From positions 1 to 64,000 of the forward strand of contig DURT01000016.1 in the NCBI GenBank assembly GCA_012843025.1: DNA of 64,000 nucleotides. Direction: 5' to 3'. The notes under the pieces are model-generated. The model saw nothing but the letters and a program-made list of their open reading frames with translations. It had not been told where the DNA came from and did no database searches. The stretch comes from Tissierellia bacterium. GTDB lineage: Bacteria; Bacillota; Clostridia; Tissierellales; Sedimentibacteraceae. The position numbers and the translations under genes were made by a program. Below are positions 1 through 64,000 of the stretch, one piece after another. Numbering within the stretch: the stretch's first letter is position 1; every line of letters begins with the position of its first letter.

Positions 1-145
1 AAACTGGCTTTATGGCTAGGGTGAGAAGCCAAAGAAATGTATTTAATGATTAGAAAAGAAGACTATATTATTATTTAAGAAATTGATAATTATTACAGTG
101 GAAAACTGTAATTTGATTATAACTATATTGTACAAGGAGGATAAA

Positions 146-826
146 ATGTCAATATTAGAAAGATTCGGAGACATTATTAAAGCAAACATAAACGTATTGC
201 TGGAAAAAATGGAAGATCCTGAAAAAATGATTGACCAATACTTGGAAGATATGATGAAAGATCTTGCGGAAGTAAAAAGAAGTACAGCAGAAGTTATGGC
301 TGAAGAAACTCGAGCTAAGAGATTAGTGGATGAAAATCAGGCAGAAGTGGCAAAATACGAGGAATTTGCTAAAAAAGCTTTAATGGCAGGCAACGAGAAC
401 GATGCAAGAGTATTTTTAAACAAGAAACAGGAATTAGAAAATGTAGGAGCCGGTTTGATGACCGCTTATGCCTCTGCTCATGAAAATGCGATTAAAATGA
501 GACAGATGCATGATAAATTAACTTCCGACATCGAAACCTTAAAGGCGAGACGAAATGTTATAAAGTCAAAAGTTAAAATTGCCAAAACCCAGGAAACAAT
601 AAACGAAGCTACCCAGGCAACTAAAAAAATAACGGGTACCAGAAGTGCCTTTGAGCGTATGGAGCAAAAAGCTAACAGAATGTTGGATGAAGCCAATGCT
701 ATGGCAGAATTGAACAAGGAGCCTATAGATGAAGCTAAAGCTTTGGAAGAAAAATATGCATCTATGGGCAATGCTTCTGTAGATGAAGAACTGAAAAAGT
801 TAAAGGAAGAGTTAGGGCTTGAATAG
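146..826 (+). CDS. pspA: PspA/IM30 family protein
   Basis: Coiled-coil protein MSILERFGDIIKANINVLLEKMEDPEKMIDQYLEDM, typical PspA/Vipp1 N-terminus. ATG at 146 follows an AAGGAGG RBS; the upstream ORF start at 83 is rejected. Confidence 0.93.
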   Translation: MSILERFGDIIKANINVLLEKMEDPEKMIDQYLEDMMKDLAEVKRSTAEVMAEETRAKRLVDENQAEVAKYEEFAKKALMAGNENDARVFLNKKQELENVGAGLMTAYASAHENAIKMRQMHDKLTSDIETLKARRNVIKSKVKIAKTQETINEATQATKKITGTRSAFERMEQKANRMLDEANAMAELNKEPIDEAKALEEKYASMGNASVDEELKKLKEELGLE

Positions 827-833
827 TTTCAGT

Positions 834-866
834 AAAACCAACCACGTAAGACGTGGTTGGTTTTAA
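834..866 (+). terminator. Rho-independent terminator after pspA
   Basis: Perfect 14-bp stem AAAACCAACCACGT-AAG-ACGTGGTTGGTTTT. Confidence 0.85.
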
Positions 867-977
867 TATTAGTATGCCAAGTTCTAAGGACCTTACAAAA
901 CACCTTGAAAACGATTTGACAAAATTCGTGTATTTTATTAAGATATATTTAGATAAATCTATTTTTAAGGGTGGACT

Positions 978-2681
978 ATGATTAACTATGAGCATATGCA
1001 AAAATTGATTGATTCTATGTATGAAGGGGTAATATTAATAGACTATAAGAATACTTTCCTTGTAAACAGACGATTTAAAAGAATATTCAATATTCCGGAA
1101 GAAGACCCTGAGACTCTATCTAAAGTATTGAAGGAATACGCACTGTTAAAATTAGCAAGTAATGAAGAATATAAGGAAACGGAAATTTATATAAAAGATA
1201 AGAAAGTAACGGTAGAATGTTACTGTTTCTGTAGTTTAAATTTGTTTAAATTCAATGTTATTTTATTTAAAGAATTCAGCGACATATATGAAGCAAAAAA
1301 TGAAATAGAAGAACTAAAAACAGCTTTAATAACTATGAAAGATGTGCTGGATAATGCATATCAGGGGTTTGTATTGATTAATGAAGAGGGAAGAATAATT
1401 AAATGGAATTATGAAAAGCTTTTTGGAATTAAAGAAAAAGATGTAATTGGAAAACATGTGGAAGAGGTAATCGAAAATACCCGTTTACACATTGTAGTAA
1501 AAACAGGTAAAAAAGAACTATATGATGTTCAAAGAATACAAGGGCGTGATATGATTGCCAGCAGGACACCTATTATAAAAGATGGTAAAATAATTGGTGC
1601 TGTAGGAACAGTTTTGTTTAAGGATATTAAGGAAGTAACAGATTTGGCAAAAAGACTAAAAGTTCTTGAAAGTACCGTAGATAAATATAAAAGTGAAATT
1701 AGCAAAATGTATCGTGCCAACTATACTTTCAACGACATAATTACCCAAAACAAGCAAATGTTAGAGTTGATTAATATAGCTAAAAAATCCGCAAATTCAA
1801 GCTCCACAATATTAATTGAAGGAGAAAGCGGCACTGGAAAAGAGTATTTTGCTCATGCCATACATGAAGAAAGTAATAGAAGGCTGGCACCTTTTATAAG
1901 GATAAACTGTGCTGCAATTCCCCATGAGTTGTTAGAATCAGAACTGTTTGGCTATGAAGCAGGTGCATTTACTGGAGCGAGACGAGAAGGAAAGATTGGT
2001 AAATTAGAGCTTGCCAACGGAGGTACCATACTTTTAGATGAAATAAGTTCCATGCCTATGAGTATGCAGGCAAAGTTATTAAGAGTTTTAGAAGAGAGGG
2101 AATTTGAAAGAATAGGTGGCAATACATCTATAAAAATAGATGTAAGGGTTATTGCTTGTACTAATGAGAATATGGAGGAGCTTGTCAATAAAGGTCTTTT
2201 CAGGCAGGATTTGTATTTCAGATTAAATGTGGTTCAACTGAAGATACCACCTTTAAGAGATAGATTAGATGATATTCCTTGTTTATGTGAAGATATACTA
2301 AACAATCAAATCCAAAATGTAGTTAATACATCTAAAACAGTTACAGAGAGGGCTATTTTTGCATTAAAACTTTATGATTGGCCAGGGAATGTAAGAGAAC
2401 TAAGAAATATTTTAGAAAGAGCTGCCAATATTTCCATAGGAAATGTTATAGATATTCAGCACTTGCCTGACTTCATAAGTAAAAAATTAAATACTGAGCC
2501 AGTTAATTCAAATATATATTCATTGAAAAGAAAAATTGCAGAAGCTGAAGTAAGCGCTATTATAGAGGCTTTAAGATATTGCGAAGGAAACAGAACGGAA
2601 GCTGCCAAATTGTTGGGAATTCATAGAACTGCCTTGTATAAAAAACTTGAAAGTTATGGCATAGATATAAAAGCAATATAG
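978..2681 (+). CDS. Sigma-54-dependent transcriptional activator with PAS sensor, AAA+ and Fis-type HTH
   Basis: [15 protein letters not shown] Walker [20 protein letters not shown] (GAFTGA loop), C-terminal EALRYCEGNRTEAAKLLGIHRTALYKKL HTH; PAS-like region before the AAA+ domain. Confidence 0.95.
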   Translation: MINYEHMQKLIDSMYEGVILIDYKNTFLVNRRFKRIFNIPEEDPETLSKVLKEYALLKLASNEEYKETEIYIKDKKVTVECYCFCSLNLFKFNVILFKEFSDIYEAKNEIEELKTALITMKDVLDNAYQGFVLINEEGRIIKWNYEKLFGIKEKDVIGKHVEEVIENTRLHIVVKTGKKELYDVQRIQGRDMIASRTPIIKDGKIIGAVGTVLFKDIKEVTDLAKRLKVLESTVDKYKSEISKMYRANYTFNDIITQNKQMLELINIAKKSANSSSTILIEGESGTGKEYFAHAIHEESNRRLAPFIRINCAAIPHELLESELFGYEAGAFTGARREGKIGKLELANGGTILLDEISSMPMSMQAKLLRVLEEREFERIGGNTSIKIDVRVIACTNENMEELVNKGLFRQDLYFRLNVVQLKIPPLRDRLDDIPCLCEDILNNQIQNVVNTSKTVTERAIFALKLYDWPGNVRELRNILERAANISIGNVIDIQHLPDFISKKLNTEPVNSNIYSLKRKIAEAEVSAIIEALRYCEGNRTEAAKLLGIHRTALYKKLESYGIDIKAI

Positions 2682-2806
2682 TGTAGACAATTATCTACAG
2701 ATGTTTATGCTGTATAAAAAATTCTACAATCCATTTTTTGTTCATAATTTAACACAAATTTGTCCAGTTAATATATCTTTACTGAATATGTAGAATTATT
2801 TCTACA
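2682..2806 (+). promoter_or_regulatory. Three palindromic upstream activator sites TGTAGA-N6-TCTACA
   Basis: TGTAGAcaattaTCTACA (2682-2699), TGTATAaaaaatTCTACA (2711-2728, one mismatch), TGTAGAattattTCTACA (2789-2806), all upstream of a -24/-12 promoter. Confidence 0.8.
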
Positions 2807-2897
2807 CATTTCATTTTGTTTATATTATCTCCAAAAATACAATTTAAAAAATCCTTAAAATTCCAACACTAAATTGTCGAAAAAATTTGTAAGTCCT

Positions 2898-2913
2898 TGG
2901 CATGATAATTGCT
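2898..2913 (+). promoter_or_regulatory. Sigma-54 (-24/-12) promoter
   Basis: TGGCAT-GATAA-TTGCT, close match to consensus TGGCAC-N5-TTGCW. Confidence 0.9.
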
Positions 2914-2963
2914 TTTATAGTTAATTAGATAATTTTTAATTAAAATAAATAAAAAGGAGGTCA

Positions 2964-4145
2964 ATGATGAGAGAAGTTGTTATTGTAAGTGCTGTAAGGA
3001 CACCTATTGGCAGCTTCGGAGGAAGCCTTAAAGATGTGTCAGCTGTTAAATTAGGCGCTATTGCAGGAAAAGCAGCACTGGAAAGGGCAAACGTTAAACC
3101 AGAAATGGTTGACGAAGTGATTTTCGGAAACGTGCTTCAGGCGGGAATAGGACAAAATTTAGCAAGACAAGTATCAATTGCAGTTGGTATTCCCATAGAA
3201 GTTCCTTCCGTAACTATTAACAAAGTTTGTGGTTCCGGTTTAAAAACTGTTCAACTTGCTGCCCAGGCAATAATGTGTAATGAAGCTGAAATAGTTCTTG
3301 CAGGCGGTGCGGAAAATATGAGTCAGGCACCATACCTTCTTCCGAAGGCAAGATGGGGATTAAGAATGGGTGATGGTGCAATTGTTGATAGTATGGTTGC
3401 AGACGGTCTGACAGATATTTTTAACAATTACCATATGGGTATAACAGCAGAAAACATTGCCGAAAAGTGGAATATTACCAGGGAAGAACAAGATGAGTTT
3501 GCCGTTAGAAGTCAAAACAGAGCTGAAGCAGCTATAAAAAGCGGACGTTTTAAAGATGAAATAGTTCCTGTTGAAATTCCTCAAAGAAAAGGGGATCCTA
3601 TTATATTCGATACTGATGAATACCCAAGATTTGGTGCAACCTTGGAGGCTTTGGCTAAATTAAGACCTGCATTTAAGAAAGATGGTACCGTTACAGCAGG
3701 TAATGCATCAGGGATAAATGATGGTGCTGCTGCAGTATTGTTAATGTCAAAGGAAAAGGCAGATGAATTAGGAATTAAACCTTTGGCTACCATTGTATCC
3801 TTTGCTTCTGCAGGAGTTGATCCATCAATTATGGGATACGGACCTGTTCCCGCAAGCAGAAAAGCATTGGCAAAAGCTAATATGACCATAGAAGATATTG
3901 ATTTAATCGAAGCTAATGAAGCCTTTGCGGCACAATCCTTGTCTGTTGTTAAAGATTTAAATTTAGATCCTGAAAAGACTAATGTTAATGGAGGTGCAAT
4001 TGCACTAGGACATCCAATCGGTTGTTCAGGTACAAGAATATTAGTTACATTAATCCATGAAATGATAAAGAGGGATTGTAAAACAGGTTTGGCAACTCTG
4101 TGCATAGGTGGAGGTCAAGGTACTACACTAATCGTTAAAAGATAG
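2964..4145 (+). CDS. thlA: Acetyl-CoA C-acetyltransferase (thiolase)
   Basis: Thiolase motifs [55 protein letters not shown]. Confidence 0.95.
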
Positions 4146-4158
4146 GAGGAGGAAAAAT

Positions 4159-4812
4159 TTGAACAAGGTAATTTCAATTCAAGAAGCTGTAGATATGATT
4201 CATGATGGCATGACTATTATGGTTGGTGGATTTTTAGGATGCAAAAACCCCTTTAAATTAGTAGATGCCCTAGTTGAAAAAGGTGTAAAGGATATTACAT
4301 TAATTGCCAATGATACTGCTTTTCCCGAAGTAGGTATTGGAAAACTTATTGTAAATAAGCAAGTAAAGAAATTAATAGCTTCTCACATAGGAACTAACAG
4401 GGAAACAGGAAATCAAATGAACTCTGGCGAATTAGAAGTTGAATTAGTTCCACAGGGAACCTTGGCTGAAAGAATCAGAGCTGCTGGTGCAGGTTTGGGA
4501 GGAGTATTGACTCCTACAGGAATAGGGACCGTAGTTGCTGAAGGAAAGAGAATTATTGAAGTAGATGGAAAAGAATATCTATTAGAAAAACCTCTTAGAG
4601 CGGATGTGGCTCTCATCGTTGGCGCTAAAGTTGATAAAAAAGGAAATGTTAGGTACGCGAAAGCAACTAGAAATTTCAATCCATTAATGGCTACGGCTGC
4701 GGATCTTGTTATAGTGGAAGCAGATGAGATCGTTGAAGTAGGAGAACTAGATCCAGATGACGTTATGACTCCGGGAATATTTGTAGATTATATAGTAGGA
4801 GGTAATGAATAA
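4159..4812 (+). CDS. atoD: 3-oxoacid/acetate CoA-transferase subunit A
   Basis: [36 protein letters not shown] start after AGGAGGAGG RBS; followed directly by the B subunit. Confidence 0.92.
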
Positions 4813-5468
4813 TGGATGATAAGAACTATATTGCTAAAAGGGTAGCTCAAGAATTAAAAGACGGTAATGTTGTAAATTTAGGAATTGGCCTTCCTACATT
4901 AGTTGCTAACTACATACCCGAAGGTGTTGAAATAACATTACAGTCTGAAAACGGTTTTTTAGGAATGGGTCCTGCCCCAGAGCCAGGACAAGAAGATCCA
5001 TATCTTGTAAATGCAGGGGGACTTCACGTTACAATAAATCCTGGTGGTGTTTTCTTCGACAGCGCGGATTCTTTCCTGATTATAAGGGGTGGACATGTGG
5101 ATGCAACGGTTTTAGGTGCCTTGGAAGTTGATGAGAAAGGAAACCTTGCTAACTGGATGATACCAGGAAAGATGGTACCAGGCATGGGAGGAGCCATGGA
5201 TCTTGTTACAGGAGCCAAAAAGGTTATTGTAGCAATGAACCATACAGCAAAAGGCAACCATAAAATTTTGAAGGAATGTACTCTTCCTTTGACAGCCGTT
5301 AATGCAGTTGACTTAATCATTACAGAAATGGGTGTTATGGAAGTAACGGATAAAGGTTTAGTTCTTACTGAAATCAATCCCAAATATACCGTAGAAGAAG
5401 TACAAGAAGCTACGGGAGCAACATTAATAATTTCTGAGAATTTAAAAGAAATGGAACCACAGGAATAA
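4812..5468 (+). CDS. atoA: 3-oxoacid/acetate CoA-transferase subunit B
   Basis: [50 protein letters not shown], with the SENG motif of family I CoA transferases. Confidence 0.94.
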
Positions 5469-5491
5469 AATTAATAAATGGAGGTTAAAAA

Positions 5492-6253
5492 ATGTTAAAA
5501 GACAAAGTTTGTATAGTAACGGGAGCAGCAAGTGGTATTGGTTTGGCAATAGCTGAAACTTTTGCAAATGAAGGTGCAAAAGTAGTTATGGCTGATGTTA
5601 ACGAAGCTAAGCTAAAAGAAGAATCCGAAAGAATAGGAGCAGTTTATTTTGTAGGAGATTTGAGTAAACAGGCTGATTGTAAGAAACTAGTTGACTTTAC
5701 GGTAGAGAAATATGCAACTGTTCACGTATTGGCAAATGTTGCAGGAATTCAAACAGTAAGTCCTATTGATGAGTTTCCAGAAGACAAATGGAATTTTATG
5801 ATTAATTTAATGCTTACAGCACCATTCCTATTAACAAAGTACGTATGGCCTTATATGAAAGAACAAAGTTGGGGAAGAATTATCAACATGGGTTCAATTC
5901 ACGGTCTTATTGCATCAGAATACAAGGTTGCCTATATTTCTGCTAAACACGGTTTGGGAGGTTTAACCAGAACTGCTGCCGTAGAAGGTGGTAAGTACGG
6001 TATTACCTGCAATATGATTTGTCCTTCATATGTAAGAACACCTTTGGTAGACAAACAAATTGCTGATCAGGCTAAAAACCATGGAATACCTGAAGAACAG
6101 GTTATCTCAGATATTATGCTTTCAAAAGCTTTTGTAAAGAAATTGTTAGAACCGAAAGATATCGGAGAAGTTGCTAAATTCCTGTGCTCTGATACAGGAG
6201 ATTTTATTACTGGTTCAATGCTTACCATCGACTGTGGTTGGACTGCTTCTTAA
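5492..6253 (+). CDS. 3-hydroxybutyrate dehydrogenase (SDR family)
   Basis: CIVTGAASGIGLAIAETFA, YISAKHGLGGLTRTAAVEGGKYGITCNMICPSYVRTPLVDKQI; strongly resembles D-3-hydroxybutyrate dehydrogenase. Confidence 0.85.
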   Translation: MLKDKVCIVTGAASGIGLAIAETFANEGAKVVMADVNEAKLKEESERIGAVYFVGDLSKQADCKKLVDFTVEKYATVHVLANVAGIQTVSPIDEFPEDKWNFMINLMLTAPFLLTKYVWPYMKEQSWGRIINMGSIHGLIASEYKVAYISAKHGLGGLTRTAAVEGGKYGITCNMICPSYVRTPLVDKQIADQAKNHGIPEEQVISDIMLSKAFVKKLLEPKDIGEVAKFLCSDTGDFITGSMLTIDCGWTAS

Positions 6254-6313
6254 TGTTATATTGGAGTGCCTATAGCGCACTCCTTCATAAAAAAATATGA
6301 ATGGAGGATATTT

Positions 6314-7600
6314 ATGTTTGGAATTATTTTAGGATTAGTACTTTTAATGTTTTTAGCCTACAGAGGATATTCAATTTTATGGGTTGCCCCAGTATGTGCT
6401 TTAGTTGTAGGATTAACAGGTGGCCTAAATCCATTGGAAATGTACAAAGAAACTTATATGACAGGTCTATCTGGTTATGTTAAATCCTGGTTCCCCGTAT
6501 TTATGTTAGGTGCAATTTTTGGTCATTTAATGGACTATACGGGAGCAGCAAAATCAATTGCTGTTTGGCTTACTCAAAAATTGGGAGCTAAAAGAGCAAT
6601 AATGGGCGTTGTTGTTGGATGTGGAGTGTTAACATATGGTGGTATCAGTTTGTTCGTTGTTGTATTTGCTATGTATCCATTAGGACTTGAGTTATTTAGG
6701 GAAGCTAATATTTCAAGAAAACTCTTACCTGGTGCCATAGCTTTGGGATCATTCACCTTTACCATGACTGCTATTCCAGGAACACCGCAAATTCAAAATA
6801 TTATTCCTACTAACTATTATGGAACTGATCCTGCAGCAGCACCTATAATGGGTATTGTTGCAGCCGTTACTATGTTTGTACTAGGCTTGATGTGGCTGCA
6901 CTACAGGGAAAGAAAACTCTCTGAGGCAGGAGATGTATTTGCTGAACCAAAAAACAGAGAAGGTATTGAAGTAGATTACAGTAGTCTTCCAAATCCATTC
7001 TTGTCATTCTTACCCCTGATTACTGTAATAGTAACCATGAACTTGCTTGATTGGGATATAATCGTTGCTTTGTTAAGTGGTATTGTACTATCAATGGCTA
7101 TCAGCTTTAATAAGTATAAAGGATTTACAAAAACAATAAGTAATGGTGCCATTGGTTCTATAACTGCTATTCTTAACACTGCAGGTGCTGTTGGGTTCGG
7201 TACAGTAGTTAGAGCTGTTCCTGGATTTGCAACACTTACAGAAATATTATTAAACGTTCCTGGAACTCCTCTTATATCAGAAGCTATTGCAGTTAACTTG
7301 TTGGCTGGAGCTACAGGATCCGCATCAGGAGGTATGAGTATTGCCCTTGAAGCCTTAGGAGACAAATATATGGAAATCGCTGCTCAAACAGGAATTAGTC
7401 CTGAAGCATTCCACAGGGTTGCATCCTTGGCATCTGGTGGTCTAGATACCCTTCCTCACAACGGAGCAGTTTTAACATTGTTGGCAGTAACAGGAATGAC
7501 ACATAAGGAATCATATATTGACATTATGATGACTTCTCTAATAATTCCTTTAGTTTCTTCTATACCTGCCATAATTTTAGGAAGCTTGGGTATTTACTAA
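6314..7600 (+). CDS. GntP-family permease (organic acid, possibly 3-hydroxybutyrate, transporter)
   Basis: Multi-TM protein with GntP-like stretches (ASGGLDTLPHNGAVLTLLAVTGMTHKESY). ATG at 6314 follows ATGGAGG; substrate inferred from context only. Confidence 0.82.
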   Translation: MFGIILGLVLLMFLAYRGYSILWVAPVCALVVGLTGGLNPLEMYKETYMTGLSGYVKSWFPVFMLGAIFGHLMDYTGAAKSIAVWLTQKLGAKRAIMGVVVGCGVLTYGGISLFVVVFAMYPLGLELFREANISRKLLPGAIALGSFTFTMTAIPGTPQIQNIIPTNYYGTDPAAAPIMGIVAAVTMFVLGLMWLHYRERKLSEAGDVFAEPKNREGIEVDYSSLPNPFLSFLPLITVIVTMNLLDWDIIVALLSGIVLSMAISFNKYKGFTKTISNGAIGSITAILNTAGAVGFGTVVRAVPGFATLTEILLNVPGTPLISEAIAVNLLAGATGSASGGMSIALEALGDKYMEIAAQTGISPEAFHRVASLASGGLDTLPHNGAVLTLLAVTGMTHKESYIDIMMTSLIIPLVSSIPAIILGSLGIY

Positions 7601-7626
7601 AATTTGCAAATAAAATATAATAAAGA

Positions 7627-7680
7627 TGTAGCCCAGCTACATCTTGTAGCCCAGCTACATCTTGTAGCCCAGCTACATCT
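7627..7680. repeat. Three exact tandem copies of an 18-bp hairpin-forming repeat
   Basis: TGTAGCCCAGCTACATCT at 7627-7644, 7645-7662 and 7663-7680; contains the inverted repeat AGATGTAGC-CCA-GCTACATCT. Confidence 0.95.
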
Positions 7681-7710
7681 TTATTAAATGATTATAGTAA
7701 GGAGGATTAT

Positions 7711-8655
7711 ATGAAATTAGAAGATATTAAAAAAATCGGCGTAGCCGGTGGTGGAACTATGGGTTCAGGAATTGCACAAATATTTGCGCAAAACGGTTAT
7801 GAAGTGGTAGTGACGGATATTTCAGAAGAATTATTGGAAAATACTAAGAGAATCATATCCTTAAATCAGAAAACTTTGATTAATGAAGGCTTGTTGACAA
7901 AGGAGCAGGCAGAAGAATCTCTGAAATATATTTCTTATTCCACAGATAAAAGTGTTTTTAAAGATGCAGATTTAATAGTTGAAGCAATTATTGAAAAATT
8001 AGACATTAAGCAGGATTATTGGAAGGAAGTGGAGGGAATAGCTCCTTCGCACTGTATTTTTGCAACAAATACTTCAGGTTTAAGCATTAATGCTATATGC
8101 TCAAAATTAGAAAAAAAAGGAAGATTTATAGGAATGCATTGGTGGAACCCTCCTCATATAATTCCTCTTATAGAACTCATAAAAAACGATGAAACTACAG
8201 ATGAAACAGTGGAAGTTTTAAAAGCTTTAGTTGATAAAATCGGCAAGGAATCGGTTGTTGTATTAAAAGATGTAAATGGATTTATTGGTAACAGAATACA
8301 ATTTGCTGTATATAGAGAAGCTTTGAAAATAGTAGAAGAAGGAGTTGCTACCGTTGAGGACGTAGACAAGGCTATGAAATATGGTCCTGGATTCAGATAT
8401 CCGGTACTTGGGCCTTTCGAAACGGCTGACTTGGGCGGCTTAGATACATTCTATTACATTTCATCCTACTTGTTTAACGACTTAAGTGATGTAAAAGAAC
8501 CTACCAAGCTTCAACAGGAAAAAATGGACAAAAAAGAACTTGGAGTTAAAACAGGCAAGGGATGGTATGATTATTCCGATGGCAAGGACGAAGAAGCCAT
8601 GGCAAGAAGAGACAAAAACTTCTTTAAAATGTTGAAAAACATTCATAATCAATAA
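7711..8655 (+). CDS. hbd: 3-hydroxybutyryl-CoA dehydrogenase
   Basis: IGVAGGGTMGSGIAQIFAQNGYEVVVTD NAD-binding motif; GFIGNRIQFAVYREA; GVKTGKGWYDY C-terminus. Confidence 0.93.
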   Translation: MKLEDIKKIGVAGGGTMGSGIAQIFAQNGYEVVVTDISEELLENTKRIISLNQKTLINEGLLTKEQAEESLKYISYSTDKSVFKDADLIVEAIIEKLDIKQDYWKEVEGIAPSHCIFATNTSGLSINAICSKLEKKGRFIGMHWWNPPHIIPLIELIKNDETTDETVEVLKALVDKIGKESVVVLKDVNGFIGNRIQFAVYREALKIVEEGVATVEDVDKAMKYGPGFRYPVLGPFETADLGGLDTFYYISSYLFNDLSDVKEPTKLQQEKMDKKELGVKTGKGWYDYSDGKDEEAMARRDKNFFKMLKNIHNQ

Positions 8656-8700
8656 TGAGTTCTCGTAATTTTATACCTATCTGAGATTTGATACTATATA

Positions 8701-8735
8701 AAAAAGGATCCCCAGTAAAAATAGGGATCCTTTTT
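8701..8735. terminator. Bidirectional terminator between convergent hbd and ychF
   Basis: AAAAAGGATCCC-cagtaaaaata-GGGATCCTTTTT. Confidence 0.9.
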
Positions 8736-8738
8736 CTA

Positions 8739-9830
8739 CTATACATTAAATCTGAAGAGTACTATGTCTCCGTCTTCCATTATATAGTCTTTTCCTTCCA
8801 GGCGCATTAAGCCTTTTTCTTTTGCTGCATTTAAAGTACCGTATTTTTCTACATCTTCGTACTTGGTAACTTCAGCTCTTATGAAACCTCTTTCTATATC
8901 TGAGTGAATTTTGCCAGCAGCTTTTTGAGCATTGGTTCCTTTAACAATTGTCCATGCCCTTGTTTCCATGGGACCAGTGGTAAAAAAACTTATAAGTCCT
9001 AACAGACGATAGCTGGAACGAATAAGTTTATCCAAACCTGATTCCTCTAATCCCATTTCTTCTAAGAATAGCTCCTTTTCCTCATCTTCTAATGTTGATA
9101 TTTCTTCTTCTAATTTTCCGCAAATTACAATTACTTCCGAATTATCTTTTAAAGCGTGTTCCTTAACATAGTTTACATATTTGTTTTCCATGGGATTTGA
9201 AATAGAATTTTCATCTACATTGGCTACATACAATACAGGTTTTGCTGTAATTAAATTAAAGGTCTTTAACAATTTCTTTTCGTCTTCTGTATAACTCAAA
9301 TATCTGGCCGGTTTTTCAGTTTCAAGGCCTTCTACTATTTTCTGAACCAAACTTAGTTCAGCTTGAAGCGTTTTATCGTTCTTAACCATTTTTGACAGCT
9401 TTTCGAGGCGTTTATTCATTACTTCCAAATCTGCCAATACTAATTCCAATTCTATAATTTCAATATCTCTTTTAGGATCTACCGTTGATTCTACGTGGAT
9501 TACGTTGCTGTCATCAAAACATCTTACTACGTGAACAACGGCTTCCACTTCTCTAATATGGGAAAGAAATTTATTTCCTAAACCTTCCCCCTTGCTGGCT
9601 CCTTTTACCAAGCCGGCTATATCGAAAAACTCTATAACTGCAGGAACTATTTTTTCCGAATTGCTCATTTTTGCAAGGAAATTTAGTCTTTTATCAGGTA
9701 CTTCCACTACTCCTATATTAGGTTCAATCGTACAGAAGGGATAATTTGCTGAATCGGCACCTGCTGATGTTATGGCATTAAACAATGTACTTTTGCCAAC
9801 ATTGGGAAGACCTACTATTCCTAATTTCAT
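8739..9830 (-). CDS. ychF: Redox-regulated ATPase YchF
   Basis: MKLGIVGLPNVGKSTLFNAITSAGADSANYPFCTIEPNIGVVEVPD; C-terminal TGS-like GKDYIMEDGDIVLFRFNV. Confidence 0.97.
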   Translation of the reverse strand: MKLGIVGLPNVGKSTLFNAITSAGADSANYPFCTIEPNIGVVEVPDKRLNFLAKMSNSEKIVPAVIEFFDIAGLVKGASKGEGLGNKFLSHIREVEAVVHVVRCFDDSNVIHVESTVDPKRDIEIIELELVLADLEVMNKRLEKLSKMVKNDKTLQAELSLVQKIVEGLETEKPARYLSYTEDEKKLLKTFNLITAKPVLYVANVDENSISNPMENKYVNYVKEHALKDNSEVIVICGKLEEEISTLEDEEKELFLEEMGLEESGLDKLIRSSYRLLGLISFFTTGPMETRAWTIVKGTNAQKAAGKIHSDIERGFIRAEVTKYEDVEKYGTLNAAKEKGLMRLEGKDYIMEDGDIVLFRFNV

Positions 9831-10025
9831 AAAACGTGACCGCCCTTTCTTTTCTCATGCTAATCAATTTAAACAAGCTACATTATATACCAACAAAACT
9901 TAAACTTCAATATATTATTTGAATTCACCAAGAATAAGACAACTTTTTAGTATTTGAAAGCATATATTAGTTTTCCTTGAATATTAATAAAATATATAAG
10001 ACAAATATGGGGGGAAGAAACGATT

Positions 10026-10697
10026 ATGAATGAAAAACAGATGCAGTCCAATTATATTAAGATTGTGGGCAAAATAAACAGCAATTTAGAATACAGTCAC
10101 GAAGTATTTGGAGAAAAATTCTATGAGTTTTTTATAGAAGTGCCTAGATTAAGTGAAACTAAGGATATACTTCCTGTTATAATATCTGAAAGATTAATTC
10201 ATGATATAAATATGGACATTGGTAACTATATAGTTATTGAAGGACAATTCAGGTCCTATAACAGATATGAAAATTCCTACAACAAGCTCTTACTTCGGGT
10301 TTTCGCCCGGGATATATACGTTCCAGAAGAAAATCAAATTGATGAATTGATAAAACATCCAAATGAAGTATTTTTAGATGGTTTCCTATGTAAGGAAACA
10401 AAATTCAGAACAACTCCTTTTGGTAGGGAAATAACTGATATGCTTTTAGCTGTAAACCGTTCCTACAACAAGTCTGATTACATACCTTGCATTGCATGGG
10501 GGAGAAATGCAAGGTATTGTGAAAAATTAGAAGTAGGGGATAGAATTAAACTATGGGGTAGAGTACAAAGCAGAAACTACCAAAAGAAAAATGAAGATGA
10601 TGTTTATGAAACAAAGACTGCCTATGAAGTATCTATAACTAAACTTGAACATATTAAAGAAAACAATAGGAAAAAAAATGAAGAAGGAGAATCATAA
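10026..10697 (+). CDS. Single-stranded DNA-binding-like protein with two OB-fold domains
   Basis: Two OB/SSB-like segments (KIVGKINSNLEYSH...VIEGQFRSYN and VFLDGFLCKETKFRTTPFGREITDMLLAVNRSYNKSDYIPCIAWGRNARY). Confidence 0.72.
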   Translation: MNEKQMQSNYIKIVGKINSNLEYSHEVFGEKFYEFFIEVPRLSETKDILPVIISERLIHDINMDIGNYIVIEGQFRSYNRYENSYNKLLLRVFARDIYVPEENQIDELIKHPNEVFLDGFLCKETKFRTTPFGREITDMLLAVNRSYNKSDYIPCIAWGRNARYCEKLEVGDRIKLWGRVQSRNYQKKNEDDVYETKTAYEVSITKLEHIKENNRKKNEEGES

Positions 10698-10700
10698 CAT

Positions 10701-10723
10701 GGAAACCGAAAGGTTTCTTTTTT
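10701..10723 (+). terminator. Rho-independent terminator
   Basis: GAAACC-GAAA-GGTTTCTTTTTT. Confidence 0.85.
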
Positions 10724-10798
10724 ATATCCAAAATATTTACAATATTAAACCAAGGAATTCAATAAAAGCGTCAAAATAATTGACAAAGTTTATTACTA

Positions 10799-10881
10799 TA
10801 TTATAAATATAAAATTTATAATATGAAAATGTTATCATAAATCTAATCTTTAAGATGTTTACTAAAATTTTCATATTATAA
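10799..10881 (+). promoter_or_regulatory. Overlapping AT-rich inverted repeats upstream of a sigma-54 promoter (putative activator sites)
   Basis: TATTATAAAT-N5-ATTTATAATA (10799-10823), and TTATAATATGAAAAT (10816-10830) with its exact reverse complement ATTTTCATATTATAA (10867-10881). Confidence 0.5.
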
Positions 10882-10887
10882 TAATAT

Positions 10888-10903
10888 TGGCATTATTATT
10901 GCT
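10888..10903 (+). promoter_or_regulatory. Sigma-54 (-24/-12) promoter
   Basis: TGGCAT-TATTA-TTGCT. Confidence 0.88.
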
Positions 10904-11029
10904 TAATATATAGTAAAATTATAATTACAAACATACATAACATTTAGGAAGGGGTGGTGGTACAACTCATAGGAAGGATTTTTTTTAGACTAAATTAAAA
11001 ACATTATAGAAGAAAGAGAGGAGAGTATT

Positions 11030-12448
11030 ATGTCTGAAAAAATTAAAAAGAAGAATGAAACTAAGTTTAAAGGTGTAAACACATATGTTCTTTTATTCAC
11101 TTTATTAATCATAGTAGCTCTATTAACTTACATTATTCCGGCAGGCAAATTTGAGCTTTTTAAAGATCCTAATACCGGAAGAATGTTAACCGATCCTCAA
11201 TCGTATCATCGCGTAGATAAGAATCCTGCTTCATTTTTCGATATGTTTAGAGCCATACAAAGAGGTATGGTGGCTGGAGCAAATATAATATTTTTTATCT
11301 TTATTATTTCTGGTTCAGTACAGATAATAAACGCTACAGGCGCTATTAATGCTGGAATATTAAAGTTGACTGAAAAGTTTAAAGGTCGAGAAAAATATCT
11401 AATTCCAATTTTTATGGTAGTTTTCTCATTTACTGGTGCATTTTTAGGGTTTTCTGAGGAAAACTTAGTATTTATTCCATTGGCGGTTAGTTTATCTAGA
11501 TACTTAGGTTACGATGGAATAGTTGGGATTTGTATATCTTATTTAGCAACCCAAGTAGGTTTTCTCTCAGGATTAATGAATCCATTTAATGTAGGAGTAG
11601 CTCACGGAATAGCGGAACTTCCTATGTTTTCAGGGATTGGATTTAGGATTTTAATATATATAGTATACATGCTAGTAACTGCATGGTATGTTATGAGATA
11701 TGCGGAGAAGGTAAAGAAAAATCCAGAGTCAAGTTTAGTTAGCAATATAGTGTTTGATAATGAGAAATTTGTAGATTTATCAAATGTTGAAGCAGAATTA
11801 ACTACAAGACATAAAATTATATATTTTGGGTTCATAATTGCTGTTTTCGCTATACTATATGGTGCCTTTAATTATGGATGGTATGTAGCAGATATTTCAG
11901 CAGTATTCTTAATACTAGGTATAGGTGCTGGCTTAATTTGCAGGTTTAGTTTTACAAAAATTGCTGATGAATTCATTGCAGGAGCAAAAGGTATAGTGTT
12001 TGGTGCACTGATAGTTGGTTTTGCTAGGGCAATCTATATTATTATGGAAGAATCTTTCATTATGGACTCAATAATCAATTTCCTAGTAGGAGGAATTGGA
12101 ATATTCCCTGGTGCTACTGCAATAGTTGGTATATTCATTATTCAATGGTTTATAAATATATTGGTTCCTTCTGCTACAGGTCAAGCAGCTATATCAATGC
12201 CAATTTTTGTTCCTGTTGCAGACATGTTAAACATAACACGGCAAACTTCAGTTATAGCATTTCAACTTGGGGATGGTATAAACAATAGTATAATACCAAC
12301 TTCTTCTACCTTGCTTGCAGCATGTACGATGGCAGATGTACCTTACCATATATGGGTTAAATTCTTATGGAGGCTGACTTTAATTTGGAGTGTAATAGGT
12401 GCAGGATTATGTATATTGGCAAATGTAATTAATTTAGGACCTTTTTAA
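11030..12448 (+). CDS. YfcC-family (C4-dicarboxylate/basic amino acid type) transporter
   Basis: VLLFTLLIIVALLTYIIPAGKFE; ATQVGFLSGLMNPFNVGVAHGIAELPMFSGIGFR; FINILVPSATGQAAISMPIFVPVADML are characteristic of YfcC proteins. Confidence 0.88.
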   Translation: MSEKIKKKNETKFKGVNTYVLLFTLLIIVALLTYIIPAGKFELFKDPNTGRMLTDPQSYHRVDKNPASFFDMFRAIQRGMVAGANIIFFIFIISGSVQIINATGAINAGILKLTEKFKGREKYLIPIFMVVFSFTGAFLGFSEENLVFIPLAVSLSRYLGYDGIVGICISYLATQVGFLSGLMNPFNVGVAHGIAELPMFSGIGFRILIYIVYMLVTAWYVMRYAEKVKKNPESSLVSNIVFDNEKFVDLSNVEAELTTRHKIIYFGFIIAVFAILYGAFNYGWYVADISAVFLILGIGAGLICRFSFTKIADEFIAGAKGIVFGALIVGFARAIYIIMEESFIMDSIINFLVGGIGIFPGATAIVGIFIIQWFINILVPSATGQAAISMPIFVPVADMLNITRQTSVIAFQLGDGINNSIIPTSSTLLAACTMADVPYHIWVKFLWRLTLIWSVIGAGLCILANVINLGPF

Positions 12449-12478
12449 TAGTCCTACAATGTTCAATAGGAGTATATT

Positions 12479-14101
12479 ATGCTTGATTTGTTGATTAAAA
12501 ATGGTACTATAATCGATGGTACCGGGAAGAAGAGATATAATGCTGATATCGGAATAAAAGGTAATAAAATCTATAAAATAGAGAGTAAAATAGAAGATGT
12601 TCAGGCAAAAGAAATTTTAGATGCTAAGGGTCTTATAGTTTCACCAGGATTTATTGATATACATGGGCACTCAGATTTTACATTATTTACAAATAATAAA
12701 GGTGAAAGTAAAATAAGACAAGGTATTACGACCGAAGTTGTAGGAAACTGCGGATTTACTGCAGGTCCATATACTGAAGAACACTTTGATGATTTAATTC
12801 AATACTTAGCCAATACAATAGTATTAGATGACGAACAAAAGAAAAATTGGAAATGGAAAAGTCAAATTGATTTTATCCAAGACTTCTCAAAAAATGGGCT
12901 TTCGTTTAATGTTGTCCCACTAGTAGGGCATGGTACTATAAGAGTTGCAGTAATGGGATTTGACAAAAGGAAACCGACTAAGGTTGAATTAAATAAAATG
13001 ATTGATTTACTCGAAAATGAAATGGAAAACGGTTTATTTGGTTTATCAACAGGATTAGAATATGAACCAGGATCCTACTCTGAAACTGAAGAGTTAATAG
13101 AATTATGCAAGGTGGTAAAAAAATACGATGGTATTTATTCAACTCACTTGAAAAACGAGGGAAAAGACTTACTAAAATGTATTCAAAAGGCCATTGAAAT
13201 TGGAAGACAGTCGGGAGTTTCTGTAGAAATTTCACATTTAAAGGCTCAGTATAAAGCTAATTGGGGCAAAGCAAATAATGCACTAAGCATGATTGACAAA
13301 GCTAATATGGAAGGTCTTAACATTGGATTCGATGTATATCCCTACATAGCTTTTGGTAGCGGGTTGTTAGATTTAATGCCACCGTGGATTAAGGTTGATG
13401 GACCTAAAAAAATGATACAGTTATTGTTAGATAAAAGTATAAAAGAAGAAGTAATTAATGATATGCAATCGGAAAGCGATGAATGGGAAAATCCGATGCT
13501 AATTGAAGATTGGGATAAAACTATTAAGATAGCAATGCTAAAAACCGATAAGAATAAGAAATATGAAGGCTGTACAATTAGAGAAATTGCCGAAGATATG
13601 GGTGTAACTCCATTCGAAGCAGTAATAAAACTGATGATTGAAGAAGAAGCTTCAATAAAGTGTATTTATTTCGCAATGTGTGAGGATGATTTAGAAACAA
13701 TTATGAAACATCCAAATGCTAAATTCTGTACAGATGGTAGAGCTGTAGCTACTTATGGAGAGCTAAGTAAAGGCTCTGTACATCCCAGATACTATGGAAC
13801 TTATCCAAGAATAATGGGCTATTATGTAAGAGAAATAAATATTATTTCTTTAGAAGAAGCCATACAGAAATCCACATCTTTCCCTGCAAAAAAATTAAAA
13901 ATTAGGGATAGGGGAGAATTAAAAGAAGGTTACTATGCAGATATTACTATATTTGACCCTGATAGAATAATTGATAAAGCCACATTTGATAATCCTCATC
14001 AGTATCCTGTAGGAATTGAGTATGTACTTGTAAATGGTAAGATAGTAATTAATAAAGGTGAGCATACGGGAAACCTTCCGGGTACTGTAATAAAAAGATG
14101 A
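12479..14101 (+). CDS. N-acyl-D-amino-acid deacylase (D-aminoacylase), amidohydrolase superfamily
   Basis: MLDLLIKNGTIIDGTGKKRYNADIGIKG; VSPGFIDIHGHSDFTLF; GITTEVVGNCGFTAGP; STHLKNEG; SVEISHLKAQY. Confidence 0.9.
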   Translation: MLDLLIKNGTIIDGTGKKRYNADIGIKGNKIYKIESKIEDVQAKEILDAKGLIVSPGFIDIHGHSDFTLFTNNKGESKIRQGITTEVVGNCGFTAGPYTEEHFDDLIQYLANTIVLDDEQKKNWKWKSQIDFIQDFSKNGLSFNVVPLVGHGTIRVAVMGFDKRKPTKVELNKMIDLLENEMENGLFGLSTGLEYEPGSYSETEELIELCKVVKKYDGIYSTHLKNEGKDLLKCIQKAIEIGRQSGVSVEISHLKAQYKANWGKANNALSMIDKANMEGLNIGFDVYPYIAFGSGLLDLMPPWIKVDGPKKMIQLLLDKSIKEEVINDMQSESDEWENPMLIEDWDKTIKIAMLKTDKNKKYEGCTIREIAEDMGVTPFEAVIKLMIEEEASIKCIYFAMCEDDLETIMKHPNAKFCTDGRAVATYGELSKGSVHPRYYGTYPRIMGYYVREINIISLEEAIQKSTSFPAKKLKIRDRGELKEGYYADITIFDPDRIIDKATFDNPHQYPVGIEYVLVNGKIVINKGEHTGNLPGTVIKR

Positions 14102-14110
14102 GCAGAATCA

Positions 14111-14141
14111 TTAGAACTAGTAAACACTAGTTCTAATTTTT
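14111..14141 (+). terminator. Rho-independent terminator
   Basis: TTAGAACTAGT-aaac-ACTAGTTCTAATTTTT. Confidence 0.8.
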
Positions 14142-14196
14142 ATATGAAGTATGCCAAATTCATGTTATAATAGTAAAAAGATAATTGAGGTGTACT

Positions 14197-15786
14197 ATGC
14201 TAAATAATATAAACAGTAGTTATAACTTAGAGCTTTTGTCGAAGACAACTCAATTGATGAATAAATCCAAAAAATTCCAAACTACAGCGGAAATTATTTT
14301 TGATTTTATAAAAAACTTTATTGATTTTAATATGGTTGTAATTTATAAGATCAACGAGAAAGAAAATATTCTGGAAATCGTGTCTTGCCTGGGGTCCGAT
14401 GCGGAAAAGTTAAAGAAAAGAATGCCTTTTAAGATAGGGGAAGGCGCAGTTGGATTAGTAGCCAAAAACAAAAAGCCCTTGCTTATTAATGATGTTTTAG
14501 AGTATAAGGATATAAAAGTAAGGCAGTATACTGAGGAGGATCCAATTATAAGAACATTTTTAGCTGTGCCATTGGTGGTAGGGGATAAAGCAATCGGAAT
14601 TTTAAGCGTATCAAATTCCTTACCGGGACAGTATGATGATTATCATGTTCAAATGATTAACATAATTGCTTCACAAGGAGCAGTATTATTGGAACTGAAC
14701 AGTAATATTACGGAAGCTCAGAGGTTTTCGGATAAAATTTTAGACAATGTAAACAGTGGAATTATAGTATTAGACAATCAATGCAATATAATAAAATTAA
14801 ACAAATCTGCAGAAAACATTACTGGTTTTAAATATGATGAAATTTTAGGGAGTAATATTTTATCGAAACGTTTAACCTTGGATTGTAAGGAAGATTTTGT
14901 GCTTAGATGTTTTAATGAAGGGAAGATGTACTTTGAAGAGCCAGGATACATGATAAGAAAAGATGAAAATATTATTAGAATACGACTCAGCACTTCCTTA
15001 ATGTACGATGATGAAGGTAATATAAAAAGTTGTATTTGTATTTTTAGAGATAATACGGAAATAGAAAATCTTCAAAGTCGTATAGCCATGTCAGACAAAT
15101 TGGAAGCATTGGGAAGGCTGACAGCCGGTTTGGTTCATGAAATAAGAAATCCTCTCTTACCCATAAGAAATGCCAGTGAGTACCTACTTAATAAGTATGG
15201 TAATACAGATAACAATGATGAATTAAAAAGTCTTCTTAAAATAATTAGTGAAGAAAGTGAAAGGTTAAACAGGGTACTGGAAGGCTTTGTGAATATGGGG
15301 AAAAATAGCTTTTCATCAATGGGTAGTTGTGAATTAAAAGAAGTAATTGATGAAGTTATAGGATTACTTAACTATACTTTAAAGAAAAATAATATCAAAA
15401 TTATAGTAGATTTAGTAGAAAACGAAATTATATTGCCTTTTAATAAGGATAATTTAAAGCAAGTATTTATTAATTTGTTGCTAAACTCAATTGATGCAAT
15501 CAATATGAACGATACCGCAATGCAACGTGTAATTATTATCAATGCTACTTTAAACAACAGTAACATAATTATTTCCATTACAGATACAGGAAAAGGCATT
15601 CCAAAACAAGAATTAAACCAAATATTTGATCCCTTTTATTCTACAAAGAAAAACGGCTCAGGAATGGGGCTATATATTGCATTTAATATTGTTAAAAGCT
15701 CTGGAGGAGAAATTGATGTAGAAAGCAATACTGAAAAAGGTACCAAGATTACCTTGACCATTCCAAGGGAAGGGGGATGTGTATGA
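14197..15786 (+). CDS. Cytosolic sensor histidine kinase (GAF-PAS-HisKA-HATPase)
   Basis: GAF-like GEGAVGLVAKNKKPLLINDV; PAS ILDNVNSGIIVLDNQCNIIKLNKSAENITGF; H-box GLVHEIRNPLLPIRNASEYL; GSGMGLYIAFNIVKSSGGEI. No TM helix seen. ATG at 14197 with GAGG RBS. Confidence 0.92.
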   Translation: MLNNINSSYNLELLSKTTQLMNKSKKFQTTAEIIFDFIKNFIDFNMVVIYKINEKENILEIVSCLGSDAEKLKKRMPFKIGEGAVGLVAKNKKPLLINDVLEYKDIKVRQYTEEDPIIRTFLAVPLVVGDKAIGILSVSNSLPGQYDDYHVQMINIIASQGAVLLELNSNITEAQRFSDKILDNVNSGIIVLDNQCNIIKLNKSAENITGFKYDEILGSNILSKRLTLDCKEDFVLRCFNEGKMYFEEPGYMIRKDENIIRIRLSTSLMYDDEGNIKSCICIFRDNTEIENLQSRIAMSDKLEALGRLTAGLVHEIRNPLLPIRNASEYLLNKYGNTDNNDELKSLLKIISEESERLNRVLEGFVNMGKNSFSSMGSCELKEVIDEVIGLLNYTLKKNNIKIIVDLVENEIILPFNKDNLKQVFINLLLNSIDAINMNDTAMQRVIIINATLNNSNIIISITDTGKGIPKQELNQIFDPFYSTKKNGSGMGLYIAFNIVKSSGGEIDVESNTEKGTKITLTIPREGGCV

Positions 15787-17132
15787 AAATTAATATTTTA
15801 ATAGTTGATGATGAAAAATCTATAAGAGAAACTTTGAAAATTATTTTAGGTAATTTAAATTACAATGTTTTGACTGCTTGTGACGGTTTTGAAGCAATTA
15901 AAATTATAAAAAACAATATTATAGATATTATGATTACAGATTTGCGAATGCCGGGGATGGATGGAATTGAATTAATGGAAAAGGCATTGGAAATAGATCC
16001 TTCTATAGAAACTATATTTATATCTGCATATGCTGATATAAAAGCAGCTGTAAAAGCTGTTAAAATGGGGGCTTTTGACTATGTGGAAAAATCTTTCTCA
16101 ACCGATGAACTTATTTTTACAATAGAAAAAGCAATTGAACGGAGAACTTTAAAAGAAGAGAACAGAAGCTTGAGAAGGAGAATTGAAGGGAAGTATAACT
16201 ATGATGGTGTAATTGCCAAAAGTGAGGCCATGGGAAAAATAATTGATATGGTTAACAGGGTTGCAAAGAGTAAAGCAAATATTTTATTGACCGGGGAAAG
16301 TGGAGTAGGCAAAGACGTTATAGCTAATTTAATTCATAGGAAAAGCAATAGATCTCATAACAAGATAGTAGTAATAAACTGTGGCGCAATTCCTGAAAAT
16401 TTAATTGAAGCAGAATTATTTGGATATGAAAAGGGATCTTTTACCGGTGCAGAACGCACTAACAGGGGAAAGTTCGAACTTGCGGATAAAGGTACCTTAT
16501 TTTTGGATGAAATAGGTGAATTGCCTTTACATGCTCAAGTCAAGTTCTTAAGAGTTTTGCAGGAAAAGCAATTATATAGAATAGGTTCGGAAAAGAGTAT
16601 AGATGTTGATGTTAGGATAATAGCTGCTACAAACAAAAATTTAATAGATGAAGTTAATAAAGGGACCTTTAGAGAGGATTTATATTATAGGTTAAATGTT
16701 GTAAATATAGAAATACCGCCTTTGAGAGAAAGAAAGGAAGATATTCCTGTACTTGCAGAATATTTCTTGATGGAATTTTCAAAGGAATATAATAAAAAAG
16801 TTAAATATATTGAAGTGGAAGCTTTAAATTATTTAATGAATTATGATTGGAAAGGAAATGTCCGAGAGCTAAGAAATGTAATCGAACGTTCTGTATTGAT
16901 GGCTGATGAGAAGGATGAATTATTATTTAAAGAATATCTTCCTAAGGAGATAACTGGCTTAGATTCAATGGAGGAAATTGAAGATAAAAATGAAAAGACC
17001 TTGGCAGATTATGAAAAGTTAATAATTGAAAATACTTTAAGAAGGTATGGAGGAAATAAAACCAAGACTGCTGAAGTACTGGGCATAAAGAGGCAGACTT
17101 TGTATAATAAGCTCAAAGAATATAATATATAG
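15783..17132 (+). CDS. NtrC-family response regulator (REC-AAA+-Fis HTH)
   Basis: ILIVDDEKSIRETL; DIMITDLRMPGMDG; GESGVGKDVIANLIH; GYEKGSFTGAERTNRG (variant GSFTGA loop); YGGNKTKTAEVLGIKRQTLYNKL. Confidence 0.95.
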   Translation: MKINILIVDDEKSIRETLKIILGNLNYNVLTACDGFEAIKIIKNNIIDIMITDLRMPGMDGIELMEKALEIDPSIETIFISAYADIKAAVKAVKMGAFDYVEKSFSTDELIFTIEKAIERRTLKEENRSLRRRIEGKYNYDGVIAKSEAMGKIIDMVNRVAKSKANILLTGESGVGKDVIANLIHRKSNRSHNKIVVINCGAIPENLIEAELFGYEKGSFTGAERTNRGKFELADKGTLFLDEIGELPLHAQVKFLRVLQEKQLYRIGSEKSIDVDVRIIAATNKNLIDEVNKGTFREDLYYRLNVVNIEIPPLRERKEDIPVLAEYFLMEFSKEYNKKVKYIEVEALNYLMNYDWKGNVRELRNVIERSVLMADEKDELLFKEYLPKEITGLDSMEEIEDKNEKTLADYEKLIIENTLRRYGGNKTKTAEVLGIKRQTLYNKLKEYNI

Positions 17133-17151
17133 TTAAAGATAATTACATTTT

Positions 17152-17206
17152 CTATTAAATCGCTATTAATAGTTGTCAAAAAATTATACACTTATTCCTT
17201 AGGTGT
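17152..17206 (+). promoter_or_regulatory. Putative activator-binding palindromes upstream of a sigma-54 promoter
   Basis: CTATTAA-N7-TTAATAG (17152-17172) and ACACTTA-N5-TAGGTGT (17188-17206, one mismatch). Confidence 0.4.
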
Positions 17207-17241
17207 TTATAAAGGCATTCATTCTCCACCCTTTAATGTAT

Positions 17242-17257
17242 TGGCACAGTAATTGCT
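17242..17257 (+). promoter_or_regulatory. Sigma-54 (-24/-12) promoter
   Basis: TGGCAC-AGTAA-TTGCT, exact consensus. Confidence 0.92.
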
Positions 17258-17294
17258 ATATTGTTATTGTAGAAAACAATACAGGAGGATGTAA

Positions 17295-18665
17295 ATGGGC
17301 AAAAAAGAGCTAAAAATACTTTGTCCTAATGGACATTTGGGTTTTTCACCTACAAAAGAAGAAAGTTTTTGGATTGGGGCAAAAACTAAACCAGATTATT
17401 ATTGCAGTGATTCAGGAAGCGATGATATTGGGCCGGCGCCCCTTGGAGAAGATAAATGTGCCAGTTTGTATGTTTGGCAAAAGCATGATTTAGAATTAAT
17501 GTTATTGGCATCCCGGGAACAAAATGTTCCAATGATTATAGGTTCTGCTGGAGATACAGGAACTAACAGCAGGGTAGATATGTACGTACAAATAATTAAA
17601 GATTTAGCAAAAGAGCATAATTTACCGAAATTTAAATTAGCATATTTTTATTCTGAAGTTGATAAAGAATATTTAAGAAATAAAATGAAGAAAGGCATTA
17701 TAATTGAAGGTTTGGATTCAAGACCGAGTTTAACTATGGAGGAATTAGAAAGTACGAAGCGGATAGTAGCTGTTGCTGGAGTTCACCCATACATAAAAGC
17801 ATTGGAAATGGGTGCTGATGTAATTATAGGAGGTCGGTCTTCAGATGTGGCAATTTTTGCTGCACCGGCCATTTATGAAGGATTTCCGGAAAATGTATCC
17901 TATTATGCGGGAAAGGTATTAGAATGCGCTTCATTCTGTGCAGAACCATATGGAGCAAAAGAAAGCGTGATTGGCACCATAACAAAAGATGATGTTAAGG
18001 TAACGGCAATGGCTCCATGGCAAAGGTGTACTGTGGCTTCTGTTGCAGGTCATGCCATGTATGAAAGATCCAATCCATATTATGAATATTTTGCTGGTGG
18101 AATGCTTGATATGTCAGAATGTGTTTATGAACAATACGATGAAAAAACAACAAGAATTACTAATCCTAAATTTGTTCCAGTTGAAGGCAAGATAAAGGTT
18201 AAATTGGAAGGTTCTGCAAAGGTCGGTGAAATGTATATTGGAATTGCAGGAATCAGAGATCCATATACCATAAAGCATATTGATAAAGTAATTGAATTGG
18301 CGAGAGAAAATGTAAGAGAGCGTTTCGGGGAAGAAGGCTACCAATTACACTACAGAATTTATGGTAAAAATGGTGTTATGGGTGATTTAGAACCAGTTAA
18401 AGAAATTAAGTCCCATGAACTATGCGTTATTGTTCAAGGAATTGCTCCTTCGGCAGAAATGGCGGAAGAAGTTGCAATGACAGGACTGAGACAGATATTT
18501 TATGCAAGATTGCCTGAAGTTAAGGGTACTGCCGGGACAGCTGCTTTCCTAGTAGATGAGGTTTTACGTGCTACTCCTGCCTACAGATGGTCAATAAACC
18601 ATACAGTAGAAGTGGATGACCCCTTAGAATTATTTGATGTAAAGCTTGTAGAAATAGGAGGATAG
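17295..18665 (+). CDS. Acyclic terpene utilisation AtuA-family protein (DUF1446)
   Basis: MIIGSAGDTGTNSRVDMYVQIIKDLAKEH; GADVIIGGRSSDVAIFAAPA; VQGIAPSAEMAEEVAMTGLRQIFYARLPEVKGTAGTAAFLVDEVLRATPAYRWSINHT resemble the AtuA/DUF1446 family. Confidence 0.82.
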   Translation: MGKKELKILCPNGHLGFSPTKEESFWIGAKTKPDYYCSDSGSDDIGPAPLGEDKCASLYVWQKHDLELMLLASREQNVPMIIGSAGDTGTNSRVDMYVQIIKDLAKEHNLPKFKLAYFYSEVDKEYLRNKMKKGIIIEGLDSRPSLTMEELESTKRIVAVAGVHPYIKALEMGADVIIGGRSSDVAIFAAPAIYEGFPENVSYYAGKVLECASFCAEPYGAKESVIGTITKDDVKVTAMAPWQRCTVASVAGHAMYERSNPYYEYFAGGMLDMSECVYEQYDEKTTRITNPKFVPVEGKIKVKLEGSAKVGEMYIGIAGIRDPYTIKHIDKVIELARENVRERFGEEGYQLHYRIYGKNGVMGDLEPVKEIKSHELCVIVQGIAPSAEMAEEVAMTGLRQIFYARLPEVKGTAGTAAFLVDEVLRATPAYRWSINHTVEVDDPLELFDVKLVEIGG

Positions 18666-18672
18666 GTGTATA

Positions 18673-19008
18673 ATGAAAACAATAAAATTAATTGATTTAG
18701 CAAAAACTATAAGAAGTAAAAATGCTGGAACAGACCGTATAACTTTTGATATAATATTTGATGACAAAGAAAAATATGAATTAGTAAAAAACAGTAAAGT
18801 TATAAATAAGAATTTTATAGCTGACCTTTACAATATAGATATTGACAGGATTACTGATTTTGTAGAATTCGATCCTGGATATGCAATAAAATTTACCATA
18901 AACAGACTAAAGCCCAGCGGTAGCCCTGGGGAAGGAGATATATTTGGCTGCCAGCAGTATCCACCCTTGCTTGATATAGAAATTCCTGTATATATGCCGC
19001 AACATTAG
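18673..19008 (+). CDS. DUF4387 domain protein (AtuA-associated)
   Basis: LIDLAKTIRSKNAGTDRITFDIIFDDKEKYELVK...RPSGSPGEGDIFGCQQYPPLL-like C-terminus; directly downstream of the AtuA-like gene. Confidence 0.75.
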   Translation: MKTIKLIDLAKTIRSKNAGTDRITFDIIFDDKEKYELVKNSKVINKNFIADLYNIDIDRITDFVEFDPGYAIKFTINRLKPSGSPGEGDIFGCQQYPPLLDIEIPVYMPQH

Positions 19009-19046
19009 TTGCGGCAATATTGGTAGAACATATTAACGGAGCAATT

Positions 19047-20438
19047 ATGGAAGGACTTACAACATTTCATATTTTAGGAAGCATTTTAACCCTATCATTA
19101 ATAATATTTATTGGAATTTATTCTGGAAGAAAAGTAAAGGATGCAAAAGATTTTTCCGGTGGAGGACGTAGTGCTGGCTGGACATTGGTTTCAGGAACAA
19201 TTATTGGTACTTTAGTAGGAGGCTCTTCTACTATTGGAACAGCACAGTTAGCTTTTACCAATGGTTTATCTGCCTGGTGGTTTACTATTGGTGCAGGTAT
19301 AGGATGTTTGCTTCTGGGAACAGTATTTACAAAGGCATTAAGAAAGAGTAGTTGCGAAACTATTCAGGAAATAATAACCGTAGAATATGGCAGGACATCG
19401 GGGGTGATAACATCAGTACTAGCATCTTTCGGTATTATGCTAAACATTGTAGCACAAATTTTGGCTGCAAATTCTCTTTTGTCATCCATGTTTGGATTAA
19501 GTCCAGAAGTAAGTGCAATAATTAGTGTTGTTTTAATGGCATGCTATGTAATATTCGGAGGAGTACTTAGTACCGGTATTTTAGGTGTAATTAAGCTTTT
19601 ATTAATATATATTTCCGTAATCTTCAGCGCCATAATTGCTTTTAAATTAGCGGGAGGTATTAATGAAATATATAATTCTTTACCCCATGACAAATATTTT
19701 AACTTCTTTTCAAGAGGTATAGGTGTTGATGGTGGAGCTTTTATGTCAGTAGTTTTAGGTGTATTATCCACACAAACCTATGTCCAGGCAGTATTATCAG
19801 GAAAAAGTGATAAGGAATCTATAAAGGGAGCCCTGATAAGTTCTCTTTTAATACCACCAATTGGAATAGGAGGTATATTAGTAGGATACTATATGAGGAT
19901 AAATTATCCAACTATAGCATCAGGACAGGCTTTTCCACTTTTTATAATTAACTACATGCCTTCTTTTATAGGGGGAGGAATTTTAGCAACTTTATTAATA
20001 GCCCTATTAGGCACTGGTTCAGGTATGGCCTTGGGATTTGCTACAATTATTACTAAGGATATATATAAAAAATATATTAATAAGAATGCAAGCAGCAGGG
20101 AAGAACTCTTGGTTACAAGAATAGTAATACTTCTATCTCTATTAGTATCTGCAATGTTTACACTAGGTAATTTAAAATCTGCAGTCCTAAAGTGGGGTTT
20201 CATGTCGATGGGACTAAGAGCAGCTGTCTTGCTAATTCCAATGATTTCAGCTCTATTCTTTAAAGGCAAAATCAGCAGTACTTTTGCAGTCTTATCCAGT
20301 GTGCTAGGATTTGGTGCTTTTTTGGTTAATGAAATATTTCTTAATTTAAATATTGACTCTCTCATAATAGGCGTAATTGTAAGTGCACTTACAGGGGTTA
20401 TGGGAGGTATTGTAAAACATAAACATACATCTCAATAG
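19047..20438 (+). CDS. Sodium:solute symporter (SSS family)
   Basis: KVKDAKDFSGGGRSAGWTLVSGTIIGTLVGGSSTIGTAQLAFTNGLSAWWFTIGAGIGCL is typical of SSS permeases. Confidence 0.87.
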   Translation: MEGLTTFHILGSILTLSLIIFIGIYSGRKVKDAKDFSGGGRSAGWTLVSGTIIGTLVGGSSTIGTAQLAFTNGLSAWWFTIGAGIGCLLLGTVFTKALRKSSCETIQEIITVEYGRTSGVITSVLASFGIMLNIVAQILAANSLLSSMFGLSPEVSAIISVVLMACYVIFGGVLSTGILGVIKLLLIYISVIFSAIIAFKLAGGINEIYNSLPHDKYFNFFSRGIGVDGGAFMSVVLGVLSTQTYVQAVLSGKSDKESIKGALISSLLIPPIGIGGILVGYYMRINYPTIASGQAFPLFIINYMPSFIGGGILATLLIALLGTGSGMALGFATIITKDIYKKYINKNASSREELLVTRIVILLSLLVSAMFTLGNLKSAVLKWGFMSMGLRAAVLLIPMISALFFKGKISSTFAVLSSVLGFGAFLVNEIFLNLNIDSLIIGVIVSALTGVMGGIVKHKHTSQ

Positions 20439-20459
20439 AAACCACAATGGTTTCTTTTT
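20438..20459 (+). terminator. Rho-independent terminator
   Basis: GAAACC-acaat-GGTTTCTTTTT. Confidence 0.82.
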
Positions 20460-20570
20460 ATATATACATTTTAAGTAGGAACAATTATGAATGTATGGAT
20501 TTTTTTAAAATACATTTTATTATTTTCTTTCTTATGATACAATAAAGAAAAAATTAAAGGAAAGAGAAAT

Positions 20571-22751
20571 ATGATATTAGTTTTGGCAGAAAAACCTTCA
20601 GTAGGCAAGGATATAGGAAGGGTATTAAATTGCGATAAATCAGGTAATGGTTTTGTTGAAGGAAGTAAGTATATAGTTACCTGGGCTTTGGGGCACTTGG
20701 TAACCTTGGCAGATCCTGAAAGCTATGATGCAAAATATGCTCAGTGGATCTTAGAGGATTTGCCCATTATTCCTAAGAATATGAAGACGGAAGTAATAAA
20801 AAAGACCAGGAAGCAATTTAATGTTGTTAAAGAGCTTCTACACAGAAAAGATGTAACAGAAATTGTAATTGCAACAGATGCTGGAAGAGAAGGAGAACTA
20901 GTTGCAAGATGGATTATAGAAAAAGCTAATGTAAAAAAACCTCTTAAACGCCTTTGGATTTCATCGGTTACGGATAAAGCTATAAAAGATGGATTCAACA
21001 ATTTAAAGGATGGCAGGTTGTACAATAATCTATATGCCTCTGCTTTGGCCCGTTCTGAAGCAGATTGGATTGTAGGGATAAATGCTACCAGGGCTCTTAC
21101 ATCAAAATATAATGCCCAGCTTTCTTGCGGCAGGGTTCAAACACCGACTCTTGCAATGATTGCTGCCTTGGAAGATGAAATACGAAATTTCAAACCAGTA
21201 ACCTACTACGGAATTCAGGTTTATGTAGGTGGTTTTAAATTTACCTGGCAGGGGACAAATAATGATACCAGGATTTTCAGTAAAGATATGGCAGACAAAA
21301 TAATCAACAGTATTAAGAACAAAAAATTAGAGATTGAAAATATTTCACGAGTAAAAGCCCGTACTAATGCCCCCTTGCTGTATGATTTAACGGAATTACA
21401 AAGAGATGCTTACAATATATATGACTTTTCTCCCAAAGAAACTCTGTCTATTATGCAGTCACTTTATGAGAGACACAAGGTTTTAACCTATCCCAGGACC
21501 GATTCAAGATATTTAACGAATGATATTGTTGACACTTTAAAGGACAGGGTAAGGGCATGTAGTGTGGGACCTTATGCTAAAATAGCTTCGAAAATTATTT
21601 CAAATCCCATAAAGGTGAGTAAAAATTTTGTAAATAACAGCAAGGTTTCCGACCACCATGCAATTATTCCTACTGAAGAAAGAGTGAATTTAAATATTTT
21701 ATCAGATAGGGAAAGAAAAATTTACGACTTGGTTGTGAAAAGATTTTTAGCTGTTTTGTCAAAACCTTTTGAATTTGAGAAAATAACAGTCTTCGGTAAA
21801 ATAAACAATGAAAAATTAATTTCCAAGGGTAGAATTGTGCTGTCCATGGGCTGGAAAGAAGTTTATGGCAACTACGAAGATGAGGAAGTACTTGATGATT
21901 ATCCCCTTAATGAATTAAATAATCTTAAAAAGGAAATAGTAGTAAATTCCATAAAACTAACTACAGGAGAAACAACTCCTCCTAATCCTTTCACCGAGGC
22001 AACTTTGCTATCCGCAATGGAAAATCCTCTTAGATTTATGAAGGATGCGGATAAGGACTTAAAAAAGACCATAGGGGAAACAGGAGGTCTTGGAACGGTA
22101 GCTACAAGGGCAGATATAATCGATAAATTGTTTAACAGCTATTTAATTGAAAAAAAAGGTAAGTATATTTACACTACTTCCAAAGGAAGACAATTGCTGG
22201 ACTTGGCTCCAATTGATTTAAAATCGCCAACTTTAACTGCAAAATGGGAGCAGCAGTTAACGGAAATTGCACAAGGAAAATTAAGCAAAAATAAATTTAT
22301 AGACAGAATGATTGGCTATACCCATGAAATTGTCAAAGAAATAAAAAACAGTGACAAAAAATTTGTTCACGACAATGAAGTCAGGGAAAAGTGTCCAGAA
22401 TGCGGAAGTTATCTTTTGGAAGTAAAGGGTAAAAAAGGAATTATCCATGTTTGTCAAAACAGGGAATGTACGTATAAAAAGGGAGTTGCTCAAATAACAA
22501 ATGCTAGATGTCCTGAATGTAGAAAAAAATTGGAACTAAGAGGCGAAGGAGAAGGCAGAATATTTATATGTAAGTGCGGTTTTAGAGAAAAATTAACTTC
22601 ATTTAATAAGAGAAAAGAAGAGGAAAAAACTTCAATTTCCAACAAGGAAGTAGCTAAGTACATGGCAAAACAAAGCAAAAAACAGGATAAAGGTATAAAT
22701 ACAGCTTTGGCAGATGCTTTAGCCAAGTTAAAGGCTAATATAGAGAAGTAA
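20571..22751 (+). CDS. topB: DNA topoisomerase III
   Basis: MILVLAEKPSVGKDIGRVL TOPRIM; VIATDAGREGELVARWI; LTYPRTDSRYLT active-site Tyr; C-terminal Cys4 zinc motifs (KCPECGSYLLEVKGKKGIIHVCQNREC). Confidence 0.95.
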   Translation: MILVLAEKPSVGKDIGRVLNCDKSGNGFVEGSKYIVTWALGHLVTLADPESYDAKYAQWILEDLPIIPKNMKTEVIKKTRKQFNVVKELLHRKDVTEIVIATDAGREGELVARWIIEKANVKKPLKRLWISSVTDKAIKDGFNNLKDGRLYNNLYASALARSEADWIVGINATRALTSKYNAQLSCGRVQTPTLAMIAALEDEIRNFKPVTYYGIQVYVGGFKFTWQGTNNDTRIFSKDMADKIINSIKNKKLEIENISRVKARTNAPLLYDLTELQRDAYNIYDFSPKETLSIMQSLYERHKVLTYPRTDSRYLTNDIVDTLKDRVRACSVGPYAKIASKIISNPIKVSKNFVNNSKVSDHHAIIPTEERVNLNILSDRERKIYDLVVKRFLAVLSKPFEFEKITVFGKINNEKLISKGRIVLSMGWKEVYGNYEDEEVLDDYPLNELNNLKKEIVVNSIKLTTGETTPPNPFTEATLLSAMENPLRFMKDADKDLKKTIGETGGLGTVATRADIIDKLFNSYLIEKKGKYIYTTSKGRQLLDLAPIDLKSPTLTAKWEQQLTEIAQGKLSKNKFIDRMIGYTHEIVKEIKNSDKKFVHDNEVREKCPECGSYLLEVKGKKGIIHVCQNRECTYKKGVAQITNARCPECRKKLELRGEGEGRIFICKCGFREKLTSFNKRKEEEKTSISNKEVAKYMAKQSKKQDKGINTALADALAKLKANIEK

Positions 22752-22773
22752 GGTGAACTTAGAAAGGACAAAT

Positions 22774-23655
22774 ATGGAAGTTGCAGAAAAAGGTAATAAA
22801 ATTATTTTAAATAAGGTACAGGATTTTAACTTAACCCATATGTTTGAATGCGGTCAATGTTTCCGATGGAATAAGGAAGAAGATGGGTCCTATACGGGAG
22901 TTGTTGAAAACAAGGTAATAAATGTGGAACAATTCGGTGATACTATTGTATTTAACAATATAGGCTCTCAGGATTACAGTTTGCTTAAAAGTTATTTTGA
23001 TTTGGACAATGATTACGGTAAAATAAAAAAAGCTGTTAATACAGACAGTATCATGAATGAAGCCATAGAATTCGGCTATGGTATCAGAATTTTAAATCAG
23101 GATGAATGGGAAACAATGATTTCTTTCATGATTTCTGCCAATAATAGAATTCCCATGATAAAAAGAGTTATAGAAAATTTATCTGTGAAATTTGGGGAAT
23201 TTATCTGTAATTATAGGGGTAAAGACTACTATACTTTTCCAAGTCCGAAAAGATTGGCGGAAGCGTCCCTTGATGAAATCTTGGAGTGTAAGGCTGGATT
23301 TCGTGCACCCAGGATAAAAAAAGCAGCAAGCAGGTTTTTAGAAGAAAGAGACCTGGTTTATAGTATAAAGGATATGACCTATGATGAGGGCTTGACTTAT
23401 CTTAAAAGTTATGAGGGAATTGGGGACAAGGTTGCAAACTGCATCTTGTTATTTTCAATGAAACATTTTGATACATTTCCTGTGGATGTTTGGGTAAGAA
23501 GAGTTATGCAGGAACTATATGTGGACAAGAATACTAAGGATAAGGATATAAGGAAGTTTGCAGAAAATAAATTCGGAAAATATTCAGGTTATGCCCAGCA
23601 ATATTTATTTTACTATGCACGTGAGAATGGTATAGGTGTTAAAAGAAAAAAATAA
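22774..23655 (+). CDS. 8-oxoguanine DNA glycosylase (OGG1-type HhH-GPD)
   Basis: FNLTHMFECGQCFRWNKEEDGSYTGVV N-domain; LKSYEGIGDKVANCILLFSMKHFDTFPVDVWVRRVM HhH-GPD with catalytic Lys/Asp. Confidence 0.92.
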   Translation: MEVAEKGNKIILNKVQDFNLTHMFECGQCFRWNKEEDGSYTGVVENKVINVEQFGDTIVFNNIGSQDYSLLKSYFDLDNDYGKIKKAVNTDSIMNEAIEFGYGIRILNQDEWETMISFMISANNRIPMIKRVIENLSVKFGEFICNYRGKDYYTFPSPKRLAEASLDEILECKAGFRAPRIKKAASRFLEERDLVYSIKDMTYDEGLTYLKSYEGIGDKVANCILLFSMKHFDTFPVDVWVRRVMQELYVDKNTKDKDIRKFAENKFGKYSGYAQQYLFYYARENGIGVKRKK

Positions 23656-23762
23656 ATATTGTCTAATTGTAATTATAGAACTTTTTGTGAAACTTAAGGT
23701 CCCTTGTAGGTGGAAAATTAAGAATTGACAAAGTTTTTCTCAAAGTTTATAATTATTGTGTT

Positions 23763-23836
23763 CGGGGTGTAGCGAAGCTTGGTATCGCGCATGGTTCGGG
23801 ACCATGAGGTCGAAGGTTCAAATCCTTTCACTCCGA
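23763..23836 (+). tRNA. tRNA-Pro (anticodon CGG)
   Basis: Cloverleaf CGGGGTG...CACTCCG acceptor, CATGG-TTCGGGA-CCATG anticodon arm, GGTTCAAATCC T-arm; CCA not encoded. Confidence 0.93.
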
Positions 23837-23917
23837 CTCACAAGCAAAGAGCTGTAAAGCTCTTATATTTATATTTAGGAACTTTTAGCATGTAGGGTTT
23901 ACATTGGGGAGAATAAT

Positions 23918-24436
23918 ATGACTTCTGAAGAGCGAAGATTAAAAATTGAAGAAATATTAAACAATAATACAGAACCTATAACTGCTTCATCCCTTGCCAG
24001 GAAATTTTCAGTGAGCCGCCAGGTAATAGTGGGAGACATTGCTCTTATGCGTGCAGCAGGTCTTAAAATATCCGCTAGTCCCAGAGGGTATATTTTAGAC
24101 AGGGAAGATAAAAACCAGCTAATATTTACAGTTGCATGTAAGCACGATGATGAAGATATGAAAAGGGAATTATATGTCATAGTTGATAACGGTGGTACAG
24201 TGTATGATGTTACTGTGGAACATCCCATCTATGGTGAAATTTCAGGAGAACTTCGCCTGTCATCAAGGTATGATGTGGATTCATTTTTACAGAAAGTTTC
24301 GGAAAAAACAGTACAACCCTTGATGAGATTAACAGACGGCATTCATCTTCACAGGATAAAGTGCAGGGATGAAGAAACAAAAAATAGAATAATGGAAGCA
24401 CTGAAAAAGGAAGGTATCATTTTAGAAAAGTATTGA
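23918..24436 (+). CDS. niaR: Transcriptional repressor NiaR (HTH_11 plus 3H domain)
   Basis: RRLKIEEILNNNTEPITASSLARKFSVSRQVIVGDIALMRAAG HTH; 3H-type His residues (VEHPIYGEI, DGIHLHRI); next to a NiaX-like gene. Confidence 0.9.
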   Translation: MTSEERRLKIEEILNNNTEPITASSLARKFSVSRQVIVGDIALMRAAGLKISASPRGYILDREDKNQLIFTVACKHDDEDMKRELYVIVDNGGTVYDVTVEHPIYGEISGELRLSSRYDVDSFLQKVSEKTVQPLMRLTDGIHLHRIKCRDEETKNRIMEALKKEGIILEKY

Positions 24437-24495
24437 CATAGATAAATTCCTGTTCTATAATTTTAACAGAAGGTGTCATGACACATGTCTTGACA
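24433..24495 (+). promoter_or_regulatory. Sigma-A promoter plus NiaR-like operator before niaX
   Basis: TTGACA (24433-24438), 17-bp spacer, TATAAT (24456-24461); then tandem TGTCATGACA-ca-TGTCTTGACA (24474-24495). Confidence 0.75.
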
Positions 24496-24517
24496 TAATA
24501 AAAGAAAGGACAGAAAA

Positions 24518-25090
24518 ATGAACAGGAATAATAATAGGGGAATGGTAATATCTGCTCTTCTTTGTGCAATAGGAATAGTAGTGCCAATAATTTCACCTCT
24601 TAAAATAACTTTGGAACCAGCATCCTTTACTTTAGCAAGCCATGTGGCAATTTTTATTGCTATGTTTATTTCACCAGCAACGGCATTATTTGTTGCAGCA
24701 GGTACGGCAGTTGGTTTTTTAGTAGCAGGGTTTCCCATAGTGGTAGTACTTCGTGCTGCTTCCCATGTGGGATTTGCCACCTTAGGTGCTTTTTATCTTA
24801 AAAAACATCCTGATATCTTGGAATCTTTTAAATCATCACAGATTTTTTCTTTGGCAATTGGATTACTCCACGGAATAGGTGAGGTACTAGCTGTGATTCC
24901 CTTTTATTTTGGAAATAATATGAGTTCAGCTTATTATGCAAAAGGTTTTATAGTTTCTGTTGTCTTGTTGGTAGGTTTAGGTACGATAGTGCACAGTATG
25001 GTTGATTTTTACCTGGCACAAGTAATTTGGAAGCATGTTACAAAGGCAGTTAAAATACCAAGAGAAAATAATTCATACAATGTACATTAA
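24518..25090 (+). CDS. niaX: Niacin ECF transporter S component NiaX
   Basis: Small 5-6 TM protein, GIVVPIISPLKITLEPASFTLASHVAIFIAMFISPATALFVAAGTAVGF, downstream of niaR and its operator-like repeat. Confidence 0.85.
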   Translation: MNRNNNRGMVISALLCAIGIVVPIISPLKITLEPASFTLASHVAIFIAMFISPATALFVAAGTAVGFLVAGFPIVVVLRAASHVGFATLGAFYLKKHPDILESFKSSQIFSLAIGLLHGIGEVLAVIPFYFGNNMSSAYYAKGFIVSVVLLVGLGTIVHSMVDFYLAQVIWKHVTKAVKIPRENNSYNVH

Positions 25091-25289
25091 CAGATAACAA
25101 ATCATTGGGTCGAATACAGATAAGTTCAGACGTTTACTGAACTTATTTTTATATGGTAAATACTTCTTACAGGTGGTATAATGTTGTAGGAAAATAAAAA
25201 GCAACAAATAAGAAGGTAAATAATTAAGACTATTTTAACAAAATACTTTTATAATTGAAATGAGTATAAAAAATTTGGCAGGAGAAATT

Positions 25290-26156
25290 ATGAAAATAAA
25301 GATTATAACGGATTCATGCTGTGATTTGTCTTGGGAATATCTTAAGAATAACGATGTAGAAGTAATACCTTTTCCATATTTTATTAACGGCAATGAATAT
25401 ATTGATGACTTTGGACAAACTTTGTCTTATAATGATTTTTACGGCTGTATACGTAACGGTTCAATGCCTACCACTTCTCAAATTACTGCTTTTACTTATA
25501 TGGAGACTTTCAAAAAATATATAGAGGAAGGTTATTCAATTATTTACATAGGTTTTTCTTCAGCATTGAGCCAAACTTACAACAATTCACTGCTGGCAAT
25601 AGAGCAATTAAAAGAAGAGTATCCTCATGGAGATATAACTTCAATCGATTCAAAAAGTGCTTCTGTAGGATTAGGCTTACTTGTCTATTATGCTTGTGAA
25701 ATGTTGAGGGATGGAAAATCGAAGGAAGAAATAATCAACTGGGTTGAGAACAACAAACTCAAAGTCAACCACTGGTTTATTATTGACAGCCTCGATCATT
25801 TACGCAGAGGAGGAAGATTATCAACTGCGGGAGCAGCAGTAGGAACACTATTAGATGTAAAACCCCTTCTGAATTTAGATAATGAAGGTGGGTTAAGGGT
25901 AGTTAAAAAAATACGAGGAAGAAAAAGAGCAGTAAAGGAATTAGTAAATGAACTCAAAAGCGGAATTGTAAATCCGGAGGAACAGGTAATATTAATAAAT
26001 CACGGAGATTGCCTTGAAGAGGCTGAAAAGTTAAGGAAAGACGTCTTAGATGCAGTTCCGGTTAAGGATACTATGATTAACTATGTAGGTCCTGTAATTG
26101 GAACTCACACAGGACCGGGAATGTTGTGCTTGGTCTTTTTGGGAGAAAAAAGATAA
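25290..26156 (+). CDS. DegV family fatty-acid-binding protein
   Basis: KIITDSCCDLSWEYLKNNDVEVIPFPYFING; TSQITAFTYMETFKKYIEEGYSIIYIGFSSALSQTYNNS; VGPVIGTHTGPGMLCLVF. Confidence 0.93.
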   Translation: MKIKIITDSCCDLSWEYLKNNDVEVIPFPYFINGNEYIDDFGQTLSYNDFYGCIRNGSMPTTSQITAFTYMETFKKYIEEGYSIIYIGFSSALSQTYNNSLLAIEQLKEEYPHGDITSIDSKSASVGLGLLVYYACEMLRDGKSKEEIINWVENNKLKVNHWFIIDSLDHLRRGGRLSTAGAAVGTLLDVKPLLNLDNEGGLRVVKKIRGRKRAVKELVNELKSGIVNPEEQVILINHGDCLEEAEKLRKDVLDAVPVKDTMINYVGPVIGTHTGPGMLCLVFLGEKR

Positions 26157-26238
26157 GAAAACAGTATTTTTTATAATAAATTCTATAATATTTGCAATAA
26201 TAAGTAGAGAATATACATTAATATGGAAAAGGAGTATT

Positions 26239-26412
26239 ATGGAAAAAAGTTTTGAAGAGATTAAACAAGAATTTATCAATGCAAGTTTAGATGAAAAAAT
26301 AAAGCTGTATACTTCAACTCAAGGGCTTACGGTAGAACAATTTAAAGAACTGTTAGCATATTTTCCCATAAAGCATTTAGATAAGCTTGAAGAAGCGGTA
26401 AATGGTTTATAA
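26239..26412 (+). CDS. Small uncharacterised protein (57 aa)
   Basis: ATG at 26239 with AAGGAG RBS; MEKSFEEIKQEFINASLDEKIKLYTSTQGLTVEQFKELLAYFPIKHLDKLEEAVNGL; followed by a terminator. Confidence 0.7.
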   Translation: MEKSFEEIKQEFINASLDEKIKLYTSTQGLTVEQFKELLAYFPIKHLDKLEEAVNGL

Positions 26413-26435
26413 AACTGTCTTTGAGACAGTTTTTT
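26411..26435 (+). terminator. Rho-independent terminator
   Basis: AAACTGTC-tttga-GACAGTTTTTT. Confidence 0.85.
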
Positions 26436-26485
26436 ACTTTGCATAAAATTCACCTAATTGGAAATAATTACATAGAGGTGATTTT

Positions 26486-27370
26486 ATGATTCAAGATAAT
26501 AATTTAAAGAAATTGTTCATTAAGGAAGCATTGGGAAATAAAAGTTATTTAAGTTACAGAACCGACTTGGTCCTTTCCAAAGTCCTGATTAGCTTTGCTG
26601 TTTTTATAATAATATATTTTATTTATCCTGATTTTATAGCGGCTATTTTGGTCGGTACATTGGCTTTTTCCATTATTACATTAATCAACAAATTAAATAT
26701 TGATAATAAAAATAAAACAGGTGAAGAACTTTTATTAAAAAGAACCAAAAGAAATTACTTTTTATCTAAAATAGAAGAAATAAACATTGATGATTTTGAA
26801 CTTTTAATAAGATTCTTCTTTCATGAAGAAGGCTACAGAAGTATTGTAAAAAAAGGAAGGGGATTATACTTAGGGGAAAAGGAAGGATACATAACTTGTA
26901 TAAAAATATTTAAACTTCATAAAGGAATAGAAGTTGAAAAACTTGATATAAGAAGTTTGCTAAATTATATGGCACAGAGGAATATTCGAAAGGGTTTCCT
27001 TGTTACCACAACAGATTTAAGTGAAGATGCTAAAAATCTTTTAGAAAAGTTTCATGGAGAATTCCAATTAACAGTAATAGATATAGATGGGCTCTACGAT
27101 TTAGCAGATAAGCACAAGATGCTTCCAGAGGATTCCTTCTATTATAATAAAATTGCAGCAGAAGATATAAAAAAAGAAAAGATTCCCGTAAAAGAAAATG
27201 TAGTAAACATAAATAAATTGTCTTTATATATGCCGGCAGCTCTGTTTTTTTATATTTCATCCATACTCCTTCCGCATAACAAAATACTTGTGTATATTTC
27301 CTATTATTTTATAATACTGTCAATAATAAGTGCCGGATATTTTCTGAAAACCAAGTATAAGGGAGAATAA
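26486..27370 (+). CDS. Membrane protein with Mrr/restriction-endonuclease-like cytosolic domain
   Basis: TM hairpins at both ends (VLISFAVFIIIYFIYPDFIAAILVGTLAFSIITLI; ALFFYISSILLPHNKILVYISYYFIILSIISAGYFL) flanking IDDFELLIRFFFHEEGYRSIVKKG...GYITCIKIFKLHKGIEVEKLDIRSLLNYMAQRNIRKGFLVTTTDLSEDAKNLLEKFHGEFQLTVIDIDGL. Confidence 0.6.
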   Translation: MIQDNNLKKLFIKEALGNKSYLSYRTDLVLSKVLISFAVFIIIYFIYPDFIAAILVGTLAFSIITLINKLNIDNKNKTGEELLLKRTKRNYFLSKIEEINIDDFELLIRFFFHEEGYRSIVKKGRGLYLGEKEGYITCIKIFKLHKGIEVEKLDIRSLLNYMAQRNIRKGFLVTTTDLSEDAKNLLEKFHGEFQLTVIDIDGLYDLADKHKMLPEDSFYYNKIAAEDIKKEKIPVKENVVNINKLSLYMPAALFFYISSILLPHNKILVYISYYFIILSIISAGYFLKTKYKGE

Positions 27371-27457
27371 CCCATGTTAAAATAAAGCCTAATTACTATT
27401 GTAATTTTATTGATTGTGTATTATAATTTTCCTATATCTTAATTTACGGAGGAAAAT

Positions 27458-28039
27458 ATGAGTTTTAAAGTACCAGTTGGTTTATCTAACAAACATGTTC
27501 ATTTAAGCAAAGAACATATTGATATATTATTTGGTGAAGGTCATGAACTTACACCTATTAAGGATTTAAGTCAACCAGGTCAATATGCCTGTGAAGAAAA
27601 AGTTGATTTGGTAGGACCAAAAAGAACGATTAAGGGTGTTAGAATACTTGGACCTGCAAGAAAGGAAACTCAGGTAGAGATTTCCTTGTCAGATGGTTTC
27701 ACCTTAGGAATTAAAGACCTTCCTATTAGAGATTCCGGAAAATTAGAAGGAACGCCTGGAGTTAAGTTGGTTGGACCTAAGGGGGAGGTAGAGTTAGAGA
27801 GAGGTGTAATTGCAGCTGCAAGACATATACACATGCATACATCCGATGCTGAAAAATACGGACTTAAGGATAAAGATATGGTGTCAGTTAAAGTAGGTGG
27901 TCCAAGAGGATTAACTTTTGATAATGTACTAGTAAGAGTAAGCGACCAATATGCATTGGACATGCACCTTGATGTGGAAGAAGGAAATGCAGCAGGTCTT
28001 TCAAATTGCGATGAAGTGGAAGTAATAATGAACAATTAA
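27458..28039 (+). CDS. pduL: Phosphate propanoyltransferase (PduL)
   Basis: VPVGLSNKHVHLSKEHIDILFGEGHELTPIKDLSQPGQYACEEKVDLVGPK; IAAARHIHMHTSDAEKYGLKDKD; DMHLDVEEGNAAG. Confidence 0.93.
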   Translation: MSFKVPVGLSNKHVHLSKEHIDILFGEGHELTPIKDLSQPGQYACEEKVDLVGPKRTIKGVRILGPARKETQVEISLSDGFTLGIKDLPIRDSGKLEGTPGVKLVGPKGEVELERGVIAAARHIHMHTSDAEKYGLKDKDMVSVKVGGPRGLTFDNVLVRVSDQYALDMHLDVEEGNAAGLSNCDEVEVIMNN

Positions 28040-28097
28040 AAAACCCACTCGACACAGTCTAAGATAGTTTTCATAAACTTTATTATGTAAACCAATT

Positions 28098-28121
28098 AAG
28101 CAGGATTACTCCTGCTTTTTG
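28098..28121 (+). terminator. Rho-independent terminator
   Basis: AAGCAGG-attact-CCTGCTTTTTG. Confidence 0.75.
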
Positions 28122-28295
28122 TTTTTCTTTGGCCTGACTATTGTTTAAAAGGGCAACTTAATGATATAATAGCTTAAGACTCCTGTAGAAAATTAAATAA
28201 ATATCCCAACAGCTTAATGTATTTTTAATAATTAATTTATTGCAAAACTCTTCATGGTAAGATAGAATTATATTGATTATATAAAGAGGTATTGT

Positions 28296-29564
28296 ATGAA
28301 TAGAAGATATAGAAGACGTAAAAAAAGACTCAGAATGTTATTTTGGATTTTTATACTTATTGTCGGAGTATCCGCAGCTTCTTATGTGGTGAATGGAATA
28401 GGGAAAGATGGAAGAGTCAAAGAAAGTGAAAAACATCCCTTAGAGGAAAACACAGACACAGAGGTTTCAGAGATACCTGAAGAACCAGAGCCTGAAATAA
28501 AACCTGATGTATCTGTGAGATTAAGGGCTACTGGCGATATTATGTTTCATCCTTCACAAATAGAAGGGGCTTATATTGATGAAACAGGAACATACGATTT
28601 CAACAACAGTTTTAAAGCTATAAAGGATATTATTGAAGAAGCAGATATAGCAATTGCAAATTTTGAAGGTACCACAGCAGGTAATGAAGTATATGCTTAT
28701 CAAGGTTATCCCCTGTTTAATGCGCCAGATGAGGCATTGGATGCCATAAAAAATGCAGGATTTGATATATTGGTAACTGCAAACAATCACAGTTTGGATA
28801 CCAGGAAAGCTGGTATAATAAGGACTATAGAGCAAATTAAAAAAAGGGGAATGGATCCAATCGGAACTTTTGCAGTGAAACCTGAAAGCAGGGTCCTAAT
28901 AAAGGATGTTAAGGGTATAAGGTTTGCTTTTATGGCTTATACAGAATCTGTTAATGGTTTGGAATTTGTACTAAGTCCAGAAGATTTAGATGCAATGGTG
29001 AATATGTTCAATGAAAGCAAAATGAAGGAGGATATTGCTGTTGCAAAAGAAAATAATGCCGATATAATAGTGGCATACCTTCACTGGGGAGACGAATATT
29101 CAAGAACTCAAGCACAGAGACAAGAAATTTTGGCAGATATGCTTTTTAAAGAAGGTGTGGATATAATATTGGGCAGCCATCCCCATGTAATACAACCTAC
29201 ACAAACCTTGGATTATGGTGGAAAAACTAAATTTGTTGCATATTCCATGGGTAATTTTATATCCAATCAAAGGGTTGAAACATTATTGCCCTATGGTATG
29301 TCGGAAGGAATATCCAAGTTCACAGAAGATGGAATAATAATTGATATAGAAATAGTGAAAAAAGGTGAAACTGGAGAAGTAGATATTAAAAATATTGATT
29401 ATATACCATTATGGGTTTATAAGGGATTTAAAGAAAACGGAAAGGCAGAGCATATTGTATATCCCATAACGGATTATATAGAAAGTGAAGAATTAGACGA
29501 AGAGTCAAAAGCAAGAATGAACAGATCCTATGTTGATACTATGGCACAAGTGAATACTGAGTAA
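28296..29564 (+). CDS. CapA family protein (poly-gamma-glutamate synthesis-like metallophosphatase), membrane anchored
   Basis: RLRATGDIMFHPSQIEGAY; IAIANFEGTTAG; VTANNHSLDTRKAGI; IVAYLHWGDEYSRTQAQRQEILADMLFKEGVDIILGSHPHVIQP. Confidence 0.92.
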   Translation: MNRRYRRRKKRLRMLFWIFILIVGVSAASYVVNGIGKDGRVKESEKHPLEENTDTEVSEIPEEPEPEIKPDVSVRLRATGDIMFHPSQIEGAYIDETGTYDFNNSFKAIKDIIEEADIAIANFEGTTAGNEVYAYQGYPLFNAPDEALDAIKNAGFDILVTANNHSLDTRKAGIIRTIEQIKKRGMDPIGTFAVKPESRVLIKDVKGIRFAFMAYTESVNGLEFVLSPEDLDAMVNMFNESKMKEDIAVAKENNADIIVAYLHWGDEYSRTQAQRQEILADMLFKEGVDIILGSHPHVIQPTQTLDYGGKTKFVAYSMGNFISNQRVETLLPYGMSEGISKFTEDGIIIDIEIVKKGETGEVDIKNIDYIPLWVYKGFKENGKAEHIVYPITDYIESEELDEESKARMNRSYVDTMAQVNTE

Positions 29565-29579
29565 TGTGGGGGAAACGGA

Positions 29580-30410
29580 ATGGATTTCATGGAGCGCATA
29601 AAATTAATTCTTTCTAATATAGGTTTAAATACCATTATAGACATAGGTATTGTTTACTATGTTCTATACCATGGTTATGTACTTATTAAAGATATGAGAG
29701 CCAAGCAGCTAATTAAAGGAATTGTTTTATTAGTTGCCTTAATTCCCATATCCAGAATTCTCAAACTCCACATGGTAATATTTATTTTAAATAATACCTT
29801 TCAAATAGGCGTTATCGCCTTGGTTATTGTTTTCCAGCCTGAAATCAGAAGAGCTTTGGAATACTTGGGGAGAACTTCCTTTACCCTTTCTAATATGGAG
29901 AAGAACGTTCAAACTTCAAAGCAAATTATACAGGAAATCATGTCAGCAACCACTTCTTTAGCCAGGCAAAAAATTGGTGCTTTGATTATCTTTGAAAAAC
30001 AAATAGGGCTTAATGATATTGTAGAAAGTGGAACTACCCTTAATGCTGATATTTCAAGCGGACTTTTAATTAATATATTTATTCCCAACACCCCCCTACA
30101 CGATGGAGCAGTTATTATTAAAGATTATACTATAAGAGCAGCAGGATGTTTTTTACCTTTAACGGAAAACAATCTTCTCAGTAAAGATATAGGGACAAGG
30201 CACAGGGCTGCCATAGGAATAACGGAAAGGTCAGATGCTATAGCACTAATAGTATCAGAGGAAACAGGATATATTTCTTACGCTGTTGAGGGAAGGCTTT
30301 ATAGAAATATACAAATCGATGAGCTTGAAACATTGTTATCGGGTATTTATTTAGAAAACGAAAAGCTTAATATTATAGATAAGTGGAGAAACAGAAATGA
30401 AAAACGATAA
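29580..30410 (+). CDS. cdaA: Diadenylate cyclase CdaA
   Basis: N-terminal TM helices; IGALIIFEKQIGLNDIVESGTTLNADISSGLLINIFIPNTPLHDGAVIIK (DGA) and GTRHRAAIGITERSDAIALIVSEETG (RHR) DAC motifs. Confidence 0.96.
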   Translation: MDFMERIKLILSNIGLNTIIDIGIVYYVLYHGYVLIKDMRAKQLIKGIVLLVALIPISRILKLHMVIFILNNTFQIGVIALVIVFQPEIRRALEYLGRTSFTLSNMEKNVQTSKQIIQEIMSATTSLARQKIGALIIFEKQIGLNDIVESGTTLNADISSGLLINIFIPNTPLHDGAVIIKDYTIRAAGCFLPLTENNLLSKDIGTRHRAAIGITERSDAIALIVSEETGYISYAVEGRLYRNIQIDELETLLSGIYLENEKLNIIDKWRNRNEKR

Positions 30411-31632
30411 AATAATAATTCAGGTTACTTGCTTAATTGTTTCCGTTGCCTTGTGGATGATTATAATGCTTGTGACAAATCCTACATTGGAAGCTAATAT
30501 TACCAATATACCTGTAACCATAAGAAACTTATCCACATTGGAAAATTCCAACCTAATATTGATGAATCAGGATAAGGAAAACATTACTGTAACGGTTACC
30601 GTAAGTGGTTTGACGGATCAATTAAACAAATTAAGTAACAGGGATTTTTCTGCCTACATAGATGTTTTAGGATTCAAAGAAGGTGTAACAAATGCAAAGG
30701 TTGAAGTTGTAGGTCCCAGCAATATTGAAATAAAGAATATAAAACCTTCCCATATTGCATGCAATATTGAAGGGATAATTTCAAGGATAATGGATGTTAC
30801 GGTTCAGTATGAGGGAGTTCAGGCTTCCACTTATTTCAGGGGTTATGGAATACCCAATCCTTCCTCTGTTAAAATTACAGGTCCACGTAGTTTAGTTAAT
30901 TCAGCTTATTTGGCAGTAGCTACAGTTAATATTAACAATGCCAAAGATACAGTTATAAAGACTGTTCCTGTAAGAATTTATGACGATAAGGATACTGAAA
31001 TGTTTATGTCTGTTCCTACAGGTAATGTTGAAGTTACTGTTCCTGTATATCCAACCAAGTATGTTGAACTGAAACCTTCAATAACTGGAACACCGGAAGA
31101 AGGATATGAAGTTGTAGATGTGACAGTAAAACCAGAAAGAATAAAAATAGCGGCCAAGCAAGAACTCCTAGATACTGTTTGGGAACTTTACTTAGATGAG
31201 TTAGATATATCGGGAGCTTACAACAATGTTCTTTCATCAAAAGAAATATTGAATACTGATGGTTTAATATTGTTAGATTTAGAAGCTACTCCCGTTGTAA
31301 ATGTGGTTATAGAAAAAGTTGTTGAAAAAGAGTTTATATATTCATATAAAGATATTCAATTTACAAATTTAGACGATAATTTAGAACTACTCTTGGAAGA
31401 TGAAGAGGAAGAAATTTCTGTAACAGTGACAGGAACGGTTAGCTTGATAAATTCCTTAAAAAAGGAAGACTTAATATTAACTGCAGATATGTCTGAAGCA
31501 ACTATGGGACAGAATAGCGTAACTGTTGAATGTATAACAGAATATCCACTGAAAGAATTAGAAATGAGTACAAATACTGTAAATGTTGAAGTAAGGTCCA
31601 TACATGAAGAAAGGGAAATTACGGAACAATAG
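30397..31632 (+). CDS. cdaR: YbbR domain protein CdaR
   Basis: N-terminal TM then repeated YbbR domains ([42 protein letters not shown]); overlaps cdaA. Confidence 0.88.
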
Positions 31633-31640
31633 AGGGTACT

Positions 31641-33023
31641 ATGTTAAATTTAAAAATAAATAGTATGGATTATCAAGGAATGTTGGAGGCGGTGTTATTA
31701 GCCACCCAAGATGCAATAAGTGTTGTAGATGAAAAGGGAATACACATTCTTGTTAATCCTGCATATACGAAGATTACAGGTATTGATTTTGATGATATAA
31801 TAGGAAGAGATGCGCTTTTTGATATAGAAGAGGGAGAGAGCCTTCACATGAAGGTTCTTACTGGAAAAAAACCTGTTGGAAATACAATATTAAGAATACG
31901 GCCCAGCGGAAAAACCGTAGTAGCTCAGGCTGCTCCTATAATAGTAAACGGTGAATTGAAAGGTAGTGTTGCGGTTCTTCATGATATTTCCGGTATAAAA
32001 GATTTAACGGATAAGTTAGAGGAAGTTGAAAAAAAGTTAAGAGCACTTACCTACAAATATAAACCGGAAGATATTATTGGAGAATCTGAAGCTATTAAAC
32101 ATGTAAAAACTCTTGTTGAAAAAGCAGCAAAAGTTCCTGCAACAGTGCTTTTAAGAGGAGAAAGTGGTACCGGAAAAGAATTGTTCGCCAGCTCAATCCA
32201 TGCTCAAAGTGCTCGCTCTCACAGCAACTTCGTAAGAGTAAATTGTGCAGCCTTGTCTGATTCACTCCTTGAAAGTGAACTTTTCGGATATGAAGAAGGA
32301 GCTTTTACTGGGGCTTTAAAAGGAGGTAAAAAAGGTCTTTTTGAAGAAGCAGACAAAGGAACTATATTTCTTGACGAAATATCGGAAATAAGCCTGAACA
32401 CCCAGGCAAAACTGTTAAGGGTACTTCAGGAAAAAGAAATAATGAGGGTAGGTAGCAATAAAATTATCCCTGTGGATGTAAGGGTGATTGCAGCAACTAA
32501 TGCAGACTTAGCTAAAGAAGTACAGGAAGGCAGATTCAGAGAAGATCTGTTTTACAGAATAAGTGTTTTTCCAATACATATTCCACCTCTTCGAGAGAGA
32601 ATGGAAGATATACCTTTATTAGTCAGAAGTTTTATATCAAAATTTAATGATGAATATGGAAGAAATATTATTGATATTTCAATAGATGCTTTAAATGTGT
32701 TAATGGAGCACAACTGGCCTGGTAATGTAAGGGAATTAGAAAATATAATTGGACGAGCTATGATTTATATGAACTTAAACGAAAGAATAATAACTACTTC
32801 CCACCTACCAGAGCTGAAAAAGAGCAGAATAACAACTGAAAGAATTGAAATACCTTCAAATGAAAATTTAACTAAGTTAAAAGATGTGTTAAGCAAGTCT
32901 GAATCAGAACACATAAGAAAAGTATATTACACTACTAAAAAGAATAAAACCCGTACAGCTGAAATCTTGGGTATTTCTCTCAGGTCATTATACTATAAAA
33001 TGGAAAAATATAAAATTGATTAA
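31641..33023 (+). CDS. Sigma-54-dependent activator with PAS sensor (BkdR-like by context)
   Basis: PAS-like [62 protein letters not shown]-terminal [29 protein letters not shown]. Confidence 0.94.
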
Positions 33024-33025
33024 TG

Positions 33026-33080
33026 TGCAAATAATTGCAAGAAAAGAAGTCTTGAATTTTATTGCATGCAAAATATTGCA
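33026..33080 (+). promoter_or_regulatory. Two palindromic upstream activator sites TGCAA-N4-TTGCA
   Basis: TGCAAataaTTGCA (33026-33039) and TGCAAaataTTGCA (33067-33080), both perfect palindromes with A/T spacers. Confidence 0.78.
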
Positions 33081-33105
33081 AATCTATACCAAGGAGATTC
33101 TATAA

Positions 33106-33146
33106 AATCAACTATTTGTTGATATACTAATGGTTGATTTTTTCTC
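33106..33146 (+). terminator. Possible intrinsic terminator of the activator gene
   Basis: AAATCAAC ... GTTGATTTTTT; stem AAATCAAC/GTTGATTT followed by T-rich DNA. Confidence 0.45.
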
Positions 33147-33152
33147 CTTTTT

Positions 33153-33168
33153 TGGCATGGTATTTGCT
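33153..33168 (+). promoter_or_regulatory. Sigma-54 (-24/-12) promoter
   Basis: TGGCAT-GGTAT-TTGCT. Confidence 0.9.
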
Positions 33169-33192
33169 TATAATAAATAACGAGGTGAAGCT

Positions 33193-34086
33193 ATGAAGGA
33201 CTTTAATGATATTAGAAAGGCAGCTAAAACTGGTAAAACTAAAAAGATAGCAGTAGCAGCTGCACAAGATTACGATGTTTTAAAAGCAATTAATGAAGCA
33301 GTTAAAGAAAGAATTTGTGTACCAATTTTAGTAGGAGATAAGGAAAAAATTACTAAAATTGCAGAAGAAGTTAATTTAGATTTAACTAATATCCAGCTTG
33401 TTGAAGCTAATGACCTGCAGGAAGCAGCAAGAAGAGCAGTATCCTTAGTAAGTAGCGGTGAAGCTGATATCTTAATGAAAGGATTGGTAGACACATCCAT
33501 TATATTAAAGGCGGTACTTGACAAAGAGATAGGCTTAAGGACAAAAAATATTCTAAGTCATGCAGCTGTCTTTACCTTGGATAAATATCATAAATTTTTA
33601 GTTGTAACGGATGCTGCAATGAATATCGCTCCTAATTCATTGGAGAAGAAAAATATTTTGGAAAACTCCTTACACTTATGTCGGTCCCTGGGTATAGAAA
33701 CCCCAAAAGTAGCAGTAGTTTGTGCTAAAGAAAAGGTGTCAGATAAAATGCAGGCAACGGTAGATGCACAGACCTTAGTTCAAATGTATAAAGACGGTGA
33801 AATTACCGGTTGTATAGTAGAAGGGCCTTTTGGTTTGGACAATGCTATTTCCAAAGAAGCTGCTATTACTAAGGGTGTTAAAGGTGAAGTGGCAGGAGAT
33901 GCAGATATATTACTAATGCCTAATATTGAAGCAGGTAATGTACTATATAAATCATTGACATATTTTTCAAATTCAGAAAGTGCCGGAATTATTTTAGGTG
34001 CACGGGCTCCTATAGTTCTTACTTCGCGGGCTGATTCTGATTCATCAAAATTAAATTCAATTGCATTATCAATAATTTGCGCATAA
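33193..34086 (+). CDS. ptb: Phosphate butyryltransferase
   Basis: VLKAINEAVKERICVPILVGDKEKI; GEADILMKGLVDTSIILKAVLDKEIGLRTKNILSHAAVF; ILLMPNIEAGNVLYKSLTYF. Confidence 0.95.
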   Translation: MKDFNDIRKAAKTGKTKKIAVAAAQDYDVLKAINEAVKERICVPILVGDKEKITKIAEEVNLDLTNIQLVEANDLQEAARRAVSLVSSGEADILMKGLVDTSIILKAVLDKEIGLRTKNILSHAAVFTLDKYHKFLVVTDAAMNIAPNSLEKKNILENSLHLCRSLGIETPKVAVVCAKEKVSDKMQATVDAQTLVQMYKDGEITGCIVEGPFGLDNAISKEAAITKGVKGEVAGDADILLMPNIEAGNVLYKSLTYFSNSESAGIILGARAPIVLTSRADSDSSKLNSIALSIICA

Positions 34087-34098
34087 AGGAGAGGCTAT

Positions 34099-35166
34099 AT
34101 GAAACAATTAATAATCAATCCAGGTTCAACATCAACTAAAATTGCTGTTTATGATGAAGAGACAATGGTTTTTGAAAAAACAATCAGACATACCAATGAA
34201 GAGTTACAACCTTTTGATAGGGTGGCAGACCAGTTTGAATTTAGAAAAGAGTTGATAATTTCCGCATTAAAGGAAAATAACATATCTTTAAATTCACTAA
34301 ATGCAGTGGTAGGAAGGGGAGGCCTTTTAAAACCTATTGAAGGCGGTACCTATACTGTAAACGATAAGTTGGTTGAAGATTTAAAAACCAATACAAAGGG
34401 AGAACATGCTTCTAATTTAGGAGGGCTTTTGGCAAGAGCAATTGCAGATATTGTTAATATTCCTTCTTTTATTGTAGACCCTGTAGTTGTGGATGAAATG
34501 GAAGAGGTGGCAAGATTAAGCGGACATCCCGATTTTGAAAGAATATCTATATGGCATGCCTTAAACCAAAAAGCAGTTGCCAGGAGGGCTGCTAAAGAAA
34601 AGTTCGGAAAAAAATACGAAGAACTTAATTTTGTAGTTGTTCACTTAGGAGGGGGAATTTCAGTAGGTGCCCATAAAAAGGGAAAGGTTATTGATGTAAA
34701 CAATGCCCTTAACGGAGAAGGTCCTTTTTCACCTGAACGCTCAGGTACCTTGCCAGCAGAACAATTGATAAGAATGTGTTTCAGCGGGAAATATACAGAA
34801 GCTGAATTGAAGAAAATGGTAGCGGGTAAAGGTGGAATTATAGCTTACTTAGGAACTAATAATGCTAAGGAAGTAAGCGAAAGAGCCCAAGCAGGAGATG
34901 AAAAGGCCAGACTTATATATACTGCAATGGCATACCAGGTTTCAAAAGCAATTGGCGAGTATGCAGTGGTTCTTGACGGTGATGTAGATGCAATTGTAAT
35001 AACGGGAGGAATTGCTTACGATAATGAATTTATTAAAATGATTGAAAACAAAGTAAAATTTATTTCAGAAGTTTTAGTCTATCCCGGAGAAGACGAGCTA
35101 TTAGCTCTTGCCCAAGGAGGTTTGAGAGTTTTAAAGGGCATAGAGAATGCTAAGACATACATATAG
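34099..35166 (+). CDS. buk: Butyrate kinase
   Basis: [74 protein letters not shown]. Confidence 0.96.
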
Positions 35167-35189
35167 CATACTTGAAAGGAGGGGTATAT

Positions 35190-35864
35190 ATGTATGACCG
35201 AAGATTGGTAATCATCACAGGGCATTACGGCAGCGGGAAAACAGAATTTGCGGTAAATTACGCAATAAAATTGAAAGAGCAATTCGATAATGTAATTATA
35301 GTAGATATGGATATTGTTAATCCATATTTCAGATCAAGGGAAAAAAGAGACCTATTTAATAAAGAAGGAATTAAGGTTGTGGATAGCAACATAAAAAACG
35401 TTAATGTTGATTTACCGGCGCTGCCTGCTGAAATTTCAGGTGCAATTTTAAACAAAAATGCAAAGACAATTTTAGATGTGGGTGGTGATCCTGTTGGTGC
35501 CAGAGTCCTTTCAAGGTATGCGGAAGATATTAAAAGTATTGAATACGATATGTTTTTCGTAATAAATGGAAACAGACCCCAAACCAATACTTGCGATAAA
35601 GCAATAAAATATTTAAGAGCCATAGAAACAGCATCCGGGTTAAAGGTAACAGGATTAATAAATAATACTCATGTACTAAAAGATACATCTGTAGAGGATG
35701 TAGAGCGGGGGCATGAACTTACTAAAAAGGTATCCTGGGAAACGGATATTCCCATAAGATATGAATCTGCTTTAGAAAAAGTGGTATTAAATATTAATAA
35801 TAAAGAAATTTTAGAGAAAATATTCCCCATAAATCTTTATATGAGGGAAGATTGGATGAGTTAA
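35190..35864 (+). CDS. Uncharacterised P-loop ATPase (MinD/CobQ-like) in the ptb-buk-VOR operon
   Basis: LVIITGHYGSGKTEFAVNYAIKLKEQFDNVIIVDMDIVNPYFRSREKRDLF Walker A/B; ATG at 35190 with AAAGGAGGGG RBS. Confidence 0.8.
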   Translation: MYDRRLVIITGHYGSGKTEFAVNYAIKLKEQFDNVIIVDMDIVNPYFRSREKRDLFNKEGIKVVDSNIKNVNVDLPALPAEISGAILNKNAKTILDVGGDPVGARVLSRYAEDIKSIEYDMFFVINGNRPQTNTCDKAIKYLRAIETASGLKVTGLINNTHVLKDTSVEDVERGHELTKKVSWETDIPIRYESALEKVVLNINNKEILEKIFPINLYMREDWMS

Positions 35865-35876
35865 AGGAGGCTTATC

Positions 35877-36092
35877 ATGGCAAAAGGAAGAACAACATTT
35901 AATGATGATGCATGCAAAGGGTGTGAGCTTTGTGTATCTGTATGTCCGGTAAAAATTATTGAATTAGACAAAGAAAGAATCAACAGCAAAGGTTACAGTC
36001 CGGCATACGTAACAGATCAGGAAAAGTGTATAGCTTGTGGCAACTGCGCAATTATGTGTCCCGATTCAGTTATTACGGTAGAAAGATTATAA
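35877..36092 (+). CDS. 2-oxoacid:ferredoxin oxidoreductase delta subunit (2x[4Fe-4S] ferredoxin)
   Basis: CKGCELCVSVCPVKII and CIACGNCAIMCPDSVI. Confidence 0.92.
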   Translation: MAKGRTTFNDDACKGCELCVSVCPVKIIELDKERINSKGYSPAYVTDQEKCIACGNCAIMCPDSVITVERL

Positions 36093-36105
36093 TTGGAGGT
36101 AGATT

Positions 36106-37167
36106 ATGGCTAAGGTATTAATGAAAGGAAATGAAGCTGTTGGAGCAGCTGCTATAAAGGCAGGATGTAGATATTTTTTCGGATATCCCATAACCCCGTC
36201 CAGTGAGATTCCGGAATATATGGCAAAGGCTATGCCGGAAGTGGGAGGAGTATTTTTACAGGCTGAAAGTGAAATTGCTGCAATAAATATGGTTTACGGA
36301 GCAGGAGGGGCAGGAGCCAGAGTTATGACTGCATCTTCCAGTCCTGGGATATCATTGAAACAAGAAGGTATTACTTATTGTGCTGGTGCAGAAGTACCCT
36401 GTGTTATAGTGAACATGATGAGAGGAGGACCTGGACTGGGAAGTATACAGCCGGGACAGGCAGACTATTACCAAAGTACTAGAGGGGGCGGAAACGGCGA
36501 CTACAGAACCCTATGTTATGCTCCTGCAAGTATACAGGAAATTGTTGACTATGTTATGTTAGCCTTTGATAAAGCTGATTATTATAGAAATCCCGTATTA
36601 GTAATAGCTGACGGTATGATAGGTCAAATGATGGAAGCAGTTGAATTTAAGGATAGAGAAAAGATAGAGCTTCCTCCTAAGGATTGGGCAACTACAGGTA
36701 CAGGAGGAAAAAGAAAACCCAATAAAGTGAACTCCCTGTATTTACAGGCTGAACAGTTAGAAATTCATAACAAACGTTTACAACAGAAGTATAAAGAAAT
36801 GGAAGAAAATGAAGTTTTATACGAAGCCTATGGCTTAGAAGATGCGGAAGTTGTATGCGTGGCTTACGGAACGACTTCAAGAATAGTAAAATCAGCAATG
36901 AAGTTGGCGGAAGAAAAAGGAATTAAAACAGGAATAATCAGACCCATAACCGTGTGGCCCTTCCCCTATGATGTGTTTAAAGAAATAGGACCTAAGGCGA
37001 AGGGGATACTTGCCGTAGAAATGAGTGGGGGACAAATAGTTGATGATGTTAAGATAGGAATAGAAGGAAGACTTCCTGTTTATTTCAACGGTACAACAGG
37101 TGGTATGGTACCCACACCGGGAAGTATTTTGGCTAGTATAGAAAAAATTGCGGGAGGTACGAAATAA
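36106..37167 (+). CDS. 2-oxoacid:ferredoxin oxidoreductase alpha subunit (VorB/KorA type)
   Basis: KGNEAVGAAAIKAGCRYFFGYPITPSSEIPEYMAKAMPEVGGVFLQAESEIAAINMVYGAGGAGARVMTASSSPGISLKQEG. Confidence 0.94.
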   Translation: MAKVLMKGNEAVGAAAIKAGCRYFFGYPITPSSEIPEYMAKAMPEVGGVFLQAESEIAAINMVYGAGGAGARVMTASSSPGISLKQEGITYCAGAEVPCVIVNMMRGGPGLGSIQPGQADYYQSTRGGGNGDYRTLCYAPASIQEIVDYVMLAFDKADYYRNPVLVIADGMIGQMMEAVEFKDREKIELPPKDWATTGTGGKRKPNKVNSLYLQAEQLEIHNKRLQQKYKEMEENEVLYEAYGLEDAEVVCVAYGTTSRIVKSAMKLAEEKGIKTGIIRPITVWPFPYDVFKEIGPKAKGILAVEMSGGQIVDDVKIGIEGRLPVYFNGTTGGMVPTPGSILASIEKIAGGTK

Positions 37168-37913
37168 TGGCAATAGTATACGAAAAATCAAAAGGTTTAA
37201 CAGACACACCATTTCATTATTGTCCAGGTTGCACCCATGGTATAATTCATAAATTAGTTGCAGAATCTTTGGTAGAATTAGGAGTGTTGGGAGAGGCTAT
37301 AGGGGTTGCTCCCGTAGGATGTTCTGTATTGGCCTACGAATATTTTAACTGTGACATGCAGGAAGCTGCTCACGGCAGAGCCCCTGCTGTTGCTACAGGT
37401 ATTAAGAGAGTACATCCGGATAAAGTAGTATTTGCCTACCAAGGAGACGGCGACTTAGCATCCATTGGTACTGCAGAAGTAGTACATGCGGCTCATAGAG
37501 GTGAAAAAATAACAACTATATTTGTGAACAATGCTATTTATGGTATGACAGGCGGTCAAATGGCTCCCACAACATTAGTTGGTCAAAGGTCGACTACATC
37601 TCCCTTTGGAAGAGATGAAGCTCATTGCGGAAAACCTATAAGAATTGCAGAAATGCTGGCAACTATAGACGGTGCTAAATTTGTTGAAAGAGTGGCGGTA
37701 AACTCACCCGCAAATGTCAGGAAGGCAAAGAAGGCTATTAAAAGAGCTTTTGAATGTCAGTTGGCAGGTAAAGGCTTTGCAATAGTGGAAGTATTATCTA
37801 CATGTCCTACAAACTGGGGTTTTACTCCCGTAAAAGCCTTAGAGTGGCTAAAAGATAATATGATTCCATATTATCCTTTAGGAAATTTCAGAGATTTTGA
37901 GGAGGAGAAATAG
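37167..37913 (+). CDS. 2-oxoacid:ferredoxin oxidoreductase beta subunit (TPP-binding)
   Basis: FHYCPGCTHGIIHKLVAE; FAYQGDGDLASIGTAEVVHAAHRGEKITTIFVNNAIYGMTGGQMAPTT. Confidence 0.94.
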   Translation: MAIVYEKSKGLTDTPFHYCPGCTHGIIHKLVAESLVELGVLGEAIGVAPVGCSVLAYEYFNCDMQEAAHGRAPAVATGIKRVHPDKVVFAYQGDGDLASIGTAEVVHAAHRGEKITTIFVNNAIYGMTGGQMAPTTLVGQRSTTSPFGRDEAHCGKPIRIAEMLATIDGAKFVERVAVNSPANVRKAKKAIKRAFECQLAGKGFAIVEVLSTCPTNWGFTPVKALEWLKDNMIPYYPLGNFRDFEEEK

Positions 37914-37914
37914 T

Positions 37915-38463
37915 ATGGAAGAAAAAGTAATTATGGCTGGTTTCGGAGGTCAGGGAGTAATGGCCATAGGCAGATTGTTAGCTTATGCAGGAATGATTGA
38001 AAACAAGCACGTAACATGGCTTCCATCTTATGGTCCGGAAATGAGAGGAGGTACTGCAAATTGTGCTGTTGTTGTATCAGATGAACCAATAGGATCACCT
38101 CTTATTTCAAAGGACGGAACGGCAGCAATCGTTTTAAATCTACCATCCTTGTTAAAATTTGAAAAAGAAATCATACCGGGAGGTAAAATAATCATTAATA
38201 AATCATTAATAGATGCAGAGCCTTCCAGAGAAGATATTGATGCCTACTATGTTCCAGCAAATGAATTAGCCATGGAACTTGGGAACAGTAAAATAGCTAA
38301 TATGGTAATGTTAGGTGCTTATTTGGAACTAACAAAAATAGTTAAAATTGATTCTGTATTGGATGCTTTTGTAAAAGTATTTGGTGAAGATAAAGCTCAT
38401 TTAATTCCTATTAATAAAGAAGCTTTGTTAAAAGGTGCAGAAGCTGTAAAAACATATGTTTAA
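37915..38463 (+). CDS. 2-oxoacid:ferredoxin oxidoreductase gamma subunit
   Basis: VIMAGFGGQGVMAIGRLLAYAGMIENKHVTWLPSYGPEMRGGTANCAVVVSDEPIGSP. Confidence 0.94.
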   Translation: MEEKVIMAGFGGQGVMAIGRLLAYAGMIENKHVTWLPSYGPEMRGGTANCAVVVSDEPIGSPLISKDGTAAIVLNLPSLLKFEKEIIPGGKIIINKSLIDAEPSREDIDAYYVPANELAMELGNSKIANMVMLGAYLELTKIVKIDSVLDAFVKVFGEDKAHLIPINKEALLKGAEAVKTYV

Positions 38464-38522
38464 TTGTAGTTGAAATCTTATTATTAAAATGGTAGTATAA
38501 TTAAAATCAAGGAGGTAGAGGA

Positions 38523-39545
38523 ATGAAAAAAAAGGACATTAATTGGTCAGAATTAGGATTTAACTACATTAAGACAGACAAGAGATATATATCCTATTGG
38601 AAAGACGGAGAATGGGATGAAGGTCAACTTATAGAAGATAACAAAGTTCATATTAGTGAAGGTTCTACATGTTTGCACTACGGTCAGGAATGTTTTGAAG
38701 GATTAAAAGCCTACGGTACAAAAGACGGAGGAATTCAACTGTTCAGACCTGATGAAAACGCAAAGCGTATGCAAACAAGCTGCGAAAGACTAATGATGCC
38801 GAAGATTCCTGTGGAAAAATTCGTCGATGCCTGTGTACAGGTGGTTAAAGCTAATGCAGAATGGGTTCCCCCTTACGGAACAGGAGCAACTTTTTATTTA
38901 AGACCCTATGTAATAGGTGTGGGAGACAATATCGGAGTAAAACCTGCAAATGAATATATATTCGGTGTGTTCGGAATGCCGGTGGGACCATACTTTAAAG
39001 GAGGTATGACACCTGTAAACTTTATAACTACTGATTATGACAGGGCAGCACCTAATGGAACGGGTAAAATAAAAGTAGGTGGAAACTATGCAGCAAGTTT
39101 ATATTCCCACATGGAAGCAGTTAAGAAAGGATTTGCTGACTGTATCTACCTAGATCCCTTGACTCATACGAAAATAGATGAAGTGGGAGCAGCAAACTTC
39201 TTTGGTATTACAAAGGACAATAAGTTCATAACACCTCATTCATCTTCAATACTACCAAGTATTACTAGAATTTCCCTGATGCAGGTAGCAAGAGATTATC
39301 TAAATATGGAAGCAATTGAAACAGATGTATATATTGACAAATTAGATGACTTAAAAGAGGCAGGTGCTTGTGGAACTGCAGCAGTAATAACTCCAATAGG
39401 AGGAATTGAACATAAAGGCAAAATGCACGTATTTTACAGTCAAACAGAAGTAGGACCTATAACCAAAAAATTGTATGACACCTTGTGCGGAATTCAATTT
39501 GGTGACATAGAAGCACCAGAAGGCTGGATACACAAGGTAATGTAA
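38523..39545 (+). CDS. ilvE: Branched-chain amino acid aminotransferase
   Basis: [55 protein letters not shown] (catalytic Lys); [10 protein letters not shown]. Confidence 0.95.
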
Positions 39546-39559
39546 AGAATCGAATCATT

Positions 39560-39588
39560 GGAGACAGTGGATACCCTGTCTCTTTTTT
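39560..39588 (+). terminator. Rho-independent terminator after ilvE
   Basis: GAGACAG-tggatacc-CTGTCTCTTTTTT. Confidence 0.9.
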
Positions 39589-39618
39589 CTTCAAAGTTTT
39601 ATAAGTTTGTGGTATTAT

Positions 39619-39703
39619 AAAGTGAAAGGGATACACCTTCTCCGTAAGGGTAAGCCCATAGGGTCAGAAGGAATGTCCCCCTTTGTTGGGGATTCACCTT
39701 TTT
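39619..39703 (+). ncRNA. Putative structured RNA/leader element upstream of queG, family not recognised
   Basis: Sigma-A-like promoter just upstream (TTCAAA-17-TATTAT); stems CCTTCT/AGAAGG (39636-39641/39666-39671) and TCCCC/GGGGA (39676-39680/39688-39692); outer pairing AAAGTGAA/TTCACCTTT; ends in TTTTT. Confidence 0.5.
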
Positions 39704-39753
39704 AGTTAATGAAAGACTTGTGAATAAGATATCCCCTATAAGTGAGGTAGTAT

Positions 39754-40839
39754 ATGAAACAAATTATTAAAGAAGTTGCTAATAAATTAGGAATTGATAC
39801 GGTTGGAATTAATAGTTGTATAGATTATTCATATTTAAGGGAATTCCTGCTAAAAAGGAAGATTAATAAGGAAGACTGTGAATTTGAAGAGGTTAATATA
39901 GATAAAAGATTAAGGGCAAGGAATTTGTTTCCTGAATGTAAAAGTATAATTGCTATTGGAATTCCTTATGGAAGAGGCTATAGACTACCTGCTTTTACCG
40001 GAAAAGGTCTTTTAAGCGTATCTTCATTCGGTGAAGATTATCATAAAAGGATAAAGAGATTATTAAACAAATTAGCAGAAGAATTGAATAAATATTTAAG
40101 TTTTAAATATGTTGACTGTGTAGATACATCTTTTCTTATAGATAAGGAGGTATGCAGGACTGCTGGTCTTGGAGATTACGGGAAAAATAGCCTTCTTATT
40201 AATAAATACCAGGGTTCCTTTATTAACTTGGGATACCTTTTGACTGATTTAGAGATAGAAGGGGATACTATAGAAAGTAAGGATGTTTGTGGCAATTGTA
40301 ATATATGTGTGATAAGTTGCCCCAATGGAGCGATTTTTCCTGAAGGTGGAATTAACGCAAGAAAATGCATATCCTATTTAACCCAGACAAAAAACTATAT
40401 TCCCCTTAATTATAGAGAAAAAATGGGAAGACAGATATACGGTTGTGATATATGTCAGTTGGTATGTCCTAAGAACAAAGAATTTCTTAATGAAGAAACA
40501 AACAATGATTATTCAACCCTTTCAGTAGATTTAGAAGAATTGCTTTCCATATCCAATAAGGACTTTGTAAAAAGATATGGACATACTGCGGGAAGCTGGA
40601 GAGGAAAAAACATATGGAAAAGAAATGCCATTATTTCCATGGGTAATCTAAAATTAAAGAGTATGTTCCCTTTATTAAAGTATGAACTTTCTAATCCTTC
40701 GGAAATGATAAAAATTTATACGGCATGGTCTTTATTGGAAATAGATAGAAATTCAGCAAAAGATATTTTATTCAATGATTTAAAATATGAAAATGAATCA
40801 GTGAAAAAAGAATATTTAAAACTTTTGGAGTCAATATGA
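39754..40839 (+). CDS. queG: Epoxyqueuosine reductase QueG
   Basis: FGEDYHKRIKRLLNKLAEEL; CVDTSFLIDKEVCRTAGLGDYGKNSLLINKYQGSFINLGYLLTDLEIE; CGNCNICVISCPNGAI and CDICQLVCPKN clusters; HEAT-like C-terminus. Confidence 0.94.
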   Translation: MKQIIKEVANKLGIDTVGINSCIDYSYLREFLLKRKINKEDCEFEEVNIDKRLRARNLFPECKSIIAIGIPYGRGYRLPAFTGKGLLSVSSFGEDYHKRIKRLLNKLAEELNKYLSFKYVDCVDTSFLIDKEVCRTAGLGDYGKNSLLINKYQGSFINLGYLLTDLEIEGDTIESKDVCGNCNICVISCPNGAIFPEGGINARKCISYLTQTKNYIPLNYREKMGRQIYGCDICQLVCPKNKEFLNEETNNDYSTLSVDLEELLSISNKDFVKRYGHTAGSWRGKNIWKRNAIISMGNLKLKSMFPLLKYELSNPSEMIKIYTAWSLLEIDRNSAKDILFNDLKYENESVKKEYLKLLESI

Positions 40840-41117
40840 TAGTGTGTACTTGTGAAATTGAAATTTTAATTTACGAAGCAAATTCTTTGAAAGAAAAAAG
40901 AAAAGTAATTAAAAGTATTATTGAAAGAATAAAATCCAAATACAATGTTTCTGTGGCAGAAGTAGGTTTTAATGAACTGTGGAACAGGTCATTAATAGGA
41001 TTGGCTGTTGTATCTAATAATAAAAATTTATGTGAATCAGCAATAAATAAAATAATTTCATTTATTGAAAATGATGAAAGAGTGGAAATAATAAATTGTT
41101 ACAGGGAGATAATTTAA
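40836..41117 (+). CDS. DUF503 family protein (YlxP-like)
   Basis: CEIEILIYEANSLKEKRKVIKSIIERIKSKYNVSVAEVGFNELWNRSLIGLAVVSNN. Confidence 0.88.
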   Translation: MIVCTCEIEILIYEANSLKEKRKVIKSIIERIKSKYNVSVAEVGFNELWNRSLIGLAVVSNNKNLCESAINKIISFIENDERVEIINCYREII

Positions 41118-41752
41118 TGAATAAGGCAGAAAAAGTATATGAACTGTTAAAGATAGATTATCCTGATGCAAAATGTGGTCTAAATTATGAAACGCCTTTT
41201 CAGCTTTTAATATCTACCATGTTAAGTGCCCAGACTACGGATAAAAGTGTTAATAATGTTACAGAGGAACTTTACAAGGAATATCCTGATTTAGAAAGTT
41301 TTTTAACCCTGTCCCAGGAAGAAATAGAAGAGAAAATAAAAAAAATTGGGATTTATAAGAATAAGGCTAAAAATATATATAATACTCTTAGAGAATTGAA
41401 AGAAAGATTTAAGGGTGAAGTACCAAGAACAATGGAAGAATTAATGTCCTTGCCGGGTGTGGGAAGGAAGACAGCATCGGTGGTGCTGGTTGAAGCTTTT
41501 AATATACCTGCTTTTCCAGTGGACACCCATATTTTTAGAGTTACCAGGCGGATAGGTATAGCAAAAGGAAGTACAGCAGATAAGGTTTCAGATGAAATGA
41601 TGAAAAAGCTTCCCAAGTATAAATGGCATCTTATGCATCATTTATTAATTACCCACGGCAGATCTATATGTACGGCCAAATCTCCCAAGTGTGAAAAATG
41701 CAGTTTAATAACACTATGTAACTACGGTAAGAAAATGGTAAGAAATATTTAA
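41117..41752 (+). CDS. nth: Endonuclease III
   Basis: LLISTMLSAQTTDKSVNNVTEEL; LMSLPGVGRKTASVVLVEAFNIPAFPVDTHIFRVTRRIG; CTAKSPKCEKCSLITLC FeS ligands. Confidence 0.95.
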   Translation: MNKAEKVYELLKIDYPDAKCGLNYETPFQLLISTMLSAQTTDKSVNNVTEELYKEYPDLESFLTLSQEEIEEKIKKIGIYKNKAKNIYNTLRELKERFKGEVPRTMEELMSLPGVGRKTASVVLVEAFNIPAFPVDTHIFRVTRRIGIAKGSTADKVSDEMMKKLPKYKWHLMHHLLITHGRSICTAKSPKCEKCSLITLCNYGKKMVRNI

Positions 41753-41818
41753 TAATTTTTCTTTATTATCTTACAAATTAATGGTATAATTTCAAATGGA
41801 TTAAAAAAGGAGAAAAAA

Positions 41819-42289
41819 ATGTCGTTAAATGTCGTTTTATTTGAGCCGGAAATACCACAGAATACTGGTAATATAGCAAGAACTTGTGCTGCAACTGGAT
41901 CTAAACTTCATTTAATCAAGCCTTTGGGTTTTTCTGTAAAGGATAAATACTTAAAAAGGGCAGGACTGGATTACTGGAGTTTAGTGGACATTGTATACCA
42001 TGAAAGTTTCGAGGAATTTAAGAAAACTGTAGGCAATAATAGAGTATTTATTTCAACAACTAAAGAAAGCAGATTTTATACGGATGTAACATATACAGAT
42101 GGATGTTACATTCTTTTTGGAAAGGAAACAGCTGGCCTTCCAGATTATATACATGAAGAATACTTAGAAAACAGAATAAGGATTCCCATGGTTGATAAGG
42201 AAAATGTAAGATCTTTAAATTTAGCCAATTCCGTCAACATTGTAGTATATGAAGCATTACGACAATTGGGATTTCCACAAATGATATAG
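41819..42289 (+). CDS. trmL: tRNA (cytidine(34)-2'-O)-methyltransferase (SPOUT)
   Basis: NVVLFEPEIPQNTGNIARTCAATGSKLHLIKPLGFSVKDKYLKRAGLDYW; LFGKETAGLPDYI; VRSLNLANSVNIVVYEALRQ. Confidence 0.95.
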   Translation: MSLNVVLFEPEIPQNTGNIARTCAATGSKLHLIKPLGFSVKDKYLKRAGLDYWSLVDIVYHESFEEFKKTVGNNRVFISTTKESRFYTDVTYTDGCYILFGKETAGLPDYIHEEYLENRIRIPMVDKENVRSLNLANSVNIVVYEALRQLGFPQMI

Positions 42290-42297
42290 GAGGAACT

Positions 42298-43899
42298 ATG
42301 GATATAGCAATTGGTTTAATTGGGGGATTGGGGTTATTTCTTTTCGGAATGAGCTACATGGGAGACGGTCTTCAGAAAGCTGCAGGAAGTAAAATGAAAG
42401 ATATTTTAGCAGCTTTAACGAAAACTAAACTAATGGGTGTATTGGTAGGGACCCTGGTAACAGGAGTAATTCAAAGCAGTAGCGCTACTACAGTTATGGT
42501 TGTAGGTTTTGTTAATGCAGGCTTAATGAATGTAAGTCAAGCTGTAGGAATAATAATGGGAGCAAATATTGGTACTACTGTGACTGCCTTTTTAGTATCC
42601 CTGAACATAACTCAAATTGCAACTTTTATGGTTGGAGTTGGTGTAGTAATATACTTGGTTGCTAAAAAACGAAAAGTAAAAACTATAGGAGAAGTAATAA
42701 TAGGTTTCGGTATTTTGTTTGTAGGCATGGATCTAATGTCTGGTTCAATGGCTCCCTTAAGGTCTAATCCTGCTTTTACCGGTATGATAACCCAGTTCGA
42801 TAATCCTTTCCTGGGAATTTTAGTAGGCTTTGTATTGACAGCCATACTTCAGAGCAGTAGTGCTACTACAGGATTATTAATTGCGGTTTCTATAACAGGG
42901 GTAATTACCTTTGAACAGGCATATCCCATTGTTTTTGGACAAAATATAGGAACTTGTGTTACTGCATTACTTTCTAGTATAGGAGCAAATAGAACTGCCA
43001 AAAGAGCCGCTGTAATACACTTGCTCTTTAATTTGATTGGTACTCTATTTTTCATTGTATTCCTGAGAAAGCCTGTTCAATGGATTATATTCCAATTGGT
43101 GCCTGTAAGTGTACCCAAGCAAATTGCTGCTGGACATATATTCTTTAACGTAATAAATGTTATTGTTATGTTCCCTTTTTCTGAGTTATTAGTTAAGGCA
43201 TCAGAATTATTGATTAGAAAAGATGACAGTGAAACAGAACATATTACAAAGTATATTGATGAAAGACTTTTAGTAACTCCTTCTATTGCCTTGACTCAAA
43301 CTGCGAGGGAAGTGTTGCACTTAGGAAATTTAGCTATTTCCCAATTTGAAGCTGCAATAAAGGCACTTTTTGATGAAGATGAAGATGCAGCTCATAAGAT
43401 ATTTGAAATAGAAAGTAAAATTAATGCCATAAATCAGGCTACCGTAGAGTTCTTAGTAAAGTTGGACAAAACTTCTCTTACCAATTATGAAAAGGATAAG
43501 TTGGTAGTTTTATTAAACTCAATTAACGATATAGAAAGAGTTGGAGACCATATTGACAATATAGGGGAGTTAGCCTTAGACAAAATTGAAAATAAAGCCG
43601 TTTTTTCAGAAGAAGCAATCAAAGAACTAAGAGATATGTTTGATGTAACTTTAGAAGCTTATAAACAGTCTTTAAATGCTTTGGCATCTATTGGCTTAGA
43701 AGAGTGCAACATAGTCAGAAAATATGAAGAGGATATTGATAATATGTATAAGACTCTTAGGAAAAATCATATTGACAGACTTAATAATCTAATCTGTGAA
43801 CCTAATTCAGGAATAGTATTCTTGGATGTTATAAGCAACTTGGAAAGAATCGGCGACCATTCATTAAATATAGCCGAATCAATTCTTGAGGTAATTTAA
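42298..43899 (+). CDS. Na/Pi cotransporter family protein with C-terminal PhoU-like domain
   Basis: GLGLFLFGMSYMGDGLQKAAG; two QSSSATT motifs (GVIQSSSATTVMVV; AILQSSSATTGLL); C-terminal helical PhoU-like region. Confidence 0.92.
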   Translation: MDIAIGLIGGLGLFLFGMSYMGDGLQKAAGSKMKDILAALTKTKLMGVLVGTLVTGVIQSSSATTVMVVGFVNAGLMNVSQAVGIIMGANIGTTVTAFLVSLNITQIATFMVGVGVVIYLVAKKRKVKTIGEVIIGFGILFVGMDLMSGSMAPLRSNPAFTGMITQFDNPFLGILVGFVLTAILQSSSATTGLLIAVSITGVITFEQAYPIVFGQNIGTCVTALLSSIGANRTAKRAAVIHLLFNLIGTLFFIVFLRKPVQWIIFQLVPVSVPKQIAAGHIFFNVINVIVMFPFSELLVKASELLIRKDDSETEHITKYIDERLLVTPSIALTQTAREVLHLGNLAISQFEAAIKALFDEDEDAAHKIFEIESKINAINQATVEFLVKLDKTSLTNYEKDKLVVLLNSINDIERVGDHIDNIGELALDKIENKAVFSEEAIKELRDMFDVTLEAYKQSLNALASIGLEECNIVRKYEEDIDNMYKTLRKNHIDRLNNLICEPNSGIVFLDVISNLERIGDHSLNIAESILEVI

Positions 43900-43923
43900 T
43901 ATATAGAATAAAGAAGGAATATA

Positions 43924-43954
43924 AGAGCAGACAATACCAGGGTCTGCTCTTTTT
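43924..43954 (+). terminator. Rho-independent terminator
   Basis: AGAGCAGAC-aataccagg-GTCTGCTCTTTTT. Confidence 0.9.
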
Positions 43955-44110
43955 GAACTCATGTAAAATATTACTTGAAGGTATTATTATAATTGTAAGG
44001 CCTACATATAATAAGAATACTCAGTAAGTAAGGATGGCTTAAATAAAAAGATGATTACAAAATAAAATAAGATGGTATAATTAATATTGAAAACATTTTA
44101 GAGGTGAGAT

Positions 44111-45064
44111 ATGAGCAAAATATATGATCTTATTATTTTGGGAGCTGGACCTGCAGGATTATCTGCTGCTATTTATGGGGGTAGGGGAAAGCTAAAAACG
44201 TTAATAATAGAAAAAGAAAAAGATGGAGGACAAATTGCCCTTACACCAGAGATTGAAAATTATCCTGGATGTATGGATGGAGAATCAGGTCCTACTTTAG
44301 TTGAAAGAATGGCAAAACAAGCCCAGCATTTCGGAGGAGAAAAGATTTACGATGAAATTATTGAAGTTAACCTTTTTGGAAATGAAAAAACCCTTATAGG
44401 CAAGAATGGTCAATATAGGGGAAAAGCTGTAATAATTGCAGGTGGGGCTACACCAAAGGAAATTGGGTGTCCAGGAGAAAAGGAATTTACAGGCAGGGGT
44501 GTTTCCTATTGTGCTACATGTGATGCTTCTTTTTTTGAAGGACTAGAAGTGTTTGTAGTGGGCGGCGGTGATACTGCCTTAGAAGAAGCAATATACTTAA
44601 CAAAATTTGCAAGAAAGGTTTCCGTAGTTCATAGAAGAGATGAGTTAAGAGCAGCTAAATATATTCAGGATAAAGCAAAAGCAAACGAAAAAATACATTT
44701 TATATGGAATTCCGTTGTAAAAGAAATCAAGGGAACAGGACTGGTAAATTCCATAGTTTTAGAGAATGTTAAAACAAAGGAAATAACGGAAATTTCTGCT
44801 GATGAGAATGATATGACTTTCGGTATATTTGTATGCATTGGTTACGAACCGAAAACTAAAATGTTTGAAGGTATATTAAACTTAGATAAGGGATATATAA
44901 TTACTGATGAGAATATGAAAACAAATGTTGAAGGAGTTTTTGCAGCAGGAGATATAAGGGTTAAAAGTTTAAGGCAGGTTGTTACTGCAGCAGCAGATGG
45001 AGCAATAGCAGCGGTTCAGGCAGAAAAATATTTAGAATCCCAATACTATTCTACTTTACAATAG
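44111..45064 (+). CDS. trxB: Thioredoxin reductase
   Basis: LIILGAGPAGLSAAIYGGRGKLKTLIIEK; GVSYCATCDASFFEGLEVFVVGGGDTALEEA; GVFAAGDIRVKSLRQVVTAAADGAIAA. Confidence 0.93.
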   Translation: MSKIYDLIILGAGPAGLSAAIYGGRGKLKTLIIEKEKDGGQIALTPEIENYPGCMDGESGPTLVERMAKQAQHFGGEKIYDEIIEVNLFGNEKTLIGKNGQYRGKAVIIAGGATPKEIGCPGEKEFTGRGVSYCATCDASFFEGLEVFVVGGGDTALEEAIYLTKFARKVSVVHRRDELRAAKYIQDKAKANEKIHFIWNSVVKEIKGTGLVNSIVLENVKTKEITEISADENDMTFGIFVCIGYEPKTKMFEGILNLDKGYIITDENMKTNVEGVFAAGDIRVKSLRQVVTAAADGAIAAVQAEKYLESQYYSTLQ

Positions 45065-45143
45065 TTGGAAAGTTCTGTAGGGATGAAATATTGTTGAAAA
45101 AAAATGAAATTTTGTTATAATAGATTTAGTGAGGAGTGATACC

Positions 45144-46541
45144 ATGAAAATGGGCTTTGAATTAAATCTTACCCAAACTCGAAAGCTTATAATGACACCT
45201 GAATTAAGGCAAGCTATACAAATCTTGCAATTTAATAATGTTGAGTTGACGGATTATATCAACAAGCAATTGGAAATCAATCCCTTCCTTGAATCTGTTG
45301 AAAACAAAGATGATGACAGTTCATCTAGTGAACAAATCTCCGAACATAAGGAAAACGATGAAATTGACTGGAAGGAACTGGCAGAAAGATACGACGATTT
45401 TAGTTATAAAACTATTGCTAATAATATAGATGACGAAGATAAGCAAACTTTTGAAAGCTATACTTCAAAAAAACTGTCCCTTAAAGATCATTTAATGACC
45501 CAGCTGGGAATGACTGTAAAGACCAACAGGGAAAAACGAATCGGAGAATTTATAATAGAATCATTGGATAATAAAGGATATCTGGGATGTTCCGTGCAAG
45601 ATATTAGTTTGTTATTAAATGAGGATGTTGTTGAAGTTGAAAGGGTGTTAAGACTAATACAGACCTTTGACCCAGTTGGTATTGCTTCCAGAAATCTAAG
45701 TGAATGTTTAATGATACAACTAAGAGAAAAGGGCATTAAAGATAAAAATGCCTATATTATAGTAGAAAACTATTTAGAAGAATTAGCCACAAATAAAATT
45801 CAAAAAATTGCTAAAGAGTTACATATACCGGTAAGCAGAGTTCAAAGTATATGTGACATAATAAAAATGTTGGAACCCAAGCCTTCTCGAGGCTTTATAA
45901 TAGACAGCGACAATATTAGGTACATAGTTCCTGATGTTACCGTAGAGAAAATAAACGATGAATATATAATTATAGTTAATGACAGCTACTTGCCGACCCT
46001 TACCATAAGCAGTTATTACAGGAATATAATTAACAACTTAGATGATAAGGAAGCAAGTAAATTTTTAATGGATAAACTGAATTCTTCTATGTGGTTAATA
46101 AAAAGCATCGAACAAAGAAGAATGACTTTGTACAATGTAGTGAAATCCATTGTTAAGTTTCAGAGAAAATTCTTTGATGAAGGTAAGTCAGCTCTTAGAC
46201 CCTTGGTTCTTAAAGATGTGGCCGATGACATAGGTGTCCATGAATCTACTGTAAGTAGAGCAACTAATGGAAAATATGTACAAACTCCCAGAGGTTTATA
46301 TGAATTGAAGTATTTCTTCGCAAGCAGTTTGGGAGATTCCTTCGGAAAAGCAGTATCGTCAACCAGTGTAAAATCCAAAATAAAGAAATTAATAGATGAA
46401 GAAAACAGTCAAAAGCCCTTAAGCGATCAAAAGATATCAGAAATATTAAAAGAAGAAGGAATAAGTATTTCTCGAAGAACAGTGGCAAAGTATAGAGATG
46501 AAATGAGAATACCTGCTTCTTCAATGAGGAGAAGATATTGA
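45144..46541 (+). CDS. rpoN: RNA polymerase sigma-54 factor
   Basis: MKMGFELNLTQTRKLIMTPELRQAIQILQFNNVELTDYINKQLEINPFLE; DIGVHESTVSRATNGKYVQTPRGLYELKYFF; RpoN-box-like SRRTVAKYRDEMRI. ATG at 45144 with GAGGAG RBS. Confidence 0.97.
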   Translation: MKMGFELNLTQTRKLIMTPELRQAIQILQFNNVELTDYINKQLEINPFLESVENKDDDSSSSEQISEHKENDEIDWKELAERYDDFSYKTIANNIDDEDKQTFESYTSKKLSLKDHLMTQLGMTVKTNREKRIGEFIIESLDNKGYLGCSVQDISLLLNEDVVEVERVLRLIQTFDPVGIASRNLSECLMIQLREKGIKDKNAYIIVENYLEELATNKIQKIAKELHIPVSRVQSICDIIKMLEPKPSRGFIIDSDNIRYIVPDVTVEKINDEYIIIVNDSYLPTLTISSYYRNIINNLDDKEASKFLMDKLNSSMWLIKSIEQRRMTLYNVVKSIVKFQRKFFDEGKSALRPLVLKDVADDIGVHESTVSRATNGKYVQTPRGLYELKYFFASSLGDSFGKAVSSTSVKSKIKKLIDEENSQKPLSDQKISEILKEEGISISRRTVAKYRDEMRIPASSMRRRY

Positions 46542-46543
46542 AA

Positions 46544-46570
46544 GAATATGTAAGACGCATATTCTTTTTT
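46544..46570 (+). terminator. Rho-independent terminator after rpoN
   Basis: GAATATG-taagacg-CATATTCTTTTTT. Confidence 0.82.
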
Positions 46571-46812
46571 ATTGTGATAACAAGAAGGTTCATAGAACCT
46601 ATGAAGGTTTTGATTGCGAAGTTGGATAGGGTTCTTATTTACAAGCAATAGAAGGATAATCTGCTACAAAGTGCTATACAATTAAGAATTAGTATGTTAT
46701 AATTCGTATTAGATCACACTTCATTTCATATATCTAACATACAAATCTTTTTTTAATCCACTTATTTGTAAATTACACTTGAAATAATAAATGAATATGC
46801 TAAAATGAAGGT

Positions 46813-46839
46813 AGGGACATAATTCAAGATAAAGGGACA
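46813..46839 (+). promoter_or_regulatory. CggR-like operator: GGGAC direct repeats with 20-bp period
   Basis: AGGGACA at 46813-46819 and 46833-46839, downstream of an extended -10-like TGCTAAAAT and upstream of the cggR RBS. Confidence 0.6.
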
Positions 46840-46859
46840 GTAAACGCCCCGGAGGTATT

Positions 46860-47884
46860 ATGGATATAAACAAAGTTTTAAATATGCAAAAAAATGTTGT
46901 TCCAGAAGCCGTAGAACTATTAATGAAAAGATATGAAATTTTAAAAACCATAAGCAGTTTTCAGCCAGCAGGAAGAAGATTTCTGTCCAATAAATTAGGT
47001 ATTACAGAAAGAACCATCCGTACGGAAATAGATAAATTACGGGATTTAAACTTAGTTAGTATAAAATCATCTGGTGTTGAATTGACTCAGGAAGGAAAGA
47101 ATGCTTTATGGGATATACATAGTACATTTTATTATATAAAAAATTTGTCTGAAATAGAACTTAAACTTATGGATAAACTTAAATTAAAACGAGTTGCAGT
47201 AGTATCGGGGGATGCTGAAAAAGATAGCTTGACATTTAATGATTTAGGCAAGAAAGCAGCATCCATTGTATTGGAAAACTTGAGAAATGATACAATACTA
47301 GGTATTACTGGCGGGACTACCATGGCTAATGTTGTAAAACAGATGAAAAGCAAAAAAACTTTAAGAATCTATTAGTATTGCCTGCTAGGGGTGGTCTAAG
47401 CGAAGAACTTGAAATTCAGGCAAACACAATTGCTGCTAATTTGGCGGAGAAATTAGGTGCAAATTATAAACTTCTCCATATACCAGATAACTTAGATGAA
47501 AATTCTTTGAATATTTTAAAAAGTAACAAGTTAATAAGAGAAGTTTTAGAAGATATTCAAAAAATAAATTTATTGGTTTTCGGTATAGGAAATGCTAAAG
47601 ACATGGCCATAAGAAGAAAATCAGACAGTATTGTTTTTGAGAAAATAGAAAAAGAAAATTTAAAAGCAGAAGCTTTTGGTTATTTTTTTGATAATTTGGG
47701 TAATGTAAAAATGCAGACTAATTCAGTAGGTCTCACTTTGGAAAGTTTTAATGAAATTAACTGTATAATAGGAGTTGCTGCTGGCAGAACTAAGGCAGAA
47801 GCAATTTATGCAGTATCAAGGTTTAGTAATAATTTTATTCTTGTAACAGATGAAGCTGCTGCAAGAAGAATTTTAGAATTATAG
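46860..47884 (+). pseudogene. cggR: Central glycolytic genes regulator CggR, split by an apparent frameshift
   Basis: ORF 46860-47375 gives the HTH and start of the SorC/CggR domain; ORF 47378-47884 gives the rest (LPARGGLSEELEIQANTIAANLAEKLGANYKLLHIPDNL). Frames join across A7 at 47352-47358. Confidence 0.85.
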
Positions 47885-47900
47885 AATATAGGAGGATATT

Positions 47901-48908
47901 ATGATAAGAGTTGCAATTAATGGATTTGGGAGAATTGGAAGGTTAGCCTTGAGATTGATGGCTATGGACGAAGATTTTCAGGTGGTGGCAATAAACACTA
48001 ACTCTGATGTGGAAACACTGGCATATTTATTAAAATATGATACTGCCCACGGAAACTTTATGACGGATAAAATCACATATAAAGACAATATACTGTATGT
48101 TAACGGCAAAGAAATTGTAACTTCAAGAATAAGAGAGCCTGAAAACTGCAATTGGAAGGAATTAAACATTGATGTAGTAATTGACTGTACAGGCAAATTC
48201 AACGACAGGGAAAAAGCGGAAGCTCATATAAAGGCAGGGGCAAAAAAAGTAGTGTTATCAGCACCTGCAAAAGGAGATTTAAAAACTGTTGTATATAATG
48301 TAAATCATGATATACTTGATGGAAAGGAAACAGTTGTTTCGGCAGCATCATGTACAACAAACTGCTTAGCTCCCTTAGCAAAAGTACTGAATGATGAATT
48401 TGGTATAGTTAAAGGACTTATGACTACTGTACATGCTTATACAAATGATCAAAATATACATGATAATTCACACAAAAAAGGTATCAGAGCAAGAAGAGGG
48501 AGAGCAGCAGCAGCAAATATAGTGCCTGCATCAACGGGAGCAGCTAAGACCGTAGGTGTAGTTTTACCTGAACTAAAGGGTAAATTAGATGGTATGGCTC
48601 TTCGAGTTCCAACACTTACAGGTTCTGTTGTTGACTTAACTGTTGAACTCAATAAAAATGTAACTGTTGAAGAAATAAACACAGCAATTAAAAATGCAGC
48701 TAATGAAACACTTGCCTATACAGAAGACCCCATAGTATCCAGTGACGTAATAGGAAGTACTTATGCATGTATATTCGATGCACTTTCAACACAAATCATT
48801 GAAGTAGATGGAAAACAGTTAGTTAAGTTGATTGCCTGGTATGACAATGAAATGTCCTTTACGGCTCAACTAGTAAGGTTAGTTAAATATTGGGGTTCTA
48901 TGAGATGA
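47901..48908 (+). CDS. gap: Glyceraldehyde-3-phosphate dehydrogenase
   Basis: [58 protein letters not shown]. Confidence 0.97.
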
Positions 48909-48985
48909 CCTAACCCCATTTTCCGACCGTAGGGAGCAAATATTTTGGTAGACTGTGAGATGACTATATATATGGGAGATATAGT

Positions 48986-50182
48986 ATGAATAAAAAAACA
49001 TTAAAAGATATAGATTTTAAAAATAAAAAAGTATTAGTAAGATGTGACTTCAACGTTCCTTTAGACGAAGAAGGGAATATAACTGATGACAGAAGAATTA
49101 AAAGCTCTCTTCCTACAATAAATTATCTTTTGGATGAAGGTGCGGCAGTAATTTTAATGTCGCACTTAGGAAGACCTAAAGGAAAACCACAATCGAAGTA
49201 TTCCTTAAAACCTGTGGCTGAGAGGCTGAGCCTACTATTAAATAAAAAAGTAATATTTGAAGATTGTGACATGGTGGTTGATGATGGAGTTAAAGCTAGT
49301 GCAGCAAAGCTTAACCCTGGAGATGTAATGTTACTTCAAAATACCAGGTTTAGAGAGGAAGAAACAAAGAATTCTGGAACTTTTGCAAAAGATCTATCAT
49401 CTCTTGGTGAAATATTTGTAAATGATGCCTTTGGTACTGCTCACAGGGCACATTCTTCAAATGTAGGAATGTGTGAATATCTTCCTTCGGCAGTAGGCTT
49501 CTTAGTAGAAAAAGAAATACGAACTATGGGAGATGCATTAAAAGAACCTAAAAGACCCTTTACAGCTATTTTAGGCGGGGCAAAAGTTTCGGACAAAATA
49601 GCTGTAATAGAAAACCTGTTAAATATTGCAGATAATATTTTAATAGGGGGAGGTATGGCCTATACTTTCCTTAAAGCAGAAGGATACAGCATTGGAAAAT
49701 CTCTTTTGGAAGAAGATAAAGTGGACTTGGCAAAAGAATTAATGGAAAAGTCAAAGACAAAAGGAGTAAAATTAATACTGCCGGTGGATACGGTGGTTGG
49801 TAAGGAATTTAAAAATAATACTGAATTTATTACAACTAGTTCAGATAGTATTCCTCCGGATTACATGGGGTTAGATATAGGTGAAAAAACTATTGAAGTA
49901 TTTAAGAATGTAATAAATAGTTCAAAAACAATTATTTGGAACGGTCCCTTGGGTGTTTTTGAAATGGACAATTTTGCAAAAGGAACAAATGCCATTGCAG
50001 AGGCAATTGCAAAAAATAAAGATGCTGTATCCATAATAGGGGGAGGCGATAGTGCTGCAGCTGTCGAAAAGATAGGTTTAGCAGATAAAATTACTCATGT
50101 TTCCACAGGAGGAGGCGCTTCATTGGAGTTTTTGGAAGGAAAAGTTTTACCAGGAATTGAAGCGGTTGATAATAAGGAGTGA
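48986..50182 (+). CDS. pgk: Phosphoglycerate kinase
   Basis: KKVLVRCDFNVPLDEEGNITDDRRIKSSLPTI; LMSHLGRPKGK; VSTGGGASLEFLEGKVLPGIEAV. Confidence 0.97.
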   Translation: MNKKTLKDIDFKNKKVLVRCDFNVPLDEEGNITDDRRIKSSLPTINYLLDEGAAVILMSHLGRPKGKPQSKYSLKPVAERLSLLLNKKVIFEDCDMVVDDGVKASAAKLNPGDVMLLQNTRFREEETKNSGTFAKDLSSLGEIFVNDAFGTAHRAHSSNVGMCEYLPSAVGFLVEKEIRTMGDALKEPKRPFTAILGGAKVSDKIAVIENLLNIADNILIGGGMAYTFLKAEGYSIGKSLLEEDKVDLAKELMEKSKTKGVKLILPVDTVVGKEFKNNTEFITTSSDSIPPDYMGLDIGEKTIEVFKNVINSSKTIIWNGPLGVFEMDNFAKGTNAIAEAIAKNKDAVSIIGGGDSAAAVEKIGLADKITHVSTGGGASLEFLEGKVLPGIEAVDNKE

Positions 50183-50186
50183 TATA

Positions 50187-50948
50187 ATGAGGAGGCCATT
50201 AATTGCAGGCAATTGGAAAATGAACAATAGTGTAGAGGAGAGTATAAATTTAGTCAGAGATTTAAGGGACAGGGAACTGAGCGAGAAGGTGGACGTATTA
50301 ATATGTCCTCCCTTTACGTCTTTATATGCTATAATAAATGAGATAAAAAATTCATCCATAAAAGTTGGCGCCCAAAATATGTATTACGAAGATAAAGGGG
50401 CTTTTACCGGAGAAGTTTCACCAGCTATGCTTAAAAGTATAGGCGTTGAATATGTAATTATAGGTCATTCGGAAAGAAGACAATACTTTAATGAAACAGA
50501 CCAATTAATAAACAAAAAGCTAAAAGCTGCTTTAACACACGGACTAATACCCATACTTTGTGTCGGGGAAACTTTAGAGCAAAGAGAAGAAGGAATGGAG
50601 AAAGAAACAGTAAAAGCTCAAATTGTCAAAGCTTTTAAAAATATAGAGAAGGCAGAAAAGGTTGTAATTGCTTATGAACCAGTATGGGCGATAGGAACAG
50701 GAAAAGTGGCAACTAGTGAACAGGCTGAAGAAATGTCTGAATTTATAAGGTCCATTATAGCTACTATTTACAACAGTGAAGTAGCCGATAATATAATTAT
50801 CCAATATGGAGGCAGTGTTAAATCCTTAAATATTTCTGAAATAATGAGCCAACCCAATATTGATGGTGTGTTAGTAGGCGGTGCCAGTTTAAATGCTGAG
50901 GAATTTGCTAAAATAGTTAATTTTGGAGAAGATAAGAAAGGTTGTTAA
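50187..50948 (+). CDS. tpiA: Triosephosphate isomerase
   Basis: RRPLIAGNWKMNNSVEESI; YVIIGHSERRQYF; VVIAYEPVWAIGTGKVAT; IIQYGGSVKSLN. ATG at 50187. Confidence 0.97.
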   Translation: MRRPLIAGNWKMNNSVEESINLVRDLRDRELSEKVDVLICPPFTSLYAIINEIKNSSIKVGAQNMYYEDKGAFTGEVSPAMLKSIGVEYVIIGHSERRQYFNETDQLINKKLKAALTHGLIPILCVGETLEQREEGMEKETVKAQIVKAFKNIEKAEKVVIAYEPVWAIGTGKVATSEQAEEMSEFIRSIIATIYNSEVADNIIIQYGGSVKSLNISEIMSQPNIDGVLVGGASLNAEEFAKIVNFGEDKKGC

Positions 50949-50949
50949 T

Positions 50950-53774
<2,825 letters not shown>

Positions 53775-53835
53775 TTTCATGAATTTTTGGTGTTATAATT
53801 CTAATGTTATGCAGTGAAAGACAGGAGGTGTTATA

Positions 53836-54066
53836 GTGGAAGCAGTAGTAAGGGTTCTATTAATAATAGCAAGTTTAGTGTTAATTGCAAGTATCTTACT
53901 TCAATCGGGTAAATCCGCAGGAATGTCCGGCGAAATTGCTGGCGGCGCAGAATCTATCTGGGGAAAAAACAAAAGCAGGACTATTGAAGGTAAGTTAGAA
54001 AAAGCTACGGCTATATCAGCAATTATTTTTGTGATTGCTTCAATAGCTTTAGTGGCAATCCAATAA
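53836..54066 (+). CDS. secG: Preprotein translocase subunit SecG
   Basis: VRVLLIIASLVLIASILLQSGKSAGMSGEIAGGAESIWGKNKSRTIEGKLEKATAISAIIFVIASIAL; GTG start with AGGAGG RBS. Confidence 0.93.
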   Translation: MEAVVRVLLIIASLVLIASILLQSGKSAGMSGEIAGGAESIWGKNKSRTIEGKLEKATAISAIIFVIASIALVAIQ

Positions 54067-54171
54067 TATTGCAATTATTTAATAATAATATCTAATTTAT
54101 GTCAGTACTTAAATTTATTTGGTGTATAAGCAATATTGCTTAGTAAATTTTAACTATGGAGGAAAGAAACA

Positions 54172-56199
54172 ATGGGAACTTTAATAATAGCTCCTTTAGC
54201 GGGAGTTTTGGCTCTATTATTTGCTTTTTATAAAGCTTCACTTGTAAGTAAGTCTGACCCTGGAACGGAAAGGATGCAGGAAATTTCTTCCTTTATCCAA
54301 GAGGGGGCTATGGCTTTTCTTGCTAGAGAATACAAGTCAGTTAGTATTTTTGCAATAATTATGTTTGTAATTTTAGGGCTAGCAATCTCTTGGCCTACTG
54401 CACTAGCTTTTGCTGTAGGTGCAATATTTTCTGCTCTTGCAGGTTATTTCGGAATGCAGGTTGCGACAAGAGCTAACGTTAGAACTACTAATGCAGCCAA
54501 GGAATCCGGAATGAATAAAGCATTGGATATAGCTTTTTCAGGTGGATCAGTTATGGGAATGACTGTTGTAGGCTTAGGTCTATTAGGAACAGGTTTGTTC
54601 TGGATACTTTTCAAAGACGCAAGTGTGGTAACTGGTTTTAGTTTAGGTGCTTCATCAATAGCTTTGTTTGCTCGTGTTGGGGGCGGTATTTATACTAAAG
54701 CTGCTGACGTGGGAGCTGACTTAGTTGGTAAAGTAGAATCCGGAATACCTGAAGATGACCCACGAAATCCTGCGGTTATAGCAGACAACGTTGGTGACAA
54801 TGTAGGAGACGTTGCAGGTATGGGTGCAGACTTATTTGAATCCTATGTTGGAGCAATAGTATCATCTATTACACTAGGAGCTTTAGCCTATGCAGAAGGC
54901 GGTAGAGGAGTATTATATGGTTTAATGGTAGCAGCTGCAGGTATTGTGGCATCTATAATAGGTACAATGTTTGTAAAAGGAAAAGAAGATTCGAATCCTC
55001 AGAAAGCTTTAAACATGGGTACATATGCTTCATCATTGGTGGTTGTTATTGTAGCATTTATATTAAGTAAGTCAATAATAGGTAACTATCAGCCTTTTGG
55101 GGCAATTGTATTTGGATTGGTTGTAGGTTTAGTAATAGCTAAAATAACTGAAATATATACTTCAGATGAATACAAGTATGTTAAAGAAATTGCTGACCAG
55201 TCAGAAACAGGAGCTGCTACTACTATAATAAGTGGTTTGTCAGTGGGTATGAGATCAACAGCATATCCAATTGTTGTATTGGCAGTAGGAATAATAGGCG
55301 CATATTTGATAGCAGGATATTCTTCAACAGGAATAGATGCTGTAAAGGGATTATATGGTATAGCTTTAGCAGCTATAGGTATGTTATCAACTACAGGAAT
55401 GACTATAGCAGTTGATGCATATGGGCCTATTGCAGACAACGCTGGTGGAATTGCGGAAATGTGTGAATTACCAGAAGAAGTAAGAGAAATAACTGATAAG
55501 TTAGACTCCGTTGGAAATACTACAGCGGCAATTGGTAAAGGATTTGCAATTGGTTCAGCGGCATTAACAGCCCTTGCATTGTTTGCATCCTATACTCAGG
55601 CCGTTGGAATTACATCTATAAGTTTAACAGAACCGACAGTTATAGCAGGGCTACTAATAGGAGGTATGTTACCCTTCTTATTCTCAGCAATTACTATGAG
55701 TGCTGTTGGTAAGGCTGCTTTTGAAATGATTGAAGAAGTTAGAAGGCAGTTCAGGGAAATACCTGGAATAATGGAAGGTAAAGGCAAACCTGACTATAGA
55801 AGATGTGTTGACATTTCAACAGCTGCAGCATTAAAAGAAATGATTGTACCAGGACTATTGGCAGTAATAGTACCCTTAATAGTAGGATTTGTGTTAGGAA
55901 CCGAAGCATTAGGCGGATTACAGGCTGGCGCCTTAGTTTCAGGTGTACTCATGGCAATATTTATGTCCAACTCAGGAGGAGCATGGGATAATGCCAAGAA
56001 ATATATTGAAAGTGGTACCCACGGTGGAAAAGGAAGTCCTGCCCACGTAGCTGCAGTAGTAGGAGATACGGTGGGAGACCCCTTCAAGGATACTTCAGGA
56101 CCTTCAATTAATATACTTATTAAACTAATGACAGTTGTTTCATTGGTATTCGGGCCATTATTAGCTCAATACGGTGGAATAATACTTAAGTTATTCTAA
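54172..56199 (+). CDS. hppA: Membrane-bound pyrophosphatase (K+-dependent type)
   Basis: [82 protein letters not shown] (Ala in GNTTAA indicates the K+-dependent subfamily). Confidence 0.96.
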
Positions 56200-56215
56200 T
56201 ATAGAAATTATTAAA

Positions 56216-56240
56216 GGCTTCTCATTGAGAAGTCTTTTTT
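56216..56240 (+). terminator. Rho-independent terminator
   Basis: GGCTTCTC-att-GAGAAGTCTTTTTT. Confidence 0.85.
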
Positions 56241-56349
56241 CTTGAAGATGGATTGATTAGATGTTATAATCATTTCAATATATTGGCATATAATAATATT
56301 AGCCTGGAACTGTTGGCAAGCAATTAACATATAATTAAGAGGGGTATGT

Positions 56350-57117
56350 ATGTATATTGACGTTGACGGAATAAAAATAAGTTACCGAGATGAGGGAAAG
56401 GGCGAAAACGTCCTGCTACTCCATGGTTGGGGTGGAAGTATACAGACTATGCTGCCCATTAATAATATACTTAAAAATAGATTTAGAGTTATTACAGTAG
56501 ATTTACCAGGATTCGGGAAAAGCGATACACCTAAAGTACCCTGGAATTCATACAACTATGCAGAATGTATATATAAATTTATTGATAAATTAGGTATTAA
56601 AGAACTAATATTGTTTGGTCATTCACATGGTGGGAGAATTTCAATAATCTTAGCAAGCAAGTACAATATAGTAAAAAAACTGATTCTTATTGACAGTGCA
56701 GGAATAATCCCAAAGAGATCTTTAAAATACTACATAAAAGTATACTGGTTTAAGTTTCTAAAAAAAACATATTTATTGCTGCCAGGCAGTAATAAGGAAG
56801 AAAGATTAGAAAAGTTTTATAAAAGGTACGGCTCCCGGGATTACAGAGATTCTGAAGGAGTTATGCGTCAGACTATGGTTAAGGTGGTCAATGATAACTT
56901 GTTGAAACTGTTGCCACTTATTAAAGCTCCCACTTTGTTAATATGGGGGGAAAAAGACGAAGATACTCCTTTTTACATGGGAGAGTTAATGGAAAAACTT
57001 ATTCCTGACAGCGGATTAGTTGTATTAAAGGGAGCAGGGCATTATTCCTATGTGGATAGCTACGAACGGTTTAGAGCAATTATAAATGAATTTTTAAAAG
57101 ATGAAAGTGGTGATTAG
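56350..57117 (+). CDS. Alpha/beta-fold hydrolase
   Basis: VLLLHGWGGSIQTMLPI; VDLPGFGKSDTP; ELILFGHSHGGRISIILASKY (nucleophile elbow GHSHGG); GAGHYSYVD. Confidence 0.9.
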   Translation: MYIDVDGIKISYRDEGKGENVLLLHGWGGSIQTMLPINNILKNRFRVITVDLPGFGKSDTPKVPWNSYNYAECIYKFIDKLGIKELILFGHSHGGRISIILASKYNIVKKLILIDSAGIIPKRSLKYYIKVYWFKFLKKTYLLLPGSNKEERLEKFYKRYGSRDYRDSEGVMRQTMVKVVNDNLLKLLPLIKAPTLLIWGEKDEDTPFYMGELMEKLIPDSGLVVLKGAGHYSYVDSYERFRAIINEFLKDESGD

Positions 57118-57118
57118 A

Positions 57119-58747
57119 ATGCAGTTTATTGTATTTCTTTATCTGTTTTTTTGGTTTCTTTTATGTATCCTTAAATTAAAAAAGTGCCTGCATATTATGC
57201 AATTAGAAGGCTATAGCAGTGAAAAATATATGTACTGGATTGAGAATAATAAGAATAGAATTCACGAGAAAACTGACAGAATATTTGTTTCTGTCTTAGT
57301 TATTTTTTCAGTATTTTATTCAATTACTTCTTTTGGTGAGCAAGTAACTACTTATGTAGGGCTAAATATTGTTATGTCCCTAATAGCACTATTTATTAAA
57401 ATAAATCAGAAAGAAGAGACGAAAAAACCATTGGTTTTCACTCCGAGAGCTAAAAGATTGTTCGGAATCTCTCTTTTATTAGTCTTGGTTGATCTGTTAA
57501 TAACCTTGTTTATTGTTCATATTATTACAAGAGATATACTGTCTTATGTTCCTTTATGGGGAGGGATTTTAACAGTTTTATATTATTTTTCTCCATATTA
57601 TATGTATGGAGGAAATTTAATAGCAAAACCGATTGAAGAAAAGATTAATAAAAAATATTATGATGCTGCATGTGAAAAAATCAGAAATCTGGGTATTAAA
57701 TCTATAGGTATAACAGGCAGCTACGGTAAAACAAGTACAAAATTTATTTTAGCAACAATATTAAAAGAAAAGTACAAGGTACTGAATACCCCGGAAAGCT
57801 ACAATACTCCCATGGGAATAAGCAAGGTAATAAATAATCAGCTTAATGAAGATTATGATATTTTCATTGGAGAATTAGGTGCTACTAAAGCTGGGGATAT
57901 TGATGAGGTGGCAAAGCTTACAAATCCTCAAATTGGCATAATTACCTCTATAGGTCCTTGCCACTTGGAGAGTTTTCAATCAATAGAAAATATAATGCGA
58001 ACCAAGTATGAATTAATTGAAAACTTACCAACAGATGGAATAGGAATTTTTAATTATGACAACGAATATGTAAAAAGATTGGCTGACAAAACTTTTAAGG
58101 AAAAAATCCTCTACGGCATTGAAAATATTGAGGAAACAGATGTATTTGCAACCAACGTACAAGTGGACAGCTTAGGCTCCTCCTTTAGTTTGTGTATTAG
58201 CAGCTTAGGGGTTATTGACTGTAAGACTAAACTTTTGGGTAAACATAATATATTGAATATATTAGCGGCAGCTTCAGCGGCTTCAGTTTTAGGCCTGTCC
58301 TTGGAAGAAATAGCTAAGGGTATTTCTAAATTAGAACCTGTGGAGCACAGACTTCAGCTTATAGACCAGGGAACTGGGGTATTGGTCATAGATGATGCCT
58401 TTAATTCCAATCCTGAAGGAGCAAAAGCCGCATTAGAGGTGCTGGATTCTTTTACAGGCAGAAGAAAAATAATCGTGACACCAGGTATGGTTGAATTGGG
58501 AGATATTGAGGAAGATGAAAATGAAAAATTAGGAGAAAACATTGCAAAAGTCTGTGATATTGCAATATTAATAGGTAAAAAAAGAAGTGTTCCTATTCAA
58601 AAAGGTATGAAAAAGCACAATTATAATGAAGAGAATCTGTATGTAGTTAATTCATTGAATGAAGCTACAGAAATATTAAAAACACTGACAAGAGTAAATG
58701 ACGTTGTTCTTTTTGAAAATGATTTGCCTGACACATATAATGAATAA
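57119..58747 (+). CDS. Membrane-anchored Mur ligase family protein (MurF-like)
   Basis: N-terminal multi-TM region followed by SIGITGSYGKTSTKFILATIL (ATP loop), YNTPMGISKVIN, GKHNILNILAAASAASVLGLSLEEI, VIDDAFNSNPEGAKAALEVL. ATG at 57119. Confidence 0.88.
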   Translation: MQFIVFLYLFFWFLLCILKLKKCLHIMQLEGYSSEKYMYWIENNKNRIHEKTDRIFVSVLVIFSVFYSITSFGEQVTTYVGLNIVMSLIALFIKINQKEETKKPLVFTPRAKRLFGISLLLVLVDLLITLFIVHIITRDILSYVPLWGGILTVLYYFSPYYMYGGNLIAKPIEEKINKKYYDAACEKIRNLGIKSIGITGSYGKTSTKFILATILKEKYKVLNTPESYNTPMGISKVINNQLNEDYDIFIGELGATKAGDIDEVAKLTNPQIGIITSIGPCHLESFQSIENIMRTKYELIENLPTDGIGIFNYDNEYVKRLADKTFKEKILYGIENIEETDVFATNVQVDSLGSSFSLCISSLGVIDCKTKLLGKHNILNILAAASAASVLGLSLEEIAKGISKLEPVEHRLQLIDQGTGVLVIDDAFNSNPEGAKAALEVLDSFTGRRKIIVTPGMVELGDIEEDENEKLGENIAKVCDIAILIGKKRSVPIQKGMKKHNYNEENLYVVNSLNEATEILKTLTRVNDVVLFENDLPDTYNE

Positions 58748-58760
58748 TAATGGAGGGTGT

Positions 58761-59918
58761 ATGAAAAAATCAGTAGGTATCATTATTGGCGGTAAATCCG
58801 TTGAGCATGAAGTTTCCATAATAACTGGGATGCAGGTTTTTGACAATATTGACAGAAACCTTTATGAACCTAAGATAATATATATCCAAAAGGATGGCAA
58901 ATGGCTTATTGGTAACTGTCTTCATGACATAAACAATTATAAACGAAAAGAATTTAAAGATACATATGAAGTATTGCCTGGATTTAAGAATAATAAGTTA
59001 ATCCTGTACCCTCATCCTGAAATAAAAACTAGTTTTTTTGGAAAAAAATATCCTGCTCATGAGATAGATATGGTATTTCTTGCACTTCATGGTACCAATG
59101 TTGAAGATGGCGCAATACAAGGGCTCTTTCAAATGAACGGTGTGCCCTTTACCTTCAGCTCTGTATTAAGTTCAGCAGTGGGTATGGATAAGGTAGTAAT
59201 GAAAAAAGTATTTCAAAGTTACAATCTTCCTCTTGTAGAATACATGTGGTTCTACAGAAGTAGTTTTGAAGATGAAAGAGACAGCATATTAAACGAAGCG
59301 GAAAAAATAGGATATCCCTTAATCGTAAAGCCTGCTAATTTGGGATCCAGTGTAGGTATAAGTAAGGCTAATAACTTAAATGAATTGTTGTTCGCAATAG
59401 AAGTTGCCATGTCCTATGACAGAAAAGTAATTGTGGAGAAGTGCCTGGAAAATGTTCGTGAAATAAACTGTGCAGTAATGGGCTATGAAAATGACTTAGA
59501 AGTTTCCCTCTGCGAAGAACCGGTTGGATGGAAAGAATTTTTAACCTATGAAGATAAATATATTAACGGAAAAAAAGGTTTATCTCAATCAAAGCGACGA
59601 ATTCCCGCAGATATAGAAGAAAATATTGAAGAACAAATTATAAATTATGCCAAAGAAGCATTTAAAGCAGTAGATTGTTGTGGAAATGCAAGAATAGATT
59701 TTCTGCTTGACGGCAACAATATATTTGTAAACGAAATAAATACCATACCTGGCTCTATTTCCTTTTATCTTTGGGAAGGGAAGGGAATAACATTTAAACA
59801 ACTTATCAATAAAATTATTGAGTTAGGAGAACTACAGCATAGTCAAAGAAATATGAACATAGTATCCTATGATATTGACTTGTTGAATAAAATGAGGGCA
59901 AGTGGAAAACACAAGTAA
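58761..59918 (+). CDS. ddl: D-alanine--D-alanine ligase family protein
   Basis: KSVGIIIGGKSVEHEVSIITGMQV; LALHGTNVEDGAIQGLFQMNGVPFT; YPLIVKPANLGSSVGISKA; FVNEINTIPGSISFYLWEGKGI. ATG at 58761 with GGAGGG. Confidence 0.93.
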   Translation: MKKSVGIIIGGKSVEHEVSIITGMQVFDNIDRNLYEPKIIYIQKDGKWLIGNCLHDINNYKRKEFKDTYEVLPGFKNNKLILYPHPEIKTSFFGKKYPAHEIDMVFLALHGTNVEDGAIQGLFQMNGVPFTFSSVLSSAVGMDKVVMKKVFQSYNLPLVEYMWFYRSSFEDERDSILNEAEKIGYPLIVKPANLGSSVGISKANNLNELLFAIEVAMSYDRKVIVEKCLENVREINCAVMGYENDLEVSLCEEPVGWKEFLTYEDKYINGKKGLSQSKRRIPADIEENIEEQIINYAKEAFKAVDCCGNARIDFLLDGNNIFVNEINTIPGSISFYLWEGKGITFKQLINKIIELGELQHSQRNMNIVSYDIDLLNKMRASGKHK

Positions 59919-59952
59919 CAGCAGAGCTTATAGTATACAAAGGAGAAAGTAT

Positions 59953-62064
59953 ATGAATTTTAAAGAAAAATTACTGTCTTTCATGAGGGAAGAAGCATAC
60001 AAACCCTTAACCTTCAAGGAACTTACAGAAGTTTTTGAAGTTGAAGGAAAAATGAAAAAAGAACTTTTATCAGCTTTAAATGAATTAGAAGATGAAGGAA
60101 AAATAATATTTACCCGAAGAGAAAGATACGGTGTACCCGAAAAGATGAACTTAGTTATAGGTACCTTAGAAGGTCATCAAAAGGGATATGCTTTTCTAAT
60201 ACCTGATGATAAAAACTTAAAGGATATTTTCATCTCACCCATGGACATGAACGGAGCAATGCACGGTGACCGGGTAATAGTAAGACCAATGAAGGTTTTG
60301 GAGGATGTTAAAAGCCCTGAAGGAAAGGTTATAAGAATTATCCAAAGAGCAAATGAATATGTAATAGGTACATTCCAAAAAAGTAAACATTTCGGATTTG
60401 TAATACCTGATGATAAGAGAATATCCTACGATATATTCGTGCCTAAGGAAGAATTTAATAATGCTGAAGCGAATAATAAAGTATCTGTAAAAATTACCGA
60501 ATGGCCTGATAGAAGAAAAAACCCCGAAGGCAAAATAGTTGAAGTAATAGGTAGTATTGAAGATACAGAAACCCATATTGAAGCAGTACTTCTATCACAT
60601 AAGGTAAGACAGGTTTTCCCAAAGGATGTTATTGAAGAAGCGAAAAAGGTTTCAGAAGGCGGTATCCCAGAGGAAGAATATAAAAAACGAAAAGATTTAA
60701 GAAAACTACCTATTATTACTATTGACGGAAGTGATGCCAAGGACTTGGATGATGCAGTGTATGCGGAGAAATTAAACGAAAAGGAATATAGGCTAGGTGT
60801 TCATATTGCTGATGTATCTTACTATGTAAAAGAAGATAAAAAGATAGACAAGGAAGCCTTGAAAAGAGGAACCAGTATATATTTAGCAGACAGGGCAATA
60901 CCAATGCTGCCTAAGGAGTTGTCAAACGGTGTATGCAGCTTAAATCCAGGAGAAGATAAACTTACCTTATCCGTTGAGATGACAATAAATCATTTAGGGA
61001 AAGTAACAGATTATACAATATTTGAAAGTGTAGTAAATAACCGCTATAGAATGACTTATGACGATGTAAATGAAATACTTGAAAACAATAATGAAGAACT
61101 TATCCAAAAATATAAAGAAATAGTCCCCATGTTAAAAGTTATGGAGGAGCTAAGTTCCATTTTAAGAAAGAAAAGAGATTTAAGGGGAGCTATTGATTTT
61201 GAATTTCCAGAAAGAAAAATTATTACCGATGAAACAGGGAAAGTTATAGATATAAAAAAGTACGAAAGAAAAACTTCAAATAAAATAATAGAAGAATTTA
61301 TGCTGGTATGTAATGAAACAGTGGCAGAACATTACTATTGGTTAAATATGCCCTTTGTTTACAGAATTCATGAAGATCCAGATGAAGAAAAGATGTATGA
61401 ATTCAGCAAGTTCATCCATAACTTAGGTTATACCTTAAAGGGAAATTACGTACATCCCAGGGAATTGCAGCAGCTCTTATTAAAAGTCAGAAATAAAAAA
61501 GAAGAGTCATTAGTTAATAATCTACTGCTAAGGTCTCTAAAAAAAGCCATATATTCACCAGATTCCTCGCCTCACTTCGGTTTGGCAACTCAATATTATT
61601 GCCATTTTACTTCACCTATAAGAAGGTATCCAGACCTGCAAATACACCGAATTATAAAGAGGCATATGAAAGGAAAGTATAAGGAATCAGATTTAGAAAG
61701 ACTTACTGAGCGAACTGCAATGGTAGCTGAACAATCATCTAAAATGGAAAGAATTGCTGATGAAGTAGAAAGAGACACGGATAAAATCAGGATTGCAGAA
61801 TTTATGTACGATAAAGTTGGGGAAGAGTATGAAGGTGTAGTTTCAGGGGTAACCAGTTTCGGTATGTTTGTTGAATTAGATAATACAGTAGAAGGCTTGG
61901 TGCATATTTCCAATATGGTGGATGACTACTATATTTATGACAACGAGAAAAAAGAATTGTATGGTCAGGGCAGCAATAAAACTTACAGAATAGGAGATAC
62001 TGTTAAAATCCGTGTTATAAATGTAAGTATAGAAAAAGCAGAAATTGATTTTGAATTAATTTGA
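59953..62064 (+). CDS. rnr: Ribonuclease R
   Basis: ITIDGSDAKDLDDAVYAEKLNEKEYRLGVHIADVSYYV RNB motif; SPIRRYPDLQIHRIIK; C-terminal S1 domain EGVVSGVTSFGMFVELDNTVEGLVHISNM. ATG at 59953. Confidence 0.96.
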   Translation: MNFKEKLLSFMREEAYKPLTFKELTEVFEVEGKMKKELLSALNELEDEGKIIFTRRERYGVPEKMNLVIGTLEGHQKGYAFLIPDDKNLKDIFISPMDMNGAMHGDRVIVRPMKVLEDVKSPEGKVIRIIQRANEYVIGTFQKSKHFGFVIPDDKRISYDIFVPKEEFNNAEANNKVSVKITEWPDRRKNPEGKIVEVIGSIEDTETHIEAVLLSHKVRQVFPKDVIEEAKKVSEGGIPEEEYKKRKDLRKLPIITIDGSDAKDLDDAVYAEKLNEKEYRLGVHIADVSYYVKEDKKIDKEALKRGTSIYLADRAIPMLPKELSNGVCSLNPGEDKLTLSVEMTINHLGKVTDYTIFESVVNNRYRMTYDDVNEILENNNEELIQKYKEIVPMLKVMEELSSILRKKRDLRGAIDFEFPERKIITDETGKVIDIKKYERKTSNKIIEEFMLVCNETVAEHYYWLNMPFVYRIHEDPDEEKMYEFSKFIHNLGYTLKGNYVHPRELQQLLLKVRNKKEESLVNNLLLRSLKKAIYSPDSSPHFGLATQYYCHFTSPIRRYPDLQIHRIIKRHMKGKYKESDLERLTERTAMVAEQSSKMERIADEVERDTDKIRIAEFMYDKVGEEYEGVVSGVTSFGMFVELDNTVEGLVHISNMVDDYYIYDNEKKELYGQGSNKTYRIGDTVKIRVINVSIEKAEIDFELI

Positions 62065-62169
62065 CTTTTAGAAAAAAATATGTTAAAGTAATAAAAGTCT
62101 CTAATTAAGGTTTGTTAAAGGAAAATTTTCTATTATAATTAGAGAGGGAATCATTTCCCCCTTTATATC

Positions 62170-62522
62170 GGGGGCGTAAATGGTTTCGACGGGGATATGG
62201 AAGAAAGATAAGCGAGTCGTTGTCGCCAAACAACGTAAAAAGTGGCAACTAAATATAAACGCAAACGAAGATAATTTAGCATTTGCTGCTTAATTGCAGC
62301 TGCTTGTTCTGCTTAACCGACCTGTAGGTTAATCCGGAGCATCATCAAAAATCAGGGAACTGCTTAAGGGGTTCTTCGACCTTAGGCGGATCAATTGAAG
62401 ATAGCAAAGATTGCAGCCTGGGCATAGGCGGCAGTCGGAGCGAAATACTAAAATATGCCCTGCACTCGGAGAAAGTCTTTTGGAAATATTTTCGGACGTG
62501 GGTTCGACTCCCACCGCCTCCA
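62170..62522 (+). ncRNA. ssrA: Transfer-messenger RNA (tmRNA)
   Basis: GGGGGCGTAAATGGTTTCGACGGGGATA 5' end; GGACGTGGGTTCGACTCCCACCGCCTCCA 3' end; tag reading frame GCAAACGAAGATAATTTAGCATTTGCTGCTTAA (62261-62293), ANEDNLAFAA. Confidence 0.97.
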
Positions 62523-62547
62523 TCTATTATTCATAACAAAGGCAAAT

Positions 62548-62582
62548 TAAAATGCACACAATATCGTTAGTGCATTTTTTTG
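62548..62582 (+). terminator. Rho-independent terminator after ssrA
   Basis: AAAATGCAC-acaatatcgtta-GTGCATTTTTTT. Confidence 0.82.
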
Positions 62583-62745
62583 TATGAAGAATTGGTATTG
62601 GACATAATCCTGCTGGTGCCCTCTTACAAGCAGAAGCCGACCTCTTTCAAAATATCATTTATCTTCTTGTAAATAGTTGAAAAAATAATATAATATTAGT
62701 AAGAATAAAGATTTTATACCAAAATAAAACAAGGCAAGGTAGCAG

Positions 62746-64000
62746 ATGAAGGACAATATTAATAAAATACTAAATGAAATAAGAATGAATAAAGAAATAG
62801 GGGAACGTGATTATATAAGGGTAGAAGAGGTATTGAGCATGCCTTCATTAGAAGGTTGCCAAATACTTGGTGGTAAGGAAGGCTTGAAAAATATATGCAG
62901 GCATATGACCATATTAGAAACTCCTGATGGGATAAGCTGGCTTAAAGGTGGAGAATTCTTAGTAACAGCCGGTTATGCCCTAGTTGGACAGGAGGAAGCG
63001 AAAGAAAACTTAATTAAAGATCTTTATAAAAAAGGTGTTTCCGCTATTGCAATAAAAGATAGGAGGTATTTCGGTGAAATTAGTGAAAAACTAGTAGCAG
63101 ATTCAGATAAGTATAAGATACCCCTTATTAAAATTCCCTACAGTGTAATCTACTCAGAAATGATATCTGATTTTTATTATCTTTTATTCTACAAAAAAAA
63201 TGAAAATATATTAAATTTAAATAACTTGTATCAGAAGCTGTTAAAACTATCATTTATTGATAAGAATAACGATGAAATATTGTTTTCAATATCCGATTTA
63301 TCAAATGCAAATGTGTTTTTGTTTGATAATTTAATGAATTTGGTGTGCCAGAAAGTTATTAACACACGCAGCTATGAGGATGTATCATCCTTTGCTCCTT
63401 TTGACAGCAAAGGTGCTATTTTAGATTTTAATATAAAGGAGCTAATTGTTAATAAAAAAGTAAATAATTCTTATATAAGTGTTTTCCCTATAAATAAAAA
63501 TAATAAAGAAGTTGCCTATATGTTGGTTGTTACTGATGAAAAAATTGATACTTTGATACAGAATATTATAGAATATGGTGTTAGCATAATTTCCTCAAGA
63601 ATTGAAAACGAAATTTTCAGAATTAATCAACCAAAATTTAAGAAAACACTGCTTGAAATAATGCTTAACAATAAGGAATTGCCTTATGAATTCTATGTAA
63701 ATGTAGAAAAGGATATTGGATGGGATAAAGAAGGAGATATAGCTGGTTTATGTATTAAAGTTGAATTTATTGATGATAATGATATGGAAGACTTTAATAA
63801 TGCTATTCATAATATAATAAGCGAAATAATAGGTAGCGAAAATTATATGGCTACCGATAAAAATAATTATAACTTCATTGTGTTAAAATTAGATAATAAC
63901 GACAACTTAGAGGAAGTAGTTGATTATATTTATAAAAAGCTTAATGAATATAGAACAAGATTTATAGTTTCTATTGGCGTTTCTAACAAATATGAATGCA
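62746..64000 (+). CDS. PucR-family transcriptional regulator (partial, runs off the window end)
   Basis: Open frame from ATG 62746, missed by the ORF track because it has no stop in the window; VEEVLSMPSLEGCQILGGKEGLKNICRHMTILETPDGISWLKGGEFLVTAGYAL matches the PucR N-terminal domain pattern. Confidence 0.85.
   Translation, partial: MKDNINKILNEIRMNKEIGERDYIRVEEVLSMPSLEGCQILGGKEGLKNICRHMTILETPDGISWLKGGEFLVTAGYALVGQEEAKENLIKDLYKKGVSAIAIKDRRYFGEISEKLVADSDKYKIPLIKIPYSVIYSEMISDFYYLLFYKKNENILNLNNLYQKLLKLSFIDKNNDEILFSISDLSNANVFLFDNLMNLVCQKVINTRSYEDVSSFAPFDSKGAILDFNIKELIVNKKVNNSYISVFPINKNNKEVAYMLVVTDEKIDTLIQNIIEYGVSIISSRIENEIFRINQPKFKKTLLEIMLNNKELPYEFYVNVEKDIGWDKEGDIAGLCIKVEFIDDNDMEDFNNAIHNIISEIIGSENYMATDKNNYNFIVLKLDNNDNLEEVVDYIYKKLNEYRTRFIVSIGVSNKYEC

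Follow-up and report, generated by a model that had tools for sequence, protein, structure and literature searches.

Three 18-bp palindromes of the form TGTAGA-N6-TCTACA, lying between the gene of a PAS-type sigma-54 activator (bEBP) and a −24/−12 promoter, are best explained as upstream activating sequences (UAS) through which this activator very probably controls the operon thl-ctfA-ctfB-bdh-gntP(-hbd). A first-pass annotation had proposed that an array of activator sites here feeds a sigma-54 promoter, and at the level of sequence the proposal is supported by conservation, co-loss, protein domains and the presence of rpoN. The sites, the promoter, the domains of the activator, the sigma-54 gene, the content of the operon, their conservation and their co-loss are all read directly from the DNA.

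The array, the adjacent activator and the operon

We observed the array in the window (the whole 64-kb stretch of DNA analysed here) between the activator open reading frame (978-2681, plus strand) and the thiolase gene starting at 2964, as previously described. The distal UAS 1 (TGTAGACAATTATCTACA, 2682-2699) matches TGTAGA-N6-TCTACA with 0 mismatches and abuts the activator stop codon; the second distal site, UAS 2 (TGTATAAAAAATTCTACA, 2711-2728), reads TGTATA-N6-TCTACA, with 1 mismatch, and lies 29 bp from UAS 1; the proximal UAS 3 (TGTAGAATTATTTCTACA, 2789-2806) is again a perfect TGTAGA-N6-TCTACA, none of the three being assigned to a strand. The positions of the two perfect and the one single-mismatch palindrome were thus confirmed to the base, and the centre spacings, re-measured, took the same values of 29 bp (sites 1-2) and 78 bp (sites 2-3). 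The range quoted for such UAS in the first-pass annotation is about 80-200 bp upstream; counted from the predicted start at ~2924, the site centres fall at about −127, −205 and −234, so that the array reaches a little past it.

Under a first-order Markov model, the number of sites with at most one mismatch expected per copy of the 282-bp intergenic region is 0.00075, and two sites were found in 0 of 20,000 simulated copies; a chance origin of the array is excluded. The genome search for TGTAGA-N6-TCTACA put forward in the first-pass annotation returned, over 2.2 Mb in 97 contigs, only two perfect matches, both in the array at 2682-2806. Six palindromes with one mismatch occur elsewhere in the 2.2 Mb, which is about the count of the reversed control, and neither an activator gene nor a sigma-54 promoter was found beside any of the six.

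The activator is a protein of 567 aa in which Pfam matches (PF13188, PF00989, PF00158, PF25601 and PF02954) outline two PAS regions, an AAA+ sigma-54 interaction domain, a lid and a Fis-type HTH. The GAFTGA loop and the Walker motifs (LLDE in the translation) are present, with PF00158 at E=9e-71, as is the C-terminal HTH_8 (PF02954, E=3e-13), whose recognition helix is GIHRTALYKK. No receiver domain appeared among the Pfam matches, and the N-terminus matches PAS models. The protein was identified neither as PrdR (NF041552, 469.3 bits vs an equivalog cut-off of 795) nor as AtoC (NF008469, 342.9 bits vs 714). Autoregulation of the activator gene was likewise rejected, a UAS upstream of it being seen in no member of the genus. 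Note that the sigma-54 activator domain has about a dozen other full matches in the genome, so that the specificity of the motif matters.

The −24/−12 element claimed before the thiolase operon is present on the plus strand at 2897-2913 (TTGGCATGATAATTGCT), with a predicted start at ~2924. It has the conserved GG and GC, fits the clostridial consensus TTGGCATNNNNNTTGCT given in a published survey (PMC6615313), and is kept in the orthologues examined, the TTGGCA and TTGCTT columns being invariant in the genus alignment. The gene for sigma-54, rpoN (45129-46541, plus strand; PF04552, E=1.9e-64, match at 46059-46535), is encoded within the same 64-kb window as the array.

With rpoN at 45129 and further promoter matches, sigma-54 control is abundant in the window. 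A second PAS-type sigma-54 activator gene (31641-33023) is followed by TGCAA-N4-TTGCA palindromes (33026-33039 and 33067-33080) and a sigma-54 promoter (33152-33168), beyond which the genes look like those for phosphate butyryltransferase, butyrate kinase, a 2-ketoacid oxidoreductase and a branched-chain aminotransferase; judged by sequence, 31641-33168 looks like a BkdR-like branched-chain acid unit. Two further sigma-54 promoter matches stand on either side of the genes for a histidine kinase (14185-15786) and an NtrC-type response regulator (15777-17132); the one at 10887-10903 precedes a YfcC-like carrier gene and a D-aminoacylase-like gene, and the one at 17241-17257 precedes a gene at 17295.

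Downstream of the array, all on the plus strand, come thl, for an acetyl-CoA C-acetyltransferase (2964-4145; PF00108, TIGR01930), for which the starts of orthologues favour the ATG at 2967; the genes for CoA-transferase subunits alpha (AtoD-like, 4159-4812; NF007394 over its cut-off) and beta (AtoA/ScoB-like, 4812-5468; TIGR02428 over its cut-off); bdh, for 3-hydroxybutyrate dehydrogenase (5492-6253; TIGR01963 over its cut-off); the gene of a GntP-type permease (6308-7600; PF02447), a candidate 3-hydroxybutyrate/acetoacetate carrier; and hbd, for a 3-hydroxyacyl-CoA dehydrogenase family protein (7711-8655; PF02737, PF00725), the final gene of the run. The CoA-transferase and 3-hydroxybutyrate dehydrogenase models pass curated cut-offs, which supports the description of a 3-hydroxybutyrate/acetoacetate operon.

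The same mechanism might nevertheless serve an operon engaged mainly in C4 fermentation or in acetate/acetoacetate CoA transfer, the signal then being the fermentation or redox state, and we consider this a genuine possibility, albeit a minority one. Related EBP-controlled thl/hbd/CoA-transferase operons are classed under butyrate/butanol synthesis by Nie et al (2019; PMC6615313), and in several other genera the fetched flanks of the orthologues contain thl and ctfAB but neither bdh nor gntP, which means that acetoacetate or a CoA ester may rival 3-hydroxybutyrate as the signal. However, crt, bcd and etf are absent from the operon, and the combination of bdh, carrier, CoA-transferase and thiolase suits uptake and breakdown.

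Conservation at orthologous loci and gene-blind searches

The first-pass annotation had staked its proposal on the conservation of the palindromes in orthologous promoters, and it survived this comparison: both the array and the −24/−12 element recur, the array lying between the orthologous activator gene and the operon in ~30 species. In Sedimentibacter and other Clostridia, activators of ~49-85% identity are encoded with the array downstream and a thl/ctfAB operon next, and in close orthologues, where the contig permits, the palindromes are followed by the −24/−12 element and then by thl, or by ctfA if thl is lost. The same array is found in four members (L109-L112, at 58-62% identity) of a different family within the class. 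When intergenic regions were compared from the end of the activator gene to the first gene at 26 orthologous loci, at least 25 of them held a three-site array if up to 3 mismatches per site were allowed. Some sites are weak, with 3 mismatches, in four of the orthologues, all distant (L044, L045, L065 and L068).

The close relatives of the window's genome mostly carry the name Sedimentibacter, which is probably its own genus. Sites 1 and 2 are 29 bp apart in all 14 of the 14 genus members, where sites 2 and 3 are separated by 77-82 bp. Outside the genus, the first spacing is kept at 28-31 bp (~three helical turns) in nearly all orthologues and the second ranges from 44 to 104 bp; given this variation across families, the exact geometry is not essential. 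The distance from site 3 to the promoter is ~89-115 bp at the orthologous loci, and outside the genus this proximal UAS is better conserved than the other two. Site 1 overlaps the coding end of the activator gene at 11 of the 26 loci, mostly with the stop codon TAG contained in TGTAGA, and in many species (e.g. L034 and L035) coding end and enhancer are thereby interlocked as TG-TAG-A. Alignment within the genus shows the half-sites and the −24/−12 element as the main conserved intergenic blocks, with poorly conserved flanks. Over 72 sites, nearly all the information resides in the letters of the half-sites, the centre being AT-rich and unspecific; positions 3, 4, 15 and 16 are invariant, and substitutions are mostly one-sided.

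We also searched with a pattern composed of the proximal site and the promoter, in which no gene information was used. Among 85,462 species genomes it matched 16 stretches, and in 14 of the 16 the operon that follows is this one, with its thiolase or CoA-transferase genes; the 14 come from Sedimentibacter, Tissierella, Anaerosolibacter, Anaerovirgula, [Clostridium] ultunense and relatives. Matches in Elusimicrobia (L066) and Bacteroides (L069) were rejected as real arrays, having one site each and being suspected of arising by chance; neither an activator orthologue nor a thiolase operon was found in the two fetched stretches. In an order-wide scan of 250 genomes, 19 matched, each time at a locus running from activator to operon; the count for the reversed pattern was 0. 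Lone perfect palindromes elsewhere occur at about the frequency of the reversed control and, where examined, have no linkage to activators.

Several individual sites were considered as further targets and discarded. For the one-mismatch sites elsewhere in the genome (L003-L008), as for the additional perfect ones of G007 and G051, neither a linked activator nor a linked sigma-54 promoter was seen, and the majority lie inside open reading frames. The G013 site is on a short, partly masked contig in which the sigma-54 element was not found, and the sites in G005 and G016 represent the same thiolase operon at a contig edge.

Natural variants and the probable reader of the sites

One near-complete genome from the genus (G014) is without the activator gene, thl and ctfAB and retains bdh-gntP-hbd, before which neither the sites nor the sigma-54 promoter were found. 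In two others (G020 and G024), where thl is lost or truncated, the array and the promoter persist ahead of ctfAB. The thiolase gene is missing from the first (L029), and in the second (L104) ~18 codons of it remain, apparently fused in frame to the gene of a CoA-transferase subunit.

The recognition helix of the activator reads IHRTA(L/I)YKK across all orthologues, invariant except for the single L/I change. More distant activators (43-47% identity) precede bdh-first operons; their helix is ISRT(A/S)LYEK where extracted, and the palindromes in the bdh-first intergenic regions are of the TGTTAA-N6-TTAACA or TGTAAA-N6-TTTACA type. This co-variation of helix and half-site, seen in few paralogues, supports the activator as the probable reader of the sites. 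The bdh-first paralogue loci (L100, L101, L102 and L103) form a natural set for decoding the specificity of Fis-type HTH domains.

An 18-bp dyad could be read by any dimeric HTH protein, and the palindromes might in principle serve a different regulator, such as a dimeric repressor, as its operators, with the activator driving the sigma-54 promoter through other sites. We regard this as improbable: the sites, the activator and the sigma-54 promoter co-occur and co-vanish, the sites accompany the activator gene, whose stop codon they often overlap, no second regulator gene is constantly adjacent, and TGT-N10-12-ACA is the form of UAS published for 15 clostridial EBP groups in PMC6615313. More doubtful still is that the palindromes are RNA hairpins at the end of the activator transcript or in a leader, since the fold of 2670-2900, mildly stabler than shuffles (z −2.1), is no more than the palindromes alone predict, a search for a terminator-like site found none, all sites are upstream of the predicted start and hence outside the operon mRNA, and mostly one-sided changes with the same bases kept are the pattern of a protein site, not of a stem.

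Proposed mechanism and relation to known systems

Under the preferred reading, in which the adjacent activator works through the three UAS, we infer that binding, looping and rpoN dependence combine as follows. A metabolic signal would be sensed via the PAS region of the activator, and its Fis-type HTH would bind each palindrome as one dimer; the activator would then oligomerise on the array, presumably as a hexamer, with DNA looping bringing it to sigma-54 RNA polymerase at 2897-2913, and its hydrolysis of ATP would open the promoter for a start near 2924. The genes thl-ctfA-ctfB-bdh-gntP(-hbd) would thereby be switched on, providing a putative route from 3-hydroxybutyrate import through acetoacetate and acetoacetyl-CoA to acetyl-CoA. 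What the signal may be we guess from gene context: 3-hydroxybutyrate or acetoacetate, or else a short acid or CoA ester related to them.

A close published comparison is the reconstruction of 39 clostridial EBP groups by Nie et al (2019; PMC6615313), fifteen of them with TGT-N10-12-ACA sites and several with thl, hbd, CoA-transferase or gntT operons under their control. The groups described there, especially XcaA, AhcR, CrbR and XcgR, resemble the present locus in having the EBP gene near its target, multiple UAS of the TGT-N10-12-ACA form, a sigma-54 promoter of the TTGGCATNNNNNTTGCT type and thl, CoA-transferase or gntT targets. They differ in that Sedimentibacter does not occur in the text and no group in it targets thl-ctfAB-bdh-gntP-hbd. 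XcaA is given there with thl as target and Clostridium and Geosporobacter as genera, and the activator group described here may be the XcaA group.

Individual regulators share parts of this arrangement. AdhR of C. beijerinckii uses its C-terminal HTH to bind three UAS that, as here, precede a sigma-54 promoter, and its activity is severely impaired when any single UAS is disrupted (PMC7017808), but it carries an N-terminal GAF domain with a PAS domain and targets alcohol dehydrogenase genes. GcsR of P. aeruginosa binds three 18-bp palindromes at its target, and the box of the related TyrR (TGTAAA-N6-TTTACA) shares its frame with the sites of the array (PMC4894688), whereas the TGTAGA half-site belongs to the array, and sensor and targets differ. 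AtoC of the Escherichia coli AtoSC system, which activates atoDAEB on acetoacetate induction (PMC3118216), is likewise an EBP with a CoA-transferase/thiolase operon, but is a two-component response regulator. A text search of the literature combining the motif with clostridial terms gave no match. Lundgren et al. reportedly described in 2015 that HbcR (PA2005) of Pseudomonas aeruginosa controls (R)-3-hydroxybutyrate metabolism together with RpoN. HbcR is, like the present activator, a PAS-containing EBP, and its pairing with the 3-hydroxybutyrate pathway is thus known elsewhere; it differs in having one PAS region listed vs two and in belonging to a different phylum.

Overall, the array is well supported as a new example within the known bEBP/sigma-54 type of switch, not as a new type, and it leaves the known picture of sigma-54 activation unchanged. 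The ~30 arrays, the paralogues with other half-sites and the one co-loss offer material on how Fis-type HTH domains choose their UAS, and the natural spacing variants on how the spacing of sites affects oligomer assembly. We see an even case for and against the broader proposal that the activators of Sedimentibacter, Tissierella, Anaerosolibacter and relatives form an unnamed PAS-type group, in which the IHRTALYKK helix would read TGTAGA and the protein would act as a dedicated sensor of ketone-body acids, on a fixed plan with the two distal dimers separated by ~three helical turns and the third dimer closer to the promoter. The locus assigns a cognate motif, a target operon and a likely role to an activator family of largely uncultured anaerobes.
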